Below, piece after piece: positions 1-35,682 of a stretch of 35,682 bases of DNA. The stretch's first letter is position 1. The number at the start of each line of letters is the position of its first letter. The position numbers and the translations under genes were made by a program. The stretch is from Methanobacteriota archaeon (GTDB taxonomy: Archaea; JAADCQ01; Methanopyri; Methanopyrales; Methanopyraceae). A model generated the notes under the pieces. That model saw only the letters and a list, made by a program, of their open reading frames with translations. It made no database searches and was not told the DNA's origin. Where the stretch lies: assembly GCA_027064305.1 (NCBI GenBank), contig JAMOPY010000028.1, positions 1 through 35,682 on the forward strand. Direction: 5' to 3'.

Positions 1-3000
1 CGCCCACCTCCGTGCCCCGCTTGGGCGCGATCGCGTCGATCTCGTCGAAGAAGATGACGCACGGGGCCGTCTGCCGCGCCTTCTGGAAGATCTCCCGGAT
101 CTTCTTCTCCGAGTTGTGCAGCAGGACTCCCGCGCCTCCGACGAAGTTGTGGCCCAGCCTCACCTCCACGACGTCGTACACGTACTCGTCGTCGCGGTCC
201 AGCGGCACGATCTCCTCGACCCGATCGAAGTACAGGTGCTCGAGCCCCACCCTCAGGAGGCCACCGTTCGCGGCGACCCGGTCCGAGACGCGCTCGACCT
301 CGACGTGGACGTGCGGGCTTCCCGCGAGCTCCTCCGGGACGTCGGAGCGACCCCTGGCCTGCCCGTCCTCCGGGAGCCTCCGGGCGCGCTCGCCCTCCTC
401 GGACGGGAGCCCGACCCTCTCCAGGAACCTCCGGACGTGCTCCGGCTCGGTGATCGCGACGCGGTACCGCCCGCCCTCCCCGCACTCGCGCCTGCGGGCC
501 ACGATGCCCAGGATTTGCAGCGCGATCAGTAGCTCCTTCGCCAGCCGCCCGCTCACGGCGCCCGTCTCGATCGCTGCGGGCCGGCCGTCGGACCGCACCG
601 AGAACGAGCCATCACCGGCGTAGTACCCGCGCAGCGCGGCGGCGAGTAGCCCGGGCTTCAGCGACAGGAGCGGTCCGAACCGCCTCTCCCCCTCCTCACC
701 ACTCAACTTCTCGCACAGTCTCCTGAGCTCGCGGCTCTCGATCCGGTAGCCGTCGCCCTCGCGGTACCCGCCCTTCCATCCCCGCTCCCGCGCGATCCGG
801 TCGAGCTCCCGGATCACCTCCGGGTCATCGACGCGGATCCTGACGACCTCCCGGCCCGTCAGGTCGCCCTTGGCCACGTACAGTCCCAGCAGGAACGCCA
901 GGTCCTCGTCGACCTTGACGCCGTCGATCTCGTCCGAGTCGCCCGCCGGTAGCCTCGCCGGCAGGAGGATCCAGTCTCCCTCGGACAGCTCCGAGGTCGG
1001 CACGTCCGTGATCCTACCGTCCCGGACCGTGAACACGGAGTGGTCCTCGGTGACGATCACCTCCCGGCCCGTGCGCGTGATGAGCTTCACGAGCCCGGTC
1101 CGGCGGCGGTGTCGGGCGACCCGCTCCACCGGCGACCAGACGATGCCCTCGTCCGTCAGCGCGGCGACCTTGACGTCTCGGCCCTCCTTCCACAGCCGGT
1201 GGAGCTCCTCGATGGGCACCAGCCGGGCCTCTCCGTCGACCTTCGCCCAGACGACCTCGTCGCCCGGGATCGACTCGCCCACCCACTTGCTGAGGACCTC
1301 GGGTCCGCGGACCGCGATGAAGTTGGCGTCGGACTCGTTCGCGACGGCCTTGGCGAGGAGGGTCTTACCCGTGCCCGGCGGGCCGTACAGCAGGATCCCG
1401 CGCGGGGGGCGCGTGCCGAGCCGCTCGTAGACCTCCGGGTACTTCAGCGGGTACTCCACGGCCTCCTTCAGCTCCTGCTTGACGTCCTCGAGCCCGCCCA
1501 CGTCGTCCCAGGACACGTCCGGTACCTCGACGATGACCTCGCGGAGGGCCGAGGGCTCGATCTCCTTCAGCGCCTCCATGAAGTCGTCCATCGTGACCTT
1601 GAGCTCCTCCTTGAGCTCGACCTCCTCCGCCTCGAGCACCTTCTCCAGGGCCTCGGAGTACTCGATCTCCTCCTTCTCCTCGACCTCCTCCGCCTCCTCG
1701 AGGACGCGCCGCAGCGCGCGCTTCTTCTCCTCGGAGATCTCGGCCCGGTCGAGCCCCTTCTCCAGGACCTCCCGCAGCTCCTCGTCGGACAGCTCCGAGA
1801 TCTTCTCGGAGACCTCCTCTCCCTCCTCGCCCTCCCGCTCGGCCAGCTTGGCGCCCAGGCGCCGGATCGCCCGGCGCAGCGCCTTGAGCCCGGCGGTCTT
1901 GCACAGGGCCTCGAGGTCGGCGCCCGTGAACCCGTGCGTGAGCTCGGCGAGCTTGTCCAGGTCCACGTCGTCGGCGAGCGGCATGTCCCGCGTGTGGATC
2001 TGCAGGATCTCCTTGCGCCCCTCCTTGTCGGGCACGCCGATCTCGATCTCCCGGTCGAAGCGGCCGGGTCGGCGCAGGGCGGGGTCGATGTCGTCGGGCC
2101 GGTTGGTGGAGGCGAGCACGACCACGCGCTCGTCCTCGGAGAGCCCGTCCATGAGGGTGAGGAGCTGGGCGACGACCCGGCGCTCGACCTCGCCCGTCTC
2201 GCCCCGCTTGGGCGCGATCGCGTCGATCTCGTCGATGTAGATGATCGCGGGCGCGTTCTTGCGCGCCTCCTCGAAGATCTCGCGGATGCGGGCCTCGCTC
2301 TCGCCGTAGTACTTGCTCATGATCTCCGGGCCGTTGATCGTGTAGAACTTGGCCCCGCACTCGTTCGCGACGGCCTTGGCGAGGAGGGTCTTACCCGTGC
2401 CCGGTGGACCGTAGAGGAGCACGCCCTTCGGCGGCTTGATGCCGAGCTCCTTGAGCAGCTCCGGGCGCTTGAGCGGGAGCTCGACGTACTCGCGGATCTG
2501 CTCGATCTCGCGGTCGAGGCCGCCGATGTCGTCGTACGTGACGTCCGGGATCTCGGCCGCCTTGGCCAGGTCCTCGGAGTAGGGCTTCACGACGATCTCG
2601 GTCTTGGGCCCGATGACCGTGGCGTCCTCGGGCTCGATCCCCACGACGAGCACGCTGTCGGGGAGCTTGACGAGGACGTGGCCGGCGATCGTCTTGCCCT
2701 GGATCTCGAGCGGGATCACGTCGCGGTGGGTGGCGGGGATGGGCTCCCGCTGGGCCTGGGTCCTCAGGTAGTCCTTGATACGGTTCAGCACGTCCCGCTC
2801 GTGCTCCCTCGTCAGCTCCTTCTCGACCTCCTCCTTCAGCCCGGCCTGCACGGGCACGACGACCTTCTCCGTGGGCATCAGCTCCACGCGCTCGGCCTCG
2901 CGCTCCTCCGCGCGCTCGACCTCGACGGGCTCGCCCACGGACGCGCCCGCGTTCTGCCGTTCGTACTTGTCCATGCGGATGATGCCCTTGCCCACGTCCT

Positions 3001-3166
3001 CGCGCTTGGCGGGCCGGACGCGCGCGACGGTGGACTTGGATCCGGTGATCTTGACCAGGTCCCCGGGCTCGACCCCGATTCGCTCCCGGGAGCGCTTATC
3101 CAGGCGCACCACGCGCTTGCCCACGTCCTCGGGGTAGGCTTTTTCAACGCGCAGCTCTATGGCCAA
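1..3166 (-). CDS. cdc48: Cdc48/VCP-type AAA ATPase, intein-containing, 3' end outside window
   Basis: This is a two-module AAA+ unfoldase of the Cdc48/p97 (VCP-like) family, which extracts or unfolds proteins using ATP. The visible 1055 codons read without interruption. They encode a Cdc48 N-domain (about residues 1-200), a D1 module with Walker A GPPGTGKT at 253-260 and a Walker B IDEIDA, and a D2 module with a second GPPGTGKT at 595-602. D2 is interrupted after pore-loop residues KWVGE (residue 631) by an intein, and resumes with SEKKIREIF and [13 protein letters not shown] before the window edge. A TTG start at 3166 follows a GGGGTGG ribosome-binding site by about 5 nt; an in-frame GTG at 3175 is the alternative. 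A charged E/K-rich segment of about 100 residues links D1 and D2. The gene diverges from mptA. The family call is certain, the start less so. Confidence 0.95.
113..1273 (-). mobile_element. Intein with LAGLIDADG homing endonuclease domain, in the Cdc48 D2 module
   Basis: This is an in-frame protein-splicing element of 387 residues. It begins with Ser1 ([11 protein letters not shown]) and ends with the block G motif LLHN, followed by Ser+1 of the C-extein; splicing would join KWVGE to SEKKIREIF. Block B is VTEDHSVF at intein residues 74-81 with the usual His78. Block F is the segment starting YVYDVVEV. Two dodecapeptide (LAGLIDADG/DOD) motifs are visible: [13 protein letters not shown] at 125-137 and [14 protein letters not shown] at 209-222. 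The first has K-G-D where active enzymes usually have D-G-D/E, so endonuclease activity may be weakened. Splicing residues Ser1, penultimate His, Asn387 and Ser+1 are all present, so splicing competence is expected. The site is the nucleotide-binding module's pore-loop region, a typical conserved intein target. Confidence 0.95.
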
Positions 3167-3203
3167 ACGCGCCACCCCGCCGGAGTGGCCGGCCTCCTTC
3201 CTG

Positions 3204-3213
3204 AATTTATGGG
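3204..3213 (+). promoter_or_regulatory. Candidate box A (TATA) for mptA
   Basis: AATTTATGGG is an isolated AT-rich stretch in the 80-base divergent gap between cdc48 and mptA. It lies about 35-40 bases before the mptA start, which would place transcription initiation near 3234 with a short leader holding the GGGGAGGTG ribosome-binding site. The assignment rests on position and composition only. Confidence 0.45.
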
Positions 3214-3246
3214 TTATTCGATCAGTTCTCGGCGTGGGGAGGTGGG

Positions 3247-4227
3247 GTGTTGAGGTCCTGCTTCCCCGACGTCCAGAGCGCGGATCCCCAGATCCCCGCG
3301 CACCTGACCCGGGTGGGCATCAGCGGGATCAAGAAGCTCGTGAAGATCCCGCGGACCGAGGGCCGCCCGATCATCCTCGTGTCCACGTTCAACCTCTTCG
3401 TCGACCTGCCCGCCCACCAGAAGGGCATTCACATGTCGCGCAGCCACGAGGTGCTGCAGGAGGTGTTGGAGGAGCTGGAGAAGTCCGTCGAGGAGTCGGA
3501 CACGATGATCGAGGACCTCTGCTCCCGCATCTCGCGGAAGCTGCTCGAGAGGCACGACTACGCGACCCGGTCCGAGGTGCACATGACCGGCGAGCTGATC
3601 CTACCCAAGAGGACCCCGGTCACGGGGCTCCCGACGCAGGAGCCCTACAAGATCATCGGCCGATCGGTCTCCCGGCGGACGGAGGAGGGGATCGAGACCC
3701 GGAAGATGGTGGGGGCGGAGGTGGTCGGGCTCACCGCGTGCCCCTGCGCGCTGGAGATGATCCGCGAGTACAGCCAGGAGCGGGTCCAGCGCCGGCTCGT
3801 GGAGGAGCTCGGGCTGGACGAGGAGGAGGCGGAGGAGTTGGCCCGGAAGATCATGAAAAAGGACGTGTTTCCGATGACCCACAACCAGCGCGGCGTGGGC
3901 ACGGTCATGATCGAGGTGCCGGACTCGTACAGCGTCAACATCAAGGACATCATCCGCATCGTGGAGGAGTCGATGAGCGCGCCCACGTACGAGCTGCTGA
4001 AGCGCCCGGACGAGCTGGAGGTCACCAAGCGGGCGTGCCGCAACCCGAAGTTCGTGGAGGACTGCGTGCGGGAGATGATCCGGCGGATCGTGGACGAGTT
4101 CGATCACCTGCCGGACGACGCCCTCGTGATCGTCCGACAGGTGAATCACGAGTCCATCCACAAGCACAACGCGTTCGCCGAGCGCGTCACCACCATGGGT
4201 GAGCTCAGGCGGGAGCTGGGGAGCTGA
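3247..4227 (+). CDS. mptA: GTP cyclohydrolase MptA (archaeal GTP cyclohydrolase IV)
   Basis: MptA converts GTP to 7,8-dihydro-D-neopterin 2',3'-cyclic phosphate, the first step of tetrahydromethanopterin synthesis, using Fe(II); it belongs to the FolE2/MptA (COG1469) family. The 326-residue product has the expected length and hallmarks: an N-terminal [20 protein letters not shown] segment, the HMSRSHE motif with metal-binding-type histidines, a TACPC motif, THNQRG, and a C-terminal [14 protein letters not shown] segment. The start is GTG at 3247 or the adjacent TTG at 3250, both directly after GGGGAGGTG. It opens a plus-strand run; the next gene begins 3 bases after the stop. Confidence 0.93.
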
Positions 4228-4230
4228 ACC

Positions 4231-4800
4231 GTGCCCGGCACGCCCGTGCACATCCACCGGCTGGCCAGGCGGATCATGACGGAGCTGGACGCGTTCGAGG
4301 GCTCGCGGCCCCTGCTTGACGACGTGGACGTGCTGATCGTTCGGGGCATGAGCCGCGGCGAGTGGGACCTGGAGGATCTGACCGGGTACCTGCGGGACGT
4401 CCTGCGCCGGTGCGGCGTGGAGGTCGTCGACCACGAGTCCGAGGAGGGGCGCCGGCTCGTGGAGGCGATGGGCCGGGTCGTGGCCGAGCGGATTCAGTCC
4501 CGGTACGCCGAGGAGGAGCCGATGCCCGTGAGGCCCATCGAGGAGCCGAGCCAGATGCTGGAGGCCGCCGCGCAGGGTGAGCTCATCATCGACCCGCTCG
4601 GGTTCGAGCGCGTGCGGCGGGACCTGGAGGCGATGGGCTGCTCCGTCGGCTACGCGTTCGGCCGGTCACCGGACGACCTGGGCGTGTTCCTGGCGGCGTG
4701 GGCGGATCGGAGCGGGGTGGGGCCCAAGTCGGTCGAGCTGGTGATCGCGAACCTGAAAGGGGAGGGCGCGGTTGAGGGTGAGTCATCGGGCGGTGATTGA
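4231..4800 (+). CDS. Uncharacterised 189-aa protein between mptA and lysA
   Basis: I do not recognise this family. The product is a soluble, acidic protein without signal peptide, membrane segment or cysteine-based metal site. It looks bipartite: residues 1-95 contain an alpha/beta pattern with the hydrophobic strand VDVLIVRGM, and residues 115-175 contain a second folded segment (LIIDPLGFERVRRDLEAMGC) ending in amphipathic helices. The GTG start follows the mptA stop by 3 bases and the 3' end overlaps lysA by 29 bases, so it is cotranscribed and probably translationally coupled. Linkage to mptA hints at pterin or amino-acid metabolism, but this is context only. Confidence 0.75.
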   Translation: MPGTPVHIHRLARRIMTELDAFEGSRPLLDDVDVLIVRGMSRGEWDLEDLTGYLRDVLRRCGVEVVDHESEEGRRLVEAMGRVVAERIQSRYAEEEPMPVRPIEEPSQMLEAAAQGELIIDPLGFERVRRDLEAMGCSVGYAFGRSPDDLGVFLAAWADRSGVGPKSVELVIANLKGEGAVEGESSGGD

Positions 4801-6025
4801 GGTCTCCGGGCGCGAGCTCGACGACGTGCTGGAGGAATCGGGCGTCAGCACGCCCGTGTACGTGTACGACGCGGACCTGGCCGTCGAGCGGGCGCGCGAG
4901 TACCGGGAGGCCTTCTCCTGGTTCCCCGGCGACGTGCGCGTCTGCTACGCGATGAAGGCCAACTTCAACCCGCACCTCGTCGAGCACATCCTGGACGAGA
5001 CCCGCGCCGCGGACGTCGTCTCCCTCTGGGAGATGAGGATCGCCGTGGAGGCCGGCGCGGAGGAGCTCGTGGTGAACGGCAACGCGAAGTCCGACGACGA
5101 GCTCCGGGCGGCCGTCCTGAACGCCTGGGTCATCAACGTCGACTCGATGGAGGAGCTCCGCCGGGTGGAGCGCATCGCCCGGCGCGAGGAGCGGCGCGCC
5201 CGCGTCGCCCTACGCGTCAACCCCGAGGTCGACCCGGACACCCACCCGCACATCGCGACGGCCGTCGAGGGGTCCAAGTTCGGCGTCAGCCTGCGCGACG
5301 CGGAGCGCGTCTGCCGGGCCATGATCGAGTCCGAGTACGTCGAGTTCCTGGGCGTGCACTACCACATCGGCTCCCAGATCACCGACCTGGAGCCCTTCGT
5401 GGAGGCGCTCCGCTCCGTCCGCCGGTTCCTGGAGGAGACCGGGCTCGTGGAGGAGCTCCGCTACCTGAACGTCGGCGGCGGGCTCGGCGTCCCCTACCGG
5501 ATGGACGAGGACGTCCCCCGACCCCGGGACCTCGCCCGGGCGCTCCGCGAGGACCTGAAGGACCTGCACTCGGAGTCCCCCGGCTTCGACCTGTACCTGG
5601 AGCCCGGGCGGAGCATCGTGGGCGAGGCGGGCGTGCTGGTCACCCGGGTCCGCCAGCTCAAGGAGTCCGGGAACCGGCGCTGGATCTTCGTCGACGCGGG
5701 CGTGAACGCGCTCATCCGACCCGCCCTGTACGACGCGTACCACGAGGTCGTGGTGCACGGAGGGGACTACCTGGAGACCGTGAGGGCCTCCATCGCCGGG
5801 CCGCTGTGCGAGTCGGGCGACGTGCTGGCGGAGGACCGCGAGGTCCCGGCCGACGTTTCCGAGGGCGACCTGGTCGTGTTCCTGACGGCCGGCGCCTACT
5901 GCGAGTCCATGGCCTCCAACTACAACTGCCAGCCCCTGCCCGGCTCCGTGGTCGTGCGGGACGGGGAGCTGGTGGGCGTGCGGGAGGTGCAGGGGTATGA
6001 CGAGTTCCGCACCGTCTGGGAGTGA
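4772..6025 (+). CDS. lysA: Diaminopimelate decarboxylase LysA
   Basis: LysA is the PLP-dependent fold-III decarboxylase that converts meso-2,6-diaminopimelate to L-lysine, the last step of lysine synthesis. Family marks visible are the PLP lysine in CYAMKAN (K62), the HYHIGSQ segment, the phosphate-binding glycine loop NVGGGLGVPY, EPGRSIVGEAG, the CESGD motif (active-site Cys contributed across the dimer) and the C-terminal GAYCESMASNYN. Length 417 is normal. A TTG at 4772 is the longest start, giving 29 bases overlap with the upstream gene; GTG codons at 4778 and 4790 are alternatives and would shorten the overlap. The 3' end overlaps the next gene by 29 bases. Confidence 0.93.
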   Translation: MRVSHRAVIEVSGRELDDVLEESGVSTPVYVYDADLAVERAREYREAFSWFPGDVRVCYAMKANFNPHLVEHILDETRAADVVSLWEMRIAVEAGAEELVVNGNAKSDDELRAAVLNAWVINVDSMEELRRVERIARREERRARVALRVNPEVDPDTHPHIATAVEGSKFGVSLRDAERVCRAMIESEYVEFLGVHYHIGSQITDLEPFVEALRSVRRFLEETGLVEELRYLNVGGGLGVPYRMDEDVPRPRDLARALREDLKDLHSESPGFDLYLEPGRSIVGEAGVLVTRVRQLKESGNRRWIFVDAGVNALIRPALYDAYHEVVVHGGDYLETVRASIAGPLCESGDVLAEDREVPADVSEGDLVVFLTAGAYCESMASNYNCQPLPGSVVVRDGELVGVREVQGYDEFRTVWE

Positions 6026-7250
6026 ACTACGGCGGCGGATCCTCGAGGCCCTGGCCGAGCGAGGCCCCAGCTCCCGCCGCGAGCTGATGGACCGGGTGCG
6101 GGGCAACCGCGGGCTCATCAGCCGGGAGATCAACGCGCTCCGAGACGAGGGGCTGCTCGAGCCCACCGACCGCGGCTTCGCGCTGACGGAGGAGGGATGG
6201 CGGGCCCTCGCCCGCCCCTCCCGCGAGTACGAGTATCGGAACCGGCCCGTGCGGCTCACCCGGGGCGGGCCGGAGGTCGAGGCCTTCCTCCGGGTTATCC
6301 GCGGCGAGTCCAAGTCCCGAACGGGCAGCATCGTGGCCACTACGCGCTGCGACATGCGGTGCAAGTTCTGCTACTACAACCTGGTGAGGGACCACGTCGA
6401 CCTGACGCCGGAGGAGATCCTCGAGGAGGCCCGACGGCGCGTGGAGGCGGGCAACAGGGAGGTCGTGATCCAGGGCGCGTCCCCGCACACGCTCGGCGCG
6501 GACCTCGTCGAGGCGGTCGAGCTGATCAAGGACGAGCTGAACGTCACCGTCGGCGTGGGCACCGGACCGCTCATCCCGACGGACCTGCTCGAGGACCTGC
6601 GGCGCGCGGGCCTGGACTACCTCAAGCTCAGCTTCTCCGGCCGCACCCGGGAGGAGTGGCGGGCCGTCACCGGCCGCTCCCGCGGGTTCGACGAGTTCTG
6701 GGAGGTCGTGGCCTGGTGCCACCGGCACGGGCTGGAGGTCACGTTCGTGGGCGGCGTGGTCGGCCTCCCGGGCATCCCGGAGGAGGCCGACGCGGAACGC
6801 GTGCTCACCATCCTTCGCCTCAACCCGGGTAAGACCGTCCTCCAGTTCAACCCGGTGCAGGACCCGGCCCGGGGCCCTCTGCGCCCGGAGAAGCTGCCCC
6901 GGATCTACGGGCTGGTGAGGGACCGCGCGCCCGACGACGTGATCCTCAAGAGCTGCTGCGTGTCCCCCGCCTCCTGGCGCCCCCTGTACGAGGTCCGGGA
7001 GCACCTGGACAAGGTCGTCTGCATGCTGGGACTCGAGTGCCGGGAGTACGACGGGTGCCCGTTCACCGGGCGCATCCTCGAGCAGCGGATCCTGAACGAG
7101 CTCTACGAGCGGGGCCCGATGGACACCCGCGAGCTCGCCCGCCGGCTGCGCGTCTCACGGCGACGCCTCCACCGCAGGCTGCGGTCCATGGAGGAGCGCG
7201 GCCTCATCGCTCGGAGGAACGATCGGTGGGTCTACGAGCGAGGCGGGTGA
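5997..7250 (+). CDS. Radical SAM protein with N- and C-terminal winged-helix domains
   Basis: The central domain (about residues 105-320) is a radical SAM enzyme: the [4Fe-4S] motif CDMRCKFC (C118, C122, C125) is followed by the glycine-containing EVVIQGASP strand and an alternating beta/alpha pattern. A cysteine group after the barrel (C320, C321, C342, C348, C354) could hold an auxiliary iron-sulfur cluster. Residues 10-72 read as a winged helix (LRRRILEALAERG, then SREINALRDEGLL, then a wing), and residues 358-417 form a second one (RILNELYERG, SRRRLHRRLRSMEERGLI). The substrate is unknown. Fused DNA-binding-type domains suggest a sensor or regulator, or protein-protein docking. It starts with ATG inside the lysA 3' end and its own 3' end overlaps the convergent NTPase gene by 47 bases. 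Confidence 0.85.
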   Translation: MTSSAPSGSELRRRILEALAERGPSSRRELMDRVRGNRGLISREINALRDEGLLEPTDRGFALTEEGWRALARPSREYEYRNRPVRLTRGGPEVEAFLRVIRGESKSRTGSIVATTRCDMRCKFCYYNLVRDHVDLTPEEILEEARRRVEAGNREVVIQGASPHTLGADLVEAVELIKDELNVTVGVGTGPLIPTDLLEDLRRAGLDYLKLSFSGRTREEWRAVTGRSRGFDEFWEVVAWCHRHGLEVTFVGGVVGLPGIPEEADAERVLTILRLNPGKTVLQFNPVQDPARGPLRPEKLPRIYGLVRDRAPDDVILKSCCVSPASWRPLYEVREHLDKVVCMLGLECREYDGCPFTGRILEQRILNELYERGPMDTRELARRLRVSRRRLHRRLRSMEERGLIARRNDRWVYERGG

Positions 7251-7881
7251 GCTCCCGTCGGGGGTTCCGGGTCGAGGGACGCCCCCGGACCCCGTGCGCG
7301 CGTAGGATCCGCTCGACCGACTCCCGGGTGTGCTCGAGCTCCACGACCTCGAAGCCCGCGCGCTCCATGAGCTCCCGGGCGAGCCGGTAGTAGGACTTGT
7401 CCGACGCCAGCATGGCCACGACGGGCTTCCTCAGCAGGCGTGAGGTCGCCAGAAGCAGGCCCAGCGCGAGGAGCGTGCAGGCCTCGTCCAGCCCGGGGAG
7501 TCGGGTGAGCGGTCCCTCGATGAGCGCGTCGCCGACGAGGATCGCGTCCGACCGGAGGAGCCGGATCGGGCCCGCGCGGCGGAGCGTGTTGACGAGGGTC
7601 TTAAATACGGAGAGCGGAATGTTTCCACCGAACGTCAACACGACGGGGTAGGGGCGCTCGCACGCCGCGACCGCGGTGGTGGACTTCCCCGTGCCCGGCT
7701 CCCCGACCAGCAGGACGCTGCGCCCCTCTCGGATCAGCTTTCGCACTCGGCGCACGTACTCGGTCTCGACGACCCGCTCCGGCGGCTCCTCCCAAACTTC
7801 GACGCGGAACGTTTCCGCATGATCTTTATCGGAGTTAACCTCCCTCACGATCGCATCCAGAAGGGTGGTGAGGGCCCTCAT
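7204..7881 (-). CDS. Small AAA-type P-loop NTPase
   Basis: The product, about 225 residues from the ATG at 7881, has a clear Walker A, GEPGTGKSTT, near residue 61, followed by the strand YPVVLTFGGN and later hydrophobic strands (AILVGDALIEGP, KPVVAMLASDK) that could carry Walker B and sensor roles. A classic DExx Walker B is not obvious, so it is a divergent P-loop NTPase, perhaps an orphan archaeal ATPase. The start is uncertain: ATG 7881 lies inside the divergent gene, while GTG 7848 would give 214 residues and less overlap. Its 3' end overlaps the radical SAM gene antiparallel by 47 bases. Function and substrate cannot be assigned. Confidence 0.75.
   Translation of the reverse strand: MRALTTLLDAIVREVNSDKDHAETFRVEVWEEPPERVVETEYVRRVRKLIREGRSVLLVGEPGTGKSTTAVAACERPYPVVLTFGGNIPLSVFKTLVNTLRRAGPIRLLRSDAILVGDALIEGPLTRLPGLDEACTLLALGLLLATSRLLRKPVVAMLASDKSYYRLARELMERAGFEVVELEHTRESVERILRAHGVRGRPSTRNPRRELTRLARRPTDRSSER
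7822..7832 (+). promoter_or_regulatory. Candidate box A for the gene starting near 7880
   Basis: ATCTTTATCGG is a TTTAT-type box A in otherwise GC-rich sequence, lying in the opposite-strand NTPase coding region. Initiation about 25 bases downstream would fall near 7855, leaving a short leader that includes the GGTGAGG ribosome-binding site. It argues that the plus-strand gene starts at 7865-7880. Confidence 0.4.
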
Positions 7882-8818
7882 GTACGCGAGCATCGAACCC
7901 CTCCTCTCGTCACTGTCGCGCGAGTTCAACGCCGACTTCGAGGTCATCCCGGTCGCGGAGGATAATAGCGTGATCCGGGTCTCCCTCCCGGACGAGATCG
8001 TCGAGGTGTGCATGAAGCGACCGTTCATGTCCCCGTTCCTGAAGTCGCTGGCCTCGCTGGCCCGGGCCGTGGACGAGGAGATCTCCGGGCTGGAGCGGTT
8101 CGAGGTCGTGGAGCGGGACGACAACAGCATCGACATCACGTTCACGGGCGCCTCCGGCTCGGTGGAGGTGAAGATGGTCGCGGAGACCACGGTGCCGGCC
8201 AAGTTCATCGGGCACCTGCTGTCCCAGGGGATCCGGCGGTTCCGCGTGACTCACAAGACGTTCATGACCCGGCGGATGAACGACGACCTGGCCGTGATCA
8301 GCTTCGTGGACGACCGGCACTGCGACATGTACCGGGAGTACATGAAGCGCCTGGAGGACCTCGACGTCAGCTGCGCCGTGGGCTGGGTGAACCGGCTGGG
8401 GTGCGACGCCTTCTTCCCGAAGAGCGTGGAGTCCATCCTGGAGAACTGGCACAGCGTGGAGGCGGCCTCGCAGCTCATCCACGCGGGCGTGACCGACGTC
8501 ATCCTGCTCGAGCACAGCTATTCGAAGTACCTGTTCCGCGAGTTCCACAACAGGTTCCGGCACAGCTGGGAGCGGGAGGGCATCTCGTACCGCTCGCCGC
8601 TGGGGGAGCTGACCCCGGAGTACGTGGACGAGATCGTCCTCGCGCACAACTTCCTCAAGGGCCTGAGCATGGACGTGCGCGGCATGATCAACGTGACGCT
8701 GCACCGGGACCGGATGGTCGTGAAGACGAGCCGCCGGGAGTGCTCGGTCTGGTACGAGGACATCCGGAAGGACGCGATGGAGGCGATGGACGCGGTGAGC
8801 CGGGCGCTGGTGGAGTAG
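7880..8818 (+). CDS. Uncharacterised 312-aa protein
   Basis: I do not recognise this family. The product is soluble, with no signal peptide or membrane segment. It has alternating strand/helix content, including IRVSLPDEIVEVCMKRPFM early, an acidic middle (ERDDNSIDITFTG) and a C-terminal half with ILLEHSYSKYLFREF. No nucleotide-binding loop or known catalytic motif was seen. ATG 7880 is preferred because GGTGAGG sits 6 bases upstream; GTG 7865 would add five residues. The gene is monocistronic between a divergent NTPase and a convergent VWA gene (13-base gap to 8832), so neighbours give little hint beyond a possible link to the NTPase. Confidence 0.75.
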   Translation: MYASIEPLLSSLSREFNADFEVIPVAEDNSVIRVSLPDEIVEVCMKRPFMSPFLKSLASLARAVDEEISGLERFEVVERDDNSIDITFTGASGSVEVKMVAETTVPAKFIGHLLSQGIRRFRVTHKTFMTRRMNDDLAVISFVDDRHCDMYREYMKRLEDLDVSCAVGWVNRLGCDAFFPKSVESILENWHSVEAASQLIHAGVTDVILLEHSYSKYLFREFHNRFRHSWEREGISYRSPLGELTPEYVDEIVLAHNFLKGLSMDVRGMINVTLHRDRMVVKTSRRECSVWYEDIRKDAMEAMDAVSRALVE

Positions 8819-8831
8819 GGGCGGGGCGCCC

Positions 8832-11171
8832 TCAGTCCGAGATGATCTCGACGAACTCCTTCAGCTTCTCGCGCACCTTCTCCTTGTCCCTTGGGTTCAC
8901 CTGCACCATGCCGCCGTGGAACTCCTCGGTGATCCGCTTGAAGATGGTCGGCCCCGTGTGCTCGAACTCGTCCTTGATCAGCAGCGCGTACAGCTCGATG
9001 TCGTCCCGGTCGCTCAGCATGCTGCGGATCTTGATGAAGTCCTCGTGCATGAAGATCGCGTCCGTGATGTAGACGATCTTGCACTTGTCGTAGTCGACGT
9101 TCTCGAGCGACTCCAGGACCTTCGCCAGCGGCTTGACCGGGTCCGTGCCGCCGCCCGCCGGGATTCCCAGGATCTTCTCCACCAGCTTCCGCCGGTTGAC
9201 CACCTCCTCGAAGTCCTTCAGCTGATGCACCTCGGACCGGAAGGCCCACAGCCCGATGTTCTCCATCCCCACGGTCTCGAACAGGGCGGCGGCGAGCGTC
9301 GCCGCCACCTCCATCTTGTCCCCGCTCATCGAGCCGCTCGAGTCCAGGAGGATCGCCACCTTGGGCTCGTCCTTGTTCCGGAACCGCCGCTTGTAGAGCG
9401 TCAGCGGCACGTTCTTGAAGTAGCCCTCCTCCAGGCTCCGCTCCCAGTCGATGTCCGACAGGAAGTCCGACTTGTCGAACCCGTGCAGCCAGCCGAAGTG
9501 CGCCTTCGCCTCCCCGTCCTCCAGCTCCTCGAACTCCCGGGAGATCTCGTGCCCCTCGTCCAGGATCCGCAGCGAGTCGCTCTGCAGGATCTTGAGGAAC
9601 TTCTTGCGCTCCGGGAACGAGCGGTCCACGACGAACGCCGGGTCCGAGCCCTTGCCCACCCCGGAGATCCCGCCGGACGGGGCGGGCGCCGCGTCACCCT
9701 GACCCTCCGACTCGCCCTCCTCCGACTCGCCCGCCACGGGCGGGGTCTCGGCGGCCATGCCCTCCGGACTCTCGGCGGCGGCCCCCTCACCCTCTCCTTC
9801 TCCCTCCTCCTCGCCGCGCTCCGGCGCCCGCTCCGCGAGCTCTCGGAGCCGCTCCTCCAGCTCCTTGGGCACGTAGTACCCCTGATCCTTGGCCCGCTCC
9901 AGCTCCTCCAGGTTTCGCCGGACGACCTCCCGACCCACCCGCTCGGCCCAGTCCTCCAGCTCCCGCATCGTGGGCTTGAGCAGGTTCTCCACCTGGCGCT
10001 TGAACCGGTCCTCGTCGATCTGCGGCAGGTTCTTCACCATCTCGTTGGCCTGAACGACGGAGAGGAGCGGGTTCCGGAACTTGCCCCGGCGCTCCACGCC
10101 CTCGATCACGAACTGGGCCTGCTCGAGCGAGCCGGTGTAGTCCGAGGGGTCGTTACCGGTCTTCTCCTCCACGTGGTTCGGGTCCATGGGGGCGCCGCGC
10201 CGGTAAGCCTCGAACGGGTCCGAGCTCGGGCCGTGCTCCCGCAGCTGCCGCTCGAGGGCGCGCTCGAACGTCTGGGCGGCGCGCTCCCACCGGTCGTTCG
10301 CCGAGGCGACCGCCTTCGCGATCTTGCGGGCGCGCTCGAGCGCCTCCTCGACCCCGACCTGCTCCGCCAGCCGGTTGAGCCGGTGCGCGAGCTCGGAGAG
10401 CAGCTTCCGGGCCTGCTTGTTGAACGCGTCGTCGGAGAAGGCCCGCTCCAGCTCCTCCTGATCGACCGAGTGCGAGTGGGAGGCCTGGGGCGAGGTCATC
10501 GCCTCGATCTTGTGCTTGAGCGGCGAGTTCAACCGGTTAAGCACGTCCAGCCGGCCCTGCTCGGAGAGCTTGTCCATGATGCTGCGAGGCACGTGCTGCT
10601 GGAGCAGGCTGCCGATCATCTGCTCGTCCGTGATGTTCTCGAGCATCCGCTTCTTCTCGGGCCCGAAGATGGCCGTCTTGAGCATGTCCATGATGGCCTC
10701 GTCGGAGAGCTGGGACCCGAAGGCCTCCAGCACCCGCTCCACGTCCTCCCGGTCGGGCGGCTCCAGCGCCTCCTCCTCCGCCTCTTCCTCCTCCAGCAGC
10801 GACTCGAACTCGTCCCGGACGTTCTCGTTGGCGTGCGCGGCGAACTTCTTGAGGGACTCAACCGCCCGCTCGTCCACCGTCTCCTTGGACAGGATCCGCG
10901 AGAGCTCCTCGGCCACGATCGCCCGGGCGACCATCACCTTCTCGTACAGGTCGAGGGGCTTCTTGTACCCGTGCCGGGCGAAGTGCCGGATGGCCAGGTC
11001 CACGAAGGTCTGGAGGTCGATCCGGTCCCCGTCCGCCAGCACGGTCAGCTTCCGGAAGAAGCCCTCGGGTAGGTCGGGGGGAGCGTGAACGTCGCCCCGC
11101 TTGCGCAGCCGGGCCATCAGCTCGCTGACGATCTCGGTCGCCTCCTCCAGCCGGATTTCGGCCCCGGTCAA
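8832..11171 (-). CDS. VWA-domain protein, partner of MoxR ATPase
   Basis: The 779-residue protein ends in a von Willebrand factor A domain (about 603-779) whose MIDAS motif DSSGSMSG begins at D610, followed by the conserved TD of IVYITDAIF. The first 450 residues are mostly helical and charged. A low-complexity Glu/Gly/Ala/Pro linker (about 455-515) separates them from a segment of about 90 residues just before the VWA domain. In known MoxR-VWA systems (RavA-ViaA, CbbQ-CbbO, NorQ-NorD) the VWA protein acts as substrate adaptor for the ATPase, often in cofactor insertion or complex maturation. It lies 28 bases after the MoxR gene, with a TTG start at 11171. No signal peptide or membrane segment is visible, so it is probably cytoplasmic. 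Confidence 0.88.
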   Translation of the reverse strand: MTGAEIRLEEATEIVSELMARLRKRGDVHAPPDLPEGFFRKLTVLADGDRIDLQTFVDLAIRHFARHGYKKPLDLYEKVMVARAIVAEELSRILSKETVDERAVESLKKFAAHANENVRDEFESLLEEEEAEEEALEPPDREDVERVLEAFGSQLSDEAIMDMLKTAIFGPEKKRMLENITDEQMIGSLLQQHVPRSIMDKLSEQGRLDVLNRLNSPLKHKIEAMTSPQASHSHSVDQEELERAFSDDAFNKQARKLLSELAHRLNRLAEQVGVEEALERARKIAKAVASANDRWERAAQTFERALERQLREHGPSSDPFEAYRRGAPMDPNHVEEKTGNDPSDYTGSLEQAQFVIEGVERRGKFRNPLLSVVQANEMVKNLPQIDEDRFKRQVENLLKPTMRELEDWAERVGREVVRRNLEELERAKDQGYYVPKELEERLRELAERAPERGEEEGEGEGEGAAAESPEGMAAETPPVAGESEEGESEGQGDAAPAPSGGISGVGKGSDPAFVVDRSFPERKKFLKILQSDSLRILDEGHEISREFEELEDGEAKAHFGWLHGFDKSDFLSDIDWERSLEEGYFKNVPLTLYKRRFRNKDEPKVAILLDSSGSMSGDKMEVAATLAAALFETVGMENIGLWAFRSEVHQLKDFEEVVNRRKLVEKILGIPAGGGTDPVKPLAKVLESLENVDYDKCKIVYITDAIFMHEDFIKIRSMLSDRDDIELYALLIKDEFEHTGPTIFKRITEEFHGGMVQVNPRDKEKVREKLKEFVEIISD

Positions 11172-11199
11172 GGCAAGGAATCACCCGTCCGGTCCGCGC

Positions 11200-12240
11200 T
11201 TACGACCGGAAGATCGGCTTGAGCTTCTCCCGGACCTTCCGCTCGAGCGCCTTACGTCGGGCCTCGAACTCTTCGGATTTTTCCGGGTCTAATAACATGT
11301 CGCCCAGGATCTTGTTGACCACGTTGCGCGTGACGGTCTCGAGGTCGTAACCCATCCGCACGCCGATGGCCACGGCCTGCGCCACGTCCTTCGCCACGTC
11401 CACGCCCTTGCCCATGTCCTTGATCATCGAGGCCAGGTCCTCGAGCACCTTCTCCACGGCCTCCGTCGTCTCGATGACCCGGCGCGCGGCGTCCTTGGCC
11501 ACCTTCTTGTAGATCTCGACGTCGTACTCGCCCCACGGGACCAGCTCCACGCGCCGCAGCAGGGCCTCGTCGAAGTTCGTCGTACCCTTACCCTCCGGGT
11601 TCAGCGCCCCGATCCGCATGATCGCGCCCGTCTCGCCGAAGTCCACCGGCGAGTGCGGGATGTAGATCACCTCGGTGTCCTTCTCGAAGATGTGGATGAG
11701 CGTGGGGATCATGTAGCCCGGGAACCGGTTCACCTCGTCGATGAAGAACAGGCAGGCCCCGTGGCGTCGAGCGTCGTTCACCACGTCCTTGAGGTAGCCA
11801 CCCACGTATATGAGCTCCTTCAGGGCCTCCACCGCCTCCTCGTAGTCCACGTCCTCCCCCGCGTACTCCTCCGCGATCTTGTCCGCGACGGGCAGGGCGG
11901 CCACGTCCACGCCTCCGATGAACTCCTGCTCGCGCGCCTCCTGGTGACCCCGCATGACGACGACCGGCACGTCGTACAGCTCGCCCATCAGCCGCACGAG
12001 CTTCGTTTTGCCCGTACCGGGCGGCCCGACGAGCAGCACGGGAGTCTGCTCGACGACCAAAGTCACGTACATGGCCGCGAAGTCCCGCTTGTGCTCGTCG
12101 TCGAAGAAGTACCCGTGCTCCTCGAAGTCCTGAATGACCCGGTACGGGTCCTTCGGCAGCCTGACGTGGTCCTCCTCGCCCTCGAACACGATCCAATCGT
12201 CCTCCACGGTCACCTTAGGCTTCATAACCACCTTGCTCAC
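11200..12240 (-). CDS. MoxR-family AAA+ ATPase
   Basis: This is a MoxR-type AAA+ ATPase of 346 residues: Walker A GPPGTGKT at 72-79, the MoxR-typical EFIGG segment, Walker B FFIDEVNR near 163, sensor-1 ALNPEG, and an arginine finger region ALLRRVELV. These ATPases remodel target proteins with a VWA partner, here encoded immediately downstream. The GTG start at 12240 is preceded by a GGGGGTCC stretch and a box A about 50 bases upstream. The gene diverges from ehaA with a 53-base gap. A role in maturing the neighbouring hydrogenase is possible by analogy with cofactor-inserting MoxR systems, but that is inference. Confidence 0.92.
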   Translation of the reverse strand: MSKVVMKPKVTVEDDWIVFEGEEDHVRLPKDPYRVIQDFEEHGYFFDDEHKRDFAAMYVTLVVEQTPVLLVGPPGTGKTKLVRLMGELYDVPVVVMRGHQEAREQEFIGGVDVAALPVADKIAEEYAGEDVDYEEAVEALKELIYVGGYLKDVVNDARRHGACLFFIDEVNRFPGYMIPTLIHIFEKDTEVIYIPHSPVDFGETGAIMRIGALNPEGKGTTNFDEALLRRVELVPWGEYDVEIYKKVAKDAARRVIETTEAVEKVLEDLASMIKDMGKGVDVAKDVAQAVAIGVRMGYDLETVTRNVVNKILGDMLLDPEKSEEFEARRKALERKVREKLKPIFRS

Positions 12241-12286
12241 GGGACGGACCCCCTATCGGTGTTCACCAAAACGACGTTAGGGGAAA

Positions 12287-12294
12287 CCTTAAAA
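12287..12294 (-). promoter_or_regulatory. Candidate box A for the MoxR-VWA operon
   Basis: TTTTAAGG on the minus strand lies 47 bases before the MoxR GTG start, giving an expected initiation near 12262 and a leader of about 20 bases. It abuts the ehaA start codon on the other strand, so the two divergent transcription units share a very compact control region. No equally good plus-strand box A was seen in the gap; a weak one (CTTCATAACC, 12219-12228) lies inside the MoxR coding start. Confidence 0.45.
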
Positions 12295-12584
12295 TGATGG
12301 CAGAGCTGGTCGGGGCCGCGGCGGGCGCGGCCGCATCCTTCACCACCGCGCTCGCGATCGGGTTGCCGCCGATCCAGCGGGAGAAACCGAGAAGGCGGTC
12401 GTGGGAGGTCTCCGCCGCGTTCCCGACCCCGGTGATCGGGGCGGGCGGGACGGTGGCGGTGTGCCGGGTGCTGGGGTGGAAGGAACTCCGGCTCGCGGTG
12501 CTGGTTGGAGTCGCGGTGGGCGTGGCCTCCGCGGCGTTCGTGGCGAACATCGAGAGGGTGTTCCCCCGACCCGAGCCGGGGTGA
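12294..12584 (+). CDS. ehaA: Energy-converting hydrogenase A subunit EhaA
   Basis: First gene of the Eha operon, encoding a small membrane subunit of the ion-translocating [NiFe] hydrogenase that couples ion motive force to ferredoxin reduction by H2. The 96-residue product has three predicted membrane segments (about 3-23, 40-58, 63-85) and the family signature ALAIGLPP followed by RRRSWEVSAAFPTPVIG, which I recognise from methanogen EhaA proteins. ATG 12294 is the only reasonable start (ATG 12297 next to it). Its stop overlaps the ehaB GTG by 4 bases. The subunit's individual role is not known. Confidence 0.88.
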   Translation: MMAELVGAAAGAAASFTTALAIGLPPIQREKPRRRSWEVSAAFPTPVIGAGGTVAVCRVLGWKELRLAVLVGVAVGVASAAFVANIERVFPRPEPG

Positions 12585-13099
12585 TCGCGCTGACCTGGGA
12601 GCCGGTGGTGGAGCTCGCGACGGGACTCGCGCTGGCCTGGCTGAACTTCGTGACCGTAGATATACTTATGGGACTGCCCGAGGCGCCCGGCGTCAAGGGA
12701 GCCGGGGCCATCGGGCGCGCCGTCGAGCGCCGGGGCGGTGACCTCGCCGGCGGGTACTTCATGGGCAACATCGTCTGCTCCCCGGACGCCTCCGCCGGCA
12801 CGCTGCTGGCCTCCGCGGGGTACTGGTGCCTGGGCGGGCCCCACGGGGGGCTGCTCGCCGCCCTCGCCGTGTACCTCGGCAACCGGCTCTGCGCCGACCC
12901 GGGGTACGCCGGCACGCTCGGCGCGCTCTCCGCCACGGCCCTCGTGACCCTGTACGACCGCGTGCTCGGGTTCGACCCGATCAACTTCGTGGCCGGGATG
13001 GTCCTGGCCATCACGACGATCCACGGGATCGACCACCCGATCGCCTCCCGAATCATCGGGGACATGGCGCGCCGCCTGGGTCGGGGGCCCCGGGAGTGA
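12581..13099 (+). CDS. ehaB: Energy-converting hydrogenase A subunit EhaB
   Basis: Integral membrane subunit of Eha, 172 residues with about four to five hydrophobic segments. It includes the conserved-looking stretch GNIVCSPDASAGTLLASAGYW and the C-terminal HGIDHPIASRIIGD. The GTG start at 12581 overlaps the ehaA stop (GTGA). Order after ehaA and length agree with methanogen EhaB. The in-frame stretch upstream of 12581 is opposed by ehaA coding and is not part of the gene. Its individual function is unknown; it belongs to the membrane arm. Confidence 0.85.
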   Translation: MIALTWEPVVELATGLALAWLNFVTVDILMGLPEAPGVKGAGAIGRAVERRGGDLAGGYFMGNIVCSPDASAGTLLASAGYWCLGGPHGGLLAALAVYLGNRLCADPGYAGTLGALSATALVTLYDRVLGFDPINFVAGMVLAITTIHGIDHPIASRIIGDMARRLGRGPRE

Positions 13100-13359
13100 G
13101 GCCCGCCGAGCTCGTGATGCTGGCCGTCCTGCTCTGGGTATCGCTGCGCCTGCTGGTGGCCCGGGACGTGTACGCGCAGCTGATCTACCTTAACGTCGTG
13201 GGGTTCGCCCTGGCCGGGCTGATCGCGGCCACCTGGCGCACGGACATGGGGCTGCTGGCGGCGCTCTGCTCGTTCATCTTCTCCACCCTGGAGTCCAACG
13301 CCGTGGCCTACACGATCCGCAAGGTGGAGGAAATCCGACGGGAGGGCGGGCGCCGTTGA
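13096..13359 (+). CDS. ehaC: Energy-converting hydrogenase A subunit EhaC
   Basis: Small membrane subunit of 87 residues with three hydrophobic segments (about 5-22, 29-46, 50-66) and a basic/acidic C-terminal tail (RKVEEIRREGGRR). GTG at 13096 overlaps the ehaB stop by 4 bases, and its own TGA overlaps the TTG of ehaD. Assigned mainly by position and length in the conserved ehaA-O order; the sequence alone would read as an unknown membrane protein. Confidence 0.8.
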   Translation: MRPAELVMLAVLLWVSLRLLVARDVYAQLIYLNVVGFALAGLIAATWRTDMGLLAALCSFIFSTLESNAVAYTIRKVEEIRREGGRR

Positions 13360-13601
13360 ACGCCCTCCTGATCGCGTCGCTGTCCGCCTGCGCGATCGGG
13401 ACCGTGGCCGCGGTGCTGAGGAGGGACCCGGTGCGGAAGCTGCCGGGCCTCGCGCTGGCCAAGTCGGGGATGATCGGTGCCGTGGCCGCGGAGGGGTACC
13501 TGGACGTCGCGGCCGCGGGGGCGGCCATGGAGGCGATCGGCACGATCATGTTCTGCGTGTACCTGATCAGGATCGAGGAGGTGAGGGCCCGTGGTGAGTG
13601 A
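13356..13601 (+). CDS. ehaD: Energy-converting hydrogenase A subunit EhaD
   Basis: Membrane subunit of 81 residues with three hydrophobic segments. The DPVRKLPGLALAKSGMIG motif and the ending MFCVYLIRIEE fit a small hydrogenase membrane subunit. The TTG start overlaps the ehaC stop and the 3' end overlaps ehaE by 11 bases. Assigned by position in the operon and family resemblance. Confidence 0.8.
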   Translation: MNALLIASLSACAIGTVAAVLRRDPVRKLPGLALAKSGMIGAVAAEGYLDVAAAGAAMEAIGTIMFCVYLIRIEEVRARGE

Positions 13602-13851
13602 GTCGGAGCTGGCCCTCTACGCGGGCTCGTTCATGGTGCTCGCGGGCGTCGCGGGCGCCGCGATCGGACCCTCCCGCTCGGACCCCGTCGTCAAGGCCCT
13701 GAACCTGGACCTGGCCTCGACCGGGATCTGCCTCATCTTCCTCGCGTTCAACCACATGCTCGCCCTCCTCACGTACATCGCCGTCGGAGCCTTCGCCACC
13801 CCCATCCTCATGAGAGCCATCCTGAGGGTGGAGGCCGGTGAGCGCGAGTGA
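13591..13851 (+). CDS. ehaE: Energy-converting hydrogenase A subunit EhaE
   Basis: Membrane subunit of 86 residues with three hydrophobic segments (about 8-28, 38-56, 57-78). It shares with EhaD a loop of the form SDPVVKALNLDLASTG, suggesting the two small subunits are distant relatives, like MnhC/NuoK-type proteins. GTG 13591 (or GTG 13594) overlaps ehaD; the 3' end overlaps ehaF by 14 bases. Specific role unknown. Confidence 0.8.
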   Translation: MVSESELALYAGSFMVLAGVAGAAIGPSRSDPVVKALNLDLASTGICLIFLAFNHMLALLTYIAVGAFATPILMRAILRVEAGERE

Positions 13852-14341
13852 GGGGTTCTCCCGGCTCCTCCTCTCCGTGCGCCGGCCGGAGTCCATGGTC
13901 TCCGCCTACTGCCTCCTGCTCGCGGTCATCGCCGCCGTCGGGCTCACGCACGGGTACCACTACCACCGGAAGCAGCTCTACCCCCGGCCCGAGCCCCAGC
14001 TGCAGGTGAAGTCGGGGGACCCGCTGGCCCCGTACGATCGGGGCGGGATCCCGCTCCGGCGGCCCGGGATCGCGGTGTCCCAGTACCCGCAGTTCGAGCC
14101 GAGCCGCGGCTGGGTGACCTCGTACCTGACCCCCTTCACCCGGTGGCTGGCCCGGCACTCCCGGCACTGCGGCACGACGATCGTCTCGCACCCGGGCGGC
14201 ATCCTCGACGAGATCCTCTACTACACGCGGGGCCTGGACACGGTCCTCGAGTCCTCGATCATGTTCGTCGGGTTCGTGATCTTCTCGTGGGTCGTCCGGA
14301 TGAAGACCGTCACCGAGCGGGAGATGGGGCGGAGGGAGTAG
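13838..14341 (+). CDS. ehaF: Energy-converting hydrogenase A subunit EhaF
   Basis: 167-residue subunit with two membrane segments (about 22-41 and 135-155) enclosing a hydrophilic domain of about 90 residues that probably faces one side of the membrane. The segment HPGGILDEILYYTRGLDTVLE before the second helix is the most family-like stretch. Positively charged ends flank both helices. Starts with GTG inside ehaE and ends one base before the TTG of ehaG. Fits EhaF by size and order. Confidence 0.82.
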   Translation: MSASEGFSRLLLSVRRPESMVSAYCLLLAVIAAVGLTHGYHYHRKQLYPRPEPQLQVKSGDPLAPYDRGGIPLRRPGIAVSQYPQFEPSRGWVTSYLTPFTRWLARHSRHCGTTIVSHPGGILDEILYYTRGLDTVLESSIMFVGFVIFSWVVRMKTVTEREMGRRE

Positions 14342-14342
14342 G

Positions 14343-15020
14343 TTGCAGCTGGTCCCGGCCACGGTCCCGGAGCTCACCGTCAGGATGTACCACGCGGCCG
14401 TGGCCGTGGGGCTCGCCGCGGGCCTGATCGCGACCGCGGACATCCTCGCGGACCGCAACCCGCTGAACCGCCTCACGATGACGGACGCCGTGGAGATCGG
14501 GGCCCTCGCGCTCCTGGCCTCGGTGGGCACGGACTTGGCGGAGTGCCTCATCCTGCCGGGGCTGGTCGTCGGGCTGGCGGAGCTCATGGCCACCTCGGAG
14601 GTCCTGATCGCCCGCCACTCGGACCCCCGGAGCCTGCCCCGGTTCGACCCGCTGGACATGGAGGTGCTCCGGACGGCCCCCACGGCCCTGATGATCGGGC
14701 TGGCCCTGTACGGCGTGCTCCTGACGGGGTTCACCGGCGGGGCCGTCGCGGGCACGGGGGCGGCCTTCTACCTCTTCTCCCGGGTGAACCGACCGAGGTA
14801 CGAGGAGTGGCGGGGCATGGAGTCCCTCTCCGGGCTCGGCTGGGCCCTGTGGGTGATCGGGTTCAGCCTGTTCTTCCTGCACCCGAGGTACTGGCTGCTG
14901 GCGCTGCTGCTCGCCGGCACCGGCGGCATCCTGGTGAAGGTCGGGCCGAAGCTGTCCCTCTTCGGGTACGTGATGGGCTACGACGTCCGGGTGGGGGCGG
15001 GCGATGTACCCGAGCGGTGA
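14343..15020 (+). CDS. ehaG: Energy-converting hydrogenase A subunit EhaG
   Basis: Integral membrane protein of 225 residues with about six hydrophobic segments. Acidic residues lie near membrane segments (DILADRN; GTDLAECLILPG), a pattern seen in ion-translocating subunits. TTG 14343 follows the ehaF TAG by one base; the 3' end overlaps ehaH by 17 bases. Position and length agree with EhaG. The part it plays in ion transfer is inferred only from membership in the membrane arm. Confidence 0.85.
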   Translation: MQLVPATVPELTVRMYHAAVAVGLAAGLIATADILADRNPLNRLTMTDAVEIGALALLASVGTDLAECLILPGLVVGLAELMATSEVLIARHSDPRSLPRFDPLDMEVLRTAPTALMIGLALYGVLLTGFTGGAVAGTGAAFYLFSRVNRPRYEEWRGMESLSGLGWALWVIGFSLFFLHPRYWLLALLLAGTGGILVKVGPKLSLFGYVMGYDVRVGAGDVPER

Positions 15021-15675
15021 GGTGTTCACCGTCATCCCGCTGGGCGACATCGTCCCCTACCTCAGCACGGTGAACGCGGTGATCCTGGGCGTGCTCATCG
15101 CCGTCCTCCTGCTCCCGATCCTCAGCCGGACGGACATCTACGTGGAGGTGGACCACCGACGGCCGAAGATCAAGGCGAAGATCGTGACCCCGCGGGAGGA
15201 CCGCATCAAGGCCGCCCTCGCCCTCACCTCCACGCTCGCGTCCGTGGGCGTGGTCACGACCGGGGACGTGTTCAACTTCACCCTCTTCCTCTCCCTGCTC
15301 GGCATGTCCAACATGGGGCTGATCGGAACGACCGTCGGGGACGACTTCGCCCTCGAGTGCGCCTTCCACTACGGGCTGATGTGCCTGATCGCGAGCCTGC
15401 CCCTCTTCGGCGGCGCCGCCCTGATCCTCGCCTCCACCGGCACGCTCAGCCTCCACGAGCTGATGAAGCTCCCCCGGGGGGCCGGCGGGTGGACGCTGAC
15501 GTACGGTAAGGCCCTCCTCACGGCCGGGGTCCTCGGGGAGGCGGGCGTCGGACCCTTCTACGCGGTGAAGGTCGACTCGTTCCGCCGGATCTGGGGCCGG
15601 TACGCCTTCGTGATCCACCTGACCACGCTCCTGACCTTCTCCCGGTTCATGGAGATCCTCAGCCTCCTACCGTGA
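15004..15675 (+). CDS. ehaH: Energy-converting hydrogenase A subunit EhaH
   Basis: Membrane protein of 223 residues with about five to six hydrophobic segments. EhaH is the subunit related to antiporter-type membrane subunits of group 4 [NiFe] hydrogenases and complex I. Residues such as the Lys in YGKALLTAGVLGEAGVGPFYAVK and the Glu of FALECAFHYG lie within or next to hydrophobic stretches and could belong to an ion pathway. ATG 15004 overlaps ehaG; the stop overlaps the ehaI GTG by 4 bases. Confidence 0.87.
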   Translation: MYPSGEVFTVIPLGDIVPYLSTVNAVILGVLIAVLLLPILSRTDIYVEVDHRRPKIKAKIVTPREDRIKAALALTSTLASVGVVTTGDVFNFTLFLSLLGMSNMGLIGTTVGDDFALECAFHYGLMCLIASLPLFGGAALILASTGTLSLHELMKLPRGAGGWTLTYGKALLTAGVLGEAGVGPFYAVKVDSFRRIWGRYAFVIHLTTLLTFSRFMEILSLLP

Positions 15676-15896
15676 CGGGGGAGGACGGGGTGAGGCGCTG
15701 GCTACCCTTCCTGGCCGCCGTGGCCGCCGACGCGCTCCTGATCTGGCTCGAGTGGTGGTACCCCGGGCCGGTGAGACGGCACTACGGCGCGTTCCTCGCG
15801 CTCACGATCCTGATCTTCTCCCTCACCCTACTCGCCCTGGGCTGGGCCCTGGCGCCCCGCGGGAAGCCGGACCGAGCACCGTTCCTGGGGTACTGA
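15672..15896 (+). CDS. ehaI: Energy-converting hydrogenase A subunit EhaI
   Basis: Small 74-residue membrane protein with two hydrophobic segments (about 11-28 and 39-61) separated by a short loop with WWYPGP, and a polar C-terminus. GTG start overlapping the ehaH stop; ehaJ begins 3 bases after its stop. Assigned to EhaI by position and size. Confidence 0.78.
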   Translation: MTGEDGVRRWLPFLAAVAADALLIWLEWWYPGPVRRHYGAFLALTILIFSLTLLALGWALAPRGKPDRAPFLGY

Positions 15897-15899
15897 CGG

Positions 15900-16748
15900 A
15901 TGATCGTCGTGGACACCGTGCTGGGGCTGCTGGAGGCGTTCTTCGTCGGCAGCGTGTACCTCGGGCTGCACCGGAAGGTGATCGCGCGCATCCAGCGGCG
16001 GCCGGGCCCGCCCATCATCCAGGAGTTCCTGCACACGCTCAAGTTCCTCATGAAGGAGGCCTACGCCCCCATCACCGCCGCCGGATTCCTGTACTGGCTC
16101 GTGCCCGTGTTCAACGTGATCGTCTGGTCCTCCGCCGTCACGATCTCCGCCGTCCTGGAGGGCAACCTACTCCCCTTCTTCGCCCTCTACGCGGCCTACA
16201 AGGTCCTCTCGCACGGTGCCGGCGTGTCCGCGGGCTCCACGTACACGAAGATCGGCGGCGTGCGGCACGCGATCATGCCCGCGGGCGAGCTCGCCCTCGC
16301 CTGCTCCCTCGTCTCCGCGTACTTCATCACCGGGCACGCCGACGTGGCCGGCATCCTCGCGTGGGAGCGCGCGCACGGGCCGCTGATCGAGCACGCGCCC
16401 TTCTCCGCGCTCGCGTTCTTCACCCTGCTCTGGATCGACGCCCCCTACTCCCCCCTCGACCCCTCCAAGGGCTACGACATCGTGGAGGGGTACCTGACGG
16501 AGTACCCCGGCTTCCTCCGTGGCCTCATGTGCACGGCCGAGGCCCTGAAGTTCTACTGCGAGCTCTGGATCTTCCAGGCCGTGTTCCTCGGCGTCTCGGA
16601 CCCGGCCACCCACCTGCTCGTCATGGGCGCGCTCACGATCCTCCTGGCCGTCCTGTGCGCGATCACCCCGATCCTCACCCCGTACCAGGCCGTGGGCGTC
16701 CACGTGCTCGTCGCGTCGCTGATGTTCCTGGACGCGCTGATCCGCTGA
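15900..16748 (+). CDS. ehaJ: Energy-converting hydrogenase A subunit EhaJ (NuoH-like)
   Basis: NuoH/HycD-type membrane subunit of 282 residues with about eight predicted helices. The cytosolic loop RIQRRPGPPIIQEFLHTLK matches the conserved complex I subunit 1 motif (R-x-GP..Q) that connects the hydrophilic hydrogenase module to the membrane. The acidic stretch around LWIDAPYSPLDPSKGYDIVEGYLTEYPG corresponds to the second conserved loop. ATG start, separated by 3 bases from ehaI and 15 from ehaK. It is the best recognised ion-translocation subunit here. Confidence 0.93.
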   Translation: MIVVDTVLGLLEAFFVGSVYLGLHRKVIARIQRRPGPPIIQEFLHTLKFLMKEAYAPITAAGFLYWLVPVFNVIVWSSAVTISAVLEGNLLPFFALYAAYKVLSHGAGVSAGSTYTKIGGVRHAIMPAGELALACSLVSAYFITGHADVAGILAWERAHGPLIEHAPFSALAFFTLLWIDAPYSPLDPSKGYDIVEGYLTEYPGFLRGLMCTAEALKFYCELWIFQAVFLGVSDPATHLLVMGALTILLAVLCAITPILTPYQAVGVHVLVASLMFLDALIR

Positions 16749-16763
16749 AGGGGGCGGAGACCC

Positions 16764-17003
16764 GTGAGACCCCACCTGCTCGCGCTCACCTCCTCCCTCC
16801 TGGTGATGGTGGGGATCACGGCCGCGGAGCACTCCACCCAGTCCCGGATCGGCGCGCTGATCCTGCTGGCGGTGACCCTACTCCTCGCCACCTGCAGCCG
16901 CACGTGCGAGGCGGTCCACCGGGCCGAGGAACTCGCCGTGCCACTGGCCGTGCTGACCCTACTGCTAGCCTGCCTGCACGTGCTGCGGGTGGGGCACCTA
17001 TGA
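16764..17003 (+). CDS. ehaK: Energy-converting hydrogenase A subunit EhaK
   Basis: 79-residue protein with three hydrophobic segments (about 5-22, 29-44, 55-74) and little else. The GTG start at 16764 lies 15 bases after ehaJ, preceded by GGGGGCGGAG. The stop overlaps the ATG of ehaL by 4 bases. Assigned by order and size in the conserved operon. Confidence 0.77.
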   Translation: MRPHLLALTSSLLVMVGITAAEHSTQSRIGALILLAVTLLLATCSRTCEAVHRAEELAVPLAVLTLLLACLHVLRVGHL

Positions 17004-17332
17004 ACCCGGAGGACCTCGCCATCCTGGGCGCGACGGCCGCCTTCGTGGTCGGCTCACTGGTCGGCCTGGAGTACAGCTACCGGGTCTACGGGGAGATCTT
17101 CCGGGAGCGGCGCATCGACCCGATCGCCCTCCCGCTGGCCCTCCTCGGCTGGTCCACCCTGGCCGTCTCCTGGGTGAAGTGGCGACCGCTGGGGCTCCCG
17201 GCGGGCGCGTTCCTGGCCGGGTTCGTGGTGAACATGCGCCCCGGGTACGGCCGCATCGAGACAGCGCTCGGCCTGCTCCTGTTCTGCTCGATCCTCCTCG
17301 CCCACCGCGGGATGGAGGTGATCGGATGCTGA
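17000..17332 (+). CDS. ehaL: Energy-converting hydrogenase A subunit EhaL
   Basis: 110-residue membrane protein with three to four hydrophobic segments and a charged loop (YRVYGEIFRERRIDPIALP). ATG at 17000 overlaps the ehaK stop (ATGA); the 3' end overlaps ehaM by 7 bases. In-frame codons upstream of 17000 run antisense to the recognised pattern of ehaJ/K and are not coding. Position fits EhaL. Confidence 0.78.
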   Translation: MNPEDLAILGATAAFVVGSLVGLEYSYRVYGEIFRERRIDPIALPLALLGWSTLAVSWVKWRPLGLPAGAFLAGFVVNMRPGYGRIETALGLLLFCSILLAHRGMEVIGC

Positions 17333-17763
17333 AGCTGCTCACCCGGAGGAAGGACCTGACGGAGGAGGATCTCGAGGAACTCTACGCCGAGGACGAGGAG
17401 ACCGTGCTGCGCGTGAAGCGGTGGATCCTGCGGAGCTACGCCTACGACCGGGACATCGTCCGGCGCCTGGCCGAGCTGCTGGGAGTGGAGAAGGACCAGG
17501 TCCGGTCCGTCCTCACCCGGGCCCGCTCCTGCACGGCCCTCTACGGGCTTCACCCCGAGGTGGAGCAGCTGGAGCGCCTGGTCGAGAACCTGGACGAGAC
17601 GGCGGAGCTGCTCCTCCTGCTCGACGTCATCGGCGAGGGTGAGCTGCGGGAGGAGCTGAGGGAGGAGCTGTTGGAGCTGTACCGGGGCCGGGAGCCCGTG
17701 GAGCTCGACCGGGACCGGCTGCTCCGCGCGTTCTACTCCCTGCGGGAGCGGGGGATCGTGTAG
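17326..17763 (+). CDS. ehaM: Energy-converting hydrogenase A subunit EhaM (soluble)
   Basis: 145-residue, highly charged, all-helical soluble protein without cysteine-rich motifs (single Cys near residue 68). The ATG overlaps the end of ehaL and the TAG stop directly precedes the TTG of ehaN. In the conserved Eha order the hydrophilic EhaM sits between the last small membrane subunit and the small hydrogenase subunit, as here. It may be an assembly or docking subunit; no motif proves this. Confidence 0.8.
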   Translation: MLKLLTRRKDLTEEDLEELYAEDEETVLRVKRWILRSYAYDRDIVRRLAELLGVEKDQVRSVLTRARSCTALYGLHPEVEQLERLVENLDETAELLLLLDVIGEGELREELREELLELYRGREPVELDRDRLLRAFYSLRERGIV

Positions 17764-18249
17764 TTGCGCTCCCTGCTGAAGCGACTGAAGGGGTTCGTGC
17801 GCTCCCGCTCGATCCACGTCACGGTGGTGAACACGGGCGGCTGCAACGGGTGTGACATCGAGATCCTCGCCTGCTACACGTACCGGTACGACCTCGAGCA
17901 GTACGGGATCTACTACCACAACAACCCGAGGAAGAGCGACGTCCTGATCGTCACGGGCCCCGTCACGTACCAGTGGCGGGAGAAGCTGGAGCGGCTGTAC
18001 CGGAAGGTGCCGGAGCCCAAGGCCGTGGTGGCCGTGGGCGCGTGCGCCTGCTCCGGCGGGATCTTCAACCAGGAGGGCGGGCGCGTCTGCGGGCCCGTCC
18101 GGGAGATCATCCCCGTGGACGCCGAGGTGCCCGGGTGCCCCCCGCGCCCGGAGGAGATCGTGTCGGCCATCGTGGAGGTCGTCCCTCGACTCTTCCGAGC
18201 GTGGGAGTTCCGGCGGGGTAGCGAGCATGGAGCGGAGGCGGGAGGGTAG
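17764..18249 (+). CDS. ehaN: Energy-converting [NiFe] hydrogenase small subunit EhaN
   Basis: NuoB/HycG-type small subunit of 161 residues, which carries the proximal [4Fe-4S] cluster nearest the [NiFe] site. The four ligands expected for the family are seen: GGCNGC (C27, C30), GACACSGG (C94; C96 is also present) and PGCPP (C125). The TTG start directly follows the ehaM stop; the 3' end overlaps ehaO by 23 bases. The product lacks a Tat signal, as expected for a cytoplasmic-facing group 4 enzyme. Confidence 0.95.
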   Translation: MRSLLKRLKGFVRSRSIHVTVVNTGGCNGCDIEILACYTYRYDLEQYGIYYHNNPRKSDVLIVTGPVTYQWREKLERLYRKVPEPKAVVAVGACACSGGIFNQEGGRVCGPVREIIPVDAEVPGCPPRPEEIVSAIVEVVPRLFRAWEFRRGSEHGAEAGG

Positions 18250-19480
18250 GGACGCGTCCCCCCGGGGCAACGTGCGCGTGGTGGACGTGGAGACGGGCGA
18301 GGAGGTGCCCATCTCGCACAAGGTGCCCGTGGGTCCCAACCATCCCATCCTCAAGGAGCCGCTGCGCATCAAGCTGGCCGTGCGCGGGGAGGAGGTCGTC
18401 GACTGCAAGGTGGAGATGGGCTACTGCCACCGCGGGATCGAGCGGATCATGGAGGGGATGCCGTGGCAGAAGGCCGCGTTCCTGGCCGAACGCGTCTGCG
18501 GGATCTGCTCCCACGCGCACAACATGTGCTTCATCGGGGGCGTGGAGCGCACGGCCGAGGGCGAGCCCGCCCCGCGGGGCCTCTTCCTGCGCGTGCTCGT
18601 CCAGGAGCTGGACCGTATCCAGTCGCACCTGATCGCCAACGCGGCGTACTTTTACTCCATCGAGCATGAGACGATGTTCGTCTGGAACATGAACACGCGG
18701 GAGCGCGTCCTGGACTGCATCGAGGAGATCACGGGCAACCGCATCCTCACCGGCTGGAACGTCGTGGGCGGGGTGCGGGTCGACGTCACGGAGGACCAGC
18801 TGGAGCGCGTGCTCGAGACCCTGGAGAAGGTCGAGGAGGACGTGAAGGCGTACCGCCGCATCGCCCAGACGGACCCCCTCATCAAGCTCCGCTCCCGCGG
18901 CGTGGGCGTGATCACGAAGGAGCACGTCCGCCGGTACCGCGTCGTCGGCCCCCAGGCCCGCGCCTCCGGCGTGCCCGAGTCCGACATGCGGCTCCAGGAG
19001 CCCGTGTACCCGGAGCTCGGCTTCAAGCCCGTCTCCCGCAAGCGGGGCGACAACCTGGCCCGCATCCTCGTCCGGTACGACGAGTGCCTCCAGTCCATCG
19101 ACCTCATCGAGCGGATCGTGGACGAGCTCCCCGAGGGAGAGCACCGCCGCGAGCTGGAGATCCGGGGTGGTCACGTCGACCACCGGGTTGAGGCGCCCCG
19201 GGGCGAGCTCGTCTACGACATGGAGCTCACCCAGGGCGGGGTCGTCCGGCGCGTCACCATCCGCACGCCCTCCGTGCCCAACATCCGCGTCCTGGAGGCG
19301 ATCGCCCCGGGCGCCCCCACCATCGCCGACGCCGTCGCCGTCTACGCGAGCCTGGACCCGTGCGTCGCGTGCAACGAGCGGTTCGTGATCGTGGACCGGG
19401 ACCGCGGCGAGATCCTCTACGAGGGCCGGGCCCGGGAGGTGATGAGGGAATGCTCCCGGACTACCTCGGGCAGATCCTGA
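18227..19480 (+). CDS. ehaO: Energy-converting [NiFe] hydrogenase large subunit EhaO
   Basis: Catalytic large subunit of 417 residues. The Ni/Fe ligands are both present: N-terminal CGIC (C91, C94, in ERVCGICSHAH) and C-terminal DPCVAC (C379, C382). Other family segments are PVGPNHPIL and GYCHRGIERIMEG. Group 4 enzymes bind H2 and pass electrons through EhaN to the polyferredoxins. A tail of about 35 residues follows the second CxxC without the His-containing cleavage motif of uptake hydrogenases. A short basic N-terminal extension (MERRREGRD) depends on the ATG at 18227, which overlaps ehaN. The 3' end overlaps the first polyferredoxin gene by 31 bases. Confidence 0.95.
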   Translation: MERRREGRDASPRGNVRVVDVETGEEVPISHKVPVGPNHPILKEPLRIKLAVRGEEVVDCKVEMGYCHRGIERIMEGMPWQKAAFLAERVCGICSHAHNMCFIGGVERTAEGEPAPRGLFLRVLVQELDRIQSHLIANAAYFYSIEHETMFVWNMNTRERVLDCIEEITGNRILTGWNVVGGVRVDVTEDQLERVLETLEKVEEDVKAYRRIAQTDPLIKLRSRGVGVITKEHVRRYRVVGPQARASGVPESDMRLQEPVYPELGFKPVSRKRGDNLARILVRYDECLQSIDLIERIVDELPEGEHRRELEIRGGHVDHRVEAPRGELVYDMELTQGGVVRRVTIRTPSVPNIRVLEAIAPGAPTIADAVAVYASLDPCVACNERFVIVDRDRGEILYEGRAREVMRECSRTTSGRS

Positions 19481-20040
19481 CCCGCAAGGGCGGCAAGCGG
19501 CTGCTCGACGCGCACTCCCCCCGCCGGATCCTCGACCGACCGCCCCGGTTCCGGGACTTCCCCCGGATCGACCTCGACCGGTGCGTCGTATGCGGCGCCT
19601 GCGCGGACGCTTGCCCCGTCGGGGAGGCCGAGAACCAGCCCCCCGCCCTGGAAATGGGGGACCGGGGGCCCGTCCTCCACCGCGAGCGGTGCATCCGATG
19701 CGGCCTGTGCGCGGAGGTCTGCCCCGTGGGCGCCATCGAGGTCGGCACGCTCGCCGAGGAGGTGAAGGAGCGGGTCGTCCCTTCCAAGCCCGCCCGGGTC
19801 GTCGTCGACCGGGACCTGTGCGTGGGCTGCGGCCGGTGCCAGGAGGTTTGTCCTTCGGACGCCATCGAGGTGGACGAGACCGCCAGCGTCGACCCGGAGC
19901 GCTGCGTGCTCTGCGAGCGGTGCATCCAGGCGTGCCCCGTCGCCGGGGCGATCAAGCTGATCCCGCTGGACGTAGAGGAGCTCGCGAGGCGCTGGACCGA
20001 GCACCTGAAGGAGGCCCTCCGCCGGGCCCGGGAGGGGTGA
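19450..20040 (+). CDS. Polyferredoxin with four [4Fe-4S] motifs, Eha operon
   Basis: 196-residue iron-sulfur protein with four CxxCxxCxxxCP motifs: CVVCGACADACP, CIRCGLCAEVCP, CVGCGRCQEVCP and CVLCERCIQACP. An N-terminal segment of about 50 residues (LPDYLGQILTRKGGKRLLD) without cysteines may dock on the hydrogenase. The ATG at 19450 overlaps ehaO. It would receive electrons from EhaN. The order resembles the EhaP/EhaQ region of other methanogens, but the cluster count differs, so I do not assign a letter. The second motif shares a 44-base identical DNA stretch with the next gene. Confidence 0.92.
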   Translation: MLPDYLGQILTRKGGKRLLDAHSPRRILDRPPRFRDFPRIDLDRCVVCGACADACPVGEAENQPPALEMGDRGPVLHRERCIRCGLCAEVCPVGAIEVGTLAEEVKERVVPSKPARVVVDRDLCVGCGRCQEVCPSDAIEVDETASVDPERCVLCERCIQACPVAGAIKLIPLDVEELARRWTEHLKEALRRAREG

Positions 20041-20044
20041 GTCC

Positions 20045-21190
20045 GTGGTCGAAGTCCACTTCCACCTCGACGACCGGCTCACGAACGTCCGCGTCAACCT
20101 CGCCCGCGTCGAGCGCCCGGAGGAGTGCGTCGCCTGCGGCCTGTGCGCGGAGGTCTGCCCCGTGGGCGCCATCGAGGTGGAGGACCGGGTGAGGCTGGAC
20201 GAGGGGCGCTGCGTGGGCTGCTCGCTGTGCGTGCAGGCCTGCCCCCGACGCGTGCTGAGGTACTACGAGCTCACCTTCGAGGACTCGGAACCCCGCACGC
20301 GCCCCGTCCAGGTCCCTCGGGCCGAGCCGGAGGTCCGCTCCATCCGCGTGGACCTGGACGTCTGCGAGGAGTGTGAGGGGAAGCCGTGCCTGGAGGCCTG
20401 CCCCGAGGACGTGATGCGGCGCGTCATCGAGGAGCACGTGATCGACCTCGACGCGTGCCGCGGCTGCCTGGAGTGCGTCAAGGTGTGCCCGCACGGCGCG
20501 GTGTCCATCGAGCTGGACGTGCCCGAGCTGGAGACCCGGGACCCACCGACGCTGAACCGCGAGCTGTGCGTCGAGTGCGACAGGTGCCACGAGGTCTGCC
20601 CCACGGGCGCCACGGAGAACGTGCCGGCCGGCAGCCCCGATCCCGACGCGTGCATCGGATGCTACGTCTGCGTCGCCCACTGCCCGACCGAGGCCCTCAA
20701 GCGCCCGGACCACCGACCGCGCCCGCGCCGGACGGAGCGCGTGTACTTCATCGACCCGGAGCTGTGCATCGGGTGCCGGATCTGCTACGAGGCCTGCCCG
20801 GTCGGGGCCGTTGAGATCGAGGAGGAGACCCGCATGCCGGTGATCACGCCGTCCGAGTGCGTCCGGTGCGGCCTGTGCGCCGAGGCCTGTCCCACCTCGG
20901 CCATCGACACCGTGCCGACGGACCGGGCGGAGCGGGAGGTCAGGCGGGCCCTCGTGGGCAACGCCTTCCTGCGCACCCTCCAGGAGCTCCTCCGATCGCG
21001 GGCCGAGCGGGAGTTCGGATCCCTGGAGGAGCGGGAGCGCCGGCTCCGGCGCCGGCTGGAGCGGAAGCTAGAGAGGAGGCTGAAGCGTGAGGCGCTCCGT
21101 CGGGAGGTCCGAGAGGAGGTGGAGGAGGCGCTGCGCGAGCTCGTGCTGCGGGTGGGTCTCGAGCATGGTGAGGACCTGGACCGAGGTTAG
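20045..21190 (+). CDS. Polyferredoxin with eight [4Fe-4S] motifs, Eha operon
   Basis: 381-residue protein with eight cysteine motifs: seven of the form CxxCxxCxxxCP, and one variant (CEECEGKPCLEACP) with a two-residue insertion. The motifs occupy about residues 28-290. The last 90 residues are a highly charged Arg/Glu helix, likely coiled coil (EERERRLRRRLERKLERRL). GTG start 4 bases after the previous stop. It is probably an electron wire or reservoir between Eha and soluble ferredoxin-dependent enzymes. The coiled-coil tail is unusual for a ferredoxin and might tether it to a partner. Confidence 0.92.
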   Translation: MVEVHFHLDDRLTNVRVNLARVERPEECVACGLCAEVCPVGAIEVEDRVRLDEGRCVGCSLCVQACPRRVLRYYELTFEDSEPRTRPVQVPRAEPEVRSIRVDLDVCEECEGKPCLEACPEDVMRRVIEEHVIDLDACRGCLECVKVCPHGAVSIELDVPELETRDPPTLNRELCVECDRCHEVCPTGATENVPAGSPDPDACIGCYVCVAHCPTEALKRPDHRPRPRRTERVYFIDPELCIGCRICYEACPVGAVEIEEETRMPVITPSECVRCGLCAEACPTSAIDTVPTDRAEREVRRALVGNAFLRTLQELLRSRAEREFGSLEERERRLRRRLERKLERRLKREALRREVREEVEEALRELVLRVGLEHGEDLDRG

Positions 21191-21191
21191 G

Positions 21192-21605
21192 ATGGTGAGG
21201 GTCATCCCGAGGCTGTGCCGGGGCTGCGGCCTCTGCGAGCGGGAGTGCCCGGTGGACGCGATCACCGTTCGGGATGGGGTGGCTCGAATCGATGGGGATC
21301 GGTGCGTACGGTGCGGCCTGTGCGTGAGGGTGTGCCCCTTCGACGCCCTCCTCATGGGCCGCGCGTACGCTCAGGAGGGCGAGGAGCGGGTGGAGCTGCT
21401 AGGCGGGCCCCCGGACGTTCGGGTCCGGGTGATCGAGGAGCGGTGCGTGGGGTGTCAGGCCTGCTCCTCCTCCTGCCCCTTCGACGCCCTCTTCGGGAAC
21501 AAGGGGTCCCCTCCCGAGCTGGATGAGGAGCGGTGCGTGGGGTGCCTGGAGTGCGTGAGGGTGTGTCCCGCCCGGGCCATTAAGCCCGTGGGGGAGGAGC
21601 GTTGA
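21192..21605 (+). CDS. Polyferredoxin with four [4Fe-4S] motifs, Eha operon (second)
   Basis: 137-residue protein with four motifs: CRGCGLCERECP, CVRCGLCVRVCP, CVGCQACSSSCP and CVGCLECVRVCP. The two pairs are separated by a loop of about 45 residues rich in Glu/Val/Gly. ATG 21192 lies one base after the preceding stop; an in-frame ATG at 21165 would add nine residues and overlap the upstream gene. The 3' end overlaps the next polyferredoxin by 4 bases, so translation is coupled. Confidence 0.9.
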   Translation: MVRVIPRLCRGCGLCERECPVDAITVRDGVARIDGDRCVRCGLCVRVCPFDALLMGRAYAQEGEERVELLGGPPDVRVRVIEERCVGCQACSSSCPFDALFGNKGSPPELDEERCVGCLECVRVCPARAIKPVGEER

Positions 21606-22363
21606 GCGCCCGGGAGAGCGTTCCGCTGGACGAGCTGGTGGACCGGGTGCTGGAGCGCGTGGAGGGGGCGGACGAGGAGCTCGTCGCCCGCGTGGCCGCC
21701 GAGGTGGGGCCCGTCCGCCGGGAGTTCGTGATCGTGGACGGGGAGCGGTGCGTGGGGTGCAAGATCTGCTACGAGGAGTGCCCGGTGGACGCGATCTCGG
21801 AGCCGGACCCCAACAACCCGCCCGAGATCGACCACGACCGGTGCGTGAGCTGCCGGCTGTGCGCGAAGTCCTGCCCCGTGGACGCGCTCAGCGTGGTCCG
21901 CGGTGAGGCGCGGGTGCGGGGGAAGGAGGTGGAGATCCTGCTCGACCGGGTGGAGGTGATCCGTCGGAAGATCGACGTGCGGGAGGCGCGGTTGGACGAG
22001 TCCAGGTGCGTTCAGTGCGGCCTCTGCCGTCAGGTCTGCCCGGTGGACGCGCCCGACCTGGAGCGGTTGGAGATCGATCTGGACCGGTGCGTGGGCTGCC
22101 GCGCGTGCGAGCACGCCTGCCCGACGGACGCGATCCGGATCCGCCGGCGGCTGGAGTCCCCCCGGTTTGAGCGGGAGATCGAGCTGGATCAGGATTCCTG
22201 CATCGGGTGCGGGGTGTGCGTGGAGGTCTGCCCGGTGGACGCGGTGGAGATGGAGGGGGACGTGGCGAGCATCGATTACGATCGGTGCATCCGGTGCGGG
22301 GAGTGCGCCCGGAACTGCCCGGCGGGCGCGATCCGCGTCCGGGAGCGGGGTGAGGAGGGTTGA
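21602..22363 (+). CDS. Polyferredoxin with six [4Fe-4S] motifs, Eha operon
   Basis: 253-residue protein with six CxxCxxCxxxCP motifs (CVGCKICYEECP, CVSCRLCAKSCP, CVQCGLCRQVCP, CVGCRACEHACP, CIGCGVCVEVCP, CIRCGECARNCP) arranged as three pairs, plus an acidic N-terminal helix of about 35 residues. A six-cluster polyferredoxin, EhaP, is described in Methanothermobacter, so this may be its counterpart even though it lies last rather than first. TTG start overlapping the previous stop by 4 bases; its stop overlaps the TTG of the CBS gene. Confidence 0.9.
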   Translation: MSARESVPLDELVDRVLERVEGADEELVARVAAEVGPVRREFVIVDGERCVGCKICYEECPVDAISEPDPNNPPEIDHDRCVSCRLCAKSCPVDALSVVRGEARVRGKEVEILLDRVEVIRRKIDVREARLDESRCVQCGLCRQVCPVDAPDLERLEIDLDRCVGCRACEHACPTDAIRIRRRLESPRFEREIELDQDSCIGCGVCVEVCPVDAVEMEGDVASIDYDRCIRCGECARNCPAGAIRVRERGEEG

Positions 22364-23001
22364 GGGCGGACCGGTGGGCGACGAGTGAGTACCCGGAGGT
22401 GCGGGTGGACGACGACCTGGAGCGGGCCGCGCGCGAGCTGTCCCGGTACTCGGAGTACACGGCGGTCGTGGTGGACGACTCCGGCCGGCTGGCGGGCCTC
22501 GTGACCTCCAACGACGTGTGCCGGGGCCTTTTGGCCGGTGCCGAGCGGGTGGAGGAGGTCTCTCGGCGGCCCGAGTCGCTCTCCCCTTCGGACCCGATCA
22601 CCGAGGCCGTGCGGATGATGATGGACTCGGACCTCACGCTGGTCCCGCTGGTCGAGGACGACATGAGCGTGGTGGGCGTGGTCACGCTGCGGACGGTCGT
22701 GGAGCTGATGTCGAAGCTGTACGACACCCCGGTGGAGAAGCTGCTGCGCGAGGTGTACGAGCACGCCCCCGGGATCTCGTGGGAGGAATTTATAGAGGCG
22801 GCGACGCTGGTGTTCAACCGGGAGCTGGGCCGGGACGTGTCCCCGGAGGAGTTCGAGCGGAAGATCAGCGATCGGACGTTCGGGTACGTGCTGTGGCTTA
22901 TGGGCGGGCTCGAGCGGATGTTCGTGTACCTGTTCAAGCTGGGGGAGGCCGTCGTGGCCCGCCGGGTGGCTAAGAGGCGGCGGGAGCTGAGGCGGTCTTA
23001 G
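22360..23001 (+). CDS. CBS-domain protein at the end of the Eha operon
   Basis: 213-residue protein with two CBS motifs in its first 125 residues (AVVVDDSGRLAGLVTSNDV and LVPLVEDDMSVVGVVTLRTV), a pair that usually binds adenine nucleotides. The C-terminal 90 residues are helical, with a hydrophobic stretch (FGYVLWLMGGLERMFVYLFKLGEAVVA) that could associate with the membrane, and a basic tail (RRVAKRRRELRRS). TTG overlapping the last polyferredoxin stop by 4 bases shows tight coupling to the operon. It may sense energy charge and adjust hydrogenase activity; this is inference from domains and context. Confidence 0.85.
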   Translation: MRADRWATSEYPEVRVDDDLERAARELSRYSEYTAVVVDDSGRLAGLVTSNDVCRGLLAGAERVEEVSRRPESLSPSDPITEAVRMMMDSDLTLVPLVEDDMSVVGVVTLRTVVELMSKLYDTPVEKLLREVYEHAPGISWEEFIEAATLVFNRELGRDVSPEEFERKISDRTFGYVLWLMGGLERMFVYLFKLGEAVVARRVAKRRRELRRS

Positions 23002-23016
23002 CCCCCCGCCCGCGCC

Positions 23017-23027
23017 AAAGTTATATG
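23017..23027 (+). promoter_or_regulatory. Candidate box A for the winged-helix regulator gene
   Basis: AAAGTTATATG stands out in the 70-base GC-rich gap after the Eha operon and lies about 50 bases before the ATG at 23072. Initiation would be expected near 23045-23050. An AACGTT palindrome at 23034-23039 lies between box A and the gene, a conceivable operator half but too short to be convincing. Confidence 0.5.
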
Positions 23028-23071
23028 ATGCGAAACGTTACACGAGCCTGAACGAGGGGGCGGTCCCGCGT

Positions 23072-23524
23072 ATGGTGCGGGACGACGAGATCGCCGCGCT
23101 GACCCAGCTCCGGCTGGAGCGGGTGGCCAAGAGCCGCCCCCGTGGGGACCTGTGGGAGTTCCTGAAGCGGGCCTACGAGAAGGGCGTGAAGGTGGACGCG
23201 GGCCACCTGATCATCCTCTCCGTGCTGGAGGAGGCGAACCGGCTCCTCGACCAGCTGTCCCAGGCCGTGGGGGAGAAGAAGGCCAAGCAGATCCTCAAGG
23301 AGGCCGGGATCTACACGCGCTCGGGGAACTACGTGAGCGGCGAGCTCCTGAAGGAGTTCATCAACCGGGAGAGCCGGGTGGCCGTGCACAACCGGGTCAA
23401 GGACCTGCGCAAGATGGGGTTCAAGATCGACGGTAAGCCGGGTCCGGACGGCGGGTACGCGCTGGTCCAGGTCCCGGAGTGGTACCGAAAGAGCGTGAGG
23501 TCGGGCTCCGAGGAGTCGGAGTGA
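23072..23524 (+). CDS. Winged-helix (HTH_11/BirA-like) putative transcription regulator
   Basis: 150-residue protein. The C-terminal half (about 87-137) reads as a winged helix of the BirA/HTH_11 type: VSGELLKEFINRES, then AVHNRVKDLRKMGFKI and a wing with GPDGGYALV. The N-terminal half is helical and could be a dimerisation segment. No ligand domain is visible. It is encoded alone, with its own box A, directly after the Eha operon and convergent (2 bases apart) with hflX. The target is unknown; the hydrogenase operon and itself are natural candidates. Confidence 0.78.
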   Translation: MVRDDEIAALTQLRLERVAKSRPRGDLWEFLKRAYEKGVKVDAGHLIILSVLEEANRLLDQLSQAVGEKKAKQILKEAGIYTRSGNYVSGELLKEFINRESRVAVHNRVKDLRKMGFKIDGKPGPDGGYALVQVPEWYRKSVRSGSEESE

Positions 23525-23526
23525 GG

Positions 23527-24798
23527 TCAGTCCAGCACCTCGACCTCGCCCACGTCGCGGACCATGCCCTTGACCCGGCCCACCACCTTCTCGCTGACCT
23601 CCACGTACAGCTCGACCCCGTCCTCGGACCACCGCTCGTCCAGCACCTTCCCCAGGTCGTGCAGCCGGGAGATCACCCGCATGCTGCGCGGGTCCGCGGG
23701 GAGCCGCACGCGCACGTTCCGCCAGTACCGGGACAGCACGGCCCGGAGGCGCTCCCGCAGCTCGTCCAGCCCCTCCCCGGTCTTCGCCGAGACGATGACC
23801 GGGTTCGAGACCATCCCCTCGAGCGCCTCCAGCCGGCGCTCCGCCTCCTCCCACCCGACGAGGTCGGCCTTGTTGAGCGCCGTGACGATGGGGGACCGGG
23901 CCCCGATCTCGTCCAGCACCCGGTGACACACCCGCAGCTTCCGCCGGATCTCGCTCGGCTCCTCGCTCACGTCCACGACCAGCAGGATCAGGTCGGCCCG
24001 GGCCGTCTCCTCCAGCGTCGACTTGAAGGACTCGACCAGCCAGTGCGGCAGGTTGTCCACGAACCCGACCGTGTCCGTGAGCAGGACCCGGTGCCCGTCC
24101 AGGTTCAGCGCCCGCGTGGTCGTGTCCAGCGTGGAGAACATCCGCTCGTCCACGCGCACCCGCTCGTCCGTGAGCCGCCGCATCAGGGTGCTCTTGCCCG
24201 CGCAGGTGTAGCCGGCGAGCGTCACGAGCTCGAAGCCGAGCCGGCGCCGGTGCTTCCGCTTCAGCTCCCGGTCCCGCTCGATCTGCCGCAGCTTCCGCTC
24301 GATCCGGGCGATCTTCCGCCGGATCATCTCCTCGTACTTGTCCGCCTCGTACTTACCCAGGCCCCGAAAGCCCGGCCGTTCCTCCCGCTTCGCCAGGTTC
24401 ACCATCTCCCGGGCCCGGGGCAGCTCGTACTTGAGCCGAGCGAGCTTAACCTGCAGCTTGGCCTCCTTGGTCCGGGCCCGCTGCGCGAAGATCTCGAGGA
24501 TCAGCTGGAACCGGTCGATGACCCGGACCCCGAACTCGCCCGCCAGGTTGTACGCCTGCACCGGCTTGAGCTCGTTCTCGAAGATCACCCGGTCCACGTC
24601 GTGCTCCCGGACGAACCGGGCGATCTCCCTCACCTTGCCCCGACCGATGTTGTACCGCGGGTCCTCGTGTCGAAGCTGCTTGAACCTGCCGACGACCTCG
24701 TAGCCGGCGGATTCGGCCAGCTGCTCCAGCTCGTCCAGTCGGCTCTCCTGACCCCACTCCAGGCGCTCAACCAGGACTGCCCTGGGACGATCGGGCAA
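23527..24798 (-). CDS. hflX: HflX-like translational GTPase
   Basis: 423-residue HflX-family GTPase, associated with ribosomes. The N-terminal HflX domain (about 1-130) contains RHEDPRYNIGRGKVREI and FENELKPVQAYNLA. A coiled-coil linker follows (135-187), then the GTPase domain with G1 GYTCAGKS (196-203), G3 DTVGF and G4 NKAD. The usual Asn of GYTNAGKS is Cys here. A C-terminal domain of about 60 residues ends the protein. TTG start at 24798, overlapping the upstream RNase H-like gene by 32 bases on the same strand. Confidence 0.93.
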   Translation of the reverse strand: MPDRPRAVLVERLEWGQESRLDELEQLAESAGYEVVGRFKQLRHEDPRYNIGRGKVREIARFVREHDVDRVIFENELKPVQAYNLAGEFGVRVIDRFQLILEIFAQRARTKEAKLQVKLARLKYELPRAREMVNLAKREERPGFRGLGKYEADKYEEMIRRKIARIERKLRQIERDRELKRKHRRRLGFELVTLAGYTCAGKSTLMRRLTDERVRVDERMFSTLDTTTRALNLDGHRVLLTDTVGFVDNLPHWLVESFKSTLEETARADLILLVVDVSEEPSEIRRKLRVCHRVLDEIGARSPIVTALNKADLVGWEEAERRLEALEGMVSNPVIVSAKTGEGLDELRERLRAVLSRYWRNVRVRLPADPRSMRVISRLHDLGKVLDERWSEDGVELYVEVSEKVVGRVKGMVRDVGEVEVLD

Positions 24799-25183
24799 CC
24801 TTCAACCCCATCTTGACGCCCTTGTAGACGCCGTAAGCCAGCTTGTGGGCCATCTCCACCACCTCGCGCTCCGCCACCGTCTCCGCGTACTTGAACGGGG
24901 CGCCCAGCAGGGCGGACACGCGCCACTCGGGCTCCCCGAAGAACTCGCCCGGCTCGGCCACGACCGTGAACTCGTCCGCCTTGTCCACCCCGTTCAGCGC
25001 CCGGGAGACCTCCTCCGCGAGCGTCCGCAGGTTGGGAGGCTCGGACGTCCTCACGACGAAGACGTTCACGTCCCGAACCGAGAAGACGTTGAACCCGTCC
25101 ACCTCGGCGGAGACGCACGCCGTGATCCTATTATATCGGCCGTCCTCCTCGACGTGGCGCCCTGAGATATCCACCCCGACCAC
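24767..25183 (-). CDS. Conserved archaeal protein, RNase H-like fold suspected (DUF2209-like)
   Basis: 138-residue protein beginning VGVDISGRH, with acidic residues at the end of the first strand, and later strands NVFVVRTSE and FTVVAEPGEFFGEPEW and helices typical of small RNase H-like proteins. I associate it tentatively with the DUF2209 family of archaea. GTG 25183 is chosen because GGAG precedes it by 9 bases and the family starts close to the VDISG strand. It overlaps hflX and is likely cotranscribed with it. It diverges from the DUF356-like gene with only 33 bases between starts. Confidence 0.7.
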   Translation of the reverse strand: MVGVDISGRHVEEDGRYNRITACVSAEVDGFNVFSVRDVNVFVVRTSEPPNLRTLAEEVSRALNGVDKADEFTVVAEPGEFFGEPEWRVSALLGAPFKYAETVAEREVVEMAHKLAYGVYKGVKMGLKVARSSQGSPG

Positions 25184-25216
25184 GTTTGTGCGCTCCAGAG
25201 TCGACCCCCCGGCGGG

Positions 25217-25618
25217 GTGGACACGCTGACCGTGTTTATAATCGTGCGCTCCGACTCCTACGAGAAGATCCTCAACTGCCTGTCCGATGTGGAAAGGTAC
25301 GCGGGTATTAAAATCTTGGGCAAGCCTCGTATCCTCAGCCCCGACGTGGCCAACACCATCGTCCGCGAGCTGCTCGGAGAGGTCAAGCGGCCGTACCCGG
25401 TGGCCGCCATCGCCCAGGCGGAGGGGGAGCCGGCCGAGATCATCGAGAAGATCTCGAAGATCCACCCGCCCGGGCACGTGATCGTCGTCACGCCCCGGCA
25501 CGGGGACATCTACCGGGGCCTCCTCCGCCGGTTCGCCAAGTTCGAGGAACTGCGCGGGTACCACCCACCCAAGCGGAGGATCGGGACGGATGAGGACCGG
25601 GAACAGGAGGAAGGCTGA
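25217..25618 (+). CDS. DUF356-like conserved methanogen protein
   Basis: 133-residue soluble protein with an early beta strand (TVFIIVRSDS), a helix (YEKILNCLSDVERYAGIKI), and the strands YPVAAIAQAEG and GHVIVVTPRHGD; it resembles the methanogen family DUF356 in these segments. No catalytic motif is evident. The GTG start follows GGCGGG. A TTTATA run (25235-25240) inside the first strand codes for Phe-Ile, not necessarily a promoter. The gene overlaps the methyltransferase gene by 29 bases, forming the start of a plus-strand run. Confidence 0.65.
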   Translation: MDTLTVFIIVRSDSYEKILNCLSDVERYAGIKILGKPRILSPDVANTIVRELLGEVKRPYPVAAIAQAEGEPAEIIEKISKIHPPGHVIVVTPRHGDIYRGLLRRFAKFEELRGYHPPKRRIGTDEDREQEEG

Positions 25619-26135
25619 GCGGCTCCGCCGGCTGTTCCCGGACGAGGTGGAGTACCACCGGGACGACGACTTCGTGGTGACGTGCCCCACCCGGCTCTGC
25701 TTCGTGCCGACCCCGATCGACGCCGTGATCCGGATCCTGGAGCGCCTGAGGCCGGGCCCGGAGGACCTGGTGGTGGACCTGGGGTGCGGTGACGGTCGGT
25801 TCGTGGCGGCCGCCGCCTACCTGTGCGGGTGCCGGGGGGTGGGCGTGGACGCGCGGGAGGACGTGCTGCGGGTCGCGCGCCGTAAGTGCGAAACGCTGGG
25901 CGTAGACGATAAAACGACATTTATACGGGCCGACGTACGGGAGGTGGACCTCCGCGGGCTGGATCCGGACCTGGTGTTCGTGTACCTTTTCCCGTCGCTC
26001 CTGCGCGAGCTCGCGGAGGAGCTGGCCGCGTGCGGCGCCACGGTCGTCAGCTACACGTTCCCGATCGAGGCGCTCGGACCGGCCCGGGTGCTGAAGCTGG
26101 GCGAGCGTCGACGCGCGTACGTGTACGAGCCTTAA
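25590..26135 (+). CDS. SAM-dependent methyltransferase, class I
   Basis: 181-residue Rossmann-fold methyltransferase. SAM-binding motif I is VVDLGCGDGRFV (residues 61-72 or so), motif II is the acidic end of GVGVDARED, and a later FIRADVREVDL fits motif III. The N-terminal PTPIDAVIRILERLRPGPED resembles archaeal small-molecule or protein methyltransferases of this size. Substrate unknown. The ATG overlaps the DUF356-like gene; a 13-base gap separates it from the MazG-like gene. A TTTATA run at 25920-25925 lies within it. Confidence 0.85.
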   Translation: MRTGNRRKAERLRRLFPDEVEYHRDDDFVVTCPTRLCFVPTPIDAVIRILERLRPGPEDLVVDLGCGDGRFVAAAAYLCGCRGVGVDAREDVLRVARRKCETLGVDDKTTFIRADVREVDLRGLDPDLVFVYLFPSLLRELAEELAACGATVVSYTFPIEALGPARVLKLGERRRAYVYEP

Positions 26136-26148
26136 GGGGACGCCGGTC

Positions 26149-26463
26149 TTGAACGAGCTGATTAGGGCCGCGATCGACCGGTTCCGGTCCAGCCGCCGGC
26201 TCAGGTCTCAGATCCTCGGGATCTCGGGCCTCACCCCGCGGAAGGATCGGGCCGTGGAGGTGGCGACGGGAGCGCGGCTCGTGGAGGAGGCGCTGGAGGT
26301 ACGGGACGCCGTGCGCCGCGGGGACCGGGAGAAGGTGCTCGAGGAGCTGGGAGACCTGCTGATCGAGGTGGAGGCCTTCATGACCGCCCACGAGATTAAT
26401 TTGGAGGACGTGCGGCGTTTCCAGTCCCGCAAGCAGCGCGAGCTCGGGCAGCTGGAGGGCTAG
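26149..26463 (+). CDS. MazG-like nucleotide pyrophosphohydrolase
   Basis: 104-residue all-helical protein containing the all-alpha NTP pyrophosphohydrolase signature ExxE-(15)-ExxD: VEEALEV, then VLEELGDLL. These acidic residues bind Mg2+ in MazG/HisE/dUTPase-like enzymes that hydrolyse non-canonical NTPs to NMP and PPi. The protein is the length of a single-domain MazG-like member. TTG start (26149); the stop is 4 bases before the actin-like gene. Substrate not determinable. Confidence 0.8.
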   Translation: MNELIRAAIDRFRSSRRLRSQILGISGLTPRKDRAVEVATGARLVEEALEVRDAVRRGDREKVLEELGDLLIEVEAFMTAHEINLEDVRRFQSRKQRELGQLEG

Positions 26464-26467
26464 TTGC

Positions 26468-28105
26468 TTGAACGTGGTGGCCGTAGACCTGGGGACCGAG
26501 GTGATCGCGGCGGCCGTGGGCAGGCTCCGCGGGGACAACCTGGTCGTCAAGGGGTACAGCGAGCGGTACATCATGGACCCCACGCTCATGGAGCGGGGTA
26601 ACGTACGGTACGTCCGCGGCGTCAGCGAGGTCGTGGAGCGGACGGTCCGGGAGGCGCTTAACAACGCGGGCCTCGACCGGCGGGAGGTGGAGGGCGTCGG
26701 GCTGTCGATGACCGGCGACCGGTTCGAGATTCAAGAGAAGGCGATCCGGGTGACCCCCGAGGGCAGCGTCGGGTGGGAGGACATCGGGCGCTCGATCGTG
26801 GAGCGGCTGGAGTTTTCCGACCGCGTCCGCCCGGTTTCGGTGGATATCGTGGAGCTGGAGGTGAACGGTACCGAGGTCGACCCGCGCGAGCTCAGCTCGG
26901 AGCACCCGGAGGGGATCATCGGGAGCCGGGCCTCCGAGGTGCGGTTCCGGGCCATCGTCTCGAGTGCGAACCCCACGCTCGTCCACAACCTGGAGCGGAT
27001 CGCGGACATCCTCAACCTCAAGCTGATTACCGTCTCCATCGAGCCCATCGCCGTGGCCAAGTCCCTAACGGCGGAGCAGCGGGCCACGGACTACCTCCTC
27101 ATCGACTCCGGCGGCGGCACCACCGACGTCTCCATGATCCGGGACTCCAGCCTCGAGCTGTGCAAGACGATCAAGGTGGGCGGCCGTGACTTCACCCTCG
27201 CCCTGGCGAACGAGTTCGGTCTGACCTACGAGGAGGCGGAGAGCCTGAAGAAGAAGCTGAACTCCCCCGTCGCCGACGAGGAGCTCGCCAAGTACGGCAT
27301 CTCCCGCAGTCAGGCGCTCGAGCCCATCGAGGAGGTGGCCGAGTACGTCCGGGACACCATCCTGTCCGCCGTCAAGCGCATGATCCGGGCCGCCGACCTC
27401 CAGCCGCCCGACCGCGTCGGCCTCTACGGGGGCGGGATCCTGCTGGACCAGGCGGAGAACGCGGTTCGGGAGGCCGTCATGCTCGCCTACCGGGACTACC
27501 TGGGCACCGTCCCGCGCATCCACATCCTCGACGCGGCGCGCGTGGTCCCGCACACCGGTCGCCGCCTGCAGGGTCCCATGCGCGTCGTGGCCCTCTCCGT
27601 CCTGCGCGACACCGCCCTGTGCCAGCGGCACGCGGGGGCCCGGATCGAGGTCGAGGTGGACGAGATGCGGGCACCCGAGGGCCGCTACACCCTGGAGGTC
27701 AGCGGGCGGCTGGAGGACACCGTCCGCATCCCGCGCAAGACCGGCCTCAAGCAGGCCCTGATCAGCTTCATCAAGGAGGTCATCTTTATGGAACCCTCCC
27801 CGCTCATCGCCAAGCTCAAGGGCCGAGCCTACGCCGGCACCGTCGCCATCAGGTTCGACGGGCTGGACGGGAACCGGGTGCGAAACGTGGAGGGCGTGCG
27901 GATCCGCACGCTGCCCACCAAGTCGGCGGACGAGGTGCGCCGCCTCCCCTACGAGTACATCATCGTGCAGGTGAAGGAGATGGGGCCCATACTGATCCCG
28001 GTGGACGAGATCGTCGGCGAGGCGGGGGAAGAGGGTGAGACGGAAGGCCACGCTGATCGTCCTGAGGAGCGGCTGGACGATACCGGAAGTCGTCAACCTA
28101 ATTAA
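26468..28105 (+). CDS. FtsA/PilM-like actin-fold ATPase with C-terminal extension
   Basis: 545-residue protein of the actin/Hsp70/FtsA superfamily. Phosphate-1 is VAVDLGTEVIAAAVG at the N-terminus, phosphate-2 is LLIDSGGGTTDVSMI near 210, and the adenosine motif is VGLYGGGILLDQAE near 318. Between phosphate 1 and 2 lies a domain of about 100 residues with VHNLERIADILNLKLITVSIEPIAVAKSL, typical of FtsA/PilM (SHS2-like domain 1C). About 175 residues follow the actin core, a separate C-terminal region. No FtsA-type C-terminal amphipathic helix was evident. TTG start; overlaps the tail-anchored gene by 71 bases. It may form filaments or act as a membrane-bound scaffold; unproven. Confidence 0.85.
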   Translation: MNVVAVDLGTEVIAAAVGRLRGDNLVVKGYSERYIMDPTLMERGNVRYVRGVSEVVERTVREALNNAGLDRREVEGVGLSMTGDRFEIQEKAIRVTPEGSVGWEDIGRSIVERLEFSDRVRPVSVDIVELEVNGTEVDPRELSSEHPEGIIGSRASEVRFRAIVSSANPTLVHNLERIADILNLKLITVSIEPIAVAKSLTAEQRATDYLLIDSGGGTTDVSMIRDSSLELCKTIKVGGRDFTLALANEFGLTYEEAESLKKKLNSPVADEELAKYGISRSQALEPIEEVAEYVRDTILSAVKRMIRAADLQPPDRVGLYGGGILLDQAENAVREAVMLAYRDYLGTVPRIHILDAARVVPHTGRRLQGPMRVVALSVLRDTALCQRHAGARIEVEVDEMRAPEGRYTLEVSGRLEDTVRIPRKTGLKQALISFIKEVIFMEPSPLIAKLKGRAYAGTVAIRFDGLDGNRVRNVEGVRIRTLPTKSADEVRRLPYEYIIVQVKEMGPILIPVDEIVGEAGEEGETEGHADRPEERLDDTGSRQPN

Positions 28106-28661
28106 ACGGGCGAAGAACGACGTGGTCGTGGTCGTGGGGGAGATCGACTCGTTCAACCGGGAGGTCCTGTCGTCCGTCTGCCGCTCCCTGGACAAGATGG
28201 TCCTCTTCGGCGACGAGTACGTGGACAAGTTCTCCATCGACGAGCGGCTGGAGACCATCAAGGAGTCACCGCCGGTCCGCCACTGCGACCTCGCCGTGCT
28301 CGAGGAACCCGCGCAGATGGACGGGCAGGTCCTGCTGGACGTGAAGGCCGACGAGGAGACGATCGACCGGATCCTCACCGAAGCGCACCGGCACTTCGAC
28401 AAGGTCTGCCGCTACGAGCGCAACGTGAGGGCCGACGCGTACCTGGTCGTGGACCGAAGGCAGGGCCGGATCCGACTCTACGCCCAGAACGATAGCGACC
28501 GGCTGCGCGAGTTCAGCATGAAGGTGGCGACGATGGTGGCGGGTCGGAGGGGCCGCTCCTCCAGGCTCCGACGCGTTGCCCTCGCCTCGGCGGTCACGCT
28601 CGTCGTCCTGGGAGTCCTCCTGTCCGGGCTACTTCTTACGAATCTCCACCACGTCTCCTAG
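28035..28661 (+). CDS. Tail-anchored membrane protein, partner of the actin-like ATPase
   Basis: 208-residue protein of unknown family: a cytoplasmic domain of about 175 residues (strand-rich start, TLIVLRSGWTIPEVVNLIK and DVVVVVGEID) followed by a basic segment (RRGRSSRLRR) and one C-terminal membrane helix (about 182-203), so it is predicted to be tail-anchored. The GTG start lies 71 bases inside the actin-like gene, showing coupled expression. By analogy with FtsA-ZipA and PilM-PilN pairs, it may tether the ATPase to the membrane. It converges with aMBF1, overlapping by 33 bases. Confidence 0.75.
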   Translation: MRRKATLIVLRSGWTIPEVVNLIKRAKNDVVVVVGEIDSFNREVLSSVCRSLDKMVLFGDEYVDKFSIDERLETIKESPPVRHCDLAVLEEPAQMDGQVLLDVKADEETIDRILTEAHRHFDKVCRYERNVRADAYLVVDRRQGRIRLYAQNDSDRLREFSMKVATMVAGRRGRSSRLRRVALASAVTLVVLGVLLSGLLLTNLHHVS

Positions 28662-29141
28662 CGTGAGTCCCTCACTCCCGGAGCCCGACGTCTCGGCCTC
28701 CGTCGCCTCCAGGGGCTCCAGCAGGTCCACCTCCAGCACCTTCTCCAGCCTCCGGGCCAGGTTCACGTCCGGCTCCATCTTCCCCGCCTCGATCCGCCGG
28801 ATCACGGACACCTTCTCCCCAACCCGCTCCGCCAGCTCCTCCTGACTCCACCCCTTGCGTTCCCGCGCCTCCCGCACCCGGTCCGCGTAATCCGGAACCA
28901 GCTCGTACCCCTCCCGAAACGGATCGAACCCCCTGGGACGCCGACGACGCGGCCGGGGAGCCCGCCGAGGTGGGCGGCGACCACCGCGCTCCCGACGCCC
29001 CGAACCCACGCTCGGGCGAGCCACCTCCCTACCGAACCGGGCGCACTCCTCGCAGACCCGCAGCTCGGACCCCTCCACCCGCACGACCCTCGCCCGACCC
29101 CGGATCGGGCGACCGCAGATCTCGCACCTGCGCTCCGACAA
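28629..29141 (-). CDS. Archaeal multiprotein bridging factor 1 (aMBF1)
   Basis: 170-residue regulator of the MBF1 family: an N-terminal zinc ribbon (CxxC twice: C6, C9, C30, C33), an Arg/Pro-rich linker (about 44-72), and a cro/XRE-type helix-turn-helix (about 84-140: ADRVREARERKGWSQEELAERVG, then IRRIEAGKMEP). MBF1 proteins bind basal factors such as TBP in eukaryotes; archaeal versions associate with ribosomes or transcription. The long Arg-rich linker is unusually basic. TTG start at 29141. It is convergent with the tail-anchored gene. Confidence 0.92.
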   Translation of the reverse strand: MSERRCEICGRPIRGRARVVRVEGSELRVCEECARFGREVARPSVGSGRRERGGRRPPRRAPRPRRRRPRGFDPFREGYELVPDYADRVREARERKGWSQEELAERVGEKVSVIRRIEAGKMEPDVNLARRLEKVLEVDLLEPLEATEAETSGSGSEGLTLGDVVEIRKK

Positions 29142-29202
29142 AGTCCCGTATCCCCTGGTCGAGGGATGGCGCGTTCCCGCCAGGGGAAGCGGGGCTGCTG
29201 AT

Positions 29203-29210
29203 CAAATAAG
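29203..29210 (+). promoter_or_regulatory. Candidate box A upstream of the PEP-mobile-like gene
   Basis: AAATAAGG is an AT-rich stretch in the 70-base gap between the divergent aMBF1 and PEP-mobile-like genes. It would give initiation near 29235, supporting the TTG at 29245 as start. On the minus strand the same stretch (TTATTTG) could serve aMBF1. One shared element is possible. Confidence 0.35.
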
Positions 29211-29244
29211 GGTGCCGGTCTTCCACCACCAAGGGGCCTCAAGC

Positions 29245-29649
29245 TTGCCCCGGCTGATCATGCGCGGGAAGACCGTCCGAGGCAGCGGCGAGGTGGAGGG
29301 TGAGGTCATCCACGTCACGCACCCGGATCAGATCGTGGACATCCAGGAGGGCCAGGTGGTCTTCACCCAGGACCTGGGCGGGGCCTACGACACGTACCCG
29401 GAGGTGATGGGGGCCGTGGCCATCGTCTGCACGGGCGAGGTGCGCACCCTCTCCGACGACGGGGAGATCCCGGTCGTTCGGGAGGCCCAGCCGGTCAGCG
29501 AGGAGGCTAAGGAGCTGCTCGTCGAGCCCGAGATCCCGGAGGACGCTCCGCACCACGGGGAGGAGCACCGACACCTCATGCCCCCCGAGGGCAGCCGTGT
29601 GCGCGTCGACCTGGATCGCGGCGAGATCTACCTGCTCGAGGAGGAATGA
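29245..29649 (+). CDS. Stand-alone PEP-utilising-enzyme mobile-like domain protein
   Basis: 134-residue protein that resembles the swivelling phosphohistidine domain of PEP synthase/PPDK: GEVEGEVIHVTHPDQIVDIQEGQVVFTQ, then MGAVAIVCTG, GEIPVV, and the closing VRVDLDRGEIYLLEE. The catalytic His normally found in the Gly-Gly-x-x-Ser-His stretch before GIPVV is missing (TLSDDGEIPVV), so phosphotransfer is unlikely. TTG 29245 follows AAGGGG; GTG 29212 is the alternative. It is separated by 3 bases from the TPP-domain gene, implying a shared function. No other domain is attached. Confidence 0.6.
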   Translation: MPRLIMRGKTVRGSGEVEGEVIHVTHPDQIVDIQEGQVVFTQDLGGAYDTYPEVMGAVAIVCTGEVRTLSDDGEIPVVREAQPVSEEAKELLVEPEIPEDAPHHGEEHRHLMPPEGSRVRVDLDRGEIYLLEEE

Positions 29650-29652
29650 GCG

Positions 29653-30144
29653 TTGCGGCCCGAGGAGGCCCTCGCCCCGCTGGCGGAGCTCGTGGGCGAC
29701 CGGGACCGGGTCGTGGTCGACCTCGGGGACAACACGATCGCCGCCGCCAAGGCCGGACTGGACCCGGACGGAGGCACCGGCGCGCTGGGCGGCGCGATCG
29801 CCGTCGCCCTCGGCCACTGCCTCCGCACCGAGGGCCGGGTGTACTGCGTGGTGGGCGACGGCGGCTTCTTCATGCACCTGCACACGCTGGCCACGATCGC
29901 GCAGAACCGGGACCGGTTCGAGAACCTCACCATCGTGGTCGTGACCGACGCCGCCTGGGGGATGACCGGGGGGCAGGAGAACCCCGCCACCGAGGCCTCG
30001 CCCGCCGAGGTGGCGGAGTCCCTGGGCCTCAAGCCCACCGGGGTCGCCACCGACGTCGACGAGGCGGAGCGACTGCTCAACCGGTGCGCCCGGTCCGGCC
30101 CCTCCCTCGCCGAGCTCCGCTGCGACCCGATGACCTACCTGTAA
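29653..30144 (+). CDS. Stand-alone TPP-binding PP-domain protein (ComE-like)
   Basis: 163-residue thiamine-pyrophosphate-enzyme C-terminal (PP) domain: ALGGAIAVALG, the GDG motif (68-70) in VVGDGGFFMHLHTLATIAQN, then LTIVVVTDAAWGMTGGQE. It resembles sulfopyruvate decarboxylase beta subunit ComE (coenzyme M synthesis) and similar decarboxylase halves. The usual Asn after GDG (DNxxYG) is replaced by Ala (DAAWG), which weakens the canonical Mg2+ site. TTG start. The 3' end overlaps the convergent protease gene by 68 bases. A matching Pyr-domain gene begins 1.3 kb downstream on the same strand. Confidence 0.7.
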   Translation: MRPEEALAPLAELVGDRDRVVVDLGDNTIAAAKAGLDPDGGTGALGGAIAVALGHCLRTEGRVYCVVGDGGFFMHLHTLATIAQNRDRFENLTIVVVTDAAWGMTGGQENPATEASPAEVAESLGLKPTGVATDVDEAERLLNRCARSGPSLAELRCDPMTYL

Positions 30145-31408
30145 ACGGGACCGGAACCACCGGCACCCCTCGGGTCCTGCCCCCCTCCAGACTCGAAACC
30201 AGACCCGAAACCCGATCCCGCAGGCGGTTCACCTCCATCCTCACCTCGTCCACCCTCCTCTCCAGCTCGCCCACCCTCCTCTCCAACCCACTCACCTCGC
30301 CTTCCACCCGGTCCAACCTCCCCTCCACCTCATCCACCCTCCGGCTCACTTCCACCAGCCTCCCCTCCTCGCGATCCACCCGACGCCGCAGCTCCGACAC
30401 CTCCGCGCTCAGCCGGCAGACCTCACCCTCCAACCGATCGACTCGAGACCTCAACCCCTCGTCCACCATCTCCCACGACATCGAGGTCGCGCTGAGCATG
30501 GCCACGACGTGCAGCGTCGTCGGGGTCAGGCAGAGCACCGGAATCCCGCAGTAGGCGAACGCGGCGATCACCCGCATCGCCTCGTCCAGGGTACTCACTC
30601 GGTACAGTAAGATGTCCAGGCTCCGATCCTGCGAGCCCTCCCTCCACTTGAAGGAGTCCTTCGTGACCTGGAGGTCGGAGAGCGCCTCCCGCGCCGGTCC
30701 CGGCAGCGCGCCGCCGTTCTGGGGCATCGGGAAGAACGCCAGGAACGCGTTCGGCGCCGCGATCGAGGCGAGCATGGCCTTCATCGTGACCCAGTCCACC
30801 AGGAAGTAATCGCGCCGCCAGTCGTACCGGTCATCCTGCGGTTCCGCGCAGTCCTTCACGACGAGCACGTCGCCCGACGCCGACGCCCCCACCACGACGA
30901 TCGCGTGCGCCGGCCTCGCCAGCCCCACCTGCGCCCCGGACCACACCAGCGCCCCGACGGGACCGCCCGCGATCGCCGCGAGCGTGGGGAAGTATGGGGC
31001 CTTGTCGAGCAGCACGGGCGCGTTGTACTGATCGTCCTCCACCTGCACCTGGGCGCACTGACCGAACTTCGTCTCGACCCGCTCCAGCTCCTCGGGAGTC
31101 AGCGGGAAGCCCCGGACGGGCTTCCAGAGCCCCTCGGCGACCGCGATGTTGTACAGGGTGAGCGCCGCCAGCTCGCCGCACCACGTGTGGTCCTTCCGGC
31201 CGTCCCCGTCCACGTCCTTCCCGAACTCCACCTGCCCGTAGTCCGGGTCCGGTCGCGGGAACCGGACCTCCGTGGTCAACCGGGTGATACGGGTCAGCCC
31301 TCCGGGCGCCTCGAACTCCGTCCCCGGCGTCAGGTCCACCCACTGGATCCCGGCCCCCTGCGCCGGTCCGGGCAGCGAGAGCGCCAGGGCCAGGAGCGTG
31401 ATCAGCAA
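30077..31408 (-). CDS. Secreted papain-like cysteine peptidase-type protein with coiled-coil tail
   Basis: 443-residue protein. Residues 1-18 (MLITLLALALSLPGPAQG) form a signal peptide. The globular part contains a calcium-binding-type loop DVDGDGRKD (65-73) and a catalytic-like triad order Cys77 (HTWCGEL), His168 (RPAHAIVVVG) and Asp186 (VVKDC), as in papain/C39-type folds. From about 325 to 410 the sequence is a heptad-repeat coiled coil (RLEGEVCRLSAEVSELRRRV). The C-terminus is basic and Gly/Arg-rich and overlaps the convergent TPP gene by 68 bases. TTG 31408 follows GGGGAG by 9 bases. The signal peptide lacks a positive n-region. It may be a secreted protease or peptidase-fold binding protein; activity is unverified. 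Confidence 0.7.
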   Translation of the reverse strand: MLITLLALALSLPGPAQGAGIQWVDLTPGTEFEAPGGLTRITRLTTEVRFPRPDPDYGQVEFGKDVDGDGRKDHTWCGELAALTLYNIAVAEGLWKPVRGFPLTPEELERVETKFGQCAQVQVEDDQYNAPVLLDKAPYFPTLAAIAGGPVGALVWSGAQVGLARPAHAIVVVGASASGDVLVVKDCAEPQDDRYDWRRDYFLVDWVTMKAMLASIAAPNAFLAFFPMPQNGGALPGPAREALSDLQVTKDSFKWREGSQDRSLDILLYRVSTLDEAMRVIAAFAYCGIPVLCLTPTTLHVVAMLSATSMSWEMVDEGLRSRVDRLEGEVCRLSAEVSELRRRVDREEGRLVEVSRRVDEVEGRLDRVEGEVSGLERRVGELERRVDEVRMEVNRLRDRVSGLVSSLEGGRTRGVPVVPVPFTGRSSGRSGARRGRGRTGRTG

Positions 31409-31441
31409 GCCGATTGTCTCCCCTTGGGGGGTGGTGGGCCG

Positions 31442-32407
31442 TTGTCCGGGCTGGGCTCGGCCGAGGTGTTGGGCGCGCTGAGGAGGGTAAAGCCTGACGC
31501 CGTGGCCTACCTGCCCGGGTTCCCGCTGAACGAGGTGGTCCGGAGGCTGGAGGAGGGAGACCACCCGTTCGAGGTCGTGCCGGTCGCCTCGGAGTTCGAC
31601 GCCGTAGGGCTGGTGATCGGCCTCGCTCAGTCCGGGGGCTTCGGGGCCGCGGTTCTCAAGGACAAGGGGGTGTACGTGGCCGCGCAGCTGCTCGCGGAGG
31701 AGGGGGACTGGCCGGGCCTCCTGATCGTGGGGCTGGACGCCGACGGGCGGGGCTCCTACACGTGCTCCGTGGAGCTGCCCCGGGTGGTTCGGGAGTGGAA
31801 GCTGCGCGTGGAGGTGCCCGAGAGTCAGCGGGAGATCGAGGATGCGGTGGTCCGCGCCGCGGAGGCCGCCCGGGAGGAGCACCGGCTCGCGTGCGTGATC
31901 CTGACGGAGGACCTGCTCCTGTCCAGTCGACCGCCGGCGGACGTGGCCCGGGTGGAGCCCACGGGCGAGGGGGACTGGGACGAGCTCCTGCGCGCCCTGG
32001 AGTTCTACGAGAGCGCGGCCCTCGTGCTCGGGAAGGGGATCCTGGGGGACGTTTCGGGCGACCTGCCGGCGGTCACCTCCTCGCTGGGGGACGAGCGGGG
32101 GGAGGTGGATCGGCTGAGGGAGGCGCTGGAGGGGGCGGGGCTCGAGGTCCGGGTGTACTGCACCAAGCACGCGTCCAAGTTCCTCCCCGGGATCCCGCCG
32201 ACGGGCGTCAACACGGGTAACACCGTGCGGGAGGACGTGCTCTTCCTCGTGGGCGCCTCCTTCGACGCGTTCGCGGTCCGATTCGAGTCGGACTTCGTGG
32301 TGTCGGTGAACCCCGACCCGGACGCGTACGCGCACCGGATCGCGGACGCCCGGTTCGTCATGACCCTCTCGGAGTTCGTGCGGGGGCTGCGGGAGCGGCT
32401 CAGGTGA
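31442..32407 (+). CDS. TPP-enzyme Pyr-domain plus DHS-fold (ETF-alpha-like) protein
   Basis: 321-residue protein. Residues 1-150 resemble a thiamine-pyrophosphate Pyr domain (PDAVAYLPGFPLNEVVRRL, Glu51 in VASEFDAVGLVIGLA as candidate TPP-activating Glu). Residues 180-321 resemble the DHS-like NAD/FAD-binding domain of decarboxylases or ETF-alpha (TGVNTGNTVREDVLFLVGAS, then FVVSVNPDPDAYAHRIADARFV). A PP domain is lacking; one is encoded separately at 29653-30144. TTG 31442 follows GGTGGG. The gene overlaps nadC by 8 bases at its 3' end. Reaction unknown. Confidence 0.65.
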   Translation: MSGLGSAEVLGALRRVKPDAVAYLPGFPLNEVVRRLEEGDHPFEVVPVASEFDAVGLVIGLAQSGGFGAAVLKDKGVYVAAQLLAEEGDWPGLLIVGLDADGRGSYTCSVELPRVVREWKLRVEVPESQREIEDAVVRAAEAAREEHRLACVILTEDLLLSSRPPADVARVEPTGEGDWDELLRALEFYESAALVLGKGILGDVSGDLPAVTSSLGDERGEVDRLREALEGAGLEVRVYCTKHASKFLPGIPPTGVNTGNTVREDVLFLVGASFDAFAVRFESDFVVSVNPDPDAYAHRIADARFVMTLSEFVRGLRERLR

Positions 32408-33242
32408 TCACGCGCATGCTCAGGTCCAGGGCGGGCGCGGAGTGCGTCAGCCAGCCCAGGGAGATCACGTCCACCCCGGTGCGGGCGTACTCGGGCGCGT
32501 TCTCCGGGGTGATCCCGCCCGAGGCCTCGAGGATGATCGCGTCGTCGATCCTCCGCACGCGCTCGACCGCCTCCCGCACGCGCCCCGGGGTCATGTTGTC
32601 GAGCAGCACGTGGTCCGCGCCGGCCCGGGCCGCCTCCTCGGCCTCCTCCGGCGACTCCACCTCCACGCCCACGAGCTTCGTGAACCCCACCTCCCTCCGG
32701 GCCCGGCGCACGGCCTCCTCCACCGACCCGACCAGGGCCAGGTGGTTGTCCTTGATGAGCACCGCGTCGTCCAGGCCCAGTCGGTGCGGGTCGCCTCCCC
32801 CGTCCGCCACGGCCTTCTTCTCCAGGAACCCGGTGATCGGGTGCACCTTTCGCGTGGCGGCGACGATCACGTCCGGGTTCACGCGGCGGACCCGGTCCAC
32901 GACCCGCCGGGTCGCCGTCGCGATCCCGGACAGTCGCATGAGGAAGTTGAGCGCGACCCGCTCGGCCGAGAGGACGTTTACCGCCCGGCCCGAGACTCGG
33001 AGCAGCTCCTGCCCCGCCCGCACCTCCTCCCCGTCCCGGACCCGTGCCTCCACGTCGCAGTCCAGCAGCTCGAAGGCGACCCGGGCGGGCAGCGTGCCGG
33101 AGACCACCCCCTCCTCCTTGGCCACGATCACGGCCTCCGCCTCCTCACCGCGGACGACGGAGGAGGTCAGGTCGGCCCGCCCGACGTCCTCCTCCAGGGC
33201 CCACCGCACCACGCGCTCCACCCGAACCCGGTTCAGGATCAC
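32400..33242 (-). CDS. nadC: Quinolinate phosphoribosyltransferase NadC
   Basis: NadC converts quinolinate and PRPP to nicotinate mononucleotide, CO2 and PPi in NAD synthesis. 280 residues is the normal length. Seen are EDVGRADLTS, LNFLMRLSGIATATR, the phosphate-binding region TRKVHPITGFLEKKAV followed by GGGDPHRLGLDDAVLIKDNHLA, and the barrel end LEASGGITPEN. The usual TRKTxPGxR reads TRKVHPITG, a modest variation. GTG start at 33242, 12 bases after the DUF1152 stop. Convergent with the Pyr-domain gene. Confidence 0.93.
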   Translation of the reverse strand: MILNRVRVERVVRWALEEDVGRADLTSSVVRGEEAEAVIVAKEEGVVSGTLPARVAFELLDCDVEARVRDGEEVRAGQELLRVSGRAVNVLSAERVALNFLMRLSGIATATRRVVDRVRRVNPDVIVAATRKVHPITGFLEKKAVADGGGDPHRLGLDDAVLIKDNHLALVGSVEEAVRRARREVGFTKLVGVEVESPEEAEEAARAGADHVLLDNMTPGRVREAVERVRRIDDAIILEASGGITPENAPEYARTGVDVISLGWLTHSAPALDLSMRVIT

Positions 33243-33254
33243 GCGGGCGACCCC

Positions 33255-34208
33255 CTACCGCTCCGCCATCTCCCGCTCCCAGTCCAGCTCCGTCTTGATG
33301 CCCAGCTCCCGGCGCACGCGCTCGTGCGCCTCCTCCACGCTGCGCGTCCCGTCCACCAGCTCGCACAGCACGCTCCCGCGCGCCACGGCCCTCGGGTCGA
33401 AGTAAAACGTGCACACGGACGCGGGCCCGAGCTCGACCGTCCGGTGCCCGCCCCGGATCTCGATCGGCCCCAGCTCACCCCGCTCGGCCGCGCGCAGCGG
33501 GACCAGGCTCGCCTCGGTCTCCACCGCCTCCGCCAGCCGCTTAAGGAACGCCACGTCCCGCCGCGTGAGCCCGACCGCCCCCAGGTACCCGCCCTCGGCC
33601 GCGATCTCGGCGAACCGCCTCCGCAGCTCCTCCCGCGAGAGCTCCCCGTCCGACCCCCACCCGAACACGCCCAGCACCGTCCCGTCCAGCCGGGCGAGCG
33701 AGCACGTCATGATGGAGTCCGCGAGCGGGCTCTCCACCCCCGGCTCGTCCCCCCGGGCGAGCGCGTCCCCGCCCACGTCCACGCCGACGAGCACGTCCAG
33801 GTCGAAGTGCTCCATCAGCGCCCGCAGCCCCTCCACGGTCCCCTCCACCCCGCCGCTCACGTCGACCAGCACCACCCGCACGTTCGAGTGCCCGAGCCGC
33901 CGCAGGACCTTTCGCACCCGGGACTCCGCGAACTCGGACCCGCGCCGCGGCCTCGCCTCACCCCGCAGCACGCCCACCCGCTCGTGGATCCACTCAACGT
34001 CCCCTACGATCTCGTCCCGCGAGCGCGGGCCCGGCTCCGGATCCACCACAACCCGCTCCCACGTGAGCCCTCCGAGCACCAGGAGCTCGGGGTTCAAGTC
34101 CACCCGCGCCCGCCGGTACGTGTGGGACGCGCCGACGACGTCCCCGCCCCCGCCGATCCCGAGCACCCCGATCCGACTCCCGTCACCGAGCACCTCGCTC
34201 AGGTACAA
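33255..34208 (-). CDS. DUF1152-family protein
   Basis: 317-residue archaeal protein with the family start GVLGIGGGGDVVGA, a glycine loop for nucleotide or phosphate binding, then the WERVVVDPEPGPRSRDE segment and VVLVDVSGGVEGTV with the central acidic strand VLVGVDVGGDALARG. Family function is unknown. TTG start at 34208; nadC lies 12 bases downstream, so it may be linked to pyridine nucleotide metabolism. It diverges from the RNA methyltransferase gene with a 26-base gap. Confidence 0.8.
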   Translation of the reverse strand: MYLSEVLGDGSRIGVLGIGGGGDVVGASHTYRRARVDLNPELLVLGGLTWERVVVDPEPGPRSRDEIVGDVEWIHERVGVLRGEARPRRGSEFAESRVRKVLRRLGHSNVRVVLVDVSGGVEGTVEGLRALMEHFDLDVLVGVDVGGDALARGDEPGVESPLADSIMTCSLARLDGTVLGVFGWGSDGELSREELRRRFAEIAAEGGYLGAVGLTRRDVAFLKRLAEAVETEASLVPLRAAERGELGPIEIRGGHRTVELGPASVCTFYFDPRAVARGSVLCELVDGTRSVEEAHERVRRELGIKTELDWEREMAER

Positions 34209-34234
34209 GCGAGCGGCCCCCGAGGGGGAGGTGG

Positions 34235-35593
34235 TTGGGACTCAGCCGGCAGGAACTGACCGTGCGCGTGCTCGTGCGGTGGGAGCGCACGCGCCGGTCC
34301 CTGCGCACCTGCGTCAAGCGGGTGCTCCTGAACGCCGGCGTCCGGGACCATAAGGTGTGGGGGACCGTGCACGCGTACTGCATGGAGCTGATGAAGCGGC
34401 TGCGGACCGTCGACGCGTTCCTGGAGGCGGCCGTGCGGAACGCCCGCGTCCCGGACCTGGACCCCTGGGTGCGCAACGCGCTCCGCGTGGCCACGTTCGA
34501 GATGAAGTGCAACGACGTCAAGCCCGCGATCGCGACCAACGAGGCGGTACGGATCGTGCTCCGGAGGCTCGGGGAGGGGCCCGCCCGGTTCGTGAACGCC
34601 GTCCTGTACGACGTCGAGGAGCTGTCCCTGGACGACGTGCTGGACCGCGCCCGGGACGAGGTCGAGCGCCTCGCGATCGAGCACTCCCACCCCGAGTGGT
34701 TCGTCCGCCACCTCCTGGACACCGTCGGTCGGGAGGAGCTTGAGCGGCTGATGCGGGCGAACAACCGGGAGCCCGAGCGCTACCTCCGCGTTCACGCGCA
34801 CCGGGTCGACCCGGACCGGGCCATCCTCGCGCTGGAGCGGGAGGGGGTGGTCGTCGAGGAGGACCCGGACGTGCCACTGATCCTGCGGGTGGTGGAGCAC
34901 GACGTTCCGCCCGTGCGCACGGAACCGTACCGACGGGGCTGGGTCGCGTACCAGGACAAGGCCTCGGCCGCCGCGGCGTACGCCCTGCGGCCCGACCCGG
35001 GCGACGCCGTCCTGGACGCGTGCGCGGCCCCGGGGAACAAGTCCGCCTACCTGTACGCCCTGACGGAGGGGGAGCTCGAGCTCACCTGCGTGGACGTGAA
35101 CCCGCGCCGGCTCCGCGAGCTGCGCCGGAACTTCCGGAGGTGGGGCGTCGAGGCGCGGGTCCGCCGCGCGGACGCCACCCGGCTGGCGCGGGAGCTTCGG
35201 GGCGAGCGGTTCGACCTCGCGCTCGTCGACCCGCCCTGCTCCAGCTCCGGCGCGTACGCCCGCTCGCCCGAGGCCCGGTGGACCGTCCGCTGGCGGCACG
35301 TGAAGAGGTACGCCCGCGGCCAGCTGGCCATCCTCCGGGGCGTCGCCCCCCTGGTCGAGCGCGCCCTCGTGTACTCCACCTGCTCCGTCACGGTCGTCGA
35401 GAACGAGGAGGTCGTGCGCCGATTCCTCCGCGGGATGGACGGGTTCGAGCCGGAGCGGCCGTTCACGTTCGGCTCGCCCGGCGTCGAGCGCTGGCTCGAC
35501 CACCGCTACCCGTGGCACGACCGCGTCCGGCGCCTGTGGCCGCACCGGCACCGAACCGAGGGCTTCTTTACCGCCCGCCTGGAGCGCTCGTAG
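34235..35593 (+). CDS. RNA (cytosine-5) methyltransferase, RsmB/Nop2 family with NusB-like domain
   Basis: 452-residue SAM-dependent RNA m5C methyltransferase. The N-terminal part (about 1-135) is a NusB-like RNA-binding domain as in bacterial RsmB. The catalytic domain has motif I DACAAPGNKS, motif IV DPPCSSSG and motif VI YSTCSV, providing both cysteines needed for catalysis and release. TTG start directly after GGGGGAGGTGG. rRNA or tRNA target unknown. It is the last protein gene in the window. Confidence 0.92.
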   Translation: MGLSRQELTVRVLVRWERTRRSLRTCVKRVLLNAGVRDHKVWGTVHAYCMELMKRLRTVDAFLEAAVRNARVPDLDPWVRNALRVATFEMKCNDVKPAIATNEAVRIVLRRLGEGPARFVNAVLYDVEELSLDDVLDRARDEVERLAIEHSHPEWFVRHLLDTVGREELERLMRANNREPERYLRVHAHRVDPDRAILALEREGVVVEEDPDVPLILRVVEHDVPPVRTEPYRRGWVAYQDKASAAAAYALRPDPGDAVLDACAAPGNKSAYLYALTEGELELTCVDVNPRRLRELRRNFRRWGVEARVRRADATRLARELRGERFDLALVDPPCSSSGAYARSPEARWTVRWRHVKRYARGQLAILRGVAPLVERALVYSTCSVTVVENEEVVRRFLRGMDGFEPERPFTFGSPGVERWLDHRYPWHDRVRRLWPHRHRTEGFFTARLERS

Positions 35594-35655
35594 GGCCGAT
35601 GAGGAGCCTACCCCGAGTCTGAGGCCCGATGACGAGTTGGACGGGGGCCGAGGCG
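35594..35655 (+). ncRNA. Candidate C/D box guide sRNA
   Basis: Just after the methyltransferase stop lies a C-box-like CCGATGA (35596-35602), a 16-base guide-like stretch (35603-35618), D' box CTGA (35619-35622), a GGC spacer, C'-box CCGATGA (35626-35632), a second guide-like stretch of about 15 bases, and a D-like CCGA (35648-35651). Flanking GCC/GGC could pair as a short terminal stem. Spacing fits archaeal C/D box sRNAs, which are abundant in Methanopyrus. The D box is CCGA not CTGA, and no target was checked. Confidence 0.45.
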
Positions 35656-35661
35656 CCTCGG
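35648..35661. repeat. Perfect 14-bp palindrome, CCGAGGCGCCTCGG
   Basis: A perfect inverted repeat lies at the end of the candidate C/D RNA, with outer GGGGCC (35644-35649) and GGCCCC (35668-35673) arms allowing a larger hairpin. It might be a terminator-like hairpin or the join of two opposed C/D-like units: the minus strand from 35682 also starts with CGATGA and reaches CCGA at 35661-35658. The window ends 21 bases later. Confidence 0.5.
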
Positions 35662-35682
35662 CACCCTGGCCCCTCTTCATCG

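Follow-up and report, generated by a model that had tools for sequence, protein, structure and literature searches.

Sequence analysis of an FtsA/PilM-lineage actin-fold protein and its predicted tail-anchored partner in Methanopyrus

What would an archaeon do with an actin-fold ATPase of the FtsA/PilM type whose gene overlaps that of a small membrane protein? The question is raised by a gene pair in a window of 35,682 nucleotides (the whole stretch of DNA that was analysed), taken from a draft genome (1.21 Mb, 50 contigs) of Methanopyrus, a heat-loving methane-making archaeon. The genome was compared with four relatives of the same genus; these five Methanopyrus genomes are all that the collection contains of the GTDB phylum. 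Two open reading frames of 545 and 208 amino acids (aa), overlapping by 71 bases as the initial annotation had described, were found within the following gene order:

25217..25618, + strand: DUF356 protein, also in other methanogens; 5' edge of the putatively inserted run
25590..26135, + strand: class I methyltransferase; upstream member of the gene run
26149..26463, + strand: MazG-like NTP pyrophosphohydrolase domain protein, 104 aa; stops 4 bases upstream of A
26468..28105, + strand: protein A gene, open reading frame of 545 aa with a TTG start; FtsA/PilM-like actin-fold ATPase
28035..28105, + strand: A/B overlap, 71 bp, in different frames
28035..28661, + strand: protein B gene, open reading frame of 208 aa with a GTG start; GGGGGA stretch just upstream
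28629..29141, - strand: aMBF1, multiprotein bridging factor (TIGR00270, 174 bits); 3' edge of the putatively inserted run

The methyltransferase had weak similarity to the archaeal protein-lysine N-methyltransferase NF041081 (49 bits; cut-off 200). The methyltransferase and MazG-like genes (25590-26463) belong to the same Methanopyrus run as A and B, to which they may be functionally tied. The 3' end of B overlapped that of the opposite-strand aMBF1 gene tail to tail by 33 bases (28629-28661). Further on, positions 29212-30144 held an uncharacterised frame of 145 aa and, immediately after it, a protein of TPP-enzyme C-terminal type, similar to sulfopyruvate decarboxylase beta (59.5 bits vs. 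a cut-off of 221.5).

Protein A contained the three nucleotide-binding motifs that had been read from the sequence: DLGT (residues 7-10, phosphate 1), LIDSGGGTTD (211-220, phosphate 2) and YGGG (320-323, adenosine), with D7, G9, T10, D213, G215-T219, D220 and G321-G322 invariant in all five genomes. It exceeded the cut-off of the Pfam FtsA family (PF14450; 40.8 vs. 31.8 bits), and its best profile was FtsA TIGR01174 (2.5e-21, 76.2 bits), followed by EutJ and PilM and then by MreB. The TIGR01174 score was less than half of the curated cut-off (175.85 bits), the match covered the 371-position profile no further than position 260 in four of the five orthologues (290 in G004), and the subdomain 2B region of the profile, with its FtsZ-binding surface, was largely unmatched, so that the residues of the FtsZ-peptide site had no assignable position in A. 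Scores were also below the cut-offs of the curated PilM profile (40.6 vs. 133 bits) and of MreB PF06723 (20.7 vs. 27 bits), and the Pfam Actin family, looked for as the crenactin and archaeal actin test, was not among the matches of A at E<=1. The profile comparison proposed in the initial annotation placed FtsA first and EutJ and PilM next, with the TIGR01174 and PilM scores both below their curated cut-offs and with no match to Pfam Actin.

The predicted structure of A was weak (mean pLDDT 54; ten-residue blocks of 42-87 in the core), and this modest quality made for low TM-scores. A fold search with the model returned FtsA as its six best matches (2e-19 to 1.3e-18), and every one of the first 29 was FtsA or PilM, in agreement with the actin fold of FtsA/PilM type originally assigned. 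Solved FtsA structures in the PDB matched residues 3-263 (2e-8). Both the FtsA profile and these structures aligned through residues 85-165, the putative domain 1C region, although alignment and model confidence were low there; FtsA and PilM both have domain 1C where actin has 1B.

EutJ was a close profile match of A and the best single PDB match of the A family profile, and the operon partners of A are enzymes. On these grounds A could be an ATP-dependent reactivase or chaperone-like switch of the EutJ, EutA or diol dehydratase reactivase type, serving a membrane-bound enzyme or regulator in a non-cytoskeletal role. This is unlikely, as EutJ was outranked by FtsA and PilM in the fold search and the FtsA profile ran through the putative domain 1C region.

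The actin core of A occupied about residues 1-370 and was followed by the extra C-terminal region of about 175 residues (370-545) noticed initially. This region was modelled with pLDDT mostly below 40, and the last 201 residues of A matched no NCBIfam family. A basic amphipathic helix, which a similar measure detected in Escherichia coli FtsA, was not found at the tail of any of the five orthologues, the tail being acidic. Protein A is thus an actin-fold protein of the FtsA/PilM lineage, closest to FtsA but not a canonical FtsA; the name FtsA is withheld because of the score under half of the cut-off, the match ending at position 260, the approximately 175 extra residues, and the acidic tail lacking the amphipathic helix.

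FtsZ and SepF were present in all five Methanopyrus genomes, with ftsZ on a different contig from A and B. A conserved C-terminal peptide (DLEKIL or DLERIL) was found in all five FtsZ proteins and, taken with the closeness of A to FtsA, would suit a functional FtsA that binds this peptide directly, as a second FtsZ anchor beside SepF. Such a function is very improbable: A lacks the amphipathic tail, its FtsA-specific match is lost in the 2B region, and SepF is already there. The presence of SepF in 5/5 genomes also led to the rejection of A as its replacement.

The MreB of the window genome was a separate protein of 387 aa (L006:1411-2574, G000:C49), far from A, with a PF06723 match of 340 bits and also a match to Pfam Actin. 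Protein A was therefore rejected as the MreB or crenactin of the genome, given its own MreB score below cut-off, its lack of a Pfam Actin match and this separate MreB. Methanopyrus has at least two actin-fold proteins of cytoskeletal type (A and MreB). As FtsZ, SepF and MreB are all present in the genus, A is an addition and not a substitute.

Protein B had a single strongly hydrophobic 19-mer in all five orthologues (mean hydropathy 2.3-2.8), lying after a basic stretch and ending 5-12 residues before the C-terminus, which upheld the single C-terminal membrane helix of the initial annotation. The model was confident over residues 1-174, an alpha/beta part (most ten-residue blocks 86-95), and placed a single helix, the C-terminal transmembrane one, at about 182-203 with low confidence. 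By this sequence pattern, B would be a tail-anchored protein whose folded domain lies in the cytosol. It matched no Pfam or NCBIfam family, and in the PDB it had neither a sequence match (best E=0.16) nor a fold match below 0.001. A weak resemblance (E=0.16) to methanogenesis marker 17 found no support in the fold search and was rejected. A possible second B in the same genome (E=0.006) was taken as a chance match, the frame at that locus reading as an ACT-type acetolactate synthase small subunit.

The orientation of B bears on whether A and B could form a cytoplasmic collar like PilM-PilN or GspL, that is, an actin-fold platform on a membrane protein, for a pilus or secretion machine rather than for division. 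In the fold search PilM came second among the families, and it was also one of the best profile matches; the PilM of type IV pili works with a single-pass membrane partner, an arrangement that A and B resemble. In PilN, however, the helix is N-terminal and the domain external, against the cytosolic domain and C-terminal helix of B; A reached only 41 bits of the 133 set for PilM; and pilN, pilO, pilP and pilQ were not found beside A, the neighbours being DUF356, methyltransferase, MazG and aMBF1 genes, with no pilus genes in the run. A collar of this kind is accordingly not a probable function of the pair.

The two genes were adjacent, in the same order and overlapping in 5/5 Methanopyrus genomes (overlaps of 71, 71, 71, 71 and 83 bases), with the GTG start of B retained in all five and the MazG-like gene in identical order before A. 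Identity to the window copy ranged from 53 to 86% for A and from 40 to 74% for B among the orthologues. The dN/dS ratio was 0.22 for A and 0.36 for B between G000 and G003, 0.06 and 0.09 between G001 and G002, and below 0.45 in all unsaturated comparisons among the five genomes. Both A and B are therefore maintained proteins under purifying selection, far beyond chance. The conserved LDDTG near the C-terminal end of A overlies, in the other frame, the invariant GWTIPEV of B, so that its conservation cannot be credited to A and it was not read as a functional motif. Gene overlaps are common in compact archaeal genomes, and A and B might merely be co-transcribed without acting together. Mere co-transcription is rather improbable, since order and overlap persisted across the 53-86% identity of A and the two genes were found only together.

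Searched with profiles of A and B, 394 archaeal genomes (252 genera) gave convincing relatives in Methanopyrus only, always both together. The adjacency that was to be checked across methanogens held throughout the genus, and a methanogen-wide module was rejected on these searches. A scan of GTDB r220 likewise returned Methanopyrus only, with two Methanopyrus-specific peptides as patterns that are blind to distant FtsA. Viral contigs contained no relative of A or of B; among plasmid records B had no relative, and A matched bacterial FtsA or EutJ in part only. An origin of the pair in a virus or plasmid was rejected on these searches.

In other methanogens, DUF356 and aMBF1 were direct convergent neighbours in nine of the loci examined, with a stop-to-stop gap of -4 to 232 bases in eight of the nine and of 641 in the ninth. 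Four genes (methyltransferase, MazG-like, A and B) lay between them in Methanopyrus. This junction, direct elsewhere and split in Methanopyrus, is consistent with the four-gene run being a gained module; its loss in the other methanogens is less probable.

A wider search for FtsA found an archaeal protein of 706 aa in two species of one genus (G241 and G295; L069:8389-10509 and L048:442-2562). It matched TIGR01174 with 124 bits over positions 4-357, better than A does, and neither protein reaches the FtsA cut-off. This FtsA/PilM-like protein had a ThiS-like C-terminal domain, and its gene sat between CheC-like and CheR genes in a chemotaxis cluster (CheA). In the parts of Pende et al. (2021; PMC8178401) that were consulted, an FtsA-like homologue is described for Methanopyri alone among archaea, with an unknown function and probable transfer from bacteria. 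The existence of an A-type protein is therefore prior art as regards that source, and the 706-aa protein shows that FtsA-like proteins, broadly understood, are not confined to Methanopyri. Relative to the same parts of the paper, three details appear to be new: the membrane-anchored partner B, the lack of an FtsA-type membrane tail in A, and the shared site of insertion.

A tentative explanation, with somewhat less than an even chance of being correct, is that A is a gained FtsA/PilM-lineage ATPase, recruited to the membrane by B and accessory to the FtsZ-SepF ring or to envelope growth. In the ancestor of Methanopyrus, A and B, perhaps along with the methyltransferase and MazG-like genes, would have been gained in the interval from DUF356 to aMBF1. 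Protein B, its C-terminal helix in the membrane and its folded domain on the cytosolic side, would bind A and recruit it to the membrane; a tether of this kind is the simplest reading, as B has a membrane anchor and A lacks an FtsA-type tail helix. In Methanopyrus the anchor would thus be a separate protein and not, as in bacterial FtsA, part of the ATPase tail, and ATP-bound A would polymerise into a short filament or form a scaffold at the membrane. There it could assist the FtsZ-SepF ring or the growth of the envelope in a pseudomurein-walled cell, the wall type given for Methanopyrus in the consulted parts of PMC8178401. From the family of A and the cell type, a function as an accessory of the division ring or the wall is tentatively taken as the most likely one. 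Against this explanation count the neighbouring methyltransferase, MazG and DUF356 genes, which are not division genes, the position of ftsZ on another contig, the largely unmatched 2B region and the weak model of A.

A more specific form of this explanation, doubtful though conceivable, is a split FtsA: the ATPase would have lost its own membrane tail and be held by the dedicated tail-anchored B, alongside FtsZ and SepF, as an archaeon-specific coupling between an actin-fold filament and either the division site or wall synthesis. FtsZ-bearing archaea are not known to use any FtsZ anchor other than SepF. Methanopyrus, with an FtsA relative and its own membrane protein, is a natural case in which to ask whether an actin-fold ATPase, once acquired, can join the archaeal divisome or wall machinery, and through which anchor; the partner gene B is a concrete handle on that wiring.

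Among the closest known systems is the FtsA-like homologue of Methanopyri; the consulted parts of Pende et al. (2021; PMC8178401) say nothing of an overlapping tail-anchored partner, of the lack of the FtsA tail helix, of the additional C-terminal region or of the site of insertion. The MreB of Methanopyrus resembles A in being an actin-fold protein of the same genome and differs in being a separate 387-aa protein with a 340-bit MreB match, distant from A. PilM, with PilN, of type IV pili shares with A the actin fold and the arrangement of a soluble platform with a single-pass membrane partner, but the topology of B is opposite to that of PilN and no pilus genes lie near A and B. Bacterial FtsA differs in its amphipathic tail, which A lacks, and A differs from it in scoring 76 bits against a cut-off of 176, in its unmatched 2B region, in its approximately 175 extra C-terminal residues, and in a gene that is not beside ftsZ; the two are alike in the actin fold, the nucleotide motifs, profile positions 1-260 and the best fold matches.
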